From NCBI GenBank assembly GCA_018302815.1, contig JAGVZE010000007.1, forward strand, positions 1-64,000: a stretch of 64,000 nucleotides of DNA, written 5' to 3'. How positions within the stretch are numbered: the first letter of the stretch is position 1; each line of letters begins with the position of its first letter. Below the pieces are notes generated by a model. The model was given only the letters and a program-made list of their open reading frames with translations. It had not been told where the DNA came from and did no database searches. A program made the position numbers and the translations under genes. The DNA is from Candidatus Woesearchaeota archaeon. GTDB lineage: Archaea; Nanobdellota; Nanobdellia; Woesearchaeales; ARS49. Shown piece by piece: positions 1 to 64,000 of this stretch.

Positions 1-660
1 AAGGCTCACCACGCCAAACACATTACCAACGGAATCCTTGCCCGAGCCACAGCGAGGGTCAGCCCGCAGGCTGAGGGCTTGCCCCAAGGAGGAGGTCAAC
101 GTTTCCCATATCTTCATCATAATCTCTGGGTCATCCGCTTTGAAATCAACAGTTCTCTCTTTGTACACCTCAGACGCTTTGAATGCATCGCATAACAACT
201 CCTTCGAAGCCTCGTTTTCCCTTCGACCCATATAGTTTGTGCAAAGAATTCCAGTGTCCTTCAACAATCCATTCATCGCAATTGTGCGAAGCGAAGCCCA
301 CCTATCATTCGTGAAAAATGAGCAATAGTCCAAACTCATCACGTCCCATTGACGACTTTGTTTTGCAGCGTCTAGTAGATACTCCAAATCTGGCGCGCAG
401 ACAACCTCAATCCCCAAATTCGCGCGCTTTAAACGCTCAGCGCGCTCAGGGTCACATTCAAGCCCAGTAATATTTTTCCTAGGAATTCCAAGAGTATCAT
501 AGACTTTAAGCTCTAAACCAGCTTCGCCTTCCTGCTCGGCACCCGGAAAACAAAGAACTTCAATTCGCTTAGGCCGCTTGAATGAGAGGTGCATTCGCAC
601 GAACTGTTCAAGCGCCTTTCGCGATTTTTCCTTCACAGGGTCATTATAACTCTTAGACAT
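1..660 (-). CDS. Partial Rossmann-fold protein, methyltransferase-like (C-terminus beyond window)
   Basis: An open frame of 220 codons runs from an ATG at 660 off the left edge with no stop. The ATG follows a GGGGAG Shine-Dalgarno sequence about 8 bases upstream. Around residues 32-70 there is a strand-loop (IEVLCFPGAEQEGE), then a helix and the strand ITGLECDPERAERL, and later WDVMSLDYCSFF. This order of beta-strand, acidic residue and second strand is like SAM-dependent methyltransferases, but the nucleotide-binding glycines are poorly conserved. It lies 62 bases after the metallo-beta-lactamase-like gene on the same strand and is probably in the same operon. Function is inferred only from the fold pattern. 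A plasmid- or virus-type methylase-like protein is possible. Confidence 0.6.
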   Translation of the reverse strand, partial: MSKSYNDPVKEKSRKALEQFVRMHLSFKRPKRIEVLCFPGAEQEGEAGLELKVYDTLGIPRKNITGLECDPERAERLKRANLGIEVVCAPDLEYLLDAAKQSRQWDVMSLDYCSFFTNDRWASLRTIAMNGLLKDTGILCTNYMGRRENEASKELLCDAFKASEVYKERTVDFKADDPEIMMKIWETLTSSLGQALSLRADPRCGSGKDSVGNVFGVVSL

Positions 661-722
661 ATTCAGACTCCCCAAGAAGCGCTTTATAAAGCTTACTCTT
701 CAATATCCATATTTGAATGCTA

Positions 723-1295
723 TTAGAACTTGCCCAAAGATTTTTGCTCTGACACTGCGCCATAACTCGCAAGATCCACAACCAAGCCGTCCTCTGCCGC
801 GATTGTCTGAACGCCGGTCTTTGCCTTAATATCCCTTGCAGCGTACACTGGATTCGCCTCCCACTCTTTAGAGTCAAATCCTGTAAGAATAACTAGCTTT
901 GGCTTTGTTTTCTCAATAAGAGACTCGTCTCTTTTCACCAAAACAAGAACATCACACGCGCCGACTTCAGTTGGCTGAACAGAATCGATAACATACGCAA
1001 TCCTTGCATCAGGAACCACAATCAATGCGCCCCAAGATTTGCGCTCTACAACCGCGCCAGACTTGCCTTTGACCTTAACAACGCCGGCTTTCTGCATATC
1101 TGAAGCGCCAGTCATCACGATATCATTAACATCTTTTATTTTCGCCAAAGAGAGTGCTTCGAGAACATCACTGCCAGGGTCAACCAAAACTTTAGTCTTT
1201 TCTGATGCGACAATAAAACCCGCATCGCTTAGACTGCCACGTATGCTTTGACCCCTGCCAACGCCCAAAAATTGCAGACTCACACCCATAACCAT
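723..1295 (-). CDS. Metallo-beta-lactamase-fold protein lacking the metal-binding motif
   Basis: The 190-residue product starts with the strand pattern typical of RNase Z/MBL proteins (LQFLGVGRGQSIRGS, then AGFIV and KVLVDPGSD). Where active enzymes have THxHxDH, this protein has DIVMTGASDMQKAG, so the zinc-binding histidines are absent. It is also short for the family (usually 200-300 residues). It is therefore probably a non-catalytic MBL-fold protein. The ATG at 1295 overlaps the stop of a 21-codon ORF by one base (TGATG), which suggests coupled translation; a GTG at 1286 is an alternative start. The partial gene at 1-660 follows on the same strand. Confidence 0.65.
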   Translation of the reverse strand: MVMGVSLQFLGVGRGQSIRGSLSDAGFIVASEKTKVLVDPGSDVLEALSLAKIKDVNDIVMTGASDMQKAGVVKVKGKSGAVVERKSWGALIVVPDARIAYVIDSVQPTEVGACDVLVLVKRDESLIEKTKPKLVILTGFDSKEWEANPVYAARDIKAKTGVQTIAAEDGLVVDLASYGAVSEQKSLGKF

Positions 1296-1360
1296 CAGTC
1301 ATAGCTCAACCTATAAAATACATTGTTACCACTTTCCTCAACGGCAAAGCAAATCTTCAT
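1295..1360 (-). CDS. Possible 21-residue ORF in an overlapping string
   Basis: An ATG at 1358-1360 overlaps the preceding stop as ATGA, and its own TGA overlaps the start of the next gene as TGATG. The product would be MKICFAVEESGNNVFYRLSYD (21 residues, split here as MKICFAVEES then GNNVFYRLSYD). No domain is recognisable. Its only support is the tight overlap at both ends, which is typical of coupled cistrons; it could simply be a leader that passes ribosomes to the downstream gene. Confidence 0.3.
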   Translation of the reverse strand: MKICFAVEESGNNVFYRLSYD

Positions 1361-1446
1361 CCTCTACGCATCGCCTCCAACAAGAGCTCCACTTCCAGCA
1401 GACACTCATTCGCAGCAGACAACAACTCAAGAGGCTGTTTAGCCAT
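1357..1446 (-). CDS. Possible 29-residue ORF in an overlapping string
   Basis: The start ATG overlaps the stop of the 73-residue gene by eight bases (ATGGCTAA), and its TGA overlaps the next ATG. The product begins MAKQPLELLSAANECLLEVE and ends LLLEAMRRG; it would form one amphipathic, leucine-rich acidic helix. No family is recognised. The regular helix and the overlaps make it more likely than a chance frame, but it is short. Confidence 0.35.
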   Translation of the reverse strand: MAKQPLELLSAANECLLEVELLLEAMRRG

Positions 1447-1660
1447 TGCAAACACCTTCCAATGATTGAACAGGCTCAGCGCTTTCAGACAAAACTTGCA
1501 CTGGAACCCGCCCGCTTTCTTTCACTGCACGATTCCTTAACGCCTCGTATCTGGCAGCCGCTCCATTAGTTGCCTGCACCAAATACGCGGAAAGCGCCCT
1601 ATTCGCAGCATACCTTCCCTGCGAGGCCAAAGCCTCAACACTTTCTTTCCAATCTTTCAT
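1439..1660 (-). CDS. Small hypothetical protein, 73 residues
   Basis: The ATG at 1660 is chosen over the upstream one because GGTGGAGG lies about 10 bases before it. The product (starts MKDWKESVEALASQGRYAAN) is mostly helical with an alanine-rich centre (RALSAYLVQATNGAAARYEAL) and no cysteines or membrane segment. I do not recognise it. It is the first gene of a tightly overlapping series leading to the MBL-like gene. Confidence 0.5.
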   Translation of the reverse strand: MKDWKESVEALASQGRYAANRALSAYLVQATNGAAARYEALRNRAVKESGRVPVQVLSESAEPVQSLEGVCNG

Positions 1661-1827
1661 CTGGGTTTTCCTCCACCCGTACCTGCATAAGAAGAAGTCG
1701 AACACAAACCCCCTTCAACGCAGAACGGGATTGTGTTCAATAAATAATGCAAAATACATCGAACTGCTTAACGGAATTCATAGTCCAATGTATTTGCATT
1801 TGCATGAAACAAATGAATGAGCCGCGG

Positions 1828-1836
1828 TATATAAAT
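1828..1836 (+). promoter_or_regulatory. TATA box before the 84-residue ORF
   Basis: TATATAAAT stands in an A/T-rich stretch 59 bases before the ATG at 1895, which leaves an inferred leader of about 35 bases. The surrounding 1,660-1,880 stretch has no other gene I can support. Confidence 0.45.
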
Positions 1837-1894
1837 TTTACGACACGAAATATTACGATAGAAATAATAACAAGGACAACATTTGTATTTTCTA

Positions 1895-2149
1895 ATGGAT
1901 GAATCAAGTGTCATCATACATTTTAAAGAAATTCTAACCGACAGCGACCTTGAACGATTCCTCGAAGATTTCCCCGCGAGAGCGCGTTTCCCCAAAGACA
2001 AAGATCCAGAACGCGCACTAATATACGTGCTCACAGTCAAAAAAGGAGAGGAATTTGAAACCATCGCGCGCTTAAAACAAGCATACACTTCGCTTATCGG
2101 AACAGTGCATACCGCGACCGATTTGTACTCCGCCTGGCGCAAGCTTTAA
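1895..2149 (+). CDS. Small hypothetical protein, 84 residues
   Basis: The product begins MDESSVIIHFKEILTDSDLE and ends LYSAWRKL. It looks like a compact alpha/beta protein (FKEILTDSDLERFLEDF, then ALIYVLTVKKGEEFETIARL). No family is recognised. A TTG four codons upstream is an alternative start; the ATG is preferred. The 3' end holds the TATA box (CTTTAAAAACCC, 2144-2155) of the SRP RNA gene that follows. Confidence 0.5.
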   Translation: MDESSVIIHFKEILTDSDLERFLEDFPARARFPKDKDPERALIYVLTVKKGEEFETIARLKQAYTSLIGTVHTATDLYSAWRKL

Positions 2150-2155
2150 AAACCC
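2144..2155 (+). promoter_or_regulatory. TATA box of the SRP RNA gene
   Basis: CTTTAAAAACCC is centred about 25 bases before the SRP RNA 5' end at 2174, the usual spacing for an archaeal TATA box. It overlaps the stop of the upstream 84-residue ORF. Confidence 0.55.
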
Positions 2156-2173
2156 TCATTTCTGTCATTTATA

Positions 2174-2446
2174 CGGGCGGACTCGACCGGGAATATAGCC
2201 CCCTCCTGTCACCGTAAACGGGCTTTAGACGGGGTGACCGCCACAGAGCAGCACAATATGGACAGTTGAGTCCTACGCCGTACAACGACGTTCTGTCCAT
2301 CAGGATTGTGACTGCATGAACCGCGCCAGGCACGGAAGTGAGCAACGCTTAGTGTAGTTCATGATGCTTGGTGGGTCGCGGAACCGAGGAAAGCGCGGGA
2401 TCAACTCTTCTGTTTATAGTGTGTTCACCTGTGGAATGTCCGCCCG
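2174..2446 (+). ncRNA. ffs: Signal recognition particle (7S) RNA
   Basis: The ends pair as a terminal helix: CGGGCGGAC (2174-2182) with GTCCGCCCG (2438-2446). Near 2325-2350 is the helix 8 signature GCCAGGCACGGAAGTGAGCA, with the GGAA tetraloop and A-rich bulge that bind SRP54, flanked by TGAAC/GTTCA pairing. A 5' GTCACC/GGTGAC helix matches the archaeal Alu domain. The ~273-base length fits archaeal 7S RNA. Ends are set from the terminal pairing and may be off by a few bases. Confidence 0.92.
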
Positions 2447-2521
2447 CTTTATTCTAAAACGATTTAATAAAAATATTAATTTTCAAACTATTTTATAAAC
2501 ACCTGCAGTATTTTATTTTCA

Positions 2522-3364
2522 ATGGAAAAGGTAAAAATCGCGATAGTACAACAGAGAATCAAAATCCACCAGCCAGAAATCAATTTGAACCTGATGGAAC
2601 AGTTCATAAAAAAAGCAGCAGGCAAAGCAGACATAATAGTATTCCCTGAAGATTCAGTGACCGGACCTGTAATGCGAAAAAAAGAATTTGTAGATTATAA
2701 CCACAAGTACGCTAAACATTTTCAGATTCTGGCCAAAAAATACCTAATAGACATAGTTCCCGGCTCCATAATCGAAGCAGACAAGCGCGGCTGGTTCAAC
2801 GTCGCATATTACATAGACAAATCAGGAAAAATACTGGGACGATACGAGAAAATAAACCTATGGCACCCTGAACGAAGCTATCTTAAATCAGGAACCAAGC
2901 CGTGCGTTTTCAAAACACGATTCGGCAAAACCGCCCTTCTAATATGCTGGGATTTGGCTTTTCCTGAAACGTTCAAACAACTCCTGCTAAAAAACGCCGA
3001 AATAATCATCTGCCCCAGCTACTGGCTCAAAGGAGATGCAGGAGTAGGCACGAAATATACCCGCAATTCAGAGGAAATGCTCGTTGATTCAATGTGCGCC
3101 TCACGCGCTTTTGAAAACGAAGCAATAATGGTTTACACAAACGGAGCAGGAAAATTCAATTACGGAAAATACTCTGATGCGCTTATCGGCCATACACAAA
3201 TCTGCGCTCCTTTTCTTGGATCAATTGCGAAAATGAATCATAATAAACAAGATATGAGAATAATCGCAGTCGACCTTTCAATACTTAAGGATGCAGAAAA
3301 GGCATACAAGCTAAGAGTGGATGCGAAAAAACGTGCGCAATCCTTTTATTCTAAACGTTATTAG
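2522..3364 (+). CDS. Carbon-nitrogen hydrolase (nitrilase superfamily)
   Basis: The 280-residue protein has the three catalytic residues of the superfamily in their usual contexts: Glu43 (VFPEDS), Lys110 (YEKINLWHPE) and Cys142 (LLICWDLAFPE). These enzymes hydrolyse C-N bonds of amides, carbamoyl compounds or nitriles; the substrate cannot be read from the sequence. The length is normal. The stop overlaps a GTG before the following SDR gene, so the two are probably cotranscribed. It lies just downstream of the SRP RNA gene. Confidence 0.85.
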   Translation: MEKVKIAIVQQRIKIHQPEINLNLMEQFIKKAAGKADIIVFPEDSVTGPVMRKKEFVDYNHKYAKHFQILAKKYLIDIVPGSIIEADKRGWFNVAYYIDKSGKILGRYEKINLWHPERSYLKSGTKPCVFKTRFGKTALLICWDLAFPETFKQLLLKNAEIIICPSYWLKGDAGVGTKYTRNSEEMLVDSMCASRAFENEAIMVYTNGAGKFNYGKYSDALIGHTQICAPFLGSIAKMNHNKQDMRIIAVDLSILKDAEKAYKLRVDAKKRAQSFYSKRY

Positions 3365-3372
3365 TGCAATCT

Positions 3373-4125
3373 ATGCAGCTAAAAAATAAGGTGGCAATCG
3401 TAACAGGCGCAAGCTCGGGCATAGGCAAAGCAATCGCGATACTTTTCGCAAAGCAAGGTGCTCACGTCGTCATAGCCGCGCGAAGCGCTGACGGCAAAAA
3501 AGTCGAAAACGAAATCAGAAAAATGGGCGGAAGCGCAATATTCATCAAAACAGACGTGACTTCGAACACATCAGTCAAATCAATGGTTGCACAGGCACTC
3601 AAAACATTCAAGCGCATCGACATACTCGTCAACAATGCAGGAATAATGCTAGGCGGAACAGCCGAAACAACATCTGAACAAACATGGGACGCAGTCCTTG
3701 ACACAAACCTCAAAGGAACATTCCTATGCTCAAAACATTGCCTGCCGCACCTCAAGAAAACCAAAAACGCTGCAATCATCAACATAGCAAGCGAATGGGG
3801 ACTAAACGGCGGACAAGGATACGCAGCCTACTGCGCAAGCAAAGGAGGAGTAGTCAATTTGACACGAGCAATGGCGCTAGACCACGCGCGAGAAGGAATA
3901 AGAGTTAACTGCATCGCACCCGGCCCAATTAATACCCATATGCTGACGAGCGCATTCAAAAAAGACGAGCTCAAATACATCGCAAGCTTAGTACCTCTTG
4001 GAAGAATAGGAACGCCAGAAGAAGTCGCAAACGTCGCACTATTTCTTGCAAGCGACCTATCGAGCTTTGTCACAGGAAGCATTTATTCAGTAGACGGCGG
4101 GGACATGGCAGGCTATTACGCTTAA
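3373..4125 (+). CDS. Short-chain dehydrogenase/reductase
   Basis: This is a classical SDR of 250 residues. It has the NAD(P)-binding TGASSGIG at 11-18, NNAG at 87-90, catalytic Ser140 and the YCASK motif (Tyr153, Lys157), and ends with the family's VTGSIYSVDGG. ALVEIGHT: Arg36 and the absence of Asp at the end of beta-2 (AARSAD) suggest NADP rather than NAD. The closest look is to 3-oxoacyl-ACP reductase-like enzymes, but the substrate is unknown. I chose the ATG at 3373 because it gives the usual N-terminus; a GTG at 3364 overlapping the upstream stop is possible. It converges with leuS with no gap. Confidence 0.88.
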   Translation: MQLKNKVAIVTGASSGIGKAIAILFAKQGAHVVIAARSADGKKVENEIRKMGGSAIFIKTDVTSNTSVKSMVAQALKTFKRIDILVNNAGIMLGGTAETTSEQTWDAVLDTNLKGTFLCSKHCLPHLKKTKNAAIINIASEWGLNGGQGYAAYCASKGGVVNLTRAMALDHAREGIRVNCIAPGPINTHMLTSAFKKDELKYIASLVPLGRIGTPEEVANVALFLASDLSSFVTGSIYSVDGGDMAGYYA

Positions 4126-6936
4126 CTATTTAACAACAATCGCGGGCTTACCCGGCAACGCCACATTCGCCTTTTTATCAGAACTCTTCTCGGCAGCAAG
4201 GACAACAATCTTGCTTGAAAACGCCTGCTCAAGACGCTCTTTCATACCATCAATAGTATCAAGCTCTGTCTTTTGGTCAAGAACGACTTCAGGCAGTTTC
4301 TGAGGGTCCTTAAGCACAGACTGAACAAGCTTCATAACATCCTCACCGCTCTTTTTCAGGTCGGTCTTCATAATCGCAGAGATGATGACTTTCATATCCC
4401 TTGTTTCCTTTAAGAGGTCTCTTAACATCAAGAACAACTGGTACTTCCACTGCGAACTAACCAAAACACTGATTTCTTTCGGCGTCACTTTCGCCAAAGT
4501 TATGACAGTCTTGATATCTGAAACCAACTGCTCGAACGCCTCAACCTTGAACTCCTCAATCGGGTCGATACGCTTCTCGTCAACCTTTGGCCAAGTTGCA
4601 ATTGAGACAAAGCCCTTGCCCCTGTCCAACTCGTTCAATTCTTCAGCCAAATGCGGAACAAGAGGAGAGAGCAAAACTATCCAATCGGAAACAAGATTCG
4701 CGAAAGCCTGCATCTGCTGTTCAGACAATAATTTCTGAGCTTTCTTGACCAACGCAGGAATATCGTAAAGAACAACCATACTATACCCTCGTAAATCCAT
4801 CCTTGCGATACACTCAGACGCTTTCTTCTTCAAACGTTCGAACTGCGAAAGCGCCCATGCAGGCGATTCACCCTTCTTTTTACTCTTTACGAGTTCGCTC
4901 GCAAGCTCGAACAAAGATTCAAGATGCTTTTGAACATGACTCACTGTACCTTTATCCCAATTCATCGTGCTCTCAACGCTCGTCGTGCTGCAAAGGAACG
5001 CGCGGAAAACATCAGCTCCGTATTCCCTATCAAGCTCGAGCAAAGTCACAGTATTGCCCTTGCTCTTACTCATCTTCACACCTTCGCTTAAAACCATACC
5101 GTGGAAAGAAACTTTCTTCGGCCAATACTTTTTATCAAACGCAGCGACGTGAGCAAAAATCATAAACGACAAATGATTCGGCAAGTGCGCAGGGAAAGTA
5201 TGACGATGGTCAATCGGATACCAATAATCAAAACTCTGCCTTAATTCTTTTAGCGCCTGCTCATTAACGCCTGTGCTCTTTGCCACATCCTTTAGCGCAC
5301 CGTGGCCGTTGAACACGAAATCGAAAAATTCTTCAGACATCTGATTGTCCTTTATCTTATGCTCGCGCAGCAAATGCGCAATAGGGTAAAGAGACATGTA
5401 CACAGTCGAATCGCTAAGAGACTCTATCACCCAGTTAGTATCGAATGGAAGCTTTGTACCAAGACCACGACGCCTCGCGCACGGACGCCTCTCAAGCCAA
5501 GCAAAAGTATCCTCAAACATCTTGCGATAAACATCAGGCTGAATAGTCATACCATCAAGACACTTCTTCGCATTCTCCTTCCAACCCTTCGCGGTAAAAT
5601 CAATAAACCACTGCTGGTCAAGCATGGCAACAATAACATCGCCGCCATCCCTAGAAACCGCGGAGCGGGATGTCTCGTAGAATTGCACGCCAAAGCCATC
5701 CTTTAACGCCTCATCACGCATAGATTTCCTTGCTTCTGAAACAGTCATGCCTGAGAATCTACCGCAGTTGTCCTTGAGAATGCCAGTATGGAATCCTGCC
5801 TTGTACAACTCCTGCGTCGCTTCCTTAAGCTCTGTCTCCTGACTAAGGCTTGTGATTTTCATCTTCTTACACAATTCCATCGCAGGAAAATCACCAAAAC
5901 CTTTAGTTTGAATTATAGAGATGGGTTTTATTTGGCTCTTGAGTTGCTGCAGAGCAATATAATCAAAAGGAGCATCGCTTGGAACACTAGTCACGAAACC
6001 AGTGCAGATATTCGGCTTCACGAACGACGCCTCAAGAATCACAACGTCCCTTGCGATAAACGGCGCGATAGCCTTTTTATTCAGGAAATACGAACCCGAA
6101 AGCTCTTTTTCCACGATAACTTTATGCTCCTGATATTGCAGTTTTGTCACGCAATCCTTGCTAACGTACCAAGTTTCACCATCAACTTTAGCCTTGACAT
6201 AAGTTGCCTGCGGGTTCACCCACAAGTTCGTCTGGCCGAACATAGTCTCAGGCCTCAAAGTTCCAGCGACAACAAAACCATCCTCGAACGCGAACTTGAG
6301 CAGCACGAAATCCTGCTTTTCAACAGGGTCAAGATCGCCATCTTTAATGTCATCTTCTCCGACAGCATTATTTAGCGTGAGGCTGAAAAGAACAGGATAC
6401 TTGCCCTGCATAAGATAACCATTTTCCTTATATTTTTTGAAAAGCCATTCAACCATCTTCTGATGCATACCTTCACCTGACGTGAAACTTCTTCGCCAAT
6501 CAACAGAGAGACCCAGGAGCGAGAATTCATCAACCATCTTAGGAATGAAAAAGTCCACAATCTTCTGCGGGTCCTTAAATGACTGGACAATCTTCTCGAC
6601 TTCCTTCCCATCATTTATGTACGCCTTCACGTATTCAGTGTAAAGCGCGAGCATCTTAGGGTCCTTCTTTTCAATACCCAAACTAATGCCCAAAACAGGA
6701 GTTCCAGAAATATGAAACGCCATCGGAAAAAGAACATTCTTACCAGACATACGCTGGAACCTTGCGAACACATCAGCTTCAGTCACAACCCTTGCGTGCC
6801 CAATATGCAAACTGCCAGAAATGTAAGGGTACGGAACAGTAATCAAGTATTTCTCCTGCTTATTCTGCTCAGGCTCGAAGAGTTTAGCATCCTTCCAACG
6901 CTTCTGCCACTTACGAACGACCTTTTGCGAGTCCAT
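4126..6936 (-). CDS. leuS: Leucyl-tRNA synthetase
   Basis: This 936-residue class I synthetase charges tRNA-Leu. It has HIGHARV near residue 41, an editing domain with the T-rich and GTVLRPET-like region (VVAGTLRPETMFG), WVIESLSDSTVYM in the second half of the Rossmann fold, and KMSKSKGN at about 625-632. The anticodon-binding and C-terminal parts follow. Its organisation is the archaeal/eukaryotic type, and the length is normal. A TATA box for it lies at 6957-6967 on the opposite strand. It diverges from the FHA gene and converges with the SDR gene. Confidence 0.96.
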   Translation of the reverse strand: MDSQKVVRKWQKRWKDAKLFEPEQNKQEKYLITVPYPYISGSLHIGHARVVTEADVFARFQRMSGKNVLFPMAFHISGTPVLGISLGIEKKDPKMLALYTEYVKAYINDGKEVEKIVQSFKDPQKIVDFFIPKMVDEFSLLGLSVDWRRSFTSGEGMHQKMVEWLFKKYKENGYLMQGKYPVLFSLTLNNAVGEDDIKDGDLDPVEKQDFVLLKFAFEDGFVVAGTLRPETMFGQTNLWVNPQATYVKAKVDGETWYVSKDCVTKLQYQEHKVIVEKELSGSYFLNKKAIAPFIARDVVILEASFVKPNICTGFVTSVPSDAPFDYIALQQLKSQIKPISIIQTKGFGDFPAMELCKKMKITSLSQETELKEATQELYKAGFHTGILKDNCGRFSGMTVSEARKSMRDEALKDGFGVQFYETSRSAVSRDGGDVIVAMLDQQWFIDFTAKGWKENAKKCLDGMTIQPDVYRKMFEDTFAWLERRPCARRRGLGTKLPFDTNWVIESLSDSTVYMSLYPIAHLLREHKIKDNQMSEEFFDFVFNGHGALKDVAKSTGVNEQALKELRQSFDYWYPIDHRHTFPAHLPNHLSFMIFAHVAAFDKKYWPKKVSFHGMVLSEGVKMSKSKGNTVTLLELDREYGADVFRAFLCSTTSVESTMNWDKGTVSHVQKHLESLFELASELVKSKKKGESPAWALSQFERLKKKASECIARMDLRGYSMVVLYDIPALVKKAQKLLSEQQMQAFANLVSDWIVLLSPLVPHLAEELNELDRGKGFVSIATWPKVDEKRIDPIEEFKVEAFEQLVSDIKTVITLAKVTPKEISVLVSSQWKYQLFLMLRDLLKETRDMKVIISAIMKTDLKKSGEDVMKLVQSVLKDPQKLPEVVLDQKTELDTIDGMKERLEQAFSSKIVVLAAEKSSDKKANVALPGKPAIVVK

Positions 6937-6956
6937 AGCCTAAAGCACACGACGTT

Positions 6957-6967
6957 CTTTTAAAAAG
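6957..6967 (-). promoter_or_regulatory. TATA box of leuS
   Basis: The palindromic CTTTTTAAAAG-like core (CTTTTAAAAAG on +) lies 21-31 bases before the leuS ATG at 6936. It implies a very short leader, as is common in archaea. Confidence 0.5.
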
Positions 6968-6983
6968 TTATCCACGCCAAAAG

Positions 6984-6993
6984 CTATTTAAAC
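6984..6993 (+). promoter_or_regulatory. TATA box of the FHA gene
   Basis: CTATTTAAAC stands 22-31 bases before the ATG at 7015 and forms a divergent promoter pair with the leuS TATA box. Confidence 0.5.
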
Positions 6994-7014
6994 AAAATCA
7001 ACCTTTTGTTTTAT

Positions 7015-7455
7015 ATGAGAGTTGAATTCGTGCTAATCGAAGGAACTTGGTTCGATAATAAAACAAGACTTCCAGCCACCCTTCTAGGAGATCGTTACCA
7101 AAAAGGCCGTTCCCGAGTAGTTCTTGGACATGACGAACAAATAGACATCCTTGGAACCGCGCCAATTATGATAGGACGCGATCCTACAAACGACATAATC
7201 CTAGACACCAAATCCAACTCACGAAAACACTGTTTCATCTATTTCGAAGGCGATCAGGCATTCATAAAAGACATATCCAGTTATGGGAGGGTCATAACAA
7301 CATATGAGGGCGCGAAATGGGGCGGCGGATACAGCAGTCCTGAAAAACACATAGTCACCATCCATCAGAACCCCGACGGCATCGAACTTAAGAACCAGAG
7401 CTATCTACTCTTTCCTGACGGCACAAAGATTCAAGTGTGGATAATTCCTGATTAA
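7015..7455 (+). CDS. FHA-domain protein
   Basis: The 146-residue protein carries one forkhead-associated domain: MIGRDPTNDIILD (the conserved GR), then NSRKHCFIYFEG (the S..H signature) and AFIKDISSYG (in place of the usual D..S.NG). FHA domains bind phosphothreonine peptides, so a signalling or assembly role is likely. No other domain is present. The ATG at 7015 follows a TATA box with a short leader. The next gene is tRNA-Cys on the same strand. Confidence 0.8.
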   Translation: MRVEFVLIEGTWFDNKTRLPATLLGDRYQKGRSRVVLGHDEQIDILGTAPIMIGRDPTNDIILDTKSNSRKHCFIYFEGDQAFIKDISSYGRVITTYEGAKWGGGYSSPEKHIVTIHQNPDGIELKNQSYLLFPDGTKIQVWIIPD

Positions 7456-7464
7456 CCGCGGAAA

Positions 7465-7476
7465 CGTTTATAAACG
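7465..7476 (+). promoter_or_regulatory. TATA box of tRNA-Cys
   Basis: CGTTTATAAACG is a palindromic TATA element 24-35 bases before the tRNA 5' end at 7500. Confidence 0.6.
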
Positions 7477-7499
7477 ACTCCTTCTGACCCTAACTTATC

Positions 7500-7571
7500 G
7501 GCGAGGTAGCCAAGCGGCTAAGGCAGCAGGCTGCAACCCTGCGATTCAGGAGTTCGAGTCTCCTCCTCGCC
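7500..7571 (+). tRNA. tRNA-Cys (GCA)
   Basis: The acceptor stem pairs GGCGAGG (7500-7506) with CCTCGCC (7565-7571). The D-arm is GCC...GGC, the anticodon stem GCAGG/CCTGC encloses CTGCAAC with anticodon GCA, and the T-arm is AGGAG-TTCGAGT-CTCCT. CCA is not encoded. The 3' 44 bases (7530-7573) recur exactly at 7714-7757. Confidence 0.95.
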
Positions 7572-7573
7572 TT

Positions 7574-7713
7574 CAAACTTTCAGAAAGTTTGATCAAATC
7601 GCTTCTCGTATCGTCTCGAGAAGCAATTTATCAAATATTCGCTTTGCGAATATGTAAATGACTCTTCTCTCGACTCCACGAAGTCGCGAAATCAGGTCTT
7701 GAAACGTCATAAC
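7574..7713 (+). mobile_element. Hairpin-rich ~140-bp insert between tRNA-Cys and a copy of its 3' half (element copy 1)
   Basis: Three hairpins are visible in order: AAACTTT/AAAGTTT (7575-7591), CTTCTCG/CGAGAAG (about 7604-7625), and ATATTCGC-TTT-GCGAATAT (about 7634-7652). After them comes ATGACTCTTCTCTC. The same layout and much of the sequence recur at 50672-50797. It encodes nothing. The flanking 44-bp direct repeats of the tRNA 3' part point to insertion at the tRNA. Whether the element is mobile DNA, a structured RNA or both is open. Confidence 0.55.
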
Positions 7714-7757
7714 GCTGCAACCCTGCGATTCAGGAGTTCGAGTCTCCTCCTCGCCTT
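7714..7757 (+). pseudogene. Duplicated 3' part of tRNA-Cys
   Basis: This is a perfect 44-base copy of 7530-7573, from the anticodon loop to two bases after the tRNA. The D-arm, the 5' acceptor strand and a promoter are missing, so it is not a tRNA gene. It looks like an attachment-site remnant left by insertion. Confidence 0.8.
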
Positions 7758-7825
7758 ATTTTCAAGTACTACGCGCCGTTCTATAGTTCAAAAAGATTAA
7801 AAACCATTTTCGCCTGTCCTAAAAT

Positions 7826-8914
7826 ATGGCAGATGAAAGAGCACTCATTTTTCAGATAAAACTGGACTTGGACAAGCTCCAACGCTCACTCAAACAGGCA
7901 CAAAGCAGAGCACTTGGATTGGATACGTTCCAATGCCAAAGAGACAATTATTTCGTCTCCGCAATAACCGACGCGCGCATGGCCGCGACTTCGCTGCAAC
8001 AACAACTACGCACCCTTGCTGAACAAAGAAACGACAATGCAATACGAGCAGCGTTCGTTCACGCCGAAGGCCTTCAAACAGATATCGCCCGCTTTTTCAA
8101 AGACCCATCCATACTCAAACTCTCAACCGCACTCTCCCATCTAGATGCAATCCTGGATTTCGCCCAGAAAAAACTGGATCCTGAATATCAAAGGTTAGGC
8201 GCAGCACAAACTCCACAGGTTCAAGGCATCAGCGTTCAAGAACGAAAAGATAGGTTTCTTCGATTATGGCAGGCTGAAAGAGGCGCATTGCGACTTAAAA
8301 ACATATTCGAAGACCTCACAATACTGAAATATCTCCTCACGAAAAATATCCTGCTCGTAAAATCGAAAACACTCAACACCTCAACCCAGAAAAGAACCCA
8401 ATACGCAGAAACACAAACAGATATAGAGCAAAGAGTATTATCACAACTATCCGAGCTTTATAGCTTAATCTTCAAACCCTGCCTGCCTGAGGGAGAATTA
8501 TCAGTATTCCACACACCAACTCCATTCAAAACAAATCTGACCAGAAAGTGCGATATCCGCCGAGTATTTTTCAACAAAAACCCTCTCGAAGACTCTGTTG
8601 CTATAGCAGCATCCGACATATTATGCGCCCAAACCGAAGACATAGTGGATTTATACGTCGGATGGCTCAAAGAATATATTGGAGCAAAGTTCACCCTAAT
8701 ATCAATTGTAATGACCATACTCCATCTCAAGGACGCAGTTCTTGAATTGACAGCGATCATTCCCACACAGGATTCAATGAGCCTTAAAGGACTATTCTGG
8801 ACATGGTATCAAACAGAAAGAGATGAATTTGGCAAACTTAGCTTAGAATTAAAAACAGAATATCCCGGTTTTGTAACCAAAATCACGCCTGAACAATACG
8901 GGAAAGGTCTGTGA
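7826..8914 (+). CDS. Hypothetical helical protein, 362 residues
   Basis: I do not recognise this protein. It starts MADERALIFQIKLDLDKLQR and is mostly helical with glutamine- and leucine-rich amphipathic stretches (LDKLQRSLKQAQSRAL, TSLQQQLRTLAEQ), which suggests short coiled coils in the first 150 residues. There is no signal peptide, no clear membrane segment and no cysteine motif. It stands alone between the tRNA-Cys remnant and doxX. The base composition matches its surroundings. Confidence 0.65.
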   Translation: MADERALIFQIKLDLDKLQRSLKQAQSRALGLDTFQCQRDNYFVSAITDARMAATSLQQQLRTLAEQRNDNAIRAAFVHAEGLQTDIARFFKDPSILKLSTALSHLDAILDFAQKKLDPEYQRLGAAQTPQVQGISVQERKDRFLRLWQAERGALRLKNIFEDLTILKYLLTKNILLVKSKTLNTSTQKRTQYAETQTDIEQRVLSQLSELYSLIFKPCLPEGELSVFHTPTPFKTNLTRKCDIRRVFFNKNPLEDSVAIAASDILCAQTEDIVDLYVGWLKEYIGAKFTLISIVMTILHLKDAVLELTAIIPTQDSMSLKGLFWTWYQTERDEFGKLSLELKTEYPGFVTKITPEQYGKGL

Positions 8915-8999
8915 ACTGATTCCTTTTCAGCCAATCCGTGAAAACCCTTTTAAAGCGCTATCCTTATTTAACATTAAAAACCCAAGGAGAGGATAAACA

Positions 9000-9431
9000 A
9001 TGATGAAATGGATGGAACAACATAAACAACTAGGACCGCTAATCCTAAGAGTATTCTTCGGCGCAGCATTCCTTGTAGCAGGACTCGACAAAGTATTGAG
9101 CTTTGATATGATGTCAGGAATGTTCAAAAGCCTATTTGGCAATTCGCTAGGAACACCAATGCTAGTCCTTGCAATCGTATTAGAACTTGCAGGCGGAGCA
9201 ATGCTGCTATTAAACTGGCACGCGAACTGCGCAGCGCTCGTACTATCGGGCCTCATCGCAGTAGCATTCGTCACGACCTTCAAACTAGGAACCGCGCCTA
9301 ACGTGATCGGAACCCTACGAGAAATGATGGTCATGAACACAGGCGGCGGAAACACAGCAGTAAACCTCGCCTACTTAGCCGGACTTTTAAGCCTAGCATT
9401 CAACGGCTGCGAAACCTGCAGAAAACGATAA
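9000..9431 (+). CDS. DoxX-family membrane protein
   Basis: This 143-residue protein has about four membrane helices, beginning LGPLILRVFFGAAFLVAGLD, the hallmark of DoxX/DoxD-like proteins (R.f.G..f..aG..K). It ends with a short CETCRKR tail containing a CxxC. DoxX proteins are linked to quinone/thiol redox or membrane stress, but the role here is unknown. A strong AAGGAGAGG lies 8-10 bases before the ATG. The last 61 bases overlap the convergent mscS gene. Confidence 0.8.
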   Translation: MMKWMEQHKQLGPLILRVFFGAAFLVAGLDKVLSFDMMSGMFKSLFGNSLGTPMLVLAIVLELAGGAMLLLNWHANCAALVLSGLIAVAFVTTFKLGTAPNVIGTLREMMVMNTGGGNTAVNLAYLAGLLSLAFNGCETCRKR

Positions 9432-10255
9432 ATTTTTTCTTTTTTCATTTTATTTCCTATCTCGCGAATTATCCGGTCACGGACCACTTTTCGCGCTTCG
9501 TACACGCAAGTGTATTCCACCTGCACGAACAACCTCTTATCCCTTCCATTAAAGAACAAAACAGTATCATCACCAGCTATAACTTTCAAAGATTTCTCAA
9601 TCGCCTCAAGCTCATCCTTTTCAGGAACATGATTCGCAGGTATCGTAATGGTAAACCGTGCAGCTCTGCTGCCCAAATTCCTAATCGGCTTTTCCAAGAA
9701 AACCTTGTTCGGCACCCGTATGAAATGGCCCTCACCCAAAGTATCATCGAGTTTGACATAGAAAGTTCCAATGTGCAAAACCCTTCCTTCTTCCTCACCT
9801 ATCTTAACGCAATCCCCAATATGAAACGGCTTTTTCACCAACAGAACAAACCACGCGAGATACGACAAAAGCATATCACGAATAGCGAACGCGAAACCAG
9901 TCGCAAGAATAGTCAGCGAAAGCGCGGTCTGCTGAAACGACGCTCCAAGCTTTACCAGCACAATGCTTGTAGCAAGGATGTAAACCGCCCAAGTATAAAT
10001 CTTGCCAAACAAAATACGCTCCTCCGCATGAGCATCGATGAACAACGCGCCAATACGCCACGACGTCGCATTAATGAAAAGAGACGCGATAAAATACCCG
10101 CCAAAAACAATCCCTGCGTCCTTGACATACGTGACCAAAATGCCCGGCAACGAAAAATAGCCCCACAAATTAACAAGATACAACCAACTCATAGCTGCAA
10201 AACCTGTCGCCATAACGACAACAGACATTGTAAGAACCCTGCGCTTCTTTGGCAT
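9371..10255 (-). CDS. MscS-family mechanosensitive channel
   Basis: The 294-residue protein has three or more N-terminal membrane helices, a pore helix region (LATGFAFAIRDMLLSYLAW) and the MscS beta-domain (KPFHIGDCVKIGEEEGRVLHIG, shown here as KPFHIGDCVKIG and EEGRVLHIG, then RVPNKVFLEKPIRNLG). It should open under membrane tension and release osmolytes. Its C-terminus is encoded opposite the last 61 bases of doxX, so the two genes converge and overlap. Confidence 0.88.
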   Translation of the reverse strand: MPKKRRVLTMSVVVMATGFAAMSWLYLVNLWGYFSLPGILVTYVKDAGIVFGGYFIASLFINATSWRIGALFIDAHAEERILFGKIYTWAVYILATSIVLVKLGASFQQTALSLTILATGFAFAIRDMLLSYLAWFVLLVKKPFHIGDCVKIGEEEGRVLHIGTFYVKLDDTLGEGHFIRVPNKVFLEKPIRNLGSRAARFTITIPANHVPEKDELEAIEKSLKVIAGDDTVLFFNGRDKRLFVQVEYTCVYEARKVVRDRIIREIGNKMKKEKIYRFLQVSQPLNARLKSPAK

Positions 10256-10352
10256 TTGCGCTGTTTTACTCGCCCCTGTTTTTAATCTTTCTTCGCCTCA
10301 AAAAGCTATTTCTCAGTTAGCTTTTTAAACCCCTTTTCCAGTTATCGACGAT

Positions 10353-11129
10353 ATGAAACTCCTCATCCATAAGGAAAAACGCCAAATAGTGGACGGTCGC
10401 GAACACATAGTAGGCGAAGAACTACAGTACTTCATCACAAACCTAAATCGCGACGTAGACACCAAATACGGCAGAATAGCAAAAGAAGACCTATCAAAGC
10501 CAAACGGCTCGCTTTTGCTAACCAAAGACACAGGCAAAGAATTCATCCTTCTAGAACCAACATTTATCGACTTGTATAAACGACTTCGCAAGCTACCGCA
10601 GACAATTCCGTCAAAAGATATCGGACTAATCATCGCTGAAACCGGAATAAACAAGGAAAGCACAATCGTCGATTCAGGACTAGGCTCAGGAGCACTTGCG
10701 TGCGCTCTCGCGCACATAGCAAAACACGTGACCTCCTATGAAATAAGAGAAGACCATCTTGCGGTCTCACAGGAAAACATCAAACTACTCAGCATAACCA
10801 ACATCACAGCCAAACACAAAAACATCTACGACGGAATAGACGAGAAAAACGTCGACTTGATAACATTTGACTTACCTGAACCATGGAAAGCTGTTGTCCA
10901 CGCCGCAAACGCACTATTAGTTGGCGGATGGCTCGTAAGCTACAGCCCAAGCATCATACAAGCAAACGATTTCGCCACTGAAGCCACCAAAGACGAACGA
11001 TTAATGACTGTAAAAACAGTAGAGATAATAGAACGACTCTGGGAAACAGAAGGACGCAAAGTACGCCCAAAAAGCACAGGCATAGGACACTCAGGATTTC
11101 TGACTTTTGTGAGAAAAGTCAGAGCCTAA
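10353..11129 (+). CDS. trmI: tRNA (adenine-N1)-methyltransferase TrmI
   Basis: The 258-residue enzyme would form m1A at positions 57/58 of the tRNA T-loop. It has the TrmI/Gcd14 N-terminal beta-domain (GEELQYFITNLNRDVDTKYG), then SAM motif I VDSGLGSGALACALA, the acidic SYEIRED, and DLITFDLPEPWKAV, the family's DLPEPW signature. The C-terminal GHSGFLTFVRKVR is also typical. It converges with the HEEYGH gene and overlaps its end by 11 bases. Confidence 0.9.
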   Translation: MKLLIHKEKRQIVDGREHIVGEELQYFITNLNRDVDTKYGRIAKEDLSKPNGSLLLTKDTGKEFILLEPTFIDLYKRLRKLPQTIPSKDIGLIIAETGINKESTIVDSGLGSGALACALAHIAKHVTSYEIREDHLAVSQENIKLLSITNITAKHKNIYDGIDEKNVDLITFDLPEPWKAVVHAANALLVGGWLVSYSPSIIQANDFATEATKDERLMTVKTVEIIERLWETEGRKVRPKSTGIGHSGFLTFVRKVRA

Positions 11130-12744
11130 ACTCTTTTCTCAACTTAGACTCAAAAACAGTCCTCGCAGCAAAACCACTGCTCGCAACAAACGTGTTGAAT
11201 TCAACCTGCGAAACGCCTTTCTTCATAGCCTTCGCCTGCAAATCCCTTAAACGCTGACCGAAAATACTATAACACGGAGCGTAACCCGGACGCTCCAAAA
11301 AGTGGAAAGTCTGGTCAAACACAAGCTTTTTCGAAAGCCCTGTCTTCTTATGCGCCCATTCAATAAACGCAGGATAAGACTGCCTCTCACGATTAACCCT
11401 GCTATCGCAAACTGCGCGCAGGAACCTAACCATACGCCACTGCATAACTTCAAACTCAAGACCATCAACAAAATCAGCGAACTCACAGAACTTTTCGACC
11501 TGCTTCACAACATTTCGCTCAACATCATCATTTGGATCCTGCGCAATACGCCTTAAAGTTCGCAGTGACTCAAGCTCGCGGAAAAAAGAAATACCCTCAG
11601 TAATAGGAGTGCTCAAACTAGAATCCAAAATCTCAGTCACACGCAACGGGTGCGAAAAACAACGATAACTATTCATAAAATTAACACAATGACCATACTC
11701 CTCATGAATAAGCGTCTGCATAACACCCGGCAGGAAAGTGCTCGGAGATGCGCTTTTGTCTGTAGTTATGAACGAAATGCAGAATGGGCTCGATAAGCTG
11801 CCAAAAGGCTGCATCGCGGCAGTCGGAAGAAACGCCACAAGATAATCGGGAGTCTCAATCAAACGAACATCATACTTCGGAGTTATCTTAACCCACTCCT
11901 TATCCGCAAGTCTTTGCAAAACTTTCCTCAAATCCTGAGTAGTCTTCACAAGTTTTTTCAGAGGAATACGCTGGTTAACTTCAAGCGCCCTGTTAATTTC
12001 TTCGACGGAAGCTTTGCACTTGTACCTTTTGGAGAGCTTATTTACACTAGCTTTGAATGATTGAAGCTCCTCATCAATCCAGCCCAACGCGAGACGCTCA
12101 ATATCCTCACCAGACTCAGGATAATCATACCAGTCCCTCAAAAGATTCGGATAAACACTTTTCCTTCCAAGACCCTTAGACTTTTTCTTCAAAAGCGGGA
12201 AAACCTCAGAGAAATCACCTTTCTTAAGCTTCACATCACTTGTCTTTTCTTTCCAGATTTTTAGCCTGTTCTGAAGCGCGGTCAAAGCCTCTTTAGCCTC
12301 ATTCTTTTTGCACAACTTCTTCACAGTCTCAAGAAGCGCAATTCCTCCCGAACACTCCTGCGCGGAATAAATCTGCATCTCAATCGGCCAAGCCTTCTCC
12401 CACAAATGCTCCTGCACGGCAAGAACATTAAGACACTGAACCGCAAGAGCAAGATAATCCTTTTCCTTTGCATTCATAACCAAATGCTCAAAGAAAACAC
12501 CCATCACACCAGACGGCGCGTGCTGAGGCTCCTCAAAAACAAGCCCGCGCTCCAAAGAACGAAGCCACTTGAACGCCACAGGGTCAGCGTGCTTCTTAAG
12601 AAACGCGATGCGCGCAAGCGCCTTACGCACATTCTGATGCGAAGGAACCCAAACACAACCCGCGAACTCCTTAAGACCAGAACCATACGCAGACTCAGGA
12701 GACACCTCTTTCCACAACTCAAAAACCTCTTTATCAATATTCAT
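11119..12744 (-). CDS. Putative metallopeptidase-like protein with HEEYGH motif
   Basis: The 541-residue protein carries TLIHEEYGHCVNF near residue 345, an HExxxH arrangement rather than HExxH. A Glu-rich helix (EGISFFRELESL) follows some 50 residues later and could supply a third ligand. The rest is helical, like large M3/M32/DUF885-type zincins, but I cannot place it in a family. No signal peptide is seen, so it is probably cytoplasmic. TATA-like TTATAA lies 15-25 bases before the ATG. Peptidase activity is inferred from the motif only. Confidence 0.65.
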   Translation of the reverse strand: MNIDKEVFELWKEVSPESAYGSGLKEFAGCVWVPSHQNVRKALARIAFLKKHADPVAFKWLRSLERGLVFEEPQHAPSGVMGVFFEHLVMNAKEKDYLALAVQCLNVLAVQEHLWEKAWPIEMQIYSAQECSGGIALLETVKKLCKKNEAKEALTALQNRLKIWKEKTSDVKLKKGDFSEVFPLLKKKSKGLGRKSVYPNLLRDWYDYPESGEDIERLALGWIDEELQSFKASVNKLSKRYKCKASVEEINRALEVNQRIPLKKLVKTTQDLRKVLQRLADKEWVKITPKYDVRLIETPDYLVAFLPTAAMQPFGSLSSPFCISFITTDKSASPSTFLPGVMQTLIHEEYGHCVNFMNSYRCFSHPLRVTEILDSSLSTPITEGISFFRELESLRTLRRIAQDPNDDVERNVVKQVEKFCEFADFVDGLEFEVMQWRMVRFLRAVCDSRVNRERQSYPAFIEWAHKKTGLSKKLVFDQTFHFLERPGYAPCYSIFGQRLRDLQAKAMKKGVSQVEFNTFVASSGFAARTVFESKLRKEFRL

Positions 12745-12824
12745 GACGTTACGAGCCCAGACGGATTATAAAAACGTTCTGTTCCATACAAATCATTAAA
12801 AACGAACAAATCATTTTTTATTAA

Positions 12825-13223
12825 ATGAACACTTCGAATTATCACATCCTGTACTTTCCACGGCCTCGAATGGGGTGCAAAGGATTCAATGTAGAATTCA
12901 CAATGGAATTTGCGAGGTTCGCACGCGATCAGAAAATCAATATTGGCGGTCTAGAAGCAAGAGCACAAGAAGCCGTCTCTACTCTTATGCGACTCCCGCC
13001 AAGAAGCCCGATGCTCGGGTTTGACGGCGGACTTTTATGGAAAATAGAACTACCCGGAGCCAACGCTCCTGGAATGAGCCTTGAACAATACTGGGAAGAA
13101 AAAGAAGAAGCTGAATACACACCGCATAATATCGACAACGCGGAACAAGCAGCGACACTTCTTTGCATAATGACACAATACATCAATAGTATAGAATACG
13201 CGATACCCGAAAAACAAGAATGA
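12825..13223 (+). CDS. Hypothetical protein, 132 residues
   Basis: Not recognised. The product begins MNTSNYHILYFPRPRMGCKG and has a small alpha/beta pattern with an acidic stretch (EQYWEEKEEAEY) and a C-terminal helix. It contains two cysteines and no membrane segment. It converges with the ABCE1 gene and has its own A/T-rich promoter region. Confidence 0.6.
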   Translation: MNTSNYHILYFPRPRMGCKGFNVEFTMEFARFARDQKINIGGLEARAQEAVSTLMRLPPRSPMLGFDGGLLWKIELPGANAPGMSLEQYWEEKEEAEYTPHNIDNAEQAATLLCIMTQYINSIEYAIPEKQE

Positions 13224-13241
13224 GAAAAGCAAGAATGCTCA

Positions 13242-14999
13242 TCAGGTGTAGTAAAGCTTGTTCGCGTCTCTTTGCTCGCGGTCGAGCCTGCTGTCCGGCT
13301 TATTGATTCTTGGCCTGTTAGATTCAACGTCACGTCGCATGGTAATCTTTACCATACGCAAGAAACGATTCATCCCATCCTCCATACCGAAAGGACCTGT
13401 GACCTCGCCCTCCTTCGCAGGAACACCCTCAAAAACCAGTATCTTGTCCGAAAGATAATCGATGAACAACAAATCATGGTCGACTATAAGGATAGACACG
13501 CCGCGCTGCTCAACAATATCGCGAATGACCTTGCTGAAAACCAAACGCTGCTCGATATCAAGATACGCAGACGGCTCATCAAGCAAATAAACATCAGCAT
13601 CCTGAGAAAGACAATGAGCTATCATAACTCTCTGAAGCTCTCCGCCAGACAAAGTATTCAGCGGCTTTAACATCAAAGTGTCAAGCTCTAGAGGCTTAAT
13701 CAACTGATTCTGATACTTGCTCATAGCCCTATCAAGAACACTCATAACCAAATCATCACTTCGATTATCCAAATACTGCGGCTTGTACGCAACCTTGATT
13801 TTAGCATCGATTGAACCTTCATCTGCAGTGAGAACACCAGCAAGCATTTTCACAAACGTTGTTTTACCGATACCATTCTCGCCAAGAATGCCCACGACCT
13901 CATTACGTCCGATAGTACCCTCTTTTGATTTCAGCTTGAACGAGCCAAGAGTTTTTTTGACATCAAACCACGACGTAAGCGCCACTTTCGCAGCCAACTT
14001 CATCGGCGGCTTCGACAAAAACTGAATAGTATGGTCCCTAAAACGCATATTCTCATCCTTGATAAAACCCTCAAGATAAATATTCATACCAGTACGAACA
14101 GGCTTTGGCAGGCTCACAATACCGTACGCGCCTGCCTTACCATACATTATGTGCAGCAAATCCGCCATGTAATCCAAAATTATAAGATCGTGCTCGACCA
14201 CAAGCACAGCAGTATCCTCATTCGCAAGATTCTTGATGAACTTAGACACCATAATCCGCTGCTTGATATCAAGATAAGAAGTCGGCTCATCAAAAATGTA
14301 CACATTAGCCTTTCTTAGCACAGTCGCGGCAATAGCCACCCGCTGAAGCTCACCACCTGAAACTTGAGTTATGTCCCTATCAAGAACATCCTTCAAATCA
14401 AGCTCGCGCACTATTTCATCAAACTTGCCCGTCTCATCAACTTTCTTTAGAAGCTCACTCACTTTACCAGTCATCGTCTGAGGAATCATCTCAACATGCT
14501 GAGGCTTGTACGCAATCTTCACCTTACCATCACGCAACGCCTCAAAATACTTCTGAGCCTCGCTACCCTTATGCATCTTCGCAAGCGCGGCAAGCTCAAT
14601 CTCCTTATCCTCACCAAGATTCGGCTTCAACGCGCCAGCCAAAATCTTTATCGCAGTAGATTTACCGACACCATTCCTACCAACAATACCCACAACCTGA
14701 CCGAACATAGGAATCGGAAGCGAATAAAGATGGAACCCATTACGGCCATAACGGTGAAGAGGATGCTCAAGCTGAGCAGGCAAATTAACGATATCAATAG
14801 CGCCAAACGGACAACGATTCGGACAAATACCGCAACCAGTGCACAGCTTCTCATCAATCACCGGCTTCTTATCGCCAGTTGGAGCAGGGACTATGCAATC
14901 TTTCCCCTCCATATTGACCGGACAGACACGGGCGCACAAATAGCCACCACATCCTTGAGGGTTACAACGGTCTTTTCTCACAATCGCTATACGCGGCAT
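13242..14999 (-). CDS. ABCE1/Rli1 ribosome-recycling ATPase
   Basis: This 585-residue twin ABC ATPase splits 70S ribosomes after termination. The N-terminus carries two 4Fe-4S motifs (CNPQGCGGYLCARVCP and CTGCGICPNRCP). Two nucleotide-binding domains follow, with Walker A GRNGVGKST and GENGIGKTT, and signatures VSGGELQRVAIA and LSGGELQRVMIA. The length and order are complete. It works with aRF1 (54699-55799). A TATA element (TTTAAAAA on the minus strand, about 15018-15030) lies just upstream, so it has its own promoter although the peroxiredoxin gene is only 32 bases away. Confidence 0.96.
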   Translation of the reverse strand: MPRIAIVRKDRCNPQGCGGYLCARVCPVNMEGKDCIVPAPTGDKKPVIDEKLCTGCGICPNRCPFGAIDIVNLPAQLEHPLHRYGRNGFHLYSLPIPMFGQVVGIVGRNGVGKSTAIKILAGALKPNLGEDKEIELAALAKMHKGSEAQKYFEALRDGKVKIAYKPQHVEMIPQTMTGKVSELLKKVDETGKFDEIVRELDLKDVLDRDITQVSGGELQRVAIAATVLRKANVYIFDEPTSYLDIKQRIMVSKFIKNLANEDTAVLVVEHDLIILDYMADLLHIMYGKAGAYGIVSLPKPVRTGMNIYLEGFIKDENMRFRDHTIQFLSKPPMKLAAKVALTSWFDVKKTLGSFKLKSKEGTIGRNEVVGILGENGIGKTTFVKMLAGVLTADEGSIDAKIKVAYKPQYLDNRSDDLVMSVLDRAMSKYQNQLIKPLELDTLMLKPLNTLSGGELQRVMIAHCLSQDADVYLLDEPSAYLDIEQRLVFSKVIRDIVEQRGVSILIVDHDLLFIDYLSDKILVFEGVPAKEGEVTGPFGMEDGMNRFLRMVKITMRRDVESNRPRINKPDSRLDREQRDANKLYYT

Positions 15000-15031
15000 A
15001 AGACTAATTTCAACACACAGGGTTTTTAAAC

Positions 15032-15493
15032 TTATTGAACAGAAACAGAACCAAGCACATCCTTTGCGTGATCCGTCACAGAAACCTTATTCCACACTTT
15101 TTTGATTACGCCCTTCGGGTCTATAAGAACAGTCGTTCGCTCAACACCCATATATTTTCGGCCATACATACTCTTCTCCTTCCAAACGCCAAACTTTTCG
15201 AGCGTCTTGTGCGATGGGTCTGAAAGCAATGTAATTTTGAGCCTATGTTTTTCCTGAAAATTACAATGACTCCTCGCATCATCCGGGCTAATGCCGATAA
15301 CCGCAGCATTCTTCTTCTCAAACTCGCCGATAAGCCTTGTGAAATCAATTGCCTCAATAGTGCAGCCAGGAGTATCGTCCTTCGGATAAAAATACAAAAC
15401 CAACCATTTGCCCTTGAAGTCCTTAAGCGAAACATCCTTGCCGTCCTGATTTGGCAGGCTAAAGTCGATCGATTTTTCTCCTTCTTTCATCAT
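15032..15493 (-). CDS. bcp: Peroxiredoxin, Bcp/PrxQ type
   Basis: The 153-residue thioredoxin-fold protein has the peroxidatic site YFYPKDDTPGCTIEA (Cys about 45). The second cysteine found five residues later in most PrxQ proteins is replaced (IEAIDF), so it is a 1-Cys form unless another thiol serves. It should reduce peroxides with an external thiol. It lies upstream of ABCE1 on the same strand. Confidence 0.88.
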   Translation of the reverse strand: MMKEGEKSIDFSLPNQDGKDVSLKDFKGKWLVLYFYPKDDTPGCTIEAIDFTRLIGEFEKKNAAVIGISPDDARSHCNFQEKHRLKITLLSDPSHKTLEKFGVWKEKSMYGRKYMGVERTTVLIDPKGVIKKVWNKVSVTDHAKDVLGSVSVQ

Positions 15494-15546
15494 TATGCGT
15501 CACACGCCATCATATAAATTCCTTCCTATCGCGTATCGCTGTTAAA

Positions 15547-15999
15547 TCAATTCAGAATAACAAGCGCGATATTAAGCACGCCAGCGAAAGTAACCCATAG
15601 AACGTATGGAACGAGAAGATAACCTGCCAGACGATTTATACGGTGGAAATACACGATAGTCAGGATAATCAAACTCCACAGCACCAGCAAGTTCGCCAAC
15701 GCGAAAATAAGCGAATGCGCGCCAAAGAAAATAAGCGACCAAGCAGCATTAAGAACCAACTGGGCGCCAAACAAAGAAAGCTCCACAGACTTGTCCTTGG
15801 CTTTACTCGTCCACACGCCATAAAGCGACAAACCCATAAGAGTGTACAACAAAAACCAAACAGGAGCAAAAAGCCAGCTCGGAGGCATAAAAAACGGCTT
15901 TGCGAGAGAATCAAACCAGCCATTCGCCTCAACCAACGCGCCCAAAATGCCAGCAGAGTGAGCTATCAATAATGAAATCAGAAGTTTTACCCGGCGCAT
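15547..15999 (-). CDS. tspO: TspO/MBR family membrane protein
   Basis: The protein has 150 residues and five membrane helices. Family signatures are visible: WFDSLAKPFFMPPSWLF and PVWFLLYTLMGLSLY near the start, LVLNAAWSLIFFG in the middle, and PYVLWVTFAGVLN near the end. TspO proteins bind porphyrins and steroids; the archaeal role is unclear. Confidence 0.88.
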   Translation of the reverse strand: MRRVKLLISLLIAHSAGILGALVEANGWFDSLAKPFFMPPSWLFAPVWFLLYTLMGLSLYGVWTSKAKDKSVELSLFGAQLVLNAAWSLIFFGAHSLIFALANLLVLWSLIILTIVYFHRINRLAGYLLVPYVLWVTFAGVLNIALVILN

Positions 16000-16059
16000 A
16001 AGCCACCATAATAAGAGACGTATTTAAATTCGTTGCGATAGTACTCTGAAATGGAGTCA

Positions 16060-16278
16060 TCATTTCTTCATAGCAAACTCTTCCTTCTGATACCGTTCAC
16101 AACCCTTCTTGAACTCATCAAGAGGCGGAAGACCTGGCTCTTTAGACGCGCTTATGTCCAAAAGCCCTGCCAATTCGCGAAAAAGGTCAGGATAATACCA
16201 ACAGCGGTCATGGCCCTGCTTATCCAGCCATGCCTGAATGATGACTTTCACCTCTTCAAGCTTCTTTGAATCATCCAT
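16060..16278 (-). CDS. Small hypothetical protein, 72 residues
   Basis: The product begins MDDSKKLEEVKVIIQAWLDK and contains GHDRCWYYPDLFRELAGLL. It is soluble and probably all-helical. I recognise no characterised family. It stands alone between tspO and a divergent ribbon-helix-helix gene. Confidence 0.55.
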   Translation of the reverse strand: MDDSKKLEEVKVIIQAWLDKQGHDRCWYYPDLFRELAGLLDISASKEPGLPPLDEFKKGCERYQKEEFAMKK

Positions 16279-16403
16279 AATTCAGTCCAGCCAACGCTAA
16301 TATAAAAAATCAACTGCAGACTTGCCGCTCAGCAATAATACAATAAAAAACAATAAAAAATCAATTATTTGTGTGAGAAGATTTATCGACGGTGAACAAA
16401 GCA

Positions 16404-16442
16404 ATTATATACTAATTAGTACTATTGTAGTATAAATTAGTA
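16404..16442 (+). promoter_or_regulatory. Palindromic operator/promoter of the ribbon-helix-helix gene
   Basis: TACTAATTAGTA (16410-16421) is a perfect palindrome. A related site, TATAAATTAGTA, lies at 16431-16442, next to TATA-like ATTATATA. The ribbon-helix-helix gene starts 15 bases later. Spaced short palindromes are typical binding sites of this regulator class, so autoregulation is likely. Confidence 0.5.
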
Positions 16443-16456
16443 TCAATAAAACGACC

Positions 16457-16666
16457 ATGCAAAGCAAACGAATAATGCTATCAATGCATCCCGCGCTCTT
16501 TGAAACACTCAAAATGCGAGCAGAGAAAAATGCGATGACAATACAGGAAGCTATCATAGATGCCATACGACGAGCCACGTTCGAAGTTTCTTCCAAAAAA
16601 TCAAAAGCAGGACGGCCAAAGAAAATAGACGACCCATTCATAGAACATTTCACGCGAAGCAGATAA
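16457..16666 (+). CDS. Ribbon-helix-helix (CopG-like) DNA-binding protein
   Basis: In this 69-residue protein, residues 3-40 fit an RHH domain: strand KRIMLSMHP, helix LFETLKMRAEKN, then TIQEAIIDAIRRA. The tail is basic (SKKSKAGRPKK). It probably represses its own operon by binding the palindromes just upstream. The membrane-protein gene at 16680 follows after 13 bases with a GGAGG site. Confidence 0.7.
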   Translation: MQSKRIMLSMHPALFETLKMRAEKNAMTIQEAIIDAIRRATFEVSSKKSKAGRPKKIDDPFIEHFTRSR

Positions 16667-16679
16667 AGGAGGAAACACA

Positions 16680-16955
16680 ATGGACCCAACAGCACTAGCG
16701 GCACTATTAGGCGGAGTAGGCGGAGCCACACGCGGACTTGTAGGACTATTCAAAGCACTCGCGGTCAAAAAACGAATAATCTGGAGCTACTACGCGCTAA
16801 CAGTCCTCATCGCAGTAGTAATCGGCGTTTTCACCGGCATAGTCTTCAACTTCGATCCACGGCTATCACTTCTTGCAGGCTACGCAGGCACGGACATACT
16901 AGAAGGAGTCTACAAATCGTTCAAAGCAGAGAAAGTAATGGTTGTCAGAAAATAA
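16680..16955 (+). CDS. Small membrane protein, 91 residues
   Basis: The protein has two likely membrane segments: the Gly/Ala-rich LAALLGGVGGATRGLVGLF with the following helix, and YYALTVLIAVVIGVFTGIV. It ends with LLAGYAGTDILEGVYKSFK. The layout recalls small holin- or phage-type membrane proteins, but that is only a resemblance. An AGGAGG site lies 8 bases before the ATG. It is in an operon with the RHH regulator, and a GACGG tract begins right after the stop. Confidence 0.6.
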   Translation: MDPTALAALLGGVGGATRGLVGLFKALAVKKRIIWSYYALTVLIAVVIGVFTGIVFNFDPRLSLLAGYAGTDILEGVYKSFKAEKVMVVRK

Positions 16956-16959
16956 GGCA

Positions 16960-17016
16960 GAACGGCGGGACGGACGACGGCTGGATGGAAGACGGATGGA
17001 CGGACTATTGTAGGAA
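16960..17016 (+). repeat. GACGG-rich intergenic tract 1
   Basis: Four GACGG words occur in ~57 bases, with related TGGATGG words between them, directly after the stop at 16955. The next gene converges from 17136. Related tracts lie at 37844, 44592, 53724, 54536 and 62886, all with GACGG on the + strand. Confidence 0.65.
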
Positions 17017-17135
17017 GCAGGACAGCTGAAACACTATTCGGCTAGAACCGGACGAATCGTCTACCTGTCCTGCGTCACGAACTGCGGAGTCCAGTCATCA
17101 AAAAGCTTAACCCGCCAAAATAAGAACTTGCCTGC

Positions 17136-18026
17136 TCACTTTCTCTTAACAAATCTCCAAACGCCAAAGCCGATGAGAGCTACAACAGCCCACGGTAAAA
17201 GAGAGAAGAGCAACGACAAAACCGAGTTGACATTGTCAACCAAGTTCCTAACAAGCTCAGAGAACTTCACAAACACAATACTCGCGTATCTCGACTGCTT
17301 CTCTACAACTTCAACATAAACAGTCGAGTATGAGACTCGCTCGCCAACATTCTTAAGCGATTCCTCAAGATACTTCACGGTTCGCTCCTGCTCGAAAATA
17401 CGATCGCTCAAAGTGATTTTATCCTCAGTCTTAACCGCGTCCTTATACATCGCCTGATACCGTTCAAGGCGGGACCTTTCAGCCGCAAGAGTAAGCTCGG
17501 TACTTTCAAACTGAGCCGTGATATCATCCTGACTCTCAGAGAACGATTTCACTTCACCAACAGATTTAAGAGCGGCAATAAGCGACTCATAATTGTCAAT
17601 CGGAACCTTCACCTGATAACTGCCAGTGCGATACTGCTTCCAGCCAGAATCAGAGGCGTACACATTTTCATTCAATAGAATAGATTTTGTATCAGAAATG
17701 GCTGATTTCACTTTCTGCTCGGCAGAGCCGAACAAACCTTCCTCAACCTCGCTACGCAAATTCGCAGACTTCGTGATCTTACGCTCCTCAACCTTAGGAT
17801 AAAACGACTCTCCGCCATAAGAAGGCATAGGGCTTGGCATCGAACGGGAAAAACTCGCATCCATCGCAGGAGAACCCATACCGCCAAAAGACTCACGCTG
17901 AGCCGCGCCAAGCGAAGAAGAGAATGAACTGATACCGCCCAAGTTCAAGAACAAAACAAGAACGACAAGAGCCGCCACAAGAAGCCAGTTATCCTTCACG
18001 ACCTGCAACTGCTTACCAAGACTCAT
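17136..18026 (-). CDS. DUF4349-family membrane-anchored protein
   Basis: The 296-residue protein has an N-terminal membrane helix (WLLVAALVVLVLFLNLG), an extracellular DUF4349 domain and a C-terminal membrane helix (LLPWAVVALIGFGVWRF). The domain shows YRTGSYQVKVPIDNYESLI, GEVKSFSESQDDITAQF and a coiled-coil stretch before SYSTVYVEV. Family members are surface-exposed proteins of unknown function. The C-terminal RFVKRK should face the cytoplasm. Confidence 0.75.
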   Translation of the reverse strand: MSLGKQLQVVKDNWLLVAALVVLVLFLNLGGISSFSSSLGAAQRESFGGMGSPAMDASFSRSMPSPMPSYGGESFYPKVEERKITKSANLRSEVEEGLFGSAEQKVKSAISDTKSILLNENVYASDSGWKQYRTGSYQVKVPIDNYESLIAALKSVGEVKSFSESQDDITAQFESTELTLAAERSRLERYQAMYKDAVKTEDKITLSDRIFEQERTVKYLEESLKNVGERVSYSTVYVEVVEKQSRYASIVFVKFSELVRNLVDNVNSVLSLLFSLLPWAVVALIGFGVWRFVKRK

Positions 18027-18081
18027 ACAACCACCATTATCAGTGAGGTATAAATATGTTTTTGAATTGTTAGGCAGGAAG

Positions 18082-18243
18082 CTAACTTAGCCACGCGTAA
18101 ACTAGCAACGCCGCCGCGACAAGATTCAAAACCGCGTGCGCAACCATCTGGCCCTCAGGAAGGCCGAACGCCAACATATAGACATGAGTCAAAAGAACCA
18201 CAGCCCAACCAGCCCAAAACGCACCTTTTTTCAACGATTTCAT
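18082..18243 (-). CDS. Small membrane protein, 53 residues
   Basis: The protein begins MKSLKKGAFWAGWAVVLLTH, with a basic start and a first membrane helix, and has a second one (VLNLVAAALLVYAWLS) at the end. No family is recognised. GAGGTGG lies about 8 bases before the ATG. It follows the 47-residue gene by 9 bases on the same strand. Confidence 0.6.
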   Translation of the reverse strand: MKSLKKGAFWAGWAVVLLTHVYMLAFGLPEGQMVAHAVLNLVAAALLVYAWLS

Positions 18244-18252
18244 ACAGCCACC

Positions 18253-18396
18253 TCAACTCATCTTCTTTCTAAGCTTGTTCAACTGCGCATACTCATCCTT
18301 AGTAGCATTGCCAGCCTTGCACTTCTCTTCGAGCAGCGCAAGCTCCTCGCGATATCCCTTGCGCAGTTTTTCCAAATCCTTCTTTCCAATGGTCAT
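18253..18396 (-). CDS. Small charged helical protein, 47 residues
   Basis: It begins MTIGKKDLEKLRKGYREELA and ends YAQLNKLRKKMS. It is lysine/glutamate-rich and probably one or two coiled-coil helices. The ATG at 18396 is preferred to a further upstream start because the protein then begins at the helical part. It is in an operon with the 53-residue membrane protein. Confidence 0.5.
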   Translation of the reverse strand: MTIGKKDLEKLRKGYREELALLEEKCKAGNATKDEYAQLNKLRKKMS

Positions 18397-18542
18397 AGTA
18401 ACCACGAATTGCGTTTGAAGATTAAAAAGCCTTCGATGGCAATCACGCTTCAACAATACCGCTCCTTCACATCAGCCTTCCTAAGCAATATCTACAACAA
18501 TCGTACAACATGTTATTAAATTCAGATAGTTCAATTCAAACA

Positions 18543-18842
18543 ATGCCAAAAAAAGCAGAAGCCGCAATCTACATCTTCATCGCGTTCTCAATCATATCGC
18601 TTGCGGGACTAGTGTACACAATGCTCGACAACGAGCCAACAGGAATGGCAGCTTCAGCCAGCGCCTGCGCGCGTTTGGACTCACTAAAACGACAGCCAGC
18701 AACTGCCAATACGGCAAGCGCATTACAAACGCTAACACAACAATGCGCAGCAGAACAACGCATGCAACAACAAACCACTGCATCCAGCACCACCGCAGCA
18801 CAAAGAAAAAAACTGCAAAGCATAATCTCCAAAATACGCTAA
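18543..18842 (+). CDS. Membrane-anchored small protein, 99 residues
   Basis: A single N-terminal membrane helix (AAIYIFIAFSIISLAGLVY) is followed by an outward-facing Ala/Thr/Gln-rich domain with two cysteines (SACARLDS and TQQCAAEQ) that could form a disulphide. No family is recognised. Confidence 0.5.
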   Translation: MPKKAEAAIYIFIAFSIISLAGLVYTMLDNEPTGMAASASACARLDSLKRQPATANTASALQTLTQQCAAEQRMQQQTTASSTTAAQRKKLQSIISKIR

Positions 18843-18889
18843 GATATATACACGCCAGATTTCTTTCAATCACAAAGGAGAACATCACC

Positions 18890-19117
18890 ATGAACACACA
18901 CGAACGAAAACTACTAGACACACTAGCAATGCTAACAACAGTCTTCTCATTATCCTCAGCAGGATCGATGTACTCTGTTACGTCGGAACGTTCGATCACT
19001 TCGCAATCCCAACAACAGCCACCAACTAATTGTCATCCTGCCAAGAATTCTGTCATTTGGCTATTTAGCATACGAACTATACTTGTACCACTGCAAAGAC
19101 TACTCGAGAAGAGCTGA
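18890..19117 (+). CDS. Possible small protein, 75 residues (frame uncertain)
   Basis: An AAAGGAG site stands 8 bases before the ATG, and a TATA-like TATATA lies near 18845. The product begins MNTHERKLLDTLAMLTTVFS, with a helix, but its second half (TSERSITSQSQQQPPTNCH) looks unlike a real domain. In the +1 frame the same DNA encodes an apolar stretch (VILPRILSFGYLAYELYLY) that runs without a stop into the methyltransferase. A frameshift or a sequencing error is possible. Confidence 0.4.
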   Translation: MNTHERKLLDTLAMLTTVFSLSSAGSMYSVTSERSITSQSQQQPPTNCHPAKNSVIWLFSIRTILVPLQRLLEKS

Positions 19118-19124
19118 TAATAAA

Positions 19125-19787
19125 ATGAGAAAACAAATGGACTTCTTCGGCCAAGCACTACTCGCATACTATCACGGAGAACGAAAACCATTCTACCTAA
19201 GCGATGCAGGAAATACCTTCGAGCAACCATTGAAAAAATATTTCAGAGAATATCGCCAATTCGACAAAATAGAGAAAAAACTCATCTCGTTGGCACGAGG
19301 AAATATTCTTGACGTAGGCTGCGGCACAGGAATCTACATTCCCCATCTTATGAAACGAGGCAACGTTATAGGCATAGACATTTCTCCTACCGTGATACGA
19401 GTCGCCAAAGCAAGAGGACTCAAAAACTGCAAAGCGGCCAACATTTTCACCTGGAAGCCAAAACAAAAATTCGACACCATCACACTCATAGAAAACAATC
19501 TTGGCATCGCAGAAACGCCAGAAAAGACGAAAAAACTACTCAAAAAACTATCCAGCCTACTAACAGAAAACGGACAAATACTTTCAAACTGCGGAGCAGT
19601 TCAAACATCGGAATTTTACATACACCACTACACCCCCATCTACAACGGGAAAAAAGGACAACCCTTCAAGTGGATAAGCTTCAACGAGAAATACCTCGCA
19701 AAAATATGCAAAGAAACAGAATTAAAAATGCAAATCATAGGAAGAAAAAAATACGAATACTTAGCAAAAATAAATAAACTACATTAA
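19125..19787 (+). CDS. Class I SAM-dependent methyltransferase
   Basis: The 220-residue protein has motif I ILDVGCGTGIYIPHL and the acidic GIDISP at the end of beta-2, then DTITLIENNLGI as motif IV. The substrate is unknown. ATG 19125 is preferred, but the frame is open upstream and could encode a membrane segment (YLAYELYLYHCKDYSR), which makes the true N-terminus uncertain. Confidence 0.78.
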   Translation: MRKQMDFFGQALLAYYHGERKPFYLSDAGNTFEQPLKKYFREYRQFDKIEKKLISLARGNILDVGCGTGIYIPHLMKRGNVIGIDISPTVIRVAKARGLKNCKAANIFTWKPKQKFDTITLIENNLGIAETPEKTKKLLKKLSSLLTENGQILSNCGAVQTSEFYIHHYTPIYNGKKGQPFKWISFNEKYLAKICKETELKMQIIGRKKYEYLAKINKLH

Positions 19788-19909
19788 ACCAAGTAAAATG
19801 CAGCGCATTTCATTGACCTTGCCAATTCAGGCACAGAAGCCAGTCCAATACTCAAATAAATCCGCAAAAAATAAATGGCCGAATACCAACTAATCAATTC
19901 AGAACAAAT

Positions 19910-20335
19910 ATGAACAAAATGAATCCTACGCCGGCTAAAGAAAAATCAGAGCCAATAGTACCAACGGATCTTCGCAAAGTGCTCGATCCCGTCTCGATGG
20001 CGAAATGGAAAAGCCTAACGCCAATAGCCCGCAGGGATTTCATTAGCTGGATAGACTCAGTCAAACAACCAGAAACGCGCAAACGCCGAATCGAAAGCAT
20101 TCCCTCAAGGCTTGCATCCGGAAAACGACGTCCCTGCTGTTTTGCAGTCGTACCAATGCCTCTTTACAAAGCGCTTGGTGCTAACGCAAAAGCCAAGGCC
20201 ACATGGAGCGATCTTGACTCAAACAAACGCAGAAACTTCATCGACTGGATAGAATCAGCAAAAGAATCAGACGAACGCAAAAAACGCATCGAGAAAACCT
20301 GCGCCATGCTAGCGGCAGGAAAAAGACATACTTGA
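19910..20335 (+). CDS. YdeI/OmpD-associated-type protein with two repeats
   Basis: The 141-residue protein contains two copies of a ~45-residue unit. Copy 1 has MAKWKSLTPIARRDFISWID and RKRRIES; copy 2 has KATWSDLDSNKRRNFIDWIE and RKKRIEK. Both end in La.GKR (LASGKR, LAAGKR). This is the YdeI/OmdA 'bacteriocin-protection' motif, normally found once at the C-terminus of a larger protein. Function in archaea is unknown. Confidence 0.65.
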   Translation: MNKMNPTPAKEKSEPIVPTDLRKVLDPVSMAKWKSLTPIARRDFISWIDSVKQPETRKRRIESIPSRLASGKRRPCCFAVVPMPLYKALGANAKAKATWSDLDSNKRRNFIDWIESAKESDERKKRIEKTCAMLAAGKRHT

Positions 20336-20463
20336 TGTTTTTCAGACTATGAATGTGATATCTGGACAGAGCATCAGGCAAGGGTTTTAAAATGTTATCG
20401 TGGCGTTGAGGCTTCCTTGCGTTTGCGATTAATTTTTATACTTTAATTCCACGTCATCGGTCT

Positions 20464-20799
20464 ATGGCCGACAAATATACGAAAGACAAGCGATACCGCA
20501 TAGCCCACTACATCGAAAAAGATTCCAACTCGTACTTTGAATCCGACACGAGATGGAGCTGGGAAGTGACTGACACGAAAACCAAAAAACTCATCACCAC
20601 CTTCTCGGAAAGCTACTTTGCAAACGCAAGCGGAAGCGAAGAAAGCGGGGCAAAAGACGTCTCATTTTCTTTGGATGAAAAAACAGTGATTGCCACCTAC
20701 TATGATGGCAGCGTAGAACAAGTCGACTTAAAAACAGGCAAAGTAATCGAAACCAAACGCCCAGACGACAGCAAGAAGAAAAAGGAAACCGAAAATTAA
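20464..20799 (+). CDS. Hypothetical beta-rich protein, 111 residues
   Basis: Repeating strand patterns (RYRIAHYIEKDS, WSWEVTDTKTKKLITTF, VIATYYDGSVEQVDLKTGKV) suggest a small beta-propeller-blade or sandwich fold. The tail is lysine-rich. TTTTTATACTTT at 20431-20442 is a likely TATA box. No family is recognised. Confidence 0.6.
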   Translation: MADKYTKDKRYRIAHYIEKDSNSYFESDTRWSWEVTDTKTKKLITTFSESYFANASGSEESGAKDVSFSLDEKTVIATYYDGSVEQVDLKTGKVIETKRPDDSKKKKETEN

Positions 20800-20862
20800 A
20801 CCGCCAATTGGCCCGTGTGTTTAACGCTCGCTTTCTTAACCGTGAATTTGAAATCACTTCGC

Positions 20863-22038
20863 TTAGGATTTCGAGAATCTATTCACAACTGTTCTGCAGA
20901 GCAGTTTTGCGAATTTATACGGGAACTTAACAGAAAACAATAAACCATTATTCGTTTGAACAAGGTATTTCAAATATTTTGGCAGCCCAACCAATCTAGC
21001 GCACAAGCCCGCGCTCTTCACCCCCTGAGAATAAATACACCAATGCCACTTCATAAGCGCTATCGGATGCGCTCTAAAATCGATTAGGCCCATATTGCAG
21101 CGCAGCCGTTGAATCCCCGATATCTGCGCGTTATCAAGCCTATCAATTACTTGCGAAGGAATATTCGCGCCCATACTTTTTGCCAAATATGATAATGAAA
21201 TCACGAGCAGCGGCGCAACTCCAAATTTTTCGGACAGCATCACAAACCTGTCCCACTCCACCATTTCCCCATCATACCGCAAAATCATCATAGCATCAGG
21301 AATCCACTTATAGTTCGAATCCGACCATTCCTTTTTGATACCATGAACACAAGCGTGCAATAATTGGTCAGTCGGACAAAGAACTCTCGTATTCATACCC
21401 TGAAAAACAAAAGGCAAAGAGCCATCCCAAAACAACGCATCAGCATCCGAATCGCACGCTTCAAACAACACATGACAGTGAAGGTCAACCTCAAACTTCC
21501 CAACCGCCGCACCTTCTGACGCATTAAACGTTATCGAATAGAAAAACCGCGGGTCAAAACGCTCCGGCTTTTTCCTTGGAATCCAATTCATACCCCTTAA
21601 AAAATCAGCAGCTTTTTGAAAATCCTGCACCGAAACAAGAATATCCAAATCACCCATCACCCGAGTCCCAACATCACAATAATACAAAGGTATAATCGCC
21701 CCGCCCTTCAAAACCAAATTCTTCACACCCAACGAATTCAATCCATCAATTATCGCCCTCAACTGCTGCAAAGCCACCCTGTTTTTCGCCCAATGATACG
21801 CGTACACCGATTTCAGCTTGTCTGTCGCCTTGTCTTTAACGCCGAACCGTTCTAAATTACGATACACAAGAGGAAACAATTGATACGACCGCCCATCCAG
21901 CCTATCAATATCAGACACGATAGATTTCCAATCAGTCCAAGCCTTAACAACATCATCACCCGACAAAAGCGCCGCCCGAAGCAAACACTCGTGCTGCTTT
22001 TCCGGCAAGACATCCGCATTCTTATTCATTCGCACCAT
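20863..22038 (-). CDS. Nucleotidyltransferase-fold protein (PF14907-like)
   Basis: The ~391-residue protein has the nucleotidyltransferase core LVLKGGAIIPLYY with GDLDILVS, the Asp-x-Asp that would bind metal. The following part resembles the uncharacterised NTase family found with HPr-kinase-like genes. The start overlaps the end of the glycosyltransferase gene; ATGs at 22038 and 22029 are both possible. It is the last gene of the four-gene operon 24252-20863. It may modify a peptide or sugar, which is inference. Confidence 0.75.
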   Translation of the reverse strand: MVRMNKNADVLPEKQHECLLRAALLSGDDVVKAWTDWKSIVSDIDRLDGRSYQLFPLVYRNLERFGVKDKATDKLKSVYAYHWAKNRVALQQLRAIIDGLNSLGVKNLVLKGGAIIPLYYCDVGTRVMGDLDILVSVQDFQKAADFLRGMNWIPRKKPERFDPRFFYSITFNASEGAAVGKFEVDLHCHVLFEACDSDADALFWDGSLPFVFQGMNTRVLCPTDQLLHACVHGIKKEWSDSNYKWIPDAMMILRYDGEMVEWDRFVMLSEKFGVAPLLVISLSYLAKSMGANIPSQVIDRLDNAQISGIQRLRCNMGLIDFRAHPIALMKWHWCIYSQGVKSAGLCARLVGLPKYLKYLVQTNNGLLFSVKFPYKFAKLLCRTVVNRFSKS

Positions 22039-22726
22039 CGACATTTTTCCTTTTCCGGTCAAGCGCCGCCTTTAAAATGCGCGCATAATCAACCCGCAAA
22101 GATTTATCGCGAACGCCCATATTAGAACCGTGCAGACGCCTTTGCAAAAGAACTTTATCCAAAAGAACACCTTTAAGATTTTTTTCTTTCGCCTTGAAAT
22201 ACCAGTCGATGAATTCTCCAACCCTTAGCGACTCCTCAAAAAACCCCACCCGCAAAAAAGATGAACGCTTAATCAGCAATGCGCCCGCAACGCGCCCCGG
22301 CATCGCCTGCATCGGGCCCTGTATTTTTGCCTTCATCTCAACAGTCAATTCAGGACTGTGAAAGTTTTGAGCATGACCAAAAACCATATCAACCGACGGA
22401 TTTCGCTCAAAAACATCCAGCTGGCCTGCCAGCTTATCAGGCACCCAAACATCATCGCTGTCCAAGAAAGCAAGAAAATCACCTGACGCTTTAGTCACGC
22501 CAACATTCCTTGCCTTAGCCGCCCCGCCATTCGGCTGATAAAAATAACTGACTTTTTCACCGAACCGCTTCACGATATCAGCGCTCTTATCGGTAGAACC
22601 ATCATCAACAACAATGATTTCGCAAGGCTTCAAAGTCTGACCAATAACGCTCCGAACCGCTTCCTCAACATACCTTTCACAATTATAAACAGGAATTATA
22701 ACGCTTATACGGTCATTTGCCATCAT
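22022..22726 (-). CDS. Family 2 glycosyltransferase
   Basis: The 234-residue GT-A enzyme starts ISVIIPVYNCERYVEEAVRS, has VVDDGSTD, then GGAAKARNVGV and the DxD-type FLDSDDVW, and later ESLRVGEFIDWYF. It should transfer a sugar from a nucleotide sugar. The first 14 bases overlap the kinase-like gene. No membrane anchor is seen. Confidence 0.88.
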   Translation of the reverse strand: MMANDRISVIIPVYNCERYVEEAVRSVIGQTLKPCEIIVVDDGSTDKSADIVKRFGEKVSYFYQPNGGAAKARNVGVTKASGDFLAFLDSDDVWVPDKLAGQLDVFERNPSVDMVFGHAQNFHSPELTVEMKAKIQGPMQAMPGRVAGALLIKRSSFLRVGFFEESLRVGEFIDWYFKAKEKNLKGVLLDKVLLQRRLHGSNMGVRDKSLRVDYARILKAALDRKRKNVDGANE

Positions 22727-23822
22727 TCAAACTACCTTCCTTAATAAATTTCAAAATGACTTCAGGAATCTCTGAAATGTTCGAGCCAAGCTCCAAAAAA
22801 TAACTCGGAACAGCCCTGACAAGCGCGGCCAACTCTCCCATATCCTTTTGACCATCAGATTCACCCGCAAGCTGCAAAATAGTGCTTGGAGCCAAAGCAA
22901 CCAAACTCTCAATCGCAGACGCCCTGCGAAGACGCGTCTCTTCTCGCAAAGTAATCTTAGGAATAAGAATCGCGTGAATCGCAAAACCTTGCGAAATCTT
23001 CCCAGAAAACTCATCATTAAGAAAAAGAACCGTTTTCTGCGCACCAGGAAACCTCTGATTTTTAAACATCTTTTCAAGCGCAGGAAATTTATTTATAGCA
23101 TCTGAACGCAACTTAACAGTGCTGTAAATACTGCTGACTCTCGGAGGGTTATTTTGTATGAGCACATAGTCATCGCTTGCATACTTAAGCCCTCCAAGCA
23201 AACAAGCAAGAGAAGCAGTCGACTTTCCGCTCCCCCCCTTGCCCACCAGCAAAACTCCACGGTCATCAACTCCAACCGCGCCAGCGTGAACAAATTGGAC
23301 ATTTTGAATGCGCAGCCAGCAATACAGCAAATCCCTCAACGGCGCGCCCACATCATAATAAGGCATATTTTTCGCATCATCAACCCACACAAGCGCGAGA
23401 TTTTGCTGTTTATCAAGAAGATTAAAACAAGTCCTTGAAGGACCGCTGTCAATAATGATAGTCATACGTTTGTCCGAATATCTTTTCTGCTCATCCTTCA
23501 AAGGCAATCCTTTATTGTGCCAAGGCGGAAAAGGAAGTTTAGACTTCATTGAAAGCCCATCCCACAAACAAACAGTAAAATCAACAACACCCTCATTCTG
23601 CACTGCCAAATGCTCAATAGCAGGAGTTATGACCGAAAGCAAACTCGAACCCGCAAAACGCAGTTCAATAATTTTATTCGCGATTTTGTAATGCCGTTCC
23701 ACAACTCCAAAATCAGAAGCAGCAGTCTCAAACGATTTTCGCAAAATCTCAAAATACCCTACAGAAGTATCAAATCGTTCCGAGCCTTCCTCAGACTTCG
23801 TTCCCAAATCAGGCCGTTCCAT
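22713..23822 (-). CDS. HPr-kinase-like P-loop protein
   Basis: The ~369-residue protein carries VGKGGSGKSTASLACL (Walker A) and KYASDDYVLI, the pairing seen in HPr kinase/phosphorylase-like proteins of peptide-modification clusters. A GAVGVDDRG strand precedes it. I start it at the ATG at 23822 (MERPDLG), overlapping the PqqD-like gene by 14 bases; frames further upstream lie inside that gene. Such kinases can phosphorylate a precursor peptide (known for the paeninodin kinase), so the PqqD-like protein's tail is a candidate target by inference. Confidence 0.75.
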   Translation of the reverse strand: MERPDLGTKSEEGSERFDTSVGYFEILRKSFETAASDFGVVERHYKIANKIIELRFAGSSLLSVITPAIEHLAVQNEGVVDFTVCLWDGLSMKSKLPFPPWHNKGLPLKDEQKRYSDKRMTIIIDSGPSRTCFNLLDKQQNLALVWVDDAKNMPYYDVGAPLRDLLYCWLRIQNVQFVHAGAVGVDDRGVLLVGKGGSGKSTASLACLLGGLKYASDDYVLIQNNPPRVSSIYSTVKLRSDAINKFPALEKMFKNQRFPGAQKTVLFLNDEFSGKISQGFAIHAILIPKITLREETRLRRASAIESLVALAPSTILQLAGESDGQKDMGELAALVRAVPSYFLELGSNISEIPEVILKFIKEGSLNDGK

Positions 23823-24252
23823 CTTTTTTCCACGGCCATCCCTGCTGCTCATGAACTTCATGAACCGGATCCAAAAGCAAGAGGTCCTGCATGTCCTCAA
23901 ACTTCACCAATCTCGGAGTCTCATAAGCAAGCTTTTGAACGGCCGAACTCTGCTCTTCAACGCTACTCATTGGAGATGAGCTTGCGCTATCTTCCATAAT
24001 GACAAGAGACTCCTTTAGCAATTCCTGAGTAAACACATCAATTTCACGCCGCGCGATTTTCACATCAACATCAAATACTTTCGCAATTCGCTTCGCAGTA
24101 TCAGCCGAGTCAAGATTTTTCATAATGCAATCCCAAACCAACGCGCCAACTTTTCCAATACTAAAATAACACCCCGTCTTAAGATTCACAACAATCGCTT
24201 CACCTTCAATAATTTCCGAAACCGCATGCGGAGCGTTGACTTTAATTCCCAT
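23809..24252 (-). CDS. PqqD-like protein with a C-terminal peptide-like tail
   Basis: Residues 1-88 of 147 form a PqqD-like peptide-recognition fold (AIVVNLKTGCYFSIGKVGALVWD, quoted in part; then LLKESLVI). A Ser-rich linker follows, and then a tail from about residue 110: YETPRLVKFEDMQDLLLL, then DPVHEVHEQQGWPW. YxxPxL is the leader motif recognised by PqqD-like domains in lasso-peptide precursors. The protein therefore looks like a recognition domain fused to its own substrate. No protease, cyclase or transporter lies next to it. Confidence 0.7.
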   Translation of the reverse strand: MGIKVNAPHAVSEIIEGEAIVVNLKTGCYFSIGKVGALVWDCIMKNLDSADTAKRIAKVFDVDVKIARREIDVFTQELLKESLVIMEDSASSSPMSSVEEQSSAVQKLAYETPRLVKFEDMQDLLLLDPVHEVHEQQGWPWKKDGTA

Positions 24253-24327
24253 AAATCACGCAGGCACAGGACAGTATATAAATTTTTGTTGACTCCCAAA
24301 ACGATTCATATCATTAATACGCACAAG

Positions 24328-24500
24328 AGAACTGCTGCCGCAAAGGACATAAGAAAAAAGCAGCCGTTCTTTTGCCCTACGTGCGCGCTTACGAACGAAG
24401 CGCTAAAGCCAAGAAAACGCCATTGCGTTTTCCGTCCTCAAAAAATCTCGGATTTTTAGAGCCTCACACGGGAGGCAGAACCTCGTTATGAAGCCTTCAC
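24328..24500. repeat. Degenerate island repeat, copy 1
   Basis: The 325-base gene-free gap 24253-24577 holds this repeat. 24328-24410 resembles the DNA next to tRNA-Thr (34322-34396): both contain AACTGCT, then a purine run, GTTCTT.TGCCC and GCTTACGAACG, then AAGCC. Next come a hairpin AAAACGC/GCGTTTT (24414-24431) and GCCTCACACGGGAGGC (24461-24476), both shared with later copies at about 26.4 and 28.2 kb. Confidence 0.5.
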
Positions 24501-24577
24501 TTAATTAGGCTCATCAACTGATAAGTTTATAAAGCAAAAAAAGCCCCAGTCCTCACGCCTAACGAAATCATACTCAC

Positions 24578-24862
24578 ATGACCGACTCGCACCCGAAGAA
24601 AAAAAAGAACCGCATCACGCGCCCCATCATCAAAGACAATGATGAAACCACGAAACGCGCGCCTTCACACGCTATTGAATCCTGCATCGTGTGCAAGCGC
24701 AGCGGCATCATCCTAACACACTGCCCAACGTGCAAGGCAAACTATTGCGGGGCACACCTCACTTCTGACGATTGGAAAAGCGTCGCAGCAGGCATCGATT
24801 ACCAATACCGTTACGTTAAGTGCCCGAAAGGACACGAATGGCGCGATGAATCATACGCATAA
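24578..24862 (+). CDS. Zinc-finger protein, 94 residues
   Basis: Paired cysteines (CIVCKRSGIILTHCPTC and then YCGAHL) and a final CPKGHEW give up to three metal-ligand pairs, similar to AN1-type or ribbon folds. The N-terminus is basic (HPKKKKNRITR). It probably binds nucleic acid or protein. The exact family is uncertain. Confidence 0.6.
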   Translation: MTDSHPKKKKNRITRPIIKDNDETTKRAPSHAIESCIVCKRSGIILTHCPTCKANYCGAHLTSDDWKSVAAGIDYQYRYVKCPKGHEWRDESYA

Positions 24863-24986
24863 ACACATTCCTGACAGCGTTTGGAACTGAAGACTACACG
24901 CTTTAAGCGAGCTCTAGAAGGTTAGTAAGCATACCTTAACTTAAACGCTGGACTCTATGAACTTAAACAATAGAAATTGAGGGGAA

Positions 24987-24995
24987 TTTATATAG
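24987..24995 (+). promoter_or_regulatory. TATA box before the PD-(D/E)XK gene
   Basis: TTTATATAG stands 25-33 bases before the ATG at 25020. The upstream stretch 24870-24980 contains nothing else I can name. Confidence 0.5.
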
Positions 24996-25019
24996 ATTGT
25001 GTACGAACTTGACCACTGA

Positions 25020-25634
25020 ATGGAATCTTATACTGAGAAACTCATTAAGGGCAGGATTGCAGAAGTGTTGGCTGAGCGGCTCTTAAGAGAGTTGGGCTTT
25101 TTTGTGCTTCCTTTTGGGAAAGAACACACCGCTGCGCCAATCATTGATATGAAGTCTTTCATAAGGGCATGTGGCGGTAAATTCGAGTTTGATAAGTCAG
25201 CTAAAGACTCAACTACTGCTAAAGAAACCTTAGATCATTCGCCTGATTTGATCGCGGTTCATTCATCAGGAAGGACAGAACTTATCGAGGTCAAGTATAG
25301 GCAGAGTGGATACCTTGTTGAAGAGGCTAAGACGTTTTTCAAATTGTATCCTGGGGCAGTTCTTCTTGTTATTAATTTAGAAATGATTCGAGATTTTGTA
25401 GAACCAAAAACGCCAGCCGATAAACAGTTCGTCGCGAACTTGCGAAAGACTCGGTTCCACATATGGCGACATGATGAACCTAAAATAGGAACTACGGCTG
25501 ATAAAGTTACCAATCCTGTTCCCTTAAGTCAATGGTTAATTGAAGAATTCAAGTGCGATACTGTGCAAGTTGAACAAAAAGTCAAAGAATATGAGTCATA
25601 CGTCACTAAGTGGTTTCCCAGAACAGTCAAATAA
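25020..25634 (+). CDS. PD-(D/E)XK nuclease-fold protein
   Basis: Residues about 73-95 of 204 read HSPDLIAVH, then ELIEVKYRQ: the PD...ExK active site of restriction-type nucleases. The N-terminal helix (EKLIKGRIAEVLAERLL) has the Glu that often helps bind metal. It could be a restriction enzyme, a Holliday-junction-like nuclease or a defence nuclease; no methylase is adjacent. The sequence is less A/C-biased than its core-genome neighbours, in line with an accessory origin. Confidence 0.7.
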   Translation: MESYTEKLIKGRIAEVLAERLLRELGFFVLPFGKEHTAAPIIDMKSFIRACGGKFEFDKSAKDSTTAKETLDHSPDLIAVHSSGRTELIEVKYRQSGYLVEEAKTFFKLYPGAVLLVINLEMIRDFVEPKTPADKQFVANLRKTRFHIWRHDEPKIGTTADKVTNPVPLSQWLIEEFKCDTVQVEQKVKEYESYVTKWFPRTVK

Positions 25635-25761
25635 TAGTTTCACTTTTCAAAGTTTTTCCAACGCTTTCAAAATCTTCACCATCCAGTGTGAGTGACAGTA
25701 AAATGAGCCAGAGTATCTTTATCGTCAGGACTTTCAACTTAACACATTATAAAACAGATGA

Positions 25762-26292
25762 TTATTGCACGGGTTCGAGCTCTTGGATTGTTCCTTTGTA
25801 ACCAAGAGTTATTTGCTTTTTACCATCGAACTCTTGTACGAAACCTTCTATGCGATATGCCTTGCCGGTTTTTACTGCGTTCACCATATCATTCCACAAA
25901 ATCAGCTTTATCCTGGCGGTTTCATCTTCCACCTCGCAAGAGGCCATTTTCAAGTTTCGATCAGGAAACTCCTTGTGAAAAATCAGCGAAACAATGAAAC
26001 CTATGATTGTGACGCTGTCGCCTACTCTGACGTGGCTGATATGGCTGGCAGTTCTGTTTTGTTTCCTCAACTTTTCCAACGGATGTATCGATTTAGTTTC
26101 AAGTTTAGCCTGAATTTTTCCTTCTCTAAGCGCTGTTTCGCCAACTACGTCAGCATAGCAGGATTCACAATAAAGCTCTACTCCTCCTGAGGGCATATTG
26201 AAAGAGCGAGTGGCGGGCATTTCGACAGGCAGCGTGCATCCTTCTAGTTCATCCAGTTCTTTTTTACACGTTACGCATTTTCTGATTCGCAT
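25762..26292 (-). CDS. Zinc-ribbon and OB-fold protein (RPA-like)
   Basis: The 176-residue protein starts with a zinc ribbon (CVTCKKELDELEGC and YCESCYADVVG), then has an OB-fold (GDSVTIIGFIVSLIF, CEVEDETARIKLILWND, AYRIEGFVQEFDGKKQITLG in part). This is the layout of archaeal RPA-related single-strand DNA-binding proteins. It lies convergent with the PD-(D/E)XK gene in the accessory island. Confidence 0.7.
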   Translation of the reverse strand: MRIRKCVTCKKELDELEGCTLPVEMPATRSFNMPSGGVELYCESCYADVVGETALREGKIQAKLETKSIHPLEKLRKQNRTASHISHVRVGDSVTIIGFIVSLIFHKEFPDRNLKMASCEVEDETARIKLILWNDMVNAVKTGKAYRIEGFVQEFDGKKQITLGYKGTIQELEPVQ

Positions 26293-26384
26293 AGTATTCC
26301 AAGTTCAACTTAGAGTCCTTATGGATTAAATGGAACTTGGTACATGCACGGTACCATTTCCGTGGGCTCCAAACTAAATCTCCG

Positions 26385-26560
26385 AAGCCAAGAAAATGCC
26401 TGCATTTTCTGGCCTTTGAAAACCGAGTACAATTCCTTGAAATCGATTCTGGTTCCCTCATCAGTCGATAAATGATGAGATTTTCAAAGCCTCACACGGG
26501 AAGCGGCACCCTCTTCGTAAGCACAAACGCGCTATTTTGGAGGTGCGAGAATCTGAATGG
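26385..26560. repeat. Degenerate island repeat, copy 2
   Basis: It contains GCCAAGAAAATGCC with a following ATTTTC hairpin (26387-26414, like 24408-24432). At 26489-26560 is a ~72-base block starting GCCTCACACGGGAAGC and containing CCCTCTTCGTAAGCACAAAC (26509-26528), then GGAGGTGC.GAATCTG. The 20-mer recurs exactly at 28241-28260. No gene is supported in 26293-26744. Confidence 0.6.
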
Positions 26561-26744
26561 TGGAAAGAGCAACCTATATTTATTTGTTACTTCTTTCGCC
26601 CAACAGCCCACATTTGATGAATTGCCAGAGGCAACAATACCCGTTCTTCTTGAACTTGGCCTGCCAGATTAATGCATGAACGAAGAAGATCTTCAGCACC
26701 ATAGCTCAATCCCAACACGATTGGGCGTATTTATAAGCTCGTCA

Positions 26745-26826
26745 TTTATATATCAATTGAGCTACATTTAACTTTTAATGGCTTAAAATGGCAATCTTTA
26801 TATATCAATTGAGCTACATTTAACTT
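26745..26826 (+). promoter_or_regulatory. Duplicated 30-bp promoter/operator of the AbiE-like pair
   Basis: Two identical 30-base units, TTTATATATCAATTGAGCTA plus CATTTAACTT, lie at 26745-26774 and 26797-26826, 52 bases apart; the second ends right before the ATG at 26827. Each has its own TATA-like TTTATATA. An inverted half site, ATAGCTCAAT, lies at 26701-26710. This layout fits autoregulation by the wHTH protein that follows. Confidence 0.65.
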
Positions 26827-27447
26827 ATGAAAAAGGAACATTTGTTAAAAAAGCTTGAAGGCGTTCACACTCTCCAGTCAGTTATGTCCTTATTGCACGT
26901 TGACAAGCAAAAGGCGATCTATTACATTCATCGGCTTCGTAAAGAGGGTTACGTTAAAACTGCCCGTGCTACGAACAATATGAGAATATATTCCATATCC
27001 TTTGAAAATAAGCTCGGGGGAACGAGTTACGAGGAACTACTTAATGCAGTCTCCCCCGTAAAGCTCTCCACAGGAACAGTCCACAGGGTCTATGGGAAAG
27101 TACCAACTGCAGAGGAAATGTTAGTGCACGCAGTTAAGACCAAAAGTCTAAGGACCATTCTTGCGGCGCTTGCTCTTTTCAAAGAAGAAATTGACTGGGA
27201 TGCATTGTATCGACTGGCAAAAGCCAACCATTGTGAACGACAAATTGGCGCGCTCTATGATTTAGCTCGTAAAATCATGCGAACAAGGCGTATGGGAACC
27301 CGATTTAGACATCTCGCCATACCAAAATCCCAACACGCCTTCGGATACACCATTCCAGGACTCAAATCTAAAGATTTTCAAGATATTGAAAATCTCTGGA
27401 GAGTTCACTTACCTTTCAATAAGACTGATTTGGAGGCGTACGCGTGA
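26827..27447 (+). CDS. Winged-helix regulator, AbiEi-like antitoxin candidate
   Basis: The 206-residue protein has an N-terminal winged helix (LQSVMSLLHVDKQKAIYYIHR, in part; then LRKEGYVKTA). A helical domain follows. The stop overlaps the GTG of the nucleotidyltransferase gene (GTGA), so the two are translationally coupled. An HTH regulator before a nucleotidyltransferase toxin is the AbiE type IV toxin-antitoxin layout. The duplicated operator supports autoregulation. A direct match to AbiEi is not certain. Confidence 0.65.
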   Translation: MKKEHLLKKLEGVHTLQSVMSLLHVDKQKAIYYIHRLRKEGYVKTARATNNMRIYSISFENKLGGTSYEELLNAVSPVKLSTGTVHRVYGKVPTAEEMLVHAVKTKSLRTILAALALFKEEIDWDALYRLAKANHCERQIGALYDLARKIMRTRRMGTRFRHLAIPKSQHAFGYTIPGLKSKDFQDIENLWRVHLPFNKTDLEAYA

Positions 27448-28100
27448 TTTCGATTGCGGCGCAACAGAGTTTGCTCCTCGCCATAGCACAGAAATTGACT
27501 AAACCTATAACGGTTTACGCAATTGGTGGCACTGCTATGATGTTTCATGGCCTCAAAGATACTACGTTGGATGTTGACTTAGTCTTTGAAAACACCGAAT
27601 CTCGAGACGTCTTCAAAACCGCACTTCTCGCACTCGGATACAAAAAAATGGATTCCGTACTCGTTTATGGAAAAAAGAAAAATCACCCTGAAATGTTCAC
27701 ATTAGGAAAGGAAAGATTTGACTTATTCGTAGGGGACGTCATTGATTTCGTATTTTCTAAGCAAATGCAAGAACGGGCAGCTGCAACCCATCAATTCGAA
27801 AAGACATTGATGCTGAAAATTGCCGACCCCCATGACATCATCTTAATGAAATGCGCAACGGATCGCCTCAAAGACAAGGACGACGCTCGAAAAATCATCG
27901 AATCAAGACCAATAACTTGGAACATCCTCATTGAAGAAGCCAAGAATCAAGTCATATTAGGACGCGAAACTGCGGTCTTTGACTTAGGCGACTTCCTCGA
28001 ACATCTGAAGAATCAAATGCAGGTTACAATTCCCACGGATGTTCTTGACACACTCTTCAAATTTGTCGAAGAACAAGCTGCAGCAAAAATCAGTAAGTAA
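27444..28100 (+). CDS. Nucleotidyltransferase, AbiEii/DUF6036-like toxin candidate
   Basis: The 218-residue protein shows the NTase core VYAIGGTAMMFHGLKDTTLD followed by VDLVF (GG...DxD), then a third acidic strand (FDLFVGDVIDF). AbiEii toxins transfer nucleotides to tRNA acceptor ends; DUF6036 proteins are related and uncharacterised. It starts with GTG inside the stop of the regulator gene. It lies in the accessory island. Confidence 0.7.
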   Translation: MISIAAQQSLLLAIAQKLTKPITVYAIGGTAMMFHGLKDTTLDVDLVFENTESRDVFKTALLALGYKKMDSVLVYGKKKNHPEMFTLGKERFDLFVGDVIDFVFSKQMQERAAATHQFEKTLMLKIADPHDIILMKCATDRLKDKDDARKIIESRPITWNILIEEAKNQVILGRETAVFDLGDFLEHLKNQMQVTIPTDVLDTLFKFVEEQAAAKISK

Positions 28101-28220
28101 CTGACTTCACGGCAAGATTCTTTCGGCTCGACCTCTGCTGATTCTTGTCGTGCACTGTTCGTGGGTTGCTCGGCTGATTGTGTGGGCCTAAAACGGAGGG
28201 AACCCGACTATAGTTCTCAA

Positions 28221-28292
28221 GCCTCACGCGGGAGGCGACACCCTCTTCGTAAGCACAAACAGATTACATTGGAGGTGCAGGAATCTGGATGT
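28221..28292. repeat. Degenerate island repeat, copy 3
   Basis: GCCTCACGCGGGAGGC (28221-28236) forms a hairpin like those at 24461 and 26489. It is followed by the same 20-mer CCCTCTTCGTAAGCACAAAC (28241-28260) and GGAGGTGCAGGAATCTGGAT. The gene-free stretch 28101-28629 holds this repeat, CTCAAGCCTC shared with the tRNA-Thr flank, and a TATA box (GATATAAATAG, 28599-28609) for xseA. Confidence 0.6.
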
Positions 28293-28629
28293 TAAGAAGT
28301 GGTGGTTGTATATTTACTTTTCGTTTGAGTAATTGTATGAATCAGCTCAACTATAACACCAGTAAAAGAAAGATAGAGAGAAACTTTCGATTCTGCAAAG
28401 AAAATAGATAATTTCTACGATCAATTAACAAAATAGCAACAGGCTTTCTGATGGTCTAAGAAGTTAGGGGTTGTTGTGCATTTCGCTTAATAGTTGTTAA
28501 ACTCAATTTTGTGCCTATTTTACTAAGGAGACCCCCGCTCAAGTGGCTTCACTACATTTAGTCTTGCGCTGCAAGAAATACCATAGGTGCCTAAAAAGAT
28601 ATAAATAGTATCTTAAACTTGTTGTATTA

Positions 28630-30189
28630 ATGACAATTGGGGGTATATTCAAAAAGAAGGAAAAATTAAAGATTTCTAAATTTGAAAATCAAGACGTATT
28701 AAATGAATTAAAGATATGGCGTAAAAATATCGCATCCAAGAAAAAAATTCCTTCCTATTGTATTTTTCACGATAGTACTTTAGTCAGCATAGCAAATCTA
28801 GTACCGAAGACAGAAGAGGAGTTAGATAAGATTAAGGGCGTGGGTAAAAGAAAAATCCAAGCTTACGGAGAGGATATACTAAAAATAGTAAATAAATATA
28901 GCCGACCAGGTTTGGTATTGAATAAAGAGATAATAACTAAGATCCATGACAAAGAGTTACACGAACAATTAAAAAATTCAGAATCTTTAAAGACAGAAAT
29001 ATTTACAGTTGGAGAATTAACAAAGTACATTAAAAACGTATTAGAGTCTGATAGAAAATTAACTAATTTGTGGGTAAGAGGCGAAATATCAAACTTAACA
29101 CGTCATGCTTCGGGACATACATATTTTAGGTTAAAAGATAAAGAGAGTCAGATTAGGTGTGTCTTGTTCAGAAGAGCAAATGACCATCTTAATTTTAATC
29201 TTGAACACGGAATGAAAATAATTGTTAGAGGAAATATAGGAGTATACGAACCTTACGGAGACTACAACATAATTATAGAAGAAATTCAGCCAGATGGTCT
29301 TGGAGCATTGAATTTAGCTTTTATTCAACTTAAAAATAAATTAGAAAAGGAAGGTCTATTTTCAAATGATCATAAGAAACCATTACCTAAGTTCCCTAAA
29401 GTTATCGGCATTATTACATCTTCTACCGGTGCTGCAATTCAAGACATCTTAAGTATCATAAGAAGACGTTATCCTCTTGTTAGAATACTAATAGCACCAA
29501 CAGTTGTACAGGGAAAGGAAGCTGCTACGTCCATTGTTAAATCTGTTAAATTAATGAACGAACTTCCCTATGTCGATGTGATAATTTTGGGCAGAGGTGG
29601 CGGTTCTTTAGAAGATTTATGGTGCTTTAATGAGGAAATTGTTGCTAGAGAAATTTTCAAATCAAGAATACCAATAATTTCAGCTATTGGACACGAAACA
29701 GATTTTACAATTGCTGATTTTGTTGCCGATTATCGAGCTCCAACACCCTCGGCTGCTGCAGAAAAAGTAGTACCAGATATTCAAGAACTATATGAAATCA
29801 TCAGGAGTTTTCATATTCGTAATATACAGGCAATTCGTTATGTTGTAGAGTTGTATAAATCTAATTTAAAACAAATCTTAAATAGACCGATTTTTAAACG
29901 CCCATTTGATAGGATACATTCATATTACAGGGAACTGGACTATGCCTTTTATAAACTACAAACCATTACTTTAAAAAATACAACTTCCAAAAGAAAAGTG
30001 TTAGAGATTATGGAATCTAAAATATTTGCTTTAAGCCCGACATCCATTTTAGAAAGAGGATATAGCATAATCATGAACGATGATAAAATAGTTAAAAATT
30101 TTTCAGATGTTAAACTACAAGACAAAATAACTGTAGTATTACATAAAGGAAAACTAGATGCTCAGATTAAAAAAATTATGAGGAACTAA
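28630..30189 (+). CDS. xseA: Exonuclease VII large subunit with N-terminal HRDC domain
   Basis: The 519-residue protein has an HRDC domain at about 22-88 (LKIWRKNIASKKKIPSYCIF in part, ending GVGKRKIQAYGEDIL). From about 135 come the XseA OB-fold (LTNLWVRGEISNLTRHASGH in part, then YFRLKD) and the catalytic domain with PKVIGIITSSTGAA, DVIILGRGGGSLEDLWCFN, ISAIGHETDFTIADFVAD and RAPTPSAAAE. These are the conserved ExoVII signatures. It degrades single-stranded DNA with XseB. Bacterial XseA lacks HRDC. Codons are strongly A/T-ending, unlike the flanks, so transfer is likely. Confidence 0.93.
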   Translation: MTIGGIFKKKEKLKISKFENQDVLNELKIWRKNIASKKKIPSYCIFHDSTLVSIANLVPKTEEELDKIKGVGKRKIQAYGEDILKIVNKYSRPGLVLNKEIITKIHDKELHEQLKNSESLKTEIFTVGELTKYIKNVLESDRKLTNLWVRGEISNLTRHASGHTYFRLKDKESQIRCVLFRRANDHLNFNLEHGMKIIVRGNIGVYEPYGDYNIIIEEIQPDGLGALNLAFIQLKNKLEKEGLFSNDHKKPLPKFPKVIGIITSSTGAAIQDILSIIRRRYPLVRILIAPTVVQGKEAATSIVKSVKLMNELPYVDVIILGRGGGSLEDLWCFNEEIVAREIFKSRIPIISAIGHETDFTIADFVADYRAPTPSAAAEKVVPDIQELYEIIRSFHIRNIQAIRYVVELYKSNLKQILNRPIFKRPFDRIHSYYRELDYAFYKLQTITLKNTTSKRKVLEIMESKIFALSPTSILERGYSIIMNDDKIVKNFSDVKLQDKITVVLHKGKLDAQIKKIMRN

Positions 30190-30190
30190 A

Positions 30191-30418
30191 ATGTCACCAG
30201 AAACTATTTCATTTGAACAAAGTTTAGAAAAACTTAAAGAGATTATCGAAGACCTAGAGGGCGGAAATTTGCCTCTAAAAGAATCTTTAGAAGAATTTCA
30301 AAATGGAATCGATATAATTAAACAATGTCATAATGAATTAGAGACTGCAGAATTGAAAATTGAAACTATCATCAAAAAAGACGGTAAGATAATTATGGTA
30401 CCTTTAACCAAAAAATAA
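30191..30418 (+). CDS. xseB: Exonuclease VII small subunit
   Basis: The 75-residue protein is almost entirely the XseB helix pair: ISFEQSLEKLKEIIEDLEGG, then LPLKESLEEFQNGIDIIKQC and the following helix. It binds the large subunit. The ATG follows the xseA stop by one base, and the gene has the same A/T-rich composition. Confidence 0.92.
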   Translation: MSPETISFEQSLEKLKEIIEDLEGGNLPLKESLEEFQNGIDIIKQCHNELETAELKIETIIKKDGKIIMVPLTKK

Positions 30419-30948
30419 TTGAAGTATCTATTATGCTTATAATTTCGGCGGAGGTGTCCAACTTTTAATTTAGGCACGAAAATTCATCTCACGTCGTTCG
30501 CCATTTCTTAGGGTGTTAGCGTTCCTCTTTTAACTTGTTGTTTGATTGTTCATTTTAAGCTTGGTTTGTGCATGGCTTATTTTTCGTTTTGTTCGATTCA
30601 GCCACACGATTTTGCAGCTTTTCCAATATTGTTCAGTTCATAGTGAATAAATTTCGTGTGGCTGATTCGAGTTGTATAGCTATGCACGCACAGACTGAGA
30701 AGAATCTGCTTCACGGTCTGTCATGGTCTGATTTTTTCTTGAAGGGCTGCTTTTTGGCTTTGACCATTCTGTTTTGTTTTATCGTCGAGCTTTTTGTAAT
30801 GGTCTAAACTATTGCATTAAGGGGAGGGAGGGGGAGAAACACAGGGAGACTGCTAAAGCGGATAGATGTTGGTTAGTGGAAGGCATTGCAGGGGCAGGTA
30901 GGGAAATATAGGGCAGTATGGCGGACGAGAGAGCGCAGGCGCGGGGGG
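30419..30948. other. Gene-free stretch with a G-rich purine run
   Basis: I support no gene here. A 79-codon frame at 30568 begins with GTG, lacks a ribosome site and reads as low-complexity Phe/Leu, so I leave it out. From about 30818 to 30950 the + strand is rich in GGGAGG and GGGG runs and could form G-quadruplexes. Confidence 0.4.
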
Positions 30949-31058
30949 TTACTTGTGCAGGGCGTCCTTGTACTCGGATGCCTTCCTCTGGAGCAGTGCG
31001 CGGAGATCAGGGTCGTTCTGCAGCCACTCAAGGAACGGACTCTTGATGTCAAGAGGGT
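30949..31058 (-). pseudogene. Detached 3' end of a tyrosine-recombinase gene
   Basis: Read on the minus strand this encodes DIKSPFLEWLQNDPDLRALL, then QRKASEYKDALHK and a stop. The intact recombinase at 32903-34189 ends VKSPFLEWVQNDPDLRELL, QRKAMQFKESLPR. DNA identity is high in 30992-31046 versus 32944-32998 but not complete, so this is a diverged copy of the gene's end. No start or catalytic part is present. Confidence 0.85.
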
Positions 31059-31190
31059 CACGCTGTGAATCTTCCAACTGAGTTATCTGCTACCTCTGTT
31101 CGAGAGGGGCATTGGAAGATTTCCAATCTGGTTGGCGATACATTTAAAAATGAAGGAAACGTTCTTTATAGAAACAAGTTGTGGTGCTCT

Positions 31191-31994
31191 ATGCTTATTA
31201 CGAAGGAAGAGGCAATCTCTTTGATCCTGGCATTTTCCAAGGACCATAAGATTTCCTCGAAAACGAAACTGAATAAACTGCTTGCACGCTTGAATCTTTT
31301 CATGATTCCGATTGATGTAGATTTTAACCTCAATAAGTATGGATCATATAATTCCGAATTAGAACTTGCGACCACTCCTTTCTACGAGACATACACCTAT
31401 CCGTGGCAAGGTGCAAACTGGAGCGGTTTGCGTTTAGTTCCGCAGGGAGAACTCCTCGCAGAGAAGGTTATCAACACCAAGATAAAGAAAATTTTACCTG
31501 AAGAGGACATTACTAAATTGAAAAAGACTATTTATTCGCTGAGTGAACTTGGCGCAGGTCAAATATCAGAAGAAGAACATAAAGACCTGCTTGTTGACCC
31601 AGACGAAAGACACAAGCTGCAGCAGCGTATCAATATCGTTCATATTGAACTTCTGGACTTAAATTCCGAAGCGAAAAAAATAAGTGATGAAAACCCCACA
31701 GACGTGCGCTTTGCAGCATTGGTAGAATACTGCTATTACCTCAGCAAATATCTCAAAGAAAAAGCTTTCAAGAACCTCGAAGAAACGGAGTACGATTTTG
31801 AAGCGAACATGTTCAACTATTACTTTATGTATATTCTTGCAAAGGAAGTGGTTCCTTTCCTTAAAAAACAAATTCAAGAAGAGCGGAAAGACATTATCCG
31901 AATCAATCGATATTACCAATATTTCGTCAACGTTGCACGTACTCGCTACTCTTTTTCTCTTGATAACCCTGATCTCAAGAGCTTAATTTCATAA
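31191..31994 (+). CDS. Panacea/SocA-like antitoxin candidate
   Basis: The ~267-residue product starting MLITKEEAISLILAF has ISSKTKLNKLLARLN followed by DFNLNKYGSYNSELE. This resembles the K.KL.KLLy...f.....YGPy pattern of Panacea/DUF4065-type proteins that neutralise diverse toxins. The rest is helical with coiled-coil stretches. A GTG at 31065 would add a weak N-terminus; the ATG at 31191 is preferred. The PIN-like gene follows by one base. The family match is from the motif only. Confidence 0.5.
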   Translation: MLITKEEAISLILAFSKDHKISSKTKLNKLLARLNLFMIPIDVDFNLNKYGSYNSELELATTPFYETYTYPWQGANWSGLRLVPQGELLAEKVINTKIKKILPEEDITKLKKTIYSLSELGAGQISEEEHKDLLVDPDERHKLQQRINIVHIELLDLNSEAKKISDENPTDVRFAALVEYCYYLSKYLKEKAFKNLEETEYDFEANMFNYYFMYILAKEVVPFLKKQIQEERKDIIRINRYYQYFVNVARTRYSFSLDNPDLKSLIS

Positions 31995-31995
31995 T

Positions 31996-32601
31996 ATGGG
32001 CTTACATAAAGACAATATTTACTCGTTCGATGAGAACTCCATCTTACATACTTGTGTCGTGAAGATACCTTCCGCATATATGCAAATCTTTGGTAAAGCA
32101 CAGCTGAAACACAAGAATTGTGATATGATTCACCAAGTGCTAGCTGCACTAAATCAACAAAACATCAAGCCTCATCGATTCATACCATCCGACAATCTTG
32201 ATATGCATCTCCTGAGTACTGCAAACGAACTAATTGAAGCAACCCAAATAAATCCCGCATTCCTTGGCAAGACATTCAGAGTGGAGATCATGGATCAATT
32301 AAAAGAATTCACAGAATCGCTAACAAATTGGGCAGACATTCCTAAACCAAATCAGTTCCAGCATATCAAAGAGTTCTTCAAACGAAACGAACAACAATTG
32401 AAAAAAGCGAAAATCGGCAGATACACAAACATTCCTGAAGATGATGATTGCCAGATTCTAGCAGGACTCATTGGAATCCAAGCAAGCGGGAAAAAGTTTC
32501 TCATTAGCCACGATGAACACTTCTGGGGATATTCCGACCCGATTTCCAAAGAGTATGGAATTTCAATAGTTGAAGAGTGGGCGTGCCGAATAATTCTTTA
32601 A
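31996..32601 (+). CDS. PIN-like nuclease, toxin candidate
   Basis: The 201-residue protein begins NIYSFDENSILHTC, which may be the first acidic strand of a PIN domain. It ends with PEDDDCQILAGLIGIQASGK, KFLISHDEHFW and YGISIVEEW, the usual D..il..a......lvT.D..f....gi.vv run. PIN domains are RNases, often VapC-type toxins. It lies directly behind the Panacea-like gene, so a toxin-antitoxin pair is likely. Confidence 0.6.
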   Translation: MGLHKDNIYSFDENSILHTCVVKIPSAYMQIFGKAQLKHKNCDMIHQVLAALNQQNIKPHRFIPSDNLDMHLLSTANELIEATQINPAFLGKTFRVEIMDQLKEFTESLTNWADIPKPNQFQHIKEFFKRNEQQLKKAKIGRYTNIPEDDDCQILAGLIGIQASGKKFLISHDEHFWGYSDPISKEYGISIVEEWACRIIL

Positions 32602-32902
32602 CGCATTCGGGCGTCACACCAAGCTTGGAAGCACCTCCTTCAAGGTGTCGTTTCCGCCTGACGCATTTTTGGCTCCGCCTGACTGGTTCAAAATATCGTC
32701 GAGGTTTTTCGTCAGGCGGAACTCGTACCCATTATCTTATGCTTCCCCCAGTTCATCTAAGGTTCACCCCATCATACCCTGATTTTGGTCAGGGTATGAA
32801 TGTTGGAGCGCAGGGTATGACAATTTGCGGGTCTCGTCGATGTTTTTGTCATACTCTGATGTTGTTGTATGGGGAGGATATCAAGTACTAGGGAAGACAC
32901 TA
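32602..32902. other. Gene-free stretch with two long hairpins
   Basis: TCCGCCTGAC occurs near 32655 and 32690 and is complementary to GTCAGGCGGA near 32715. CATACCCTGA (32773) pairs with TCAGGGTATG (to 32798) around a short loop, and the CAGGGTATGA motif is repeated at 32811. These may mark the insertion boundary or terminators of the convergent genes. Confidence 0.45.
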
Positions 32903-34189
32903 TTACCTTGGCAGGGACTCCTTGAACTGCATCGCCTTACGCTGGAGCAGCTCGCGCAGGTCAGGGTCATTCTGCACCCACTCAAGGAACGGGCTCTTAA
33001 CGTTATTTGCGGGTTTGTCTGCCTCCTCAATCTTACTCTTCAACGCAAGGGAGGGGTCAACAATCTCAGCACACTTGCAACAATAGAGCGCATTAGCGCT
33101 GTTAATCTCTTGACAGCGCGGGCACGCCCGCAATTGCGGCTTGTACGCTATTGGTTTCTCTCCCGGCTTCAAACCGTTTATACGCAGAATGTCTTCATCC
33201 AAGTCCTTGCCAGAGATGTGAACATACATTGCAGGCATACGGCTCCCCTGAATCCAACCAAAATACGAATTCATTTGAAATTCGGTCAAATGCCGTGCAA
33301 GCTGAGAAGCTCGCGAATGCCTGAAAATATAAGGATGACAACGCTTCTTCAAGCCAACTTTCTTGAATGTCTCAATCAGAATCTTACGAATTCCCTCATA
33401 CGTTGTTTGCTTGTGGTAGTCTTTCGTTCCGATGTTAATCCAAAGTGGCGCGTTTGGGTTTTCTTTGTCAGGATGAATGTCGAGCCACCTCAACAAGTAA
33501 GGTGTTGCTGAAATGACTCGCAGTCTGCGCCGTCCAGTTTTGCCAGAAACAGTCAAGACCGTGCCGCTCGCATCAACATGAACTTGCCCAATCGTGAGAT
33601 TGCCAATCTCACCAACTCGCGCACCACTTTCCGCAAGAATGGCAATTACCGCTTTGTTGCGTGGATGATCCGCTGTAGCAATTATCTTGTTAACCTCATC
33701 TTCCGAAAGCAATTCTGATTCATTCGTCAAAGGTTTCTCTTTGTGCGGAATCGTTGTGCAAATCCACTTCACAATTTTTGGATAGTCTTCACCATCTAAC
33801 CAGCGATAGAACTGTTTCAGTATGACTTTAACGTCGTGTTTTGTCCATACTGAATAATCGCTGATTTCAAAATGGTGCACAATTTGCTTCATGTCCTCAG
33901 TTGTGGCTTCTTTGAAGGGTTTGCCAAGCATATCACCAATAACGGCAAGGTTACGCACCAGCTTGATTAATCGCGCAAAACCAACGCCATCAGCCTTGCA
34001 GTCGCGAGCAAAGCGCTCTACGAGCTGCTTATCCGCTTCCTGCATCTTCGACTTCCAAAGGCGCGTAAACGAAGTCTGATACTGCTTCGCAAAATGGTGG
34101 TAGTCTGTCGTATCCATGTTTGGTCTCCAGACTCTCGCACCAATCCATTCAATCGTTTGCTTGTTGTCCACGTCAATCATAGTGTCCAC
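32903..34189 (-). CDS. Tyrosine recombinase (integrase) with C-terminal zinc ribbon
   Basis: The 428-residue protein has a SAM-like core-binding domain at about 50-135 and a catalytic domain. Arg191 (ESGARVGEIGN), Lys217 (VSGKTGRRR), Arg290 (PYIFRHSRAS), Trp312 (FGWIQG) and the nucleophile candidate Tyr322 (MYVHISGKD) are visible. The usual HxxR has Tyr/Phe in place of the first His. A zinc ribbon (CPRCQ at 356, CCKC at 370) and a short helical tail follow. It sits 205 bases from the 3' end of tRNA-Thr, the common archaeal integration arrangement. Confidence 0.88.
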   Translation of the reverse strand: MDTMIDVDNKQTIEWIGARVWRPNMDTTDYHHFAKQYQTSFTRLWKSKMQEADKQLVERFARDCKADGVGFARLIKLVRNLAVIGDMLGKPFKEATTEDMKQIVHHFEISDYSVWTKHDVKVILKQFYRWLDGEDYPKIVKWICTTIPHKEKPLTNESELLSEDEVNKIIATADHPRNKAVIAILAESGARVGEIGNLTIGQVHVDASGTVLTVSGKTGRRRLRVISATPYLLRWLDIHPDKENPNAPLWINIGTKDYHKQTTYEGIRKILIETFKKVGLKKRCHPYIFRHSRASQLARHLTEFQMNSYFGWIQGSRMPAMYVHISGKDLDEDILRINGLKPGEKPIAYKPQLRACPRCQEINSANALYCCKCAEIVDPSLALKSKIEEADKPANNVKSPFLEWVQNDPDLRELLQRKAMQFKESLPR

Positions 34190-34393
34190 GCGTTGTTATC
34201 AACTTTGTATTGCAAAGCAATATACAAGCTTTGTAGACCAAAACGGTACCACAAAAGCCTTGTCCGCATAACGTGCAGACAGAAATTAAAGCGTTCACGG
34301 ACTTTCGTAGGACAACTTCAAGCAACTGCTTGAGGACAGAAAAACACCGCTCGTTCTTCTGCCCTTGTGTGGGCTTACGAACGGGGTGCTCAA

Positions 34394-34464
34394 GCCTCCG
34401 GAGGGATTTGAACCCTCGACCCTCTGCTTACGAAGCAGATGCTCTGCGACTGAGCTACGGAGGC
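34394..34464 (-). tRNA. tRNA-Thr (CGT)
   Basis: Read on the minus strand, the acceptor GCCTCCG pairs with CGGAGGC, the D-arm is GCTC...GAGC, the anticodon stem TCTGC/GCAGA encloses TTCGTAA with anticodon CGT, and the T-arm is GAGGG-TTCAAAT-CCCTC. It starts four bases after the stop of the small zinc-ribbon gene and may be processed from that transcript. Its 3' side faces the recombinase. Confidence 0.94.
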
Positions 34465-34468
34465 AGTA

Positions 34469-34627
34469 TTATTTCAATTGTTTTAGAAGCGCGTCTTTTG
34501 TCAAAAACTGTTTTTGACACTCGTGGCATACTGGATGCATCTTGCCCTTACTGTCCTTGACGTAAGAGCCGATAATCTTTTTCAGGAACGTTTCGGCCAG
34601 CGTCTTGCTGCAAAGGTCGCACTTCAT
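34469..34627 (-). CDS. Small zinc-ribbon protein, 52 residues
   Basis: The product begins MKCDLCSKTLAETFLKKIIG and has a second ligand pair in HPVCHECQKQF. This CxxC...CxxC layout is a one-knuckle zinc ribbon seen in small archaeal proteins; the function is unknown. I start it at the ATG at 34627. Its first 80 bases overlap the end of the coiled-coil gene in another frame, so coupled translation is likely. Confidence 0.6.
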   Translation of the reverse strand: MKCDLCSKTLAETFLKKIIGSYVKDSKGKMHPVCHECQKQFLTKDALLKQLK

Positions 34628-36140
34628 CTCCCTTCGAACTCTGTGAAGGGTATTTAAAGATTGCCTCAACCGGCTCTGCTTTAAGCATGATGTTCACAAG
34701 GCCCATTTTTCTAGCGGACGCCTTGACATTCTTCCAAGCACCAGTATCGTAAACCGATCTTAAAGTCAAAAGGTCAGTTATCTTCTGCAAAGACCCTTCC
34801 AAATCGCGAATGCAGAATTGAGAATCCCTCTCTTCCATAAAAGACAGATAACCAATACTAACATTCGCAAGATGCTTTTTCCAGCGCTCATAAGCGCGCA
34901 GCTTCGCATCGTCATTATCCGCATCGCTCATAAACGGCACTATCAAATCTCGCCTCATACGCACTCCATGCTCGCACCTCTCACCGTGCATTTTCATAGC
35001 GTGCAAAACCTCATAAGTCCTAAACAAGTGCTGAGCGCTAGGAAGAACGATGAGTTCATTATGATATACCACAACACTGTCAGATTTATCAACCATAACC
35101 GCCGCAGCGCCCCTTTTGCCCTGCTCGAGCTGGTCTTCCACTTTAAGCTCGCCAGCTTTCTTTGTTTTAACCAACTTCTGAAGACGCTCAAATTCTTCTG
35201 ACAAATCATCAAACTCCTCAGCCTTATCGCACACAGCATTGAATTCATCCGCAGGAACCATAATCATGTTATCATCACCTTTCACACATAAACGCGCGCG
35301 GCGCAAATCCTGCTCAAGCGATTGAATCTTTTGCCGCAAGGACCTCACAAAATCACTGCCAACACTGATTTCAGCTTCATCCGACTCACGCTGAACCGGA
35401 ACCTGCACTGCATTTTTCGCTTTAGCATACAACGCGTGAACTCTGGTGTTCTCTTTTTGCAACGCGGCAATTTGGGATTCATACCGCTCAATCATTTGTT
35501 GAGCGTTCAACAAAGCGGTTTCCAAATTACTTTGAGGCAAACGAAGACTCTGATTCTCCTTAAGAATGGCCTCAATGCGCGCCTCATACTCAGGAATAGA
35601 CTCCGCTCTTGCGCGCAACATTATAATATTCTTGTCCTGACGCTGCCGTTCAGCATTGCTTTGCACAAGCAATTCCTCAAGCTTTGCGATACGCGCCTCG
35701 TATTGACTCGCAGAATCCAACACTGCTTGCTTTTTATCGCTTTGAATCAAACGCTCTTCCAATTCAGCATTCCGAAGCTCATATTCGGACCTTGCGAAGT
35801 TCGTTTGCGCAATAGAAACAAACACAGTCTCCGAATAAGTCTTAATCTTAATCGCCCCAGAAGGCACAAGACTAGGATACGTTTCGCCCACAGCCAAACG
35901 AACAGAGCCCTCGCACTCAGAAACAATCCTATCAGAAAACTTAGGCAAATATTCCTTGACCATACGCGCACTGATAACAACAGTCTCGCCAACTTTCAAA
36001 GCTTCGCTAGCGCCAACAGCCTCATCAAGCGCCTTCTTCACGACTTTCTCAGAAACATCCAACTTTCGAGCAAGCGCAGCTGAATCAAAAACAAACATAC
36101 GCTCGCCAGTGCGAACGTGGTCATCTAAACGATACTCCAT
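34548..36140 (-). CDS. Coiled-coil protein, 530 residues
   Basis: Residues 15-60 look like a helix-turn-helix-type start (SAALARKLDVSEKVVKKAL). Long coiled coils run from about 110 to 245 (ELEERLIQSDKKQAVLD, EARIAKLEELLVQSNAE), with another near 265-290. The C-terminal globular part (HLFRTYEVLHAMKMHGE, KKHLANVSIGYLSFMEE) is unknown. No membrane segment is present. It may be a structural or chromosome-associated protein; this is a guess from shape. Confidence 0.6.
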   Translation of the reverse strand: MEYRLDDHVRTGERMFVFDSAALARKLDVSEKVVKKALDEAVGASEALKVGETVVISARMVKEYLPKFSDRIVSECEGSVRLAVGETYPSLVPSGAIKIKTYSETVFVSIAQTNFARSEYELRNAELEERLIQSDKKQAVLDSASQYEARIAKLEELLVQSNAERQRQDKNIIMLRARAESIPEYEARIEAILKENQSLRLPQSNLETALLNAQQMIERYESQIAALQKENTRVHALYAKAKNAVQVPVQRESDEAEISVGSDFVRSLRQKIQSLEQDLRRARLCVKGDDNMIMVPADEFNAVCDKAEEFDDLSEEFERLQKLVKTKKAGELKVEDQLEQGKRGAAAVMVDKSDSVVVYHNELIVLPSAQHLFRTYEVLHAMKMHGERCEHGVRMRRDLIVPFMSDADNDDAKLRAYERWKKHLANVSIGYLSFMEERDSQFCIRDLEGSLQKITDLLTLRSVYDTGAWKNVKASARKMGLVNIMLKAEPVEAIFKYPSQSSKGDEVRPLQQDAGRNVPEKDYRLLRQGQ

Positions 36141-36212
36141 AGTACAACGCCCTCATCATGTGGTATTAAAACATTGTTGTATTGCATAAATATATTCTCC
36201 ACACACACTATA

Positions 36213-36605
36213 TCACACAGCGCTGCGTTTTTGGAAAACACCCCTGCACAAAGAAGAACCGCAAGAACACTCAAGCAGCACTCCATCACGCCCATAATCA
36301 TAGAAAATCTCCTCATCTTGAGCTATTTCTCTTAACGCCCTAACTTCCAAACGAGCACTATCTATATACGCATTCGGCACGCACGAATGATTCATCCAAT
36401 AAATAAGAACATCAAACACGCTTTTATTCCTGACAACGAACGACTCGGGAAGAAACAAATCAAACACGCCCTTCGAGGACAAAGCGCCAATAACTTCGCC
36501 CGTCTCTAACTTTTTCAACGCGAACACGCCAAAACCATGAACGCCGCTCCTTCGAACAGTATAGCTTCGCCCATCCATCCATTCGCCTTCATAAAAACAG
36601 AACAT
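36213..36605 (-). CDS. SET-domain protein lysine methyltransferase
   Basis: The ~130-residue protein has the SET core: GVHGFGVFALKKLETGEVIG, YWMNHSCVPNAYID (the NHS.xPN motif), REIAQDEEIFYDYG and the post-SET CSCGSSLCRG, whose cysteines bind zinc. It should transfer methyl groups from SAM to protein lysines. The start is uncertain; ATG 36605 precedes the recognisable domain, and a more upstream one overlaps other signals. SET proteins are rare in archaea. Confidence 0.82.
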   Translation of the reverse strand: MFCFYEGEWMDGRSYTVRRSGVHGFGVFALKKLETGEVIGALSSKGVFDLFLPESFVVRNKSVFDVLIYWMNHSCVPNAYIDSARLEVRALREIAQDEEIFYDYGRDGVLLECSCGSSLCRGVFQKRSAV

Positions 36606-36689
36606 AAACCCGCGTGACAAAACTATTCTTACCAGACTATCACTTCCCGTCCACAAACCTTTTAAACCACTTGAGGAACAAGACACGCA

Positions 36690-37250
36690 ATGGACTCAAA
36701 AAAAGCAATCGGAGCATTCATAGCCTTCCTAATGATAGCAAGCATCTTCGGCGCCACACTAGACTACTTCACGACAGGCGCAGGAAACACCCTCGAATAC
36801 AACGACCACGAATTCAGAACAGTCAACGGGCAATACGTCACAGTCATAGACGATGAACCGCGAGCGTTCAACCTCTACCCCGCAGACATAGAACACATCA
36901 CGCTAGACGAACAAACACGAACGCTTCTCGAATCACCAGTACTCACGATAACATACAACCCAAACACAACGCTCGCGCCAAGCTTTGCCGAAGCACAATA
37001 CTATCTAGAATACCTAACTTCCGGCAAAACCATAGTAGAACGAGCGCTAACCAACAATACCGGAACAGAACTTCCACAAAAAACCTGCGCGGACGCAACA
37101 CCAGCGCAGCCAGTCATCCTATTCCAAGAATTAAACGAAACAAGCATCACAACAAAGGACAACTGCATTTCCATCCACACACTCGACCAATACGACACAG
37201 CGCAATACGCAGAACGACTAGCATACCACTTTTTCAAAATAATACCATGA
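36690..37250 (+). CDS. Membrane-anchored surface protein, paralog A
   Basis: The 186-residue protein has one N-terminal membrane helix (AIGAFIAFLMIASIFGATLDY) and an outer domain with several N-glycosylation sequons (NTT, NNTG, NET). Two cysteines (KTCADAT and DNCISIH) may form a disulphide. No family is recognised. Its stop overlaps the start of the next gene, which has the same layout. Confidence 0.6.
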   Translation: MDSKKAIGAFIAFLMIASIFGATLDYFTTGAGNTLEYNDHEFRTVNGQYVTVIDDEPRAFNLYPADIEHITLDEQTRTLLESPVLTITYNPNTTLAPSFAEAQYYLEYLTSGKTIVERALTNNTGTELPQKTCADATPAQPVILFQELNETSITTKDNCISIHTLDQYDTAQYAERLAYHFFKIIP

Positions 37251-37843
37251 ACGAATACACAAGAAACTTCCTAATAGGACTTGCAGCCACAGTCGTCCTC
37301 GCATTTCTCGTCATAGTCTACGCAATACCATCAAAAACGATTCCTGACAGCAATGTTGTCGAATACAACTATTTCACATTCACCGAAGTAGGCGGGCTTT
37401 GGGAAACAAACATAGACCTAGACAACCAGCTATACTCCGCAATATTTCGCTACAATCCAAAACAAGTAGAAGACGTCTACATCACAGGAAACTTCACAGG
37501 ATTCAAAAAAGACCCAATCTACATCACGTTCGACCCCGACTCCGACAAAAAAGAATTCCCATACCTCGCTCTAGCCACAACAGAACTAAGCTTGCATTTA
37601 ATACGCGCGCTAAACTTCTCAGTAGAAGCCGCATGCACCAAAAACCTAACAGACGCCTGCATTGACCGGCCAATCGTCACCTGCGACTCAAACGAAAGCG
37701 TCATCTACCTACTCGCCAAAGCGCCGACTCAGATAACCCTAGACAAAAACTGCGCGACACTAAGCGGCGAAGGACTAGACCTGCTAAAAAGCGTCGACCG
37801 CCTGCTCTTCCAATGGTACAAGATATTCGCTCCGCTAACATAG
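37247..37843 (+). CDS. Membrane-anchored surface protein, paralog B
   Basis: The 198-residue protein has an N-terminal membrane helix (FLIGLAATVVLAFLVIVYAI) and an outer domain. Shared features with the preceding protein include a VVEYNYFTFTEVG strand like LEYNDHEFRTVNG, and a late cysteine pair around an Asp/Asn-rich loop (TCDSNES, LDKNCATL). The two genes overlap as ATGA and are probably one complex. A GACGG tract begins right after the stop. Confidence 0.6.
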   Translation: MNEYTRNFLIGLAATVVLAFLVIVYAIPSKTIPDSNVVEYNYFTFTEVGGLWETNIDLDNQLYSAIFRYNPKQVEDVYITGNFTGFKKDPIYITFDPDSDKKEFPYLALATTELSLHLIRALNFSVEAACTKNLTDACIDRPIVTCDSNESVIYLLAKAPTQITLDKNCATLSGEGLDLLKSVDRLLFQWYKIFAPLT

Positions 37844-37930
37844 GACGGATGACGCACGACGGTAGGAAGGCTGACGGACGGACGACAAGACGGCAAGGCG
37901 GCAGGACGGCAAGACGGACGACGAATAGAT
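37844..37930 (+). repeat. GACGG-rich intergenic tract 2
   Basis: About seven GACGG words in 87 bases, including overlapping GACGGACGG and AGGACGGCAAGACGG, lie between two + strand genes. Confidence 0.7.
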
Positions 37931-37984
37931 GCTGCAACGCCACCAGCACAATGAATATAAACAATCCTCATCATTTTCAGCACA

Positions 37985-38893
37985 ATGATCTCCATCTATT
38001 GCAGCGAAAAACTTGACGGGCTAGCAAGCGCCGCGATAGCTTTGCGCCACGCAACGCTATCAAAACTACCCGCCCACTTTGCAGGATTTCTACACCAAGA
38101 CACTTTGCACGAAGAACTAATAGACATGGCAAACCTCAAGGGACAACTAATATTCATTCTAGACATCAGCTTCTCCCCTGAAGATTTGCCGTTCATAGAA
38201 ACAATAACCGCCAGCAACAAAATAATCTACTGGAACACAACCGACAAAGAAAGCATCATCATACCATCAAAAATCACCGACGCCTCAAAAGAAAACAAGT
38301 CAAGCGCCGAACTCACCTGCTCAAGATTCATCCCCCTCGACTTCGTCGCAAAACAACTAGCGACACTCGCCCACCAAATAAAATACTGGCAGCTAGGGGA
38401 CGAAAGAGCGCTCAAACTCCAAGACATCATAACATTCGGATACGACCCAAAAGAACTGCTCGAACACCTAGCAAAAGGAATACTCTGGACAGACAAATTC
38501 GAAACATTCCATTGCGAGCACAACGCCAAAAAAATAATCGCATTCGAAGAACTAATGCGAACACTAGCAATAAAACCATACCTTAGCTACAGGTTCGGAT
38601 TCGCACTCGCATCACATCTACTCTCAAGCCCCGACGCCTGCCAAAAAATACTCGACTCGCACGCAGGAGTAGACGTTGCAATCGCCCTTTACCGCGACGG
38701 CAGAATAGCACTTAGAAGACGAGACAACTGCCAAATCAACGTAAAAAACCTCGCAGAACTATTCGGCGGAGGCGGACAACCATACGCCGCAGGCGCACGC
38801 CTAAAAACGACGGTCACAAAAGACACATTCGAACAAGCACTATTCAACATAGACCAAGCGTTCAAGAACCACTATTTGCAGAGCAGCCCCTAG
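37985..38893 (+). CDS. DHH-family phosphoesterase-like protein with altered motifs
   Basis: The 302-residue protein has the two-domain DHH/DHHA1 layout. The first motif, normally HxDxDGxxSA, reads CSEKLDGLASAAIAL, keeping only the second Asp. FILDISFS holds another acidic position. The C-terminal GGGGQPYAAGARL corresponds to the DHHA1 GGGH motif with Gln for His. Several metal ligands are therefore missing, so catalysis is doubtful. Confidence 0.72.
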   Translation: MISIYCSEKLDGLASAAIALRHATLSKLPAHFAGFLHQDTLHEELIDMANLKGQLIFILDISFSPEDLPFIETITASNKIIYWNTTDKESIIIPSKITDASKENKSSAELTCSRFIPLDFVAKQLATLAHQIKYWQLGDERALKLQDIITFGYDPKELLEHLAKGILWTDKFETFHCEHNAKKIIAFEELMRTLAIKPYLSYRFGFALASHLLSSPDACQKILDSHAGVDVAIALYRDGRIALRRRDNCQINVKNLAELFGGGGQPYAAGARLKTTVTKDTFEQALFNIDQAFKNHYLQSSP

Positions 38894-39588
38894 AACTCTA
38901 TCTTCAAATCTATTGAAGAAATTTTGCTTTGGAAATCCTCAATAGTCTTCTTATAGACCTCTCCCGCACGTCTATAAATCGTATCAATATCGTTTATAAG
39001 GTCTTTTGTCTCCTCTTTCACTTTATTAACAAACTCAGGGACTTTCCAATTGCATTTTTCACTTGGCAGCGCAATAACAAATCCATACTTCATCCAATTT
39101 GACTGTATACAAATAAAGTGACCGCCTCTTTGCGCCACCAATGAATCAACCCTTCTTGCGACAGCAGTCTCTATCATTTCCTCAAGACGTTCAACATTTG
39201 TATATCCAAACTTTGGAAAGTCTGCTCCATCAAACTTAACGTTAATCATAGGAATATAAAGCCGCGACTTCGCTCCATCCCAACAGGATACTGGAAGTTC
39301 CATATTTTCACAATCAACTGCCAAGAACAGAGTTTGAATGGGAATGACAAGACTATACTGGGGGAAAGAAGACCACTCTTCATAATTTCTCCAACCCAGT
39401 CCCTTTAAAATCTCGCTCGGTATTGCTCTTCCGTACATCAAAACTTCCTCGTTCCAAGGACATTTAATATGAGCGGGAATTTCGCTTTCAACTTTGTTCG
39501 CTCTGAATCCTATCTTCTTAAGCTCAAGGGTTAGCTTTTCGTGAACTTTTTTCCCTTCATCCGAATAGGAGGAATATACTTTTTTCAT
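38890..39588 (-). CDS. Hypothetical protein, 232 residues
   Basis: Not recognised. It begins MKKVYSSYSDEGKKVHEKLT and has alpha/beta character with PWNEEVLMYGRAIPSE and a C-terminal coiled-coil-like helix (VYKKTIEDFQSKISSIDL). It overlaps the end of the DHH-like gene by four bases and diverges from the TrmB gene. The base usage is close to the accessory genes. Confidence 0.6.
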   Translation of the reverse strand: MKKVYSSYSDEGKKVHEKLTLELKKIGFRANKVESEIPAHIKCPWNEEVLMYGRAIPSEILKGLGWRNYEEWSSFPQYSLVIPIQTLFLAVDCENMELPVSCWDGAKSRLYIPMINVKFDGADFPKFGYTNVERLEEMIETAVARRVDSLVAQRGGHFICIQSNWMKYGFVIALPSEKCNWKVPEFVNKVKEETKDLINDIDTIYRRAGEVYKKTIEDFQSKISSIDLKIEF

Positions 39589-39619
39589 CTTGTCATTCCC
39601 ACTTTTGCTCTTGTTTATT

Positions 39620-39660
39620 AAGCTTTTGTTGTCCTAAACGGTCGACAAATGGCAAAGCTT
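39620..39660. promoter_or_regulatory. Imperfect inverted repeat in a divergent promoter
   Basis: AAGCTTTTGTTGTC (from 39620) and GACAAATGGCAAAGCTT (to 39660) form an imperfect palindrome around CTAAACGG. It lies between the 232-residue gene and the TrmB gene. TrmB-type regulators bind such repeats, so it is a candidate operator. Confidence 0.4.
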
Positions 39661-39687
39661 AAAAGTAGTCAAATCCTTTCGTGAATT

Positions 39688-40434
39688 ATGACTGAACAAT
39701 ACATTGACGCACTCAAGGACTACGGATTAACAGAAAACGAAATCAACGTCTACGTTACGCTCTTGAAAATAGGAGAGGCAACTGCACAATCAATCGCTAA
39801 GCAAGCAGGCATTCCAAGAACAACCACATACCACCTGCTTGACAGCCTGCTTCAAAAAGGACTAGCAAGCTTTGTAGAGAAAGGAGTCATCAAATACTTC
39901 CAGGCAACTCCCCCCGAACGACTTGTTGAACTGCTGGCCGAGAAAAAACGTCGCATAGAAGAAATAGTACCTCAACTAAAAAAGATAGCGCTCACCATAA
40001 AAGAAAAACCAAAAGTCGTAGTCCACGAAGGCTCGCAGGGAATCAAAGCAATCCTTCAGGATATCCTCGACGAAAGGAAGGAAATCTTGCACTATGGAGA
40101 TATCATCTCATTGCAGAAAGTTCTTCCCTTCGCATTTCCAAATTTCATTCGCAGAAGAGTAGAGAAAAAAATTCCAATACGGATATTATGCAAACGAGAA
40201 GAACCCCACAAAGACCTACTCAAAACAGCAAAAAAAGAGTACCGCTCTTTTGCGTTCATACCCAACGAGTACACTTTCAAAACAAGCATTTTCCTATATG
40301 CCAACAAAGCAGTAATTCTAAGCCTGCACACAGAACCATACTTCGGAATCGTTATTAGTAACAATGATTATTATCAAACACAAAAGAATCTTTTCGAACT
40401 TCTTTGGAAAGCGTACAAAAATTCAGATAGATAA
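39688..40434 (+). CDS. TrmB-family transcriptional regulator
   Basis: The 248-residue protein has an N-terminal winged helix (YGLTENEINVYVTLLKIG, then TAQSIAKQAGIPRTTTYHLL), a coiled-coil linker (ERLVELLAEKKRRIEEIVPQ) and a phospholipase-D-like C-terminal domain (VVHEGSQGIKAILQDILDE). TrmB proteins control sugar or redox genes in archaea; the ligand here is unknown. The candidate operator lies just upstream. Confidence 0.88.
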   Translation: MTEQYIDALKDYGLTENEINVYVTLLKIGEATAQSIAKQAGIPRTTTYHLLDSLLQKGLASFVEKGVIKYFQATPPERLVELLAEKKRRIEEIVPQLKKIALTIKEKPKVVVHEGSQGIKAILQDILDERKEILHYGDIISLQKVLPFAFPNFIRRRVEKKIPIRILCKREEPHKDLLKTAKKEYRSFAFIPNEYTFKTSIFLYANKAVILSLHTEPYFGIVISNNDYYQTQKNLFELLWKAYKNSDR

Positions 40435-40503
40435 TTCATTCTTCCACGATTCACTGGACACTTTCACGTGAGGTTTATAAGTTTGAACTTTAAATTGAAT
40501 ATA

Positions 40504-41352
40504 ATGGAAAACGCACTTATTGTCTTTCAAGGAAAGAACATTAGACGAACATGGCATAACGACGAGTGGTGGTTCTCGATATTCGACATCATTTCCGCTC
40601 TTACAGACAGTTCTGATCCAAAACAGTATATCAAGAAGATGAGACAACGCGACCCTTTCTTGAGCGCGAACTGGGGTACACTTTGTACCCCACTTGAATT
40701 AACGGCTTTCGATGGCAAAAAACGTGAAATTACGTGTGTCAATACTAAAAACGCATTCAGAATAATCCAATCAATACCTTCCCCGAAAGCCGAACCATTC
40801 AAACAATGGCTTGCACAGCTAGGCCACGAACGCATACAAGAAATAGAGAACCCTGAACTTGCGCAGAACAGAGTGAAGGAGTATTATGAATTGAAGGGCT
40901 ATCCAAAAGAATGGATTGACAAACGACTGCGAGGCATAGCCATACGACAAGAACTCACCGAGGAATGGAAGACCCGCGATGTCACCCAAGAAAAAGAGTT
41001 TGGCATACTCACCAATGAAATCACAAAAGCAACCTTCGGCAAAAGCGTCCAAGAGTACAAAGAATTCAAAGGACTACCAACTAAAAATCAGAATCTGCGA
41101 GACCACATGACTGACTGGGAACTCATTCTTACAATGGTGGGCGAAAAAGCAACAACAGATATAACAAAAGCGAAAAACTCACAAGGCTTCAACGAGTGCA
41201 AAACCAGCGCGCAGGACGGTGGACAAATCGCGCACAATACGCGCAAAGAACTCGAACAAAAGATTGGAAAATCAATTGTTTCGTCAGACAATTTTATCGA
41301 ACTTGCAGAGAAGAAAAAACTCGCGCATCGAAAGCAAATGAATAAATCATAA
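40504..41352 (+). CDS. Bro-N-domain protein, phage antirepressor/DinD-like
   Basis: The 282-residue protein has an N-terminal Bro-N domain (NIRRTWHNDEWWFSIFDIIS in part) and a C-terminal part with NLRDHMTDWELILTMVGE, the conserved core of DinD/antirepressor-like proteins, followed by a Lys/Gln-rich tail. Such proteins come from viruses or SOS-type responses. The ATG at 40504 is used; the longer in-frame extension lacks a domain. Confidence 0.75.
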   Translation: MENALIVFQGKNIRRTWHNDEWWFSIFDIISALTDSSDPKQYIKKMRQRDPFLSANWGTLCTPLELTAFDGKKREITCVNTKNAFRIIQSIPSPKAEPFKQWLAQLGHERIQEIENPELAQNRVKEYYELKGYPKEWIDKRLRGIAIRQELTEEWKTRDVTQEKEFGILTNEITKATFGKSVQEYKEFKGLPTKNQNLRDHMTDWELILTMVGEKATTDITKAKNSQGFNECKTSAQDGGQIAHNTRKELEQKIGKSIVSSDNFIELAEKKKLAHRKQMNKS

Positions 41353-41407
41353 CCATGCCGGTCTATAGTCAAACACCACATTTAAATAACGCATCGACAC
41401 ACAATAT

Positions 41408-41932
41408 ATGATGCTCTTCGGACTCTTAGAACTAGTCGATGTCATCGTAATGACCCTCGCAGTAGGGTTCATCTTCAAAGATTTGTTCAAACAGCTGGAT
41501 AGGCCGTTTCTTTTCAGCTGCCTTGTAACCGCGCCCGCTATCATATTGCATGAACTTGGCCACAAATTCGTAGCACTAGGATTCGGCCTTGAAGCCACAT
41601 TCAACGCAGCATACAGCTGGCTAGTAATCGGAATCCTGCTAAAGCTGCTAAACACAGGATTCATATTCTTCGTACCCGCCTATGTCAGCATCAGCGGATT
41701 AGTCACTCCACTTCAAAGCGCGCTCACCGCCTTCGCAGGACCCGCGCTAAACCTCATATTGTTCACGACAGCATACTTCCTACTCAAACAAAAAAAACTC
41801 AAAACAAGAACGTTCATCTTCCTCACAGTCACAAAACAAATCAACCTGTTCCTATTCATATTCAACATGCTCCCGCTTCCATTCTTCGATGGATTCAAAG
41901 TATATCAGGGAATCTGGCAGCTATTCTTCTAG
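41408..41932 (+). CDS. Site-2-protease-type M50 membrane peptidase
   Basis: The 174-residue protein has about five membrane helices, the zinc-binding IILHELGHKFVALGFG and a second motif FNMLPLPFFDGFKVY (the NxxPxxxxDG third-ligand region). These are the catalytic elements of intramembrane M50 peptidases. It cleaves unknown membrane substrates. CACATTTAAATAACG about 20 bases upstream is a TATA candidate. Confidence 0.85.
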   Translation: MMLFGLLELVDVIVMTLAVGFIFKDLFKQLDRPFLFSCLVTAPAIILHELGHKFVALGFGLEATFNAAYSWLVIGILLKLLNTGFIFFVPAYVSISGLVTPLQSALTAFAGPALNLILFTTAYFLLKQKKLKTRTFIFLTVTKQINLFLFIFNMLPLPFFDGFKVYQGIWQLFF

Positions 41933-41986
41933 CGTACCCAAACATTTAAAAATAGACGGGCAACCAGCACGAACAGGCGGAAAATC

Positions 41987-42877
41987 ATGAAAAACACCCT
42001 CCTAAACATCTACGACAAACAATACAAAAAACTCATGGCGCTGAGTTTTTTCATCCTCTTACTATCGCTCGCAAGCCTTGGAATGACCTACGCCAAAACA
42101 GGCGAATTCTTCGCACAATCAGTTAGCCTCAAAGGCGGAATCACACTCACAACACCAATAATCGAACAGGTGAATCCAACAGAAATCCAAAGCGCGCTAT
42201 TACTCGCAAACCCAAACGCGGACATAACAGTACGAGCCATAACCGAAGCCGGCACGCAAAAAGCGCTCATCATCGAAGCCGCAGACATAACACCTGAAGA
42301 CCTGACATCCAGCATCACAAACGTAGGCATTCCACTAACTGACGGAGACTATAGCATAGAAACAATGGGAAGCTCCCTTGGAAGCCAATTCTTCAAACAA
42401 ACAATCAAAGCGCTCGCACTAGCATTCATCGCGATGAGCCTTGTAGTCTTTTTGACATTCAGAAACTTCCTTCCAAGCCTATTCATCATACTATCAACAG
42501 TATCCGACATCGCATCCACACTCGCAGTAGTCAACATACTAGGCATTAAAATAAGCACGGCAGGCATAGCAGCATTCCTCATGCTCATAGGCTACGCAGT
42601 CGACAACAACATACTGCTCACAACCAAAGTGCTCAAACGAAAAGGAGAAGGCGGCACAACGTTCGAACGCCTCATAGCATCCAACAAAACAGGAATGCTA
42701 ATGACGATCACCGCCCTCACAGCATCACTAATAGGACTAGTCTTCACACAATCAGAAACAATACACCAAATCATGATAATAATCACAATCGGCCTGCTCT
42801 TTGACATCATATACACATATTTCCAAAACGCAGGAATCTTACGATGGTATATGGAGAAACACCATGGCGGCAATTAA
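41987..42877 (+). CDS. secF: Protein-export membrane protein SecF
   Basis: The 296-residue protein has one N-terminal helix, a P1 domain ending before FLTFRNFLPSLFIILSTVSD, and five further membrane helices with GYAVDNNILLTTKVLKR, the SecF counterpart of the RND D(x)NI motif. With SecD it uses the proton gradient to pull secreted proteins outward. Its end overlaps secD by 14 bases. The order secF-secD is usual in archaea. Confidence 0.93.
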   Translation: MKNTLLNIYDKQYKKLMALSFFILLLSLASLGMTYAKTGEFFAQSVSLKGGITLTTPIIEQVNPTEIQSALLLANPNADITVRAITEAGTQKALIIEAADITPEDLTSSITNVGIPLTDGDYSIETMGSSLGSQFFKQTIKALALAFIAMSLVVFLTFRNFLPSLFIILSTVSDIASTLAVVNILGIKISTAGIAAFLMLIGYAVDNNILLTTKVLKRKGEGGTTFERLIASNKTGMLMTITALTASLIGLVFTQSETIHQIMIIITIGLLFDIIYTYFQNAGILRWYMEKHHGGN

Positions 42878-44591
42878 AAAACTCCTAAAAAACAGCAGAG
42901 TGCTCATCCTTATAGCGTGCCTCATATTAGGATTCGTCGCAATCAATCCAAACCCGTTCGCAAGCGGGGTCGTGATAAAAGCGATTGAAAAGAACAGCAC
43001 AGCAGCCCTTGCAGGAATGCTGTCCCCAGACGCCAAAATCTCGGTCACAAAACACGAACACATAACCGCCATAAACAACAAACCAATCGAAACAATAGAA
43101 GACTACTACTCAATCATATCCGCGCTCAAACCAGAACAAAGCCTCACAATCAAAACCACAAAAGGAAGATACACACTCACAACAAAACCACTAACCGTAA
43201 CCACAATCCTAGATGAGAACGAAACCATAACTCTCAATGAAACATACGAAGTCAACGAGACAATAGACAACGAAACAGTCCTCATCAACAAAACACGAAC
43301 CAAACGAATCACACAGCCAAAAACTGAAACCAAAACAATAGGCACAGAACCACTAGGCATTAGCGTCGCACCAGCTCCAACAAGCAACCTAAAAAAAGGA
43401 CTAGACCTTCAAGGAGGAACAAGAGTCGTACTCAAACCAGAAGGCAACGTCACACCAGAACTAATCGAAGAAGTCATAGACGCGCTAAAAGAAAGACTCA
43501 ACGTCTACGGCCTATCTGACGTCGTCGTCAACTCAGTCTCATCAAGCCCAGAATTCCTCGGCGGAACAAGCGACAAATACATCATCGTAGAAGTTGCGGG
43601 CGCGACAGAAGCCGAAGTCAAAACACTCATCTCAACACAAGGAAAATTTGAAGCAAAAATAGGCAACGAAACAGTATTCATCGGCGGAAAAGACATAACA
43701 TATGTCTGTAAATCAGCACAGTGCGCAGGACTTGACCCCAACAGAGGATGCGGACGCACAGAAACAGGCTATGCCTGCGGATTCCAATTCAGCATCACGC
43801 TAAGCCCCAGCGCCGCGCAACGCCAAGCAGACCTAACCTTTGCGCTCACAGTACGAGACGGAACCCTCTCAGAACCACTAATACTCTACCTTGACGACCA
43901 AGAAGTCGATTCACTAAACATCGCAGCAGACCTTCGAGGAAGAGCAGTCACAGATATCGCGATAACAGGCGGCGGAGAAGGACCAAATGAACAACAGGCA
44001 ATCGACAACACGCTCGCCAACATGAAACGACTGCAAACAATCCTCAAAACAGGAAGCTTGCCAGTCAAACTCAACATTGAAAGAATAGACACAATATCGC
44101 CAATCCTTGGAAGCGAATTCCTCAAAAACGCATTCTACGTAGGACTACTAAGCCTTGTTGGCGTCAGCATAGTCCTGATGATAGCCTACCGCAGACTCTT
44201 GATTGCCTTGCCAATAATGATAACGGCGCTCTCAGAAATATTCCTCACACTCGCAACAGCATCCATAATCGGATGGAACATAGACCTTGCCGCAATCGCA
44301 GGAATAATACTCGCAGTAGGAATGGGAGTCAACGACCAAATCATCATCACAGACGAAGCCATACGAAAACAAACAGAACACGCCCACAACTGGAAAGAAC
44401 GCATCAAACGAGCATTCTTCATCATAATGAGCGCGTACTTCACACAACTAGTAGCAATGATCCCACTATTCTTCGCAGGCGCAGGCTTGCTAAAGGGCTT
44501 TGCGGTCACAACCATACTAGCAATCAGCGTAGGCGTCTTCATCACAAGACCAGCATATGCTGCCATAGTGCAGACACTTGTGGAAGAATAA
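42864..44591 (+). CDS. secD: Protein-export membrane protein SecD, with PDZ-like insert
   Basis: The 575-residue protein has an N-terminal helix, the P1 head LKKGLDLQGGTRVVLKPEG and the six-helix part with GIILAVGMGVNDQIIITDEA. Between the first helix and P1 there is an insert at about 27-100 (VIKAIEKNSTAALAGML, ITAINNKPIETIEDYYSIIS) that reads like a PDZ domain, then a Thr/Glu/Asn-rich linker with many sequons. This insert is not usual in SecD. A GACGG tract follows the stop. Confidence 0.93.
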   Translation: MAAIKKLLKNSRVLILIACLILGFVAINPNPFASGVVIKAIEKNSTAALAGMLSPDAKISVTKHEHITAINNKPIETIEDYYSIISALKPEQSLTIKTTKGRYTLTTKPLTVTTILDENETITLNETYEVNETIDNETVLINKTRTKRITQPKTETKTIGTEPLGISVAPAPTSNLKKGLDLQGGTRVVLKPEGNVTPELIEEVIDALKERLNVYGLSDVVVNSVSSSPEFLGGTSDKYIIVEVAGATEAEVKTLISTQGKFEAKIGNETVFIGGKDITYVCKSAQCAGLDPNRGCGRTETGYACGFQFSITLSPSAAQRQADLTFALTVRDGTLSEPLILYLDDQEVDSLNIAADLRGRAVTDIAITGGGEGPNEQQAIDNTLANMKRLQTILKTGSLPVKLNIERIDTISPILGSEFLKNAFYVGLLSLVGVSIVLMIAYRRLLIALPIMITALSEIFLTLATASIIGWNIDLAAIAGIILAVGMGVNDQIIITDEAIRKQTEHAHNWKERIKRAFFIIMSAYFTQLVAMIPLFFAGAGLLKGFAVTTILAISVGVFITRPAYAAIVQTLVEE

Positions 44592-44650
44592 AAGGTAGGA
44601 CGGAAGACGGTTTGTCGGTGGACGGCAGGACGGCTGACGGACGGTAAGGC
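44592..44650 (+). repeat. GACGG-rich intergenic tract 3
   Basis: About six GACGG words occur in 59 bases right after the secD stop. It shares GACGG.TTGTCGG with tract 4. The next gene is on the same strand. Confidence 0.7.
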
Positions 44651-44713
44651 GCAGTCTATTATAACAGAACATTTCTCGCAACTCATATAAAGCAATACTT
44701 CCCATATAATCAC

Positions 44714-45802
44714 ATGAAAACCGAGCTTTCAGCGCTGGACTTGCACTTCCTACTAAAAGAACTAGCCACTGCCCTAATCGGAGCTCGAGTAGACAAGATA
44801 TACCAGCCAGACGGGTTCTTCTTCCAACTGCACAAAAGCGGAGAAGGAAAGCTACTTCTCAAAATAGAAAAAAACTGCCTTTGGCTCACAGGCGCCAAAA
44901 CAGACATGCCAGAAACCCAAAAAGGAATGTGCCAGCTATTACGCAAAGTACTCGAAGGCAAGAAGCTAATATCACTTGAACAAGTCAATGGCGAAAGAAT
45001 ACTAAAACTAACATTCGCCACACAAGCAGAACAGTTCATACTTTATGTTGAGCTCTTCTCCACCGGAAACCTCATACTCTGCGACTTTGACGGCACGATA
45101 AAAATGGCAGTAGAAGAAAGAGCGTGGAAAGACCGCCAAATCAAAAGAGGAGAACCATACCAACTGCCACCAAGCAAAAAAAACACTTTAACTTTTGAAC
45201 GAGCAGACTTCACATTCGGAGAATACCCAATATCAAAACAGCTAGCCCAACTGGGCCTAGGCAAAACATACGCCATGGAATTATGCGCGCGAGCAGGAGT
45301 TGCGCCGCTCGCAGAAACAATCGATTCAGCACAAGCAGACAAACTATTCCTCGCCTACAAAACAATACTATTCGAACCAATAAGCGCGCGAGCTTATGTC
45401 AACGGAGAAATCGCGCCCATAGAACTCAAACATTTAACAGAAACATTCACACAATACTCAAGCTTTAGCGAAGCACTCGATAAACACCTAGGCATAACTG
45501 CCAGCCAGCAAAGACTAGACAAGAAAAGACAAAAATTCCTCGCAGAAAAAGAAAGAATACAACACGCAATAGACATGCAACAAAAAAACCTAGAAAAAGC
45601 CGAACTCGAAATAGTCCAAAACCAAAGAGCAGGAGAACTAATCTACGAACACTACCAAGAACTACAAGAAATAATCGAAGAACTGCGCAAAGCAAAAGAA
45701 AAATTCTCACTTCACCAAATGAAAGAGAAACTCAAAGGACACCCCACAATAAAAGACATCGATCCAAAAACCTCGGACGTGGTGATAGAAATTGATACCT
45801 AA
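44714..45802 (+). CDS. NFACT/Rqc2-family protein without the NFACT-R domain
   Basis: The 362-residue protein starts with NFACT-N (LSALDLHFLLKELATALIGA, then GARVDKIYQP and GNLILCDFDG), then has helix-hairpin-helix (KQLAQLGLGKTYAMELCARAG, in part) and a coiled coil (from about 270). It ends where NFACT-R (DUF814) would normally begin, about half the family length. NFACT/Rqc2 proteins bind stalled 50S subunits. Either NFACT-R is encoded elsewhere or the gene was cut short; the next gene overlaps its stop. Confidence 0.85.
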   Translation: MKTELSALDLHFLLKELATALIGARVDKIYQPDGFFFQLHKSGEGKLLLKIEKNCLWLTGAKTDMPETQKGMCQLLRKVLEGKKLISLEQVNGERILKLTFATQAEQFILYVELFSTGNLILCDFDGTIKMAVEERAWKDRQIKRGEPYQLPPSKKNTLTFERADFTFGEYPISKQLAQLGLGKTYAMELCARAGVAPLAETIDSAQADKLFLAYKTILFEPISARAYVNGEIAPIELKHLTETFTQYSSFSEALDKHLGITASQQRLDKKRQKFLAEKERIQHAIDMQQKNLEKAELEIVQNQRAGELIYEHYQELQEIIEELRKAKEKFSLHQMKEKLKGHPTIKDIDPKTSDVVIEIDT

Positions 45803-46277
45803 AACACATATCGACGCAATAGAACTAATCGCGTTGAAACTAGAAGCAGCAAAGCTGCCTTATGCACTGGTCGGCAGCTGCAACCTTGCATTGCAAGGAA
45901 TTGAAGTGACTCCCAACGATGTCGATATTTCAGTACACAAAGACCACCTTGTATATGTGCGAGACATATTCAAAACGCATAACCCAACAGAAATAACCGA
46001 GTACAAGACAACCACTTCTAAGCAAGCATGGGGCGTCAAAATGACAATAAACAACGTGCCTGTTGAATTCGTAGGCGAGAACGACGACGGACTCTACTAC
46101 GAACACGTCAAAAAGAAACAATACACAAGACACTACCACGCGAACGAAACACCAGTCAACTGCCTGAACCTCTCTCTTGAAGAATACAACTATCGTATAA
46201 CTAACAGGCCGGAAAAAGCAGCGCTCGTGAAAAAAGAAATCGACCGAATGGCCAAGGCATTGACGTGCCCCGGGTGA
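45792..46277 (+). CDS. Nucleotidyltransferase-fold protein, 161 residues
   Basis: LPYALVGSCNLALQGIEVTP followed by NDVDISVHKD gives the GS...DxD core of minimal nucleotidyltransferases, and VPVEFVGEND gives a third acidic strand. The start is a TTG that overlaps the NFACT stop by 11 bases. Substrate unknown; it may be a kanamycin-type or toxin-type NTase. Confidence 0.65.
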   Translation: MIPKTHIDAIELIALKLEAAKLPYALVGSCNLALQGIEVTPNDVDISVHKDHLVYVRDIFKTHNPTEITEYKTTTSKQAWGVKMTINNVPVEFVGENDDGLYYEHVKKKQYTRHYHANETPVNCLNLSLEEYNYRITNRPEKAALVKKEIDRMAKALTCPG

Positions 46278-46313
46278 TTATTTCTTAGAAAATTTGAATT
46301 GAAAGAAAAAAGG

Positions 46314-46424
46314 GCGACAGCTTAGCGGATTTCCCTCGAAACGAAGTACACACCGCTACGGAGACAGGTTTAACTTCCAGGTTCGAATGAGTCTGGGTGG
46401 AACCCTGCCCCTATGGCCGTCTAA
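46314..46424 (-). rRNA. 5S ribosomal RNA
   Basis: On the minus strand the sequence begins AGACGGCCATAGGGGCAGGG and includes ACTCATTCGAACCTGGAAGT and TAAACCTGTC, the loop B/C core of archaeal 5S rRNA. The 5' GACGGC pairs with the 3' GCTGTC. It is about 111 bases long. A TATA box lies at 46446-46455. No 16S or 23S gene is nearby, so the 5S gene is separate here. Confidence 0.92.
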
Positions 46425-46445
46425 CATAACAAACAAAGGGAGGGG

Positions 46446-46455
46446 TTTATAAAGA
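46446..46455 (-). promoter_or_regulatory. TATA box of the 5S rRNA gene
   Basis: GTTTATAAAG on the + strand reads CTTTATAAAC on the minus strand, 22-31 bases before the RNA's 5' end, in the strong rRNA/tRNA promoter form also seen at tRNA-Cys. Confidence 0.6.
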
Positions 46456-46494
46456 TTACTATTTTCTAGCTCATAATGGTGGCAAAGAGGCTCA

Positions 46495-48264
46495 ATGAAG
46501 CTATCAAACCGCACGGTTAAAAAAGAGCAAGTAACATTTTCAGGAGTCTTAAAACTAATTTTTCAAACAGTACGTTCATATAAGAGTGCAGTAACGGGAA
46601 TAATATTTCTTGGCATATTATCGGCAATCGCTTCGCTTATCGGTCCAAAGATTTTCCAGTACATCATCGACGGCCTTCCCGCAGGCACACTTTCATTCGA
46701 ACGCGCAGCACTTTTCGCAATACTAAGCGCAGCAGCAATACTGCTTTCAGCGATTTTCACCCAAATCGCCGAAAAACTCAGTTTTTTCATAGCAACACAA
46801 GTCGAAGACACGTGGAGATACACTTCCCTGCTACGATTTTACCAACTTCCGCTCAAATGGCACGACCAACACGACTCCGGAGAAATCGGCGCCAAAATCG
46901 ACCGCGGAGGAAGCGCGATATGGAGCATACTCTACGAGATTTTCGGACAAAACTTAATAGTGTTATTCATCACACTGGTATTCATCCTAGGCTATATCCT
47001 CTGGCAATACCCCTCATTTATACTGTTATTCATCCTTCCCATTCCAGTATACATCGCAGTCACTTACGTAGTTTCGAACAAAATAGCCGCGATGCAAATA
47101 GGCATCAATAAAATAGACCACCGAGCCAACAGGACATTCTATGACGGAGTTGGCAACCTGCGCTATGTCAAAACATTCGGCAAAGAATACTCAGAAACGC
47201 AAAAATACGCCACCATCTGGGACGCGTATCACCGCGCAGAGTATAACGTGATTCGTTTATGGGCATATCAAAGCTCGCTGCAAAAACTAATAGAAACAAT
47301 CACCCGCGCAATATTGATAATCGTGTGCGTCATCGCAGTAAAATCCAACACTCTGACAATAGGAGAACTGGTTCTGCTAGTAACCTACCAACAGCTCAGC
47401 TACAGCCCGCTTGAAAAACTCAACCAACTATTCACGCGCCTTCGAAGAGTCACCAAACGAGCAAGCCATCTCTTCGACATCGCAGCTGAAATAGACCCAC
47501 TAGCTGATGCGCCCGACGCGGTAAACCTTTCCCAACTAAAACGCGAAATACGATTCGAAGACGTTCATTTCGAATACAGCAAAAAACTCCACACACTCCA
47601 TGAGATATCCTTATCAATAAAGCCAGGAACAACCACTGCCATTGTCGGACGAAGCGGAGCAGGCAAAACAACCCTTGCGATGCTCCTTGCACGATTCTAC
47701 GATCCTGACGCAGGAAAAATAACCTGGGACGGAATCGATTTACGTAAAACAAAACGCTCAAGCCTTCGAAACAAGCTGACACTCATACTCCAAGACACCA
47801 CACTTTTCAATAGAAGCATAGCAGACAACATCGCATATGGCAAACCAAGCGCGAGCCAATCTGAAATAGAAAAGGCAGCAAAACTAGCACACGCACACGA
47901 ATTCATCAAAACACTCCCCAAAGGATATCATTCTATAGTAGGAGAACGAGGAGTTCGATTATCCGGCGGGCAAAGACAAAGAATCGCTATCGCACGCGCG
48001 CTACTTGGAGCGCCAGAACTCTTAATCATGGACGAAGCGACATCACATCTTGACAGCGAAACAGAACTTGCCATCAAAGAAGCAATAGAATATCTGCGCG
48101 GCAAACACACCCAAGTAATCATCGCGCACCGCCTATCAACAGTACAACACGCAGACAACATAGTGCTAATGGACAACGGAAGGATTCTCGCCCAAGGAAA
48201 ACACGAAACTCTACTCGCGCATCCACTTTACCGCAAACTCTGCGCGCTCCAGCTCCACAAATAG
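46495..48264 (+). CDS. ABC transporter, fused permease and ATPase (ABCB-like exporter)
   Basis: The 589-residue half-transporter has six membrane helices in 1-310, then an ATPase domain with Walker A VGRSGAGKTTLAM, signature LSGGQRQRIAIARAL, Walker B LLIMDEATSHLD and H-loop IAHRLST. It should act as a homodimer exporting lipid, peptide or drug-like substrates. It has its own promoter upstream of 46495. Confidence 0.92.
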   Translation: MKLSNRTVKKEQVTFSGVLKLIFQTVRSYKSAVTGIIFLGILSAIASLIGPKIFQYIIDGLPAGTLSFERAALFAILSAAAILLSAIFTQIAEKLSFFIATQVEDTWRYTSLLRFYQLPLKWHDQHDSGEIGAKIDRGGSAIWSILYEIFGQNLIVLFITLVFILGYILWQYPSFILLFILPIPVYIAVTYVVSNKIAAMQIGINKIDHRANRTFYDGVGNLRYVKTFGKEYSETQKYATIWDAYHRAEYNVIRLWAYQSSLQKLIETITRAILIIVCVIAVKSNTLTIGELVLLVTYQQLSYSPLEKLNQLFTRLRRVTKRASHLFDIAAEIDPLADAPDAVNLSQLKREIRFEDVHFEYSKKLHTLHEISLSIKPGTTTAIVGRSGAGKTTLAMLLARFYDPDAGKITWDGIDLRKTKRSSLRNKLTLILQDTTLFNRSIADNIAYGKPSASQSEIEKAAKLAHAHEFIKTLPKGYHSIVGERGVRLSGGQRQRIAIARALLGAPELLIMDEATSHLDSETELAIKEAIEYLRGKHTQVIIAHRLSTVQHADNIVLMDNGRILAQGKHETLLAHPLYRKLCALQLHK

Positions 48265-48313
48265 AGACGCCACTTTCACAATCTTTTTAACATACTCTGA
48301 ACCCGACTCCTCC

Positions 48314-49219
48314 ATGAAAGCATTCGTAACAGGAGGAGCAGGGTTCATCGGCAGCCATCTTGTGGAAGCGCTCGTCAAAGAAGGACACGAAGTCACGGTC
48401 TTCGACAACCTGCGCTCAGGCAAGGAATCCAACTTGTCAACTGTTCGAGGCAAAATAACATTCATCAAAGGAGACATAACAAAACCACTCGACCTTGAAG
48501 CGATACACGGACACGATGTCTGTTTTCACCTTGCAGCAATCCCGAGCGTACCATATTCAATAGAGCACCCAATTGAAGTTCACGATGTTAACGCCACAGG
48601 AACGTTAAACGTCCTTGAAGCCTGCCGAAAGCATCACATCAAAAAAGTCGTTTATTCAAGCACAGCAGCAGTCTACGGCGACGAACCGACACTACCCAAA
48701 ACCGAAACCAGCGTTATCAAAGCGCTATCGCCATACGCCGCAAGCAAACTTGCCGGCGAATACTATATCCACCTTTACGCGTCGCTCTATAACCTTCCAA
48801 CCGTGGCTCTCAGATACTTCAACGTCTACGGACCACGCCAAGACCCAACCTCACCATACTCAGGAGTCATCACAAAGTTTGTAACGCTTCTTCGACAGGG
48901 CAAACAGCCAACACTATTCGCCAACGGAACAAACACACGAGACTTCGTCTACGTAGGAGACATAGTGCAGGCGAACATCAAGGCCGTCAATGCGCCGTCA
49001 GGAACGTACAACGCCGCCACAGGAACACAAATCACGATAAAAGAACTCTTTGATGAAATACAACAAATCCTAAAAACTCGCGTCACACCAATAAACGCCC
49101 CACCCCTCGCAGGAGACATCCCCCACAGCAAAGCGAACATAACCAAAATCAAAACAATCGGATACGCTTCGACAACCAACCTTTCACAAGGACTCGCTCT
49201 CACAGTACAAAACCTTTAA
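48314..49219 (+). CDS. NAD-dependent nucleotide-sugar epimerase (GalE-like)
   Basis: The 301-residue extended SDR begins KAFVTGGAGFIGSHLVEALV and has VFDNLRSG, catalytic YSSTAAVYG and SPYAASKLAGEYY (Tyr-x3-Lys), and RYFNVYGPRQDPTSPYSGVI. This is the pattern of UDP-glucose 4-epimerase-like enzymes. Which sugar it converts cannot be told. It probably supplies surface glycan precursors. Confidence 0.9.
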   Translation: MKAFVTGGAGFIGSHLVEALVKEGHEVTVFDNLRSGKESNLSTVRGKITFIKGDITKPLDLEAIHGHDVCFHLAAIPSVPYSIEHPIEVHDVNATGTLNVLEACRKHHIKKVVYSSTAAVYGDEPTLPKTETSVIKALSPYAASKLAGEYYIHLYASLYNLPTVALRYFNVYGPRQDPTSPYSGVITKFVTLLRQGKQPTLFANGTNTRDFVYVGDIVQANIKAVNAPSGTYNAATGTQITIKELFDEIQQILKTRVTPINAPPLAGDIPHSKANITKIKTIGYASTTNLSQGLALTVQNL

Positions 49220-49243
49220 AACAACAACAGCTCAAATCAACTC

Positions 49244-50566
49244 ATGTCTGCCAGCAAAAAGACAGAGGTGTGGAAAGAACTGCTAGAAACACTTTCAACA
49301 CACATCAAAGCGCCAATAATCTGCGGACCCGCAGTCTTTGGCAAACTCCCATTCTTCCAAGAACTACGAAATCGATTACACGAACAACCTTACACGAACG
49401 TTCCAGGCATACGCTATGTGAGCGTCGACATTGAAGGAACACCAGTACACGCAGGACCGTTCAAGACAAACGAACCGCACGCGTTAGACGAAGAACTCTC
49501 AGATGCGCGCGTCAAACTACCAGAATGGCAGCCCCAATACGAAGAACTAATCACGCTCTCAATAAAACAAGCGCACCACGCAGGAACCAAACTAGCAATC
49601 GCAAGCGAAAGCCTAGCGCGCGCCAAACTACTATTAGAATTCAGCCAATCAGTTTCACACGCGCGAACACTAGAACAAGCGCTAACACTCGCAGCACAAT
49701 TCATCGTCAGCAAATTCAAACTCAGCAACGCCCTATTAACCGCCAACGGCAAAACAGCACGCTATTACGACCTAGTGCCTTGCGCGCTCCTTGCCGAACA
49801 AAAAATAATCGCACAACTCAAAGAATCAAACAGCCCAATCATCGTGCAAAACAGCCACACAGACATATTCTTCTCAAGCATAAAAGACATCAAGAACGCC
49901 CCGCCCTGCATGCTCGGCCTTCCAATAAATCGCGCCCGAGAACACATCGGGCACGCAGTACTATACGCGGAACACATTCCGCACATAGAAAACATAACCG
50001 AAGTCCTATTCGAACTCGCGCTAGAACTCGAACGCCTCAACGAATATGAAAAAGCGCAGGAAAACGCCACAACAGACTCGCTCACAGGCTTACACAACAG
50101 ATACGAACTCGCGGCCAAAGCGAACGCGATGCTCCAACGGCTTTCCTCATCCAACCAACCAATCAGCATCATCATGATAGACGCAGACAACTTCAAAAAA
50201 TACAACGACACCCACGGACACGTCGAAGGCGACAACATACTAAAACTCATTGCCCACATAGTCAAACAATCAACACCGGAAAACGCATTCGCCTGCAGAT
50301 ACGGAGGAGAAGAATTCACCATCGTGCTCCCTGGCGCCGAACAAAACGCTGCCAAAGACTTCGCTGAAAAACTACGAACAGACGTAGAACAATCCTGCCA
50401 GCTCACAATCAGCATCGGCATCTGCACATGCATGAACAGCACGGCAAGCCTGCAAACACTCCTAAAAGAAGCAGACGCGCAACTTTACCGCGCAAAACAC
50501 CTCGGCAAAAACAGAACCGCAGGGTCTGTCATGATAGACAAAAATCTAGGAGTAATAAATATCTGA
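49244..50566 (+). CDS. GAF-like and GGDEF-domain protein (predicted diguanylate cyclase)
   Basis: The 440-residue protein has an N-terminal unknown part, a GAF-like domain at about 130-260 and a C-terminal GGDEF domain. The GGDEF part shows DSLTGLHNRYEL, MIDADNFKKYNDTHGHVEGD and the active-site RYGGEEFTIVLPG with GGEEF intact. No RxxD inhibitory site precedes it. It should make c-di-GMP or a related nucleotide. GGDEF proteins are scarce in archaea, and I see no EAL, HD-GYP or PilZ gene in the window. Confidence 0.88.
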   Translation: MSASKKTEVWKELLETLSTHIKAPIICGPAVFGKLPFFQELRNRLHEQPYTNVPGIRYVSVDIEGTPVHAGPFKTNEPHALDEELSDARVKLPEWQPQYEELITLSIKQAHHAGTKLAIASESLARAKLLLEFSQSVSHARTLEQALTLAAQFIVSKFKLSNALLTANGKTARYYDLVPCALLAEQKIIAQLKESNSPIIVQNSHTDIFFSSIKDIKNAPPCMLGLPINRAREHIGHAVLYAEHIPHIENITEVLFELALELERLNEYEKAQENATTDSLTGLHNRYELAAKANAMLQRLSSSNQPISIIMIDADNFKKYNDTHGHVEGDNILKLIAHIVKQSTPENAFACRYGGEEFTIVLPGAEQNAAKDFAEKLRTDVEQSCQLTISIGICTCMNSTASLQTLLKEADAQLYRAKHLGKNRTAGSVMIDKNLGVINI

Positions 50567-50671
50567 CTATTTAGACGTCATAATCTCAATAACATCCCTG
50601 TGCTTTAGGAACGTGTCCCGGCCAATCTTACGCCTTGTTTTCACGTCAACTGCCGCAACGAAGTTCTTTTG
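50567..50671 (-). pseudogene. Detached 3' end of a YchF-like GTPase gene
   Basis: Read on the minus strand it encodes QKNFVAAVDVKTRRKIGRDT, then FLKHRDVIEIMTSK and a stop: 34 codons of the end of the GTPase at 50798-51982. Only two residues differ (Leu to Phe, Asn to His), although the DNA differs at about 14 places, mostly silent. A 40-base core is identical (50610-50649 and 50841-50880). It ends next to the stop of the GGDEF gene. Confidence 0.88.
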
Positions 50672-50797
50672 CAAACTTTTAGAAAGTTTGATCAAAAGCG
50701 CTCTTCATCTCGATTCGAGAAGCAATTTCATAAATCCCTTCTTTGAAGGGATGTTTATGACTCTTCTCTCATCTTGATGATGTCGCGCGACTCAGTC
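50672..50797 (+). mobile_element. Hairpin-rich insert beside the GTPase 3' end (element copy 2)
   Basis: Aligned with 7574-7713, it has AAACTTT/AAAGTTT, then GATCAAA, a TCTCG/CGAGA-type hairpin ending GAGAAGCAATTT, the hairpin ATCCCTTC-TTT-GAAGGGAT (sequence differs, pairing kept), and ATGACTCTTCTCTC. It is non-coding. It lies exactly between the detached and the intact GTPase 3' ends. Confidence 0.6.
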
Positions 50798-51982
50798 TCA
50801 TTTAGAAGTCATTATCTCAATAACATCCCTATTCTTGAGCAACGTGTCCCGGCCAATCTTACGCCTTGTTTTCACGTCAACCGCTGCCACAAAATTCTTT
50901 TGAAGGTCGGTATGAATCCTTCCTGCGAAATCAAACGCAGTGCTTCCCGCAGGCAACAAGAAACAATCAGGCAAAATGTTGCCGTGAGCGTCACCGAGCT
51001 TTCCTACACCGCCAGGGAAAATCGCTATCATTTTAAGCATCTCAAACACTGCGACATCAAGCGCTTTCTGCACGCCTGTTCCTTCCCATTTGTCAAGAAC
51101 ATTCTTCTGGATGAATTCAAGCGCGGCCTTCTGCTTATCCGATAACTGGCCTGACATCTCAAATGACGTGCTGCCCGGAATGTACTTTATGAGACCCTTG
51201 CTCGACGCCTCTTTTAAAGCGAGCTCAGACTCAGCGCTAACCGGCACGAAAACATAATCAGGGAACAACTTCTTGCAACGCTCAAGATTCTCCTTCGACT
51301 GAGGAATATCCATCTTGTTCGCGACAATAACCATAGGCTTAGTCTTTTTACGAATATGAACCGCCAAGGAATGCAATTGCTCCTCAGTCCAAGTCGAAGG
51401 CTTCGCAGGATCCATCTTAAGAGTATTAAGCCCCAACTTAACAAAAGATTCATCAACCTTAAGGCCCGACACCTGCCTTGCGAGCGCAGGAACCGCCCCG
51501 CCCTCGTGCTCAGACTGCCTTGCAATCCTATCCCAACCCTTCTTGATAATGCTCAAAATCCACATATCAACTTCAATCTCAAGAAAACGAATATCAAAAG
51601 CAGGATCGCCAGTGCCAACAGGCTCGCCACGCTCATTTGTGCTACCGCTCATATCCACAACATGCAAGAAAACATCAGCCTGCCTTAAGTCGTCAAGGAA
51701 CTGGTTGCCCATACCCTTGCCCTCATGAGCTCCAGGAACCAAACCCGCGACATCCATCACGTCAATATTAACAAATCTCGTGCCGTTAACGCACATTCCA
51801 ACCCTCGGATTGCACTGCGCATTAAGCTCTCTATCAACACACTGAACCCTCACGAACGCGACACCATGATTCGGCTTAATAGTCGCAAAAGGATAATTCG
51901 CGATAAGAATATCAGCTAATGTGAGCGCCTTGAAAAACGTCGACTTTCCAACATTAGCCTTACCAACTATTCCCACTAGCAT
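50798..51982 (-). CDS. YchF/Obg-like GTPase, archaeal Ygr210 type
   Basis: The 394-residue protein has P-loop GIVGKANVGKSTFFKALT, the switch region NYPFATIKPNHG, DVAGLVPGAHEGKGMGNQFL and VANKMDIP (in place of NKxD). It ends with a TGS-like domain (HGNILPDCFLLPAG, AFDFAGRIHTDLQKNFV). These P-loop proteins act near ribosomes and hydrolyse ATP or GTP. The last 35 codons have a second copy downstream, beyond a hairpin element, so the 3' end may have been replaced. Confidence 0.92.
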   Translation of the reverse strand: MLVGIVGKANVGKSTFFKALTLADILIANYPFATIKPNHGVAFVRVQCVDRELNAQCNPRVGMCVNGTRFVNIDVMDVAGLVPGAHEGKGMGNQFLDDLRQADVFLHVVDMSGSTNERGEPVGTGDPAFDIRFLEIEVDMWILSIIKKGWDRIARQSEHEGGAVPALARQVSGLKVDESFVKLGLNTLKMDPAKPSTWTEEQLHSLAVHIRKKTKPMVIVANKMDIPQSKENLERCKKLFPDYVFVPVSAESELALKEASSKGLIKYIPGSTSFEMSGQLSDKQKAALEFIQKNVLDKWEGTGVQKALDVAVFEMLKMIAIFPGGVGKLGDAHGNILPDCFLLPAGSTAFDFAGRIHTDLQKNFVAAVDVKTRRKIGRDTLLKNRDVIEIMTSK

Positions 51983-52059
51983 ACGACGTTCGCCTCGTCC
52001 TTCATTCTTAAATGTTTGCCTCCGCTACGTTTATAAACGCGCCGACCATCTAACTTCGT

Positions 52060-52686
52060 ATGGCCTTCCAACAGCCGACAGAAAACCCACTGCGGCACAG
52101 AATGACCGAACTAGGAAAAGAGGCGATAGAAATAGCGAGCTGGGGCTTCAATGTCAAAGAAGCATACAACCTAGGCTACATCTACGTTCTCATCCACGAC
52201 TGGCTAGTAGAAGAAGGCTGGGCGCCAAGAGACAAAGACGCAGACTTCAACGAAGTCAGCTATCTTCAGCGCGACAATCCGAATTTCGGAAAAGAACTGC
52301 GAATAAGATGGCGGCTTGAACAAGCAGGATTCGAATCAAAACAACTATTCAGCTACCTCATGGACCTCGAATTCTATACACTAGGACTCAAAGACACAGA
52401 AATAGTGTACAAAGGAAACAAAGTAAAAACAGACAGCTCAGAATTCGAACTCAAATGCACAGCATACCTTGTCCGAGATAAAGACGGATTCATCGGCAAA
52501 AGCATATTCAAAGGCTTCAAGGAGCTATTATACGACCGCTGGATAAAAGCGCAAACAATACGCCACAAACAATTCGTCTATATGAGCGCCTACCGACTGC
52601 GCGACTTCGTAGCCGACTATTTCAAACAGCCAGTACTATTCGGAAAAGAAGGAGCCGAATACCTTCGGAAACGAACCCTCGAGTAA
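52060..52686 (+). CDS. DPANN-type conserved protein, tandem paralog 1
   Basis: The 208-residue protein shares with its two neighbours the order: N-terminal helix, a VYKGNKVKTDSSEFELKCTA-like strand pair and a C-terminal YDRWIKAQT/FVADYF helix. The three proteins look like a small diverged family that I recall from DPANN genomes without assigned function. The first is the most distant, with a long N-terminal helical part. Genes 2 and 3 follow closely on the same strand. Confidence 0.6.
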   Translation: MAFQQPTENPLRHRMTELGKEAIEIASWGFNVKEAYNLGYIYVLIHDWLVEEGWAPRDKDADFNEVSYLQRDNPNFGKELRIRWRLEQAGFESKQLFSYLMDLEFYTLGLKDTEIVYKGNKVKTDSSEFELKCTAYLVRDKDGFIGKSIFKGFKELLYDRWIKAQTIRHKQFVYMSAYRLRDFVADYFKQPVLFGKEGAEYLRKRTLE

Positions 52687-52698
52687 ACCTTTATAAAT
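52687..52698 (+). promoter_or_regulatory. TATA box of tandem paralog 2
   Basis: CCTTTATAAATC stands 22-33 bases before the ATG at 52720, right after the previous stop. Confidence 0.55.
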
Positions 52699-52719
52699 CA
52701 AACTCACTCGATACATTCT

Positions 52720-53220
52720 ATGGGCGAATATTCGATTCCACTGCAAATAATCAAGCACAGAGGATTCTTCGACCACGAAAAACTCATACAAACACTACAA
52801 GGATGGTTCCCTGAAAACGGATACGACCCAGCGGTCGACCTCAAACAAAAACCAAGCATGCTTCGTTTGGGCCACGACTTCCTCTACAAGATAAAAGGCA
52901 ACAAAAAAGTCACAGACTACATAAAATTCTACGTCGAAGTATCCCTCAAAGAATACAACGTCCAAGGAGTCGAACTCATACAAGACGGCAAAAAAATCAA
53001 GACAAGTGAAGCAGAGATACTAATCGAAGTCTCCGCAAAACAAGAAGCGGACTGGCAAAAAAAATTCGCAGGAAAAGGAGAATTCATCAAATGGCTCGGC
53101 GAAATACTAGAAAAGCGCATACTTAAATATCGGATAAACGACTACTACGAAGACAAGCTCATCGCAGAAGTTCTAGGCCTATGCGGACTTTTGCGCGACA
53201 CAATGGGCCAAGAGGTATAA
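52720..53220 (+). CDS. DPANN-type conserved protein, tandem paralog 2
   Basis: The 166-residue protein begins MGEYSIPLQIIKHRGFFDHE and includes LIQTLQGWFPENGYD, FYVEVSLKEYNVQGVELIQD and GKKIKTSEAEILIEVSAK, then a C-terminal helical part. The order matches paralog 3. The stop overlaps the next start as TAATG. Confidence 0.65.
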   Translation: MGEYSIPLQIIKHRGFFDHEKLIQTLQGWFPENGYDPAVDLKQKPSMLRLGHDFLYKIKGNKKVTDYIKFYVEVSLKEYNVQGVELIQDGKKIKTSEAEILIEVSAKQEADWQKKFAGKGEFIKWLGEILEKRILKYRINDYYEDKLIAEVLGLCGLLRDTMGQEV

Positions 53221-53723
53221 TGGTAGAACGACTAGTATTGCTGGAAACAGAAGTCATCAAGTACGAAGGACTATTCGAAGCCAAAGAAGTAATCGGAGTC
53301 ATCAAGCAATGGGCAAAAGACAAAGGATACGTCTACCTGGAAATCAGCCACATAGAAACCACAAAGCCTGAAGGCAAATACGTCGAAATCAACGGAATGT
53401 GCTTCAAGAAACTAACTGACTATACTAAAAGCCTGATGCGCCTTCGAGTACAATTCAACGACTACAAAGACGTCGTCATAGACCAAGACGGCAAAAAGAA
53501 AAAAGTCCACGAAGGAAAAGTCGCAATCAGCACAACAGGATTCATAGAAACAGACTACGAAGGCAGATGGGAAAGCAAACCACACTTCTACTTCATGCGC
53601 ATACTCTGGCACAAATACGTCTACAGCCCGCTCATCTCAGGACACGAAACCCAAATAAAAGAAGACGTGACAATGCTCAGAAACAACGTGAAGAGTTTCT
53701 TGAATTTGACGCAGTTCCAGTAA
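53220..53723 (+). CDS. DPANN-type conserved protein, tandem paralog 3
   Basis: The 167-residue protein begins MVERLVLLETEVIKYEGLFE and includes GVIKQWAKDKGYVYLE, RLRVQFNDYKDVVIDQDGKK, GFIETDYEGRWESKPHFYFM and KSFLNLTQF. This pattern (kD.kevevdG.kvk...g...i...f.etDYegrW) is recognisable in many DPANN genomes; its function is not known to me. It lies directly behind paralog 2, and a GACGG tract follows. Confidence 0.65.
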   Translation: MVERLVLLETEVIKYEGLFEAKEVIGVIKQWAKDKGYVYLEISHIETTKPEGKYVEINGMCFKKLTDYTKSLMRLRVQFNDYKDVVIDQDGKKKKVHEGKVAISTTGFIETDYEGRWESKPHFYFMRILWHKYVYSPLISGHETQIKEDVTMLRNNVKSFLNLTQFQ

Positions 53724-53842
53724 CGTTGGAAGTAGGACGACGGTAGGACGGACGGCTGTAGGAAGTTGGAAGGACGGGAGACGGCTTGTCGGAATAGGAC
53801 GACGGTAGGACATGGGAAGCAGGACGGACGACGGCCAGCCTG
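53724..53842 (+). repeat. GACGG-rich intergenic tract 4
   Basis: About eight GACGG words in ~119 bases alternate with TAGGA and GGAAG words, between convergent genes ending at 53723 and 53847. Confidence 0.7.
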
Positions 53843-53846
53843 AGAC

Positions 53847-54509
53847 TCACCAGAACTTCCAAACACTCTTCTGCGTACGCGCAAGACGCTGCAATTCTTT
53901 CTCAAGCTCATCAGCTCTTGGAAACTTCGCCTCGTCCTCTCTAAACTGCCTGCTATGATGGGCGTGCCTTCCGCCTTTTGCAGAATATTGATGCTTCTTA
54001 TGCAAAAGCTCATGATACATAACGTAATCCATCAACTCCTCATGCGCAAGAAGCATCTCGGTAATCGTCACAGTATCAGTTGCGTACTCGTACGTGCCTA
54101 AACGCAAAACACCTGAGCCAAGCCTAAGATTCGGCCTATCAACCATGCCAGCGAAAAAAGCAGCATTAACACGCTCAAAACTCCTCTCAAGAACAGGATG
54201 GCTCTGAGTCTTAGGCGCAACCTTAGGCAAACCCTTAATGAAATGATGATACAAATCCATATTTATCGTATGCATACGCACCTTGAACAGGCGGATCAAA
54301 AGCTCCTGAATGAGCCCCTTTTGAATCTCGGGCGAAACACCACGCCAGTTACGGCTCATATTAACAACAATATCAGAACCACGCATTCTAATATTCGCAT
54401 TATAACCCCTGAATTTCCCACTATACTTCACACTAAGCGAATAGCCAACCTTATCCGGAAACAACTCAACAAACGCGCTCTGCATAAACCAAGAAAACAA
54501 GATGCTCAA
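53847..54509 (-). CDS. SprT/M48-like zinc metallopeptidase
   Basis: The 220-residue protein has the zinc motif YVMYHELLHKKH followed by GGRHAHHSRQF, whose histidines could supply the third ligand. The earlier part is a beta-rich domain like SprT/DUF45 proteins (YTSYATDTVTIT-like strands). No membrane segment is seen. The start overlaps the left end of the GACGG tract 5 region. Substrate unknown; SprT-type enzymes process DNA-protein crosslinks. Confidence 0.75.
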   Translation of the reverse strand: MSILFSWFMQSAFVELFPDKVGYSLSVKYSGKFRGYNANIRMRGSDIVVNMSRNWRGVSPEIQKGLIQELLIRLFKVRMHTINMDLYHHFIKGLPKVAPKTQSHPVLERSFERVNAAFFAGMVDRPNLRLGSGVLRLGTYEYATDTVTITEMLLAHEELMDYVMYHELLHKKHQYSAKGGRHAHHSRQFREDEAKFPRADELEKELQRLARTQKSVWKFW

Positions 54510-54535
54510 TTAAAACATTATGCATTATGAAATGG

Positions 54536-54684
54536 CTGGTACGGACGACGGTAGGAAGTTGGACGTTGGAAGTAGGACAGATGACGGCAAGGAAGTAGGA
54601 CAGATGACGGCAAGGAAGTAGGACGGCATGACGGCGGTAGAACGGTGGAAGTAGGATGGCTGACGGACGTACGAAAAGACGGTA
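54536..54684 (+). repeat. GACGG-rich intergenic tract 5 with a 23-bp tandem unit
   Basis: About seven GACGG words in ~149 bases. A 23-base unit, starting AGGACAGATGACGGCAAGG, is repeated exactly at 54574-54596 and 54597-54619. The neighbouring genes are both on the minus strand, yet GACGG is again on the + strand. Confidence 0.7.
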
Positions 54685-54698
54685 TGCCCAAAGTAGCA

Positions 54699-55799
54699 TC
54701 ACAGAACCACAGGATAACGCAAAATCGCTCCAATCTTGCCAATATCACGAAGCTGAACACCCTCCCTTGTTTCCGTAGAAATAATCTTAACTTCAGTAGA
54801 GAAAGACTTCGCCATAGCCTCGAACTGGTCAATTTTTTGCTCATCAAGAGCCTCTGAAAGAAGAATCTGCGCCACAGCACCCATCTCAAGCGCCTTAAGC
54901 GTGTTACGCTCTCCATAAGACACCATATCAGGCTTGGTCGCAAGCATCTCAAGAAACCTGCCAACAAGCTTTTTTTCCTCAATCACGCTCTCATGCGCCA
55001 AAACGTCAGCAGACTTCTCAAGCAATTCCTCCATACCAAAATCACCAGTATAACTCAAATCCTTGATGCCGATAATCTTCTTTTGAACCTCATTCGTGAT
55101 ATAATGCCCCTCAACAAAATCATACTTCGTAGGACCAGGGCCACCCACTAAAATCCCCTTGAGACCTTCCAATGTGAGAAAATTATCCTTCACCATCTCA
55201 GCCACCTTCTGGAAATGCGCGCCTATAGCAATCTCGCGATTACGCGCGAAACGAACACTCGACTGCCCACCAGCCTTGAATTTGCCCGGAATATGAGAAT
55301 GCGTCGAAACAAGATGCACAATAGTCTTGCCCTTAAGCAACGCGATATTCGCATCACGCGAATCGATGACTATCATGCCATAAATCTCGCGCGCAGCAAG
55401 CATATCCTTAATGATATCAACCTGAAAATTCTTATCACAACGGTAAATACGAGTGTTGATAGGAATCGGAGGCTCAATGCTGAACACGCGAACATCAGAA
55501 CGGCCCTCAATAGAAGCGATATTACCCGAAAACGCAGCAAGACCATTCTTCGGAGTACCCTTAAACAAACGCAAATGCTGAATCATACGCTCAAGAGCAT
55601 CAATAACATTATTACGAGTTTGAGCGCTCTTAATGTTAGACGCAGTACCCTGCTCCTGCGCAAGCTGCTGGATGACTTTAACCAGTTCATAACCCGCAGG
55701 CACGTAAACAGTCACAAACTCAGTATGGCGCGCGCTATACGACTCCAACTCCTTGACGAATTTCTTCAAATGGAAACGTTCGTTTTCGTTCAGCGCCAT
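54699..55799 (-). CDS. prf1: Peptide chain release factor aRF1
   Basis: The 366-residue protein has the stop-codon-recognising TASNIKS motif near residue 60 and the catalytic KAGGQSSVRF (GGQ). The C-terminal domain with VGGPGPTKYDFVEG follows. It reads all three stops and releases the peptide; ABCE1 (13242-14999) then recycles the ribosome. TATA-like TTTATATA lies about 20 bases upstream of the ATG at 55799. Confidence 0.96.
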   Translation of the reverse strand: MALNENERFHLKKFVKELESYSARHTEFVTVYVPAGYELVKVIQQLAQEQGTASNIKSAQTRNNVIDALERMIQHLRLFKGTPKNGLAAFSGNIASIEGRSDVRVFSIEPPIPINTRIYRCDKNFQVDIIKDMLAAREIYGMIVIDSRDANIALLKGKTIVHLVSTHSHIPGKFKAGGQSSVRFARNREIAIGAHFQKVAEMVKDNFLTLEGLKGILVGGPGPTKYDFVEGHYITNEVQKKIIGIKDLSYTGDFGMEELLEKSADVLAHESVIEEKKLVGRFLEMLATKPDMVSYGERNTLKALEMGAVAQILLSEALDEQKIDQFEAMAKSFSTEVKIISTETREGVQLRDIGKIGAILRYPVVL

Positions 55800-55867
55800 A
55801 CCATTTTGCTCTTAAGGACACTATATAAACCTTTTCGAGAAGAACAGAGCAGTTCCACCGACCATCA

Positions 55868-58765
55868 TTATGTCGCGATGTAGAAATCCTGATAGTCGTA
55901 CGCGTACGGCGAATATGAAAATGAGTATTTCTGATCAAGTTTGCGTGTTTTGTATTTCGCCGCAGCTATCTGCTCTTGCATGCTCGTCCTATTCGAATGA
56001 ATCTGCGGGCTCGTCGGGATAAGAAGCTCATCATATTTCAGGAGCTTTTTCATAAGCTGCGAGAACTGCACTATTTTCTCATACACGCCTTTAGGCGATA
56101 CAGTTGAAAGAATCTTCTGACTCGGATGTATTGATGCGACCAAATATCTTTTACCATTCTCACTGATAGTTCGATAGATAACTCCTCCGCACGCATTATT
56201 TTCCTCATCAAATATGATCATCTGCCACATATCAGGACTGTTCCAGAGCTTGTCATCCACCGCCACGCAAACACCCATATTAAACATCGCAACACTGTGC
56301 GATTTCTTCTTTGAAAGAACGAACGTGAACGTCTTCGTCCCCCTTGCCCGCGTGAACTTGAACTTTTGCATCTCATTTTGCATAGCCCGATAGTTCTCCC
56401 CGTAGAGCTGCTCTTTTATACGCGCAACAAGACTCTTATCAATTACAGTGTACTGAGAGAGCCAACCTGCAATTTCGACTGCCGTCCAGCTCGGCTGCCA
56501 ATCCAGCTGCACCACAGCAAAACCATTCTGTTGAAGAATCGCCGTAACTCTTTGTCTCTTCTGCTCCACAGGCATAGCGGACTGCCAAAGCCCAGCTAGC
56601 ATTTTAGCAAGCCTGCTAAAATCAATTGGCTTTTGACCAATCTTTCTTTGAAACCGCGCAGGATCAGCCTTTTGAGCAGCATCAAGACAACTAAAAATGA
56701 CATCATTCAACCTATCACCAACAAACTCCTTGTATTTCACAAGAACATCATAAGACGAACTCAGACTCGGAAGGCTATTACCCTGCTGTCTCCACCACGC
56801 GTAAATCTTGACCAGCAATTCTTTCCTCTTTTCACCGATATTCGGCTCAAGAAGCTCAAAACCCAGCGCACTTTCATCAACAGACACAGGATTCGCATTT
56901 ACTTGCTCCACCGCTTCAACAAGATCAGCCCACGCAGAAGTACCAAGCTCCTCACCCTCATTCAATTCAACACTTCCCACATCGATGCTTGCTTTTTTGC
57001 CGCTAAGTCTTCTAACTAGAAGCTCAGGTATATCGCTTTCGCGGCTTTGCCTATTATCAATACATCGTTTGTACATTTCTCTATCCATCGTAATCTCAGG
57101 ACTAAACACGTGGAAAAGAACCGCAAGGCCGATACTCTCATTTTGCCTATCGAGCGCGAGATCACCCTTCACCACCGCCTCCTTCAACTCACGTGCACGC
57201 CTGAAAAGCTCCTTCGCGCGAATATCCAAATTTGGCAGGTGTTGTAAGTACAGCACTTTGTACTCCTGATATAGTTCAGGAAGATACGCAGGAGAATTCC
57301 TCAAAAACGATTTTAAAATTTCAGCATCCTCATGAATTTGATGAGAAACAATGCCTGCTGCCAAACCCGCATGAACAAGATTTTTTAAAATGTCCGCCGC
57401 TTTGATAGGGTATTTAGTAGTGATAAAATTCAAAATCGCCAAATCATCCACACTTCCTGTCGATCCCCAAGATGCAATTAAAAAGAACTGCTCAAAACAC
57501 AGGAATGTTCCCGGACCCTGCGCTTTGGCACAGGGGATTAGCAAAATATCAAATATTTGAAGGCCAAATTTAGCCCAATATGGAAGCAAGTTGTGCAATT
57601 CTTTAAGCATGTAGTGTTCTGCACCAGCGCAAAAGTTCATCAATTTAATAAGATTATCCGCCGCAGTAATCAAGTCTTGCCGATTTTTAATAAGTTTGGC
57701 ATCTACAACAGCAGGCAGACCAGCATCAAATAACAGCAGAACCTGCGAAGGTTTAGTTTTTCTTGTAAGTTCAACCACTAATTCCAAGTCATCAAAATTT
57801 TTAATCAAACCCGCCCGTTTAACACTCAACAAACCATTCGATAGCATCCTCTTCACGAGACCAGGCTCGGCTTTTTCAACAAATTCAGCTATCAGGAAAA
57901 CCGCCCGCCAAATTTCTTCACGAGTTTTTATAAAACCAGAACTTTGATCAAAATCCATAACAGCATATAATCCGTTTTGTAGAATAGTCTTCGCGTTGTA
58001 TGGACCGGTTTTCTCATTCAAGTCTATCACTAATTTCACGTCTGCGCGAGTCTTCAACAAATCCCTTTTTGCAATTTCAGGCATGCACAGGGGCCATAAC
58101 GAGCTGAAATCTCTTTTTGATTCATTTTTCGCGTTTAACTTCTCAACTAAATCCCAGTTTGCAACTAAAAGGGAGGTAGCTTCAGGAAAGCGCGCTGTAG
58201 AAAATCTTAACTTTTCTAATTCCGCAATTCTTTTCTCGCGCAGCTGCGAAGTCATAATCTCCGGCTTTTCAGCAAGAACAACAGAGAGCTCCGCAAGAAT
58301 TTTGTCCAATTCATCATGCTCAACCATCAAATGGCGCCCTTCTTCTTCAACAAGAGCTTTGAAGTCAACCGCATTGAAATATTCTATCAACGATTCGTTT
58401 TGCTCTTTTATTATTTCCTGAAGCACTGGCAATTCGTTCTTCAAAAGAATCAACTCATTACGCAACTGCTCTTCATTCGCAAGGTCAGTAGCAACCGACT
58501 TTTTCCTTATAACTTCGCCAAGAACAAGTATGGCTCTATCAACACTCGCTCCTTCACGACCAATAGTCGCTTGTTCAACCCGCAACGCTTCCCTCAAATC
58601 TTTACGCGTCAACTTCGAACCATCCTGAATGAAATCAAGCTTGACCTTATACTCCTTCAACAAAACACCATATATCTGAAGAACAGTATCTTTCACTTCG
58701 CTTTGAAGCTTATCCAACAACGGCCGTTTTCGCTGCCAACCATGAAAAATACCAAAAATGCTCAT
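55868..58765 (-). CDS. Large protein of unknown function, 965 residues
   Basis: I do not recognise it as a whole. The first ~250 residues are helical and coiled-coil-rich (LQEIIKEQNESLIEYFNAVD). Residues about 255-400 hold three or four loose repeats of the type LVxLTxKTxPxxxLxxFxxGLxxVxxAxLIK. The last ~190 residues (FNMGVCVAVDDKLWN, IIFDEENNACGGVIYRTI) recall an acetyltransferase-like fold. The 5' end has no signal peptide. Confidence 0.55.
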   Translation of the reverse strand: MSIFGIFHGWQRKRPLLDKLQSEVKDTVLQIYGVLLKEYKVKLDFIQDGSKLTRKDLREALRVEQATIGREGASVDRAILVLGEVIRKKSVATDLANEEQLRNELILLKNELPVLQEIIKEQNESLIEYFNAVDFKALVEEEGRHLMVEHDELDKILAELSVVLAEKPEIMTSQLREKRIAELEKLRFSTARFPEATSLLVANWDLVEKLNAKNESKRDFSSLWPLCMPEIAKRDLLKTRADVKLVIDLNEKTGPYNAKTILQNGLYAVMDFDQSSGFIKTREEIWRAVFLIAEFVEKAEPGLVKRMLSNGLLSVKRAGLIKNFDDLELVVELTRKTKPSQVLLLFDAGLPAVVDAKLIKNRQDLITAADNLIKLMNFCAGAEHYMLKELHNLLPYWAKFGLQIFDILLIPCAKAQGPGTFLCFEQFFLIASWGSTGSVDDLAILNFITTKYPIKAADILKNLVHAGLAAGIVSHQIHEDAEILKSFLRNSPAYLPELYQEYKVLYLQHLPNLDIRAKELFRRARELKEAVVKGDLALDRQNESIGLAVLFHVFSPEITMDREMYKRCIDNRQSRESDIPELLVRRLSGKKASIDVGSVELNEGEELGTSAWADLVEAVEQVNANPVSVDESALGFELLEPNIGEKRKELLVKIYAWWRQQGNSLPSLSSSYDVLVKYKEFVGDRLNDVIFSCLDAAQKADPARFQRKIGQKPIDFSRLAKMLAGLWQSAMPVEQKRQRVTAILQQNGFAVVQLDWQPSWTAVEIAGWLSQYTVIDKSLVARIKEQLYGENYRAMQNEMQKFKFTRARGTKTFTFVLSKKKSHSVAMFNMGVCVAVDDKLWNSPDMWQMIIFDEENNACGGVIYRTISENGKRYLVASIHPSQKILSTVSPKGVYEKIVQFSQLMKKLLKYDELLIPTSPQIHSNRTSMQEQIAAAKYKTRKLDQKYSFSYSPYAYDYQDFYIAT

Positions 58766-58829
58766 CAGTTCCTCTTTAGAATACCACTCGTATCAATGGT
58801 TATAAACCTTTTCCAGACCAACAACTTAT

Positions 58830-59291
58830 TTAGAAATCGTCTACAACATGTATGGTATGCGAAGCAGTCTTATCCTCATCATGAACAACAGAACCCTTCA
58901 CCTTTTTACCTTCCAGCACTAAAGGCAGCCAAATCTTATCATTATCCCACATTTTATCGAACGGAATATTCTTCAAAGAAAACCATTCAACTCCCATCTC
59001 CAAAGTCTCTCTTGGCTCGCCCTCCCATTCGGTCACCAGATAAACGTGCACCACCTGGTCCCACTCTTTCATCTTAGGAAACAAATACGTAAGTTCGCCA
59101 ACTTTACAATACTCTGTCGCTTTAACCTGCGCTTCCTCAAACAATTCACGAACAGCAGCCTGCTCTATAGTTTCGCCTTTTTCACGCTTGCCACCAAAAC
59201 CATTATACTTGCCCATCCCGAGCTTGCGCTTCTTCAAACCCAAACAAATCCTTTTGTCTTTGATAAGCAGGCATAACGTGGCATCGAGCAT
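58830..59291 (-). CDS. NUDIX hydrolase, MTH1-like
   Basis: The ~153-residue protein has the NUDIX box GGKREKGETIEQAAVRELFE followed by EAQV. The N-terminus MLDATLCLLIKDKRICLGLK and FGGKR resemble 8-oxo-dGTP diphosphatases. It should clean the nucleotide pool. ATG 59291 gives this N-terminus; another lies 9 bases upstream. Confidence 0.85.
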   Translation of the reverse strand: MLDATLCLLIKDKRICLGLKKRKLGMGKYNGFGGKREKGETIEQAAVRELFEEAQVKATEYCKVGELTYLFPKMKEWDQVVHVYLVTEWEGEPRETLEMGVEWFSLKNIPFDKMWDNDKIWLPLVLEGKKVKGSVVHDEDKTASHTIHVVDDF

Positions 59292-59376
59292 ACAAACCAT
59301 TTATTTTCAGAGTATAAATCATTTCCTCAACTCAAAACCAACAAAATTTATAACGACTATTCAAAAACACCAAAAC

Positions 59377-60162
59377 ATGCTCCAAGCAATAGTCTTCGAC
59401 TACGACGGAACCCTCGCGCCCACATCAGAACGCCAAGAACGCTGGTTCAAATATTACTCAACCCAAAACGGCAAAGACTGGCCGTTCAAAACATTCCCTG
59501 AATTCATCACATTCTACAACGAACACTGCGCGCTCAAAGGAGGAGTGCAGAACGTCTACGATGCGCTAAAACTTCCCTGCGACATGAGTGATAGAGAACA
59601 CCCAGTATGGCCCGCATACGAAGCATTCAACCAGCAAAACCCGCAAACACTCTATACCGGCATAAAAGAAGAAATCGAACGAATATGGAAACTCGGAGGG
59701 CTTGGGCGCAACCACAAACGCAACAGGCGCATACGCCTTGGAATAAACACCACAAACTCCTGGAAGTCCATCCACGCAGACCTAGAAAAAGGAGGAATAC
59801 TCCAATATTTCGACTCATTCGTAACAGAAGAAGTTCTACGCCAATACCACGGAGCGAACGATCCTGACTCGCTCAAAAAACCAGCCACGATATCAATAGC
59901 ACTCATGCTCGGACTAATAGACTGCGAAGGAGCATATACCCTGCACGTAGGAGACACCAGAAACGACCTTAGAGCATCTTACAAAGTAATGAGGCTGAAT
60001 CCCAACCACCCAGAAACACTCATAACCTGCGGAGCGTGCTACGGCTACGAAGGAAGAGAACTTTTAGAACAAGGCGTACAAACCCCTGAAGGAACAGCAC
60101 ATTTCGACTATCTAATAGACAAACCAGAAGAACTCTCAAGCCTCGTTTGGACGCTTCTTTAA
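59377..60162 (+). CDS. HAD-superfamily hydrolase
   Basis: The 261-residue protein begins MLQAIVFDYDGTLAPTSERQ with the DxDGT nucleophile, has RRIRLGINTTNSW around motif II and YTLHVGDTRNDLRAS as motif IV. The long cap (30-150) is of type C1. Substrate unknown. Two Cys in the C-terminal part (TCGACYGY) are unusual for the family. Confidence 0.85.
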   Translation: MLQAIVFDYDGTLAPTSERQERWFKYYSTQNGKDWPFKTFPEFITFYNEHCALKGGVQNVYDALKLPCDMSDREHPVWPAYEAFNQQNPQTLYTGIKEEIERIWKLGGLGRNHKRNRRIRLGINTTNSWKSIHADLEKGGILQYFDSFVTEEVLRQYHGANDPDSLKKPATISIALMLGLIDCEGAYTLHVGDTRNDLRASYKVMRLNPNHPETLITCGACYGYEGRELLEQGVQTPEGTAHFDYLIDKPEELSSLVWTLL

Positions 60163-60177
60163 ACCCCCTCAATCAGA

Positions 60178-60192
60178 AACCTTTTTAAACCC
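60178..60192 (+). promoter_or_regulatory. TATA box of the L37Ae operon
   Basis: ACCTTTTTAAACCCC stands 21-35 bases before the ATG at 60213, just after the stop of the HAD gene. Confidence 0.6.
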
Positions 60193-60212
60193 CCTCCTGC
60201 TTTTTCACGAAC

Positions 60213-60512
60213 ATGGCAGAAAAAGTATGGGGTACAGGTTCGGTAAAGCGTTTCGGCACACGATACGGTCGAACCACCAAGAGCAAGTTCGACAAGATAG
60301 AAAAAGAACAGCGAAGACTGCATAAATGCCCATACTGCACCAAAATCAAAGTCAAACGCCAAAGCTTCGGCATATGGCACTGCCAGAACTGCAACAGCAC
60401 ATTCACCAGCAGAGCGTACACCGTAGGAGAGAAAGTAAGCATCGTAGAACGAGCCCAACAACTCATCGCGGAAACGCCTGAAATAAAAACAACCCAAGAA
60501 GGTGAAGAGTAA
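60213..60512 (+). CDS. rpl37ae: Ribosomal protein L37Ae (eL43)
   Basis: The 99-residue protein begins MAEKVWGTGSVKRFGTRYGR and has the zinc finger CPYCTKIKVKRQSFGIWHC followed by QNC. It binds 23S rRNA. It is first in an operon with rpoP, the prefoldin beta gene and the UPF0147 gene, all within 1 kb, a layout common in archaea. The tail (QQLIAETPEIKTTQEGEE) is longer than usual. Confidence 0.96.
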   Translation: MAEKVWGTGSVKRFGTRYGRTTKSKFDKIEKEQRRLHKCPYCTKIKVKRQSFGIWHCQNCNSTFTSRAYTVGEKVSIVERAQQLIAETPEIKTTQEGEE

Positions 60513-60513
60513 A

Positions 60514-60651
60514 ATGGTAAAATACACCTGTTTTCTCTGCGGCAAAAAAATCAGCGAAGAAATGATGGGAAAGCGCGTACGATGCCCTTACTGCGGCAGC
60601 AAAGTCCTCTATAAGAGCCGAAGCGTCGCAACGAAGGTCAAAGCGGTATGA
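60514..60651 (+). CDS. rpoP: DNA-directed RNA polymerase subunit Rpo12 (P)
   Basis: The 45-residue protein MVKYTCFLCGKKISEEMMGK, RVRCPYCGSKVLYKSRSV has the zinc ribbon CFLCG...CPYCG of the archaeal Rpo12. The ATG follows the L37Ae stop by one base, and its TGA overlaps the prefoldin start. Confidence 0.95.
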   Translation: MVKYTCFLCGKKISEEMMGKRVRCPYCGSKVLYKSRSVATKVKAV

Positions 60652-60950
60652 GCAAAGAGGAAAACGCCCAACGCATCGCGCTCATCGAACAAAACCTGCA
60701 TTCTCTAACAGCGCAAAAACAACAATACCAAGCGCAACTATTCGAAATCGAAGCAGCTCTAAAAGAACTCCAAACCGCCCCAACAGCCTACAAAATCGTC
60801 GGCGGAATAATGATGGGCGCGAACAAAGAAGAACTATCCAAAGAACTTCAAAACAGAAAAGAAATGTTCGAGCTTCGAATCCAAACACTCGAAAAACAAG
60901 AAAAACAATTACAAGAAAAATCAAAAAAACTCCACGAGGAGTCAAAATAA
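60648..60950 (+). CDS. pfdB: Prefoldin beta subunit
   Basis: The 100-residue protein has two coiled-coil helices around KIVGGIMMGANKEELSKEL, the family core. It forms an alpha2-beta4 chaperone with the alpha subunit that delivers unfolded proteins to the thermosome. The start overlaps the rpoP stop by four bases. Confidence 0.94.
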   Translation: MSKEENAQRIALIEQNLHSLTAQKQQYQAQLFEIEAALKELQTAPTAYKIVGGIMMGANKEELSKELQNRKEMFELRIQTLEKQEKQLQEKSKKLHEESK

Positions 60951-60951
60951 A

Positions 60952-61191
60952 ATGGACGTTCTCGCGCAAATCCTATTCGCCATACAAGAACTACAAGAAG
61001 ACCCATCAACACCAAAAAACATCAAGCTCAAACTCTCAAACGCAACGACCATCCTCGGACAAAACGCCGAGATCAGCACCAAAATCAGCAAAGCTCTATG
61101 CGAACTCGAAGAACTCACACAAGACCACAACATGCAATCATACATCAGAACACAACTATTCAATATCGTCAGTCTTCTCGAATCGGTTTAA
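60952..61191 (+). CDS. UPF0147 family protein
   Basis: The 79-residue all-helical protein MDVLAQILFAIQELQEDPST, PKNIKLKLSNATTIL matches the archaeal UPF0147 family, whose members often follow prefoldin beta. Its function is not known. The last 23 bases overlap a convergent gene. Confidence 0.88.
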   Translation: MDVLAQILFAIQELQEDPSTPKNIKLKLSNATTILGQNAEISTKISKALCELEELTQDHNMQSYIRTQLFNIVSLLESV

Positions 61192-61690
61192 TTCCGGCAC
61201 GCAAAGCGTACTTATGAGGCACAACAAACTTCTCCTTTCCACTCAGGATAGTTCGCAAAAAACCAATCTTCTCAACCCTGCCTGAAACGTGCCCAATACT
61301 AACAGCAGTTCCCTTAACTTTCAACAACTTTTTACGCAAAAGAACGTACGCCACAAGATTAGGAACAACATCACGCACGCTAAGCAACAAGCCAACCAAC
61401 AAGACAACACCAAGTATCAAACCCACAATCTCAAGCACAAACCTTGCCATATCAAACTGCTGAAGGACGATGATCACAGTTATCGCCTGAATCAATCTTT
61501 CAACCACAATGCCGACTTCAACGCTCCAAGGATGAAAACCCGCGCTCTTCAAAATAGCGTTAAGCTCAGCTTCCTTTAAAATAAAACCAACAAGCCTGCC
61601 CACAAGCCTAGCTATCAACAAACCAGCAATCAAAGTCACAAAAGCGACCTCGAATTTACTCACTACAGACCATATCGCCACCAAATCCAT
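61169..61690 (-). CDS. Small MscS-like membrane protein
   Basis: The 173-residue protein has three membrane helices (FVTLIAGLLIARLVGRLVGF, LIQAITVIIVLQQF, VGLILGVVLLVGLLLSV) and a C-terminal beta part with GTAVSIGHVSGRVEKIGF and EKFVVPHKYA. The pore-helix and beta-domain pattern is like MscS, but the protein is shorter than usual. The upstream frame continues over the Drg gene, so ATG 61690 is used. It diverges from the Drg gene. Confidence 0.7.
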   Translation of the reverse strand: MDLVAIWSVVSKFEVAFVTLIAGLLIARLVGRLVGFILKEAELNAILKSAGFHPWSVEVGIVVERLIQAITVIIVLQQFDMARFVLEIVGLILGVVLLVGLLLSVRDVVPNLVAYVLLRKKLLKVKGTAVSIGHVSGRVEKIGFLRTILSGKEKFVVPHKYALRAGIKPIRED

Positions 61691-61787
61691 ATACTCATAG
61701 AGAATATCGCTTGTTATAAAGCTTTTTATAGACCTGCGCAAAAAGACGTAATATAGACAAACATTCCAAGATAAAGACAAATCTACC

Positions 61788-62885
61788 ATGGCCGACGAAC
61801 ACTCAAAAATAAAAGATCTCGAAGCCCAGATGAGCACTGCCAAGTACAACAAGGCGACAGAACACTGGTTCGGACTGCTCAAAAGCCAAATAGCCAAGCT
61901 ACGCGAAAAAATAGAGAAAAAACAGGCAGGCAAAGGCGGCGGAGAAGGATGGTTCGTCAAACGAACCGGAAACGCAAGCGTCATCATGGTAGGCTTTCCA
62001 TCAGTAGGAAAGTCCACACTACTCAACACATTATGCGGAACACAAAGCAAAACCGCAGCCTACGAATTCACAACATTAACCTGCATTCCAGGAACGCTCT
62101 GCCATCGCAACGCCAAAATCCAAATCCTCGACGTCCCCGGAATCCTAGAAGGCGCGGCATCAGGCAGAGGACGCGGAAAAGAAGTACTAGCCATGGCGCG
62201 CAACTCAAACCTAGTCCTATTCATAATAGAAGCAATGCACCCAGAACATCTCCCACTGCTAAAAAAAGAAGTGCGCGATGTCGGCATTCGACTCGCAGAA
62301 CAAAAACCGGACGTCAAACTCGTAAAGAAATCAAAAGACGGCCTATCAATCCACAGCACTGTGAAGCTGACCAAAGTCAGCAGAGAAACACTAGAAGCAA
62401 TCCTCAAGGAATTTCGAATAATGAACGCCGACATCGTGATTAGGAACGACATAGACATCGACCAGTTCATCGACGCCATAGAAGGAAACAGAAGCTACGT
62501 CAAACATCTAGTATGCATCAGCAAAGCAGACCTTCTAAACGTACACCAGAAAAAAGATTTACGCGAAAGATTCCCCGGCGCAGTATTCGTCAGCGCAGAG
62601 AAAAAAACAGGAGTTGAAGACCTCAAAGACGCAATATTCGACCAGCTCAACTTCCTACGAGTATACCTAAAAGAAATCAACCACAAACCAGACATGGACG
62701 AACCCATGATACTCACACGCCCAGCAACACTCAAAACAGTCTGCGAACACATCCACCGAGACTTCACAAAAAAATTCAAATACGCAAGAATCTGGGGCAA
62801 ATCAGCCAAATTCGAAGGCCAAGTATTCAAAAACCTCGAAAAAGAATTATTGGATTCGGATGTCGTGGAAATACATTTACGGTAG
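61788..62885 (+). CDS. Drg-type developmentally regulated GTPase (Rbg family)
   Basis: The 365-residue protein has a Lys-rich N-terminus, a G-domain with MVGFPSVGKSTLLNTL, EFTTLTCIPG, DVPGILEGAASGRGRGKEVL and SKADLL (NKxD place), and an S5D2L insert. The TGS domain is at the end (LKTVCEHIHRDFTKKFKYAR). These GTPases bind translating ribosomes. A GACGG tract follows directly. Confidence 0.92.
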   Translation: MADEHSKIKDLEAQMSTAKYNKATEHWFGLLKSQIAKLREKIEKKQAGKGGGEGWFVKRTGNASVIMVGFPSVGKSTLLNTLCGTQSKTAAYEFTTLTCIPGTLCHRNAKIQILDVPGILEGAASGRGRGKEVLAMARNSNLVLFIIEAMHPEHLPLLKKEVRDVGIRLAEQKPDVKLVKKSKDGLSIHSTVKLTKVSRETLEAILKEFRIMNADIVIRNDIDIDQFIDAIEGNRSYVKHLVCISKADLLNVHQKKDLRERFPGAVFVSAEKKTGVEDLKDAIFDQLNFLRVYLKEINHKPDMDEPMILTRPATLKTVCEHIHRDFTKKFKYARIWGKSAKFEGQVFKNLEKELLDSDVVEIHLR

Positions 62886-62965
62886 GGCGGAAGACGGCTG
62901 GACGGACGATGGCGGGACGGCTTGACGGCACGAAGGTAGGACGGATGACTGCGGGACGGCTGTTT
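62886..62965 (+). repeat. GACGG-rich intergenic tract 6
   Basis: About six GACGG words in 80 bases, starting at the stop of the Drg gene and ending before the next + strand gene. Confidence 0.7.
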
Positions 62966-63055
62966 GAATGCCTGCAGCGAGTGTTTTGTCGCGGCTTTTT
63001 CTTTTGACAATACAAGATAGGAATCTTTATAATCCGTTTGAACTTTTTATTTTTC

Positions 63056-63583
63056 ATGGATAAAGACAGCATTGAAGCAGAATTGGCACAAATCGTTCAA
63101 AAACTCATAGAAGCATTCATTCTTTTCAAACCCAGAGAGAAAAAATCGTTTTTGGACCGCGATCCGCAAATGAACTATTTCGACAAGGAGTATCTAACCG
63201 AGCTCGTTAAGAAAAAAGTGCGTGTGGCGGAATACCTTAAAAAAAGAGTTCCTCCCGACAACGAAGAAACACAATTTCGTCAAGTGATGCGGGGAAGAAT
63301 AAACGTCATCGTACTGGATCTTAAGAGTTTATCAAAACAATTCTCTTCTGATGTGGCGCTTCGCGCCGCTGAATTGCTAAAGGACGCGGTCAACACAATG
63401 GAAGAATGCGAATTCGTCATCGACAACGAAGAATTGTTCGAACTTTGCGAAAAATACGAGTTCGCAGACATGCTCGATGGAAGCGCACCAATAGAATACC
63501 ACAATAGACGAAATGAAATCCTGCGCCTGCTTTTGGAAGCGCAAAAAAGCTTCAAACAACTCATGGCAATGACGAGCGCATAA
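63056..63583 (+). CDS. Hypothetical helical protein, 175 residues
   Basis: The product begins MDKDSIEAELAQIVQKLIEA and is nearly all helical (YFDKEYLTELVKKKVRVAEY, DVALRAAELLKDAVNTMEEC). It has no membrane segment or known motif. The ATG at 63056 is preceded by A/T-rich DNA with TTTATAATCC about 30 bases upstream. Confidence 0.6.
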   Translation: MDKDSIEAELAQIVQKLIEAFILFKPREKKSFLDRDPQMNYFDKEYLTELVKKKVRVAEYLKKRVPPDNEETQFRQVMRGRINVIVLDLKSLSKQFSSDVALRAAELLKDAVNTMEECEFVIDNEELFELCEKYEFADMLDGSAPIEYHNRRNEILRLLLEAQKSFKQLMAMTSA

Positions 63584-63782
63584 ATCTCACGTCAGTTAAT
63601 TCTCATCAAAAGATTTAAATAGCGCGTTTTCAACAGTTTTATCATGCAATTACCGAGTGATTGTTTTTGGCGTTAATGGTCAGTTTCAATTAGATTTCAA
63701 TTTCTCAAAAAATGCATCCGGAATCTGGCGCAGCTGTATTTCTCAACTTTGATTCAACAGCACAACAAACTCGGAGGATATC

Positions 63783-64000
63783 ATGAGAACAGCATTAATC
63801 ATCAACGGAATAGTAATTGAACCAAGCGAAACATATTACGCGCAAGAGCGATACTTTGGCATAGAAGGAAAAGTAATCGGCGTTGAAGGGCAAAACCTAG
63901 TGATGGGGCCAGCTAGCGTCGTTGACTTACGCCAAATGCTTTCAGTCTGCATGCCATACGGATCGTCTGAATTCATAGAAGAAGTTGAAGTCGCGCGCTA
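63783..64000 (+). CDS. Partial hypothetical protein (C-terminus beyond window)
   Basis: The frame starts at an ATG with CGGAGG 8 bases before it and runs off the right edge. It begins MRTALIINGIVIEPSETYYA, QERYFGIEGKVIGVEGQ, a beta-strand-rich pattern. No family is recognised from 72 residues. In the preceding 63584-63782 stretch I see no gene. Confidence 0.55.
   Translation, partial: MRTALIINGIVIEPSETYYAQERYFGIEGKVIGVEGQNLVMGPASVVDLRQMLSVCMPYGSSEFIEEVEVAR

Follow-up and report, generated by a model that had tools for sequence, protein, structure and literature searches.

How did the end of an intact tRNA-Cys gene come to lie twice, without a mismatch, around a short non-coding insert in an archaeal genome? 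The source assembly comprises 1.55 Mb in 26 contigs, and the window analysed here is the first 64,000 nucleotides of one of them, contig C26. Each repeat consists of the last 43 nt of the tRNA gene plus one T, and apart from this exact 44-nt pair the tRNA-Cys region has no long direct repeat; at a spacing of 184 nt, chance cannot account for the pair. Likewise, the insert is structured as the original prediction had supposed, its 140 bp (7574-7713) folding far better than shuffled sequence both as RNA (z = -4.2 on the plus and -4.7 on the minus strand) and as DNA (z = -4.9 and -5.8).

We regard it as established that the insert belongs to a family of tiny, non-coding, mobile elements whose 3' junction is fixed and whose target duplications are long and differ in length. 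We give about even odds (roughly 0.5) to the fuller reading that it is one copy of a gene-free, non-autonomous, probably single-stranded-DNA hairpin family of one family-level group of DPANN (Woesearchaeota-like) archaea. A non-autonomous element had been one of two suggestions made from the sequence, and the analysis supports it; for the other, the remains of something larger, no sign of a larger decayed element was seen. In its conserved orientation the element reads along the minus strand from 7693 to 7574, and its terminal hairpin adjoins the intact tRNA-Cys, leaving the right-hand repeat as the orphan. We denote by X the sequence that follows the 3' hairpin, and by X' the sequence before the element's 5' end that X copies; X always abuts the hairpin. 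In the window copy the first six nucleotides of X (7573-7568, AAGGCG, followed by A at 7567) all equal the tRNA-Cys sequence, and the 5' part of the insert includes a semi-conserved AGACCT(G). A search of Rfam with five copies and their flanks, at E values up to 1, returned tRNA matches only and no known RNA family.

Table 1. The two element copies of the window and the sequences flanking them
Feature	Position	Strand	Description or evidence
tRNA-Cys(GCA)	7500..7572	+	intact, target gene; ARAGORN and Rfam
Direct repeat X	7530..7573	.	abuts 3' hairpin, part of working tRNA
Terminal 3' hairpin	7574..7592	-	CAAACTTTCTGAAAGTTTG; 8-bp stem, 3-nt loop
Conserved element core	7574..7693	-	120 nt; model R1 match, 136 bits
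5' part of insert	7694..7713	-	between orphan repeat and model start
Direct repeat X'	7714..7757	.	orphan, exact copy
X of second copy	50569..50671	.	orphan 103-nt copy of GTPase gene's 3' end
Second element copy	50672..50792	-	93% identical to copy at C21:33040
X' of second copy	50800..50902	.	3' end of working GTPase gene (Obg/YchF-like; minus strand, gene body rightwards)

Distribution, targets and unoccupied sites

Four further copies of the insert, 74-79% identical to it, are present in the same genome; the five, two of which lie in the window, occupy five different targets. In the second window copy X and X' agree at 92 of 103 nt, and the differences fall mostly at third codon positions. 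A covariance model (R1) recovers 59 copies, about 120-185 nt long across the family, from 13 of the 26 genomes of the source's taxonomic family. Wider scans, which covered 353 genomes from the order and a phylum-wide sample of 371, added a single carrier with one copy, G191, from another family; filters are stricter in scans this large, and weak copies may be missed. Contigs of two public assemblies, uncultured archaeon LFW-252_3 and Woesearchaeota LacPavin_0920_SED4_MAG_42_9, which probably represent two of the carriers, contain the core. One exact core pattern found no match in the viral contigs scanned with it. The nearest relatives of a copy come mostly from its own genome.

The terminal hairpin pattern alone (TTTGATCAAACTTT..AAAGTTTG) fails as a marker of the family; it is widespread in archaea and clostridia, and most matches are something other than the element. 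The same hairpin also lies inside apparent tRNA introns of several archaea (L018, L056, L074, L087). A second, different scaffold, ending in the same TTTGATCAAAC-type hairpin (or TTTAATCAAAC), occurs at two loci of one Woesearchaeota assembly (L110, from about 7784, and L117, with the hairpin at 2865 of the minus strand); there the hairpin is followed by a piece of a tRNA that is repeated nearby. On a Micrarchaeota contig (L036, around 4810) three copies of a piece of a tRNA 5' end are separated by short hairpins of this type, which looks as though a hairpin by itself might be enough to bring the duplications about.

Thirty of the 59 copies are flanked by an X/X' pair of 18-103 nt, different at each place, of which the shortest are the least certain. 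Among the targets that have such pairs are tRNA genes and protein-gene 3' ends, where the element usually begins a few nucleotides past the stop codon. tRNAs antisense to the element are Cys (twice), Gln, Ala, Ser, Gly and Ile, and one copy lies upstream of a same-strand tRNA-Thr. According to Pfam, the genes directly before an element include those for FtsZ, SecE, ribosomal protein L6, DNA topoisomerase, an Obg/YchF-like GTPase, a metallo-beta-lactamase protein and a RIO kinase, the last being the sole one among these neighbours for which no X/X' pair was detectable. Copies at other tRNA genes had been correctly anticipated. The expectation that the repeat is the usual trace of a tRNA-specific integrase was not upheld, since the element also sits at protein-gene 3' ends and at a 5S rRNA gene, and each copy is flanked by duplicated local sequence and not by a single att core of its own. 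A classical integrase scar was set aside because every copy has its own target.

The 5S target is that of G191, where two copies of X follow the gene's 3' end with a second, different hairpin element between them. At that locus (L221, 1200-1700) a copy of the 5S 3' end, altered at one base, comes after each of the two different hairpin elements behind the 5S rRNA gene. A tandem arrangement at secE (L072, 15-310, minus strand) comprises the gene, the element, the repeated gene end and a second element with a different 3' end.

Insertion is shown by unoccupied sites in relatives. Six related genomes carry tRNA-Cys with neither repeat nor insert, namely G013, whose gene is 97% identical to that of the window, G008, G001, G004, G005 and G011; G023, congeneric with G013, has the element at its tRNA-Cys. 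In genus g3, elements lie behind secE and two other genes of G017, and the homologous places in G002 are unoccupied. The arrangement at tRNA-Cys is therefore not universal among relatives, and copies of the insert are many elsewhere, in keeping with the insertion originally proposed. An assembly artefact, or a simple tandem duplication that placed the tRNA end on both sides of an unrelated hairpin, is hardly credible as the origin of the locus: the genome is a draft of 26 contigs, but in 13 genomes, with contigs of the two named public assemblies among them, this core is found with local duplications at many unrelated sites.

Junctions and the folded form

Alignment of X with X' indicates where the element ends. 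At positions 0-5 after the hairpin the two disagree in 20, 27, 47, 30, 37 and 17% of pairs; at position 6 they never do (0 of 30), and over most of the remainder disagreement is about 7-8%. Position 6 of X is A in 43 of 59 copies, against a local A content of 25%. Eight pairs match at only one to three of the six positions and agree well thereafter; at the tRNA-Cys of G023, for example, the six nucleotides are TAATGG and the other copy reads AATAAC. Given that disagreement is confined mainly to positions 0-5 and absent at position 6, the element end seems to consist of the hairpin plus six nucleotides (N6), joined to the target just before an A. Agreement of the six with the target is partial: over all pairs, 4.2 of the 6 positions equal the copy's own target, compared with 1.6 when tails are swapped between copies. 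Closely related copies do not share them, and inheritance of the six from a parent copy is unsupported. The 5' junction, the gap and the length of the duplication all vary among copies.

A second kind of difference is seen at some coding targets (L003, L005, G017:C115 and G019:C11), where mismatches between X and X' fall mainly on third codon positions, partly clustered towards the ends. In G017:C115, X resembles the sister genome near the element and X' resembles it further away. A lone duplication whose orphan then decayed freely would not produce this pattern. We read it as later recombination with element-free strains; hybrid att sites or selected recoding may account for it instead.

The fold is strongly conserved. 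Among the 59 aligned copies 91% of cells hold standard pairs, and 32 of the 35 pairs show compensatory changes on both sides. Covariation scores 0.444; shuffles reach 0.149 and slid partners no more than 0.089. The alignment was fitted to the model, which raises the score, though hardly by enough to explain the margin. The main stem includes tandem G.A steps. In RNA, G-U is tolerated far better than A-C, a distinction that a structure acting as DNA need not make. Among 1873 cells, after removal of two weak pairs, G-T or T-G was counted 31 times and A-C or C-A 24 times, whereas a control on tRNAs of these loci (acceptor and T stems) gave 19 G-T to 4 A-C among 288; the best-scoring copies alone lean slightly to G-T (6 to 2 of 658), numbers too small to decide. 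Because the two mismatches are about equally rare in the element, the selected form is probably DNA and not RNA, a conclusion held with moderate confidence given small numbers and a crude tRNA control. Pairing of an internal guide with X, in the style of bridge RNAs, gave no convincing signal among some 2,500 column pairs.

Mechanism, candidate enzymes and competing explanations

How could such an element move? The working form would be single-stranded DNA with a long stem containing the G.A steps and a terminal hairpin. An enzyme supplied in trans would recognise the hairpin and join or extend the 3' end of the element at the N6^A junction, the six nucleotides presumably pairing in part with the target. 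The other end would then be joined a variable distance downstream, leaving the duplication; the gene would stay intact because joining downstream leaves it a duplicated end. A tyrosine recombinase, a HUH nuclease or replication-fork priming could each take part. Besides the slight G-T lean among the best-scoring copies, too few to decide, three points go against this scheme. Contrary to a simple tail model the six nucleotides are not inherited between close copies, the third-position clusters need an extra step such as recombination with other strains, and no partner enzyme was found among the families tested, none of which clearly follows the element.

Acting in trans is most likely because no gene recurs among those compared beside the copies and no tested family clearly tracks the element. 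Y1 transposases (Y1_Tnp) occur equally often in carriers and non-carriers, 3 of 13 each, and show no association. Reverse transcriptases (RTs) differ: seven of the 13 carriers encode them, compared with one of the 13 non-carriers (one-sided Fisher p about 0.015, for one of five protein families compared). This correlation favours a SINE-like RNA retroelement, in which an RT acting in trans would copy the element RNA at a nicked target by target-primed reverse transcription and leave target-site duplications of variable length; the fixed 3' end, the variable 5' end and the long, variable duplications would all follow. We nevertheless consider it unlikely. Motif reading suggests that the RTs (RVT_1 in Pfam) look like those of diversity-generating retroelements (DGRs), and no element-like end lies beside any of the RT loci examined, on which grounds RT was set aside as the partner. 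Six carriers have no RT, and although some of these are incomplete, G005 stands at 99% completeness; moreover, the stems show no preference for G-U over A-C.

DGR-like RTs occur in many genomes of the taxonomic family (L262-L273: G017, G000, G004, G019, G012, G013, G007, G001), several of them beside Asn-rich template-like repeats; G000 has two partial RTs at contig ends (C15, C20).

Quite improbable in our estimation is a tyrosine recombinase that integrates a minimal circle made of the element and a gene-end copy, with X' as attL, X as attR and the synonymous differences as hybrid att sites. The 3' ends of tRNAs and genes are classical integrase targets, the pairs at L005, L003 and G023:C8 have differing ends around an identical core, and tyrosine recombinases are frequent, with eight matches in the source genome, one of them in the window at 32903-34195. 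However, they are frequent in element-free genomes as well (11 of 13 carriers, 8 of 13 non-carriers). Each copy has its own target and would need its own att site each time, related copies within one genome have no common core, and several duplications are identical throughout except for the six nucleotides.

The recombinase of the window (minus strand, 430 aa) adjoins a tRNA-Thr (34393-34464); it is related to archaeal XerA, well below the cut-off, and has a long C-terminal part. In contig C72 of G017 a relative is found roughly 1 kb away from a copy of the element and the local tRNA-Thr.

Less credible again is RNA-guided homing, in which X would be a guide beside its scaffold and X' would escape cutting through changes in the seed, like a natural home-and-rescue gene drive. 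X/X' differences are indeed concentrated beside the hairpin, in several genes at successive third codon positions; at G017:C115, X agrees with the sister genome at the altered seed positions, and the targets are conserved genes. The hypothesis is weakened because the nuclease is missing, TnpB/Cas12f profiles (PF07282, TIGR01766) having no match over the cut-off in carriers and a single weak PF07282 match in G007, because a constant motif 5' of X' was sought and not found, and because the odd copy is sometimes X, as in secE and the L6 gene. In several pairs, for instance at tRNA targets, three to five of the six nucleotides are changed and the remainder is identical, which exceeds what escape needs, and here too there is no excess of G-U.

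Returning to the single-stranded hairpin, we propose tentatively, and with somewhat less than even confidence, that it represents a new class of mobile element: gene-free hairpins of about 120 nt that insert as single-stranded DNA at N6^A behind conserved genes and, by priming or joining, copy 18-103 nt of the gene end so that the gene stays working. If confirmed, this would point to a new insertion chemistry in the little-studied DPANN archaea, account for partial repeats of tRNA and gene ends otherwise taken as integrase scars, and provide a concrete substrate (hairpin-N6-A) for an enzyme search.

Comparison with known systems

The family is apparently undescribed; a literature search, of incomplete coverage, found no description of it. 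A gene-free body of about 120 nt, a fold that selection seems to maintain in the DNA, a constant 3' junction and long duplications of variable length at conserved gene ends are not known to us to occur together in any prokaryotic mobile element, and the insertion mechanism matches none of the transposon families tested. SINE-type retroelements are likewise short and non-coding, with a constant 3' end, a variable 5' end and target duplications of variable length, but here no partner RT sharing the 3' end was found at the RT loci examined, the pairing pattern suggests DNA and the duplications reach 103 bp. MITEs and the palindromic elements derived from IS200/IS605 are also tiny, non-coding, hairpin-ended and presumably mobilised in trans. 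The present element differs in lacking classical terminal inverted repeats and in showing no association with Y1 transposase. IS200/605 insertion is not known to produce a target duplication; the 18-103 nt found here are neither short and fixed nor absent. The guide RNAs of OMEGA/TnpB and type V systems share a folded scaffold and a terminal hairpin followed directly by target-derived sequence, yet the carriers have no TnpB/Cas12f match over the cut-off, there is no constant adjacent motif and the pairing is not RNA-like.

Integration of the pNOB8/SSV type and the insertion at a Caldiarchaeum tRNA-Thr, which spans 1,868 bp and has a predicted recombinase gene (PMC3293823), resemble our locus in that a piece of a tRNA is directly repeated around an archaeal insert. 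The Caldiarchaeum case differs in size, gene content and range, the present insert being 140 bp long, gene-free and found at many different targets; unlike tRNA-specific integrative elements in general, the element encodes no recombinase and its related copies have no common att core.

The attC sites of integrons, archaeal ones included, are folded single-stranded DNA sites that usually lie just behind a stop codon and are most alike within one genome (Ghaly et al. 2022, PMC9668308). Copies of the element, too, probably act as folded DNA, usually lie just past a stop codon at protein genes and are mostly most alike within a genome. By eye, the terminal hairpin of the element reads CAAAC/GTTTG, not the attC consensus RYYYAAC...GTTRRRY. 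In contrast to attC, the element is dispersed at resident genes and not arrayed in cassettes, it has a second, terminal hairpin and duplicated gene ends, and the sequence after its hairpin varies. Every family tested, attC excepted, possesses at least one tested defining feature that the element does not. Taken together, the element resembles SINEs in its ends, and attC sites or IS200/605 elements in its folded DNA.
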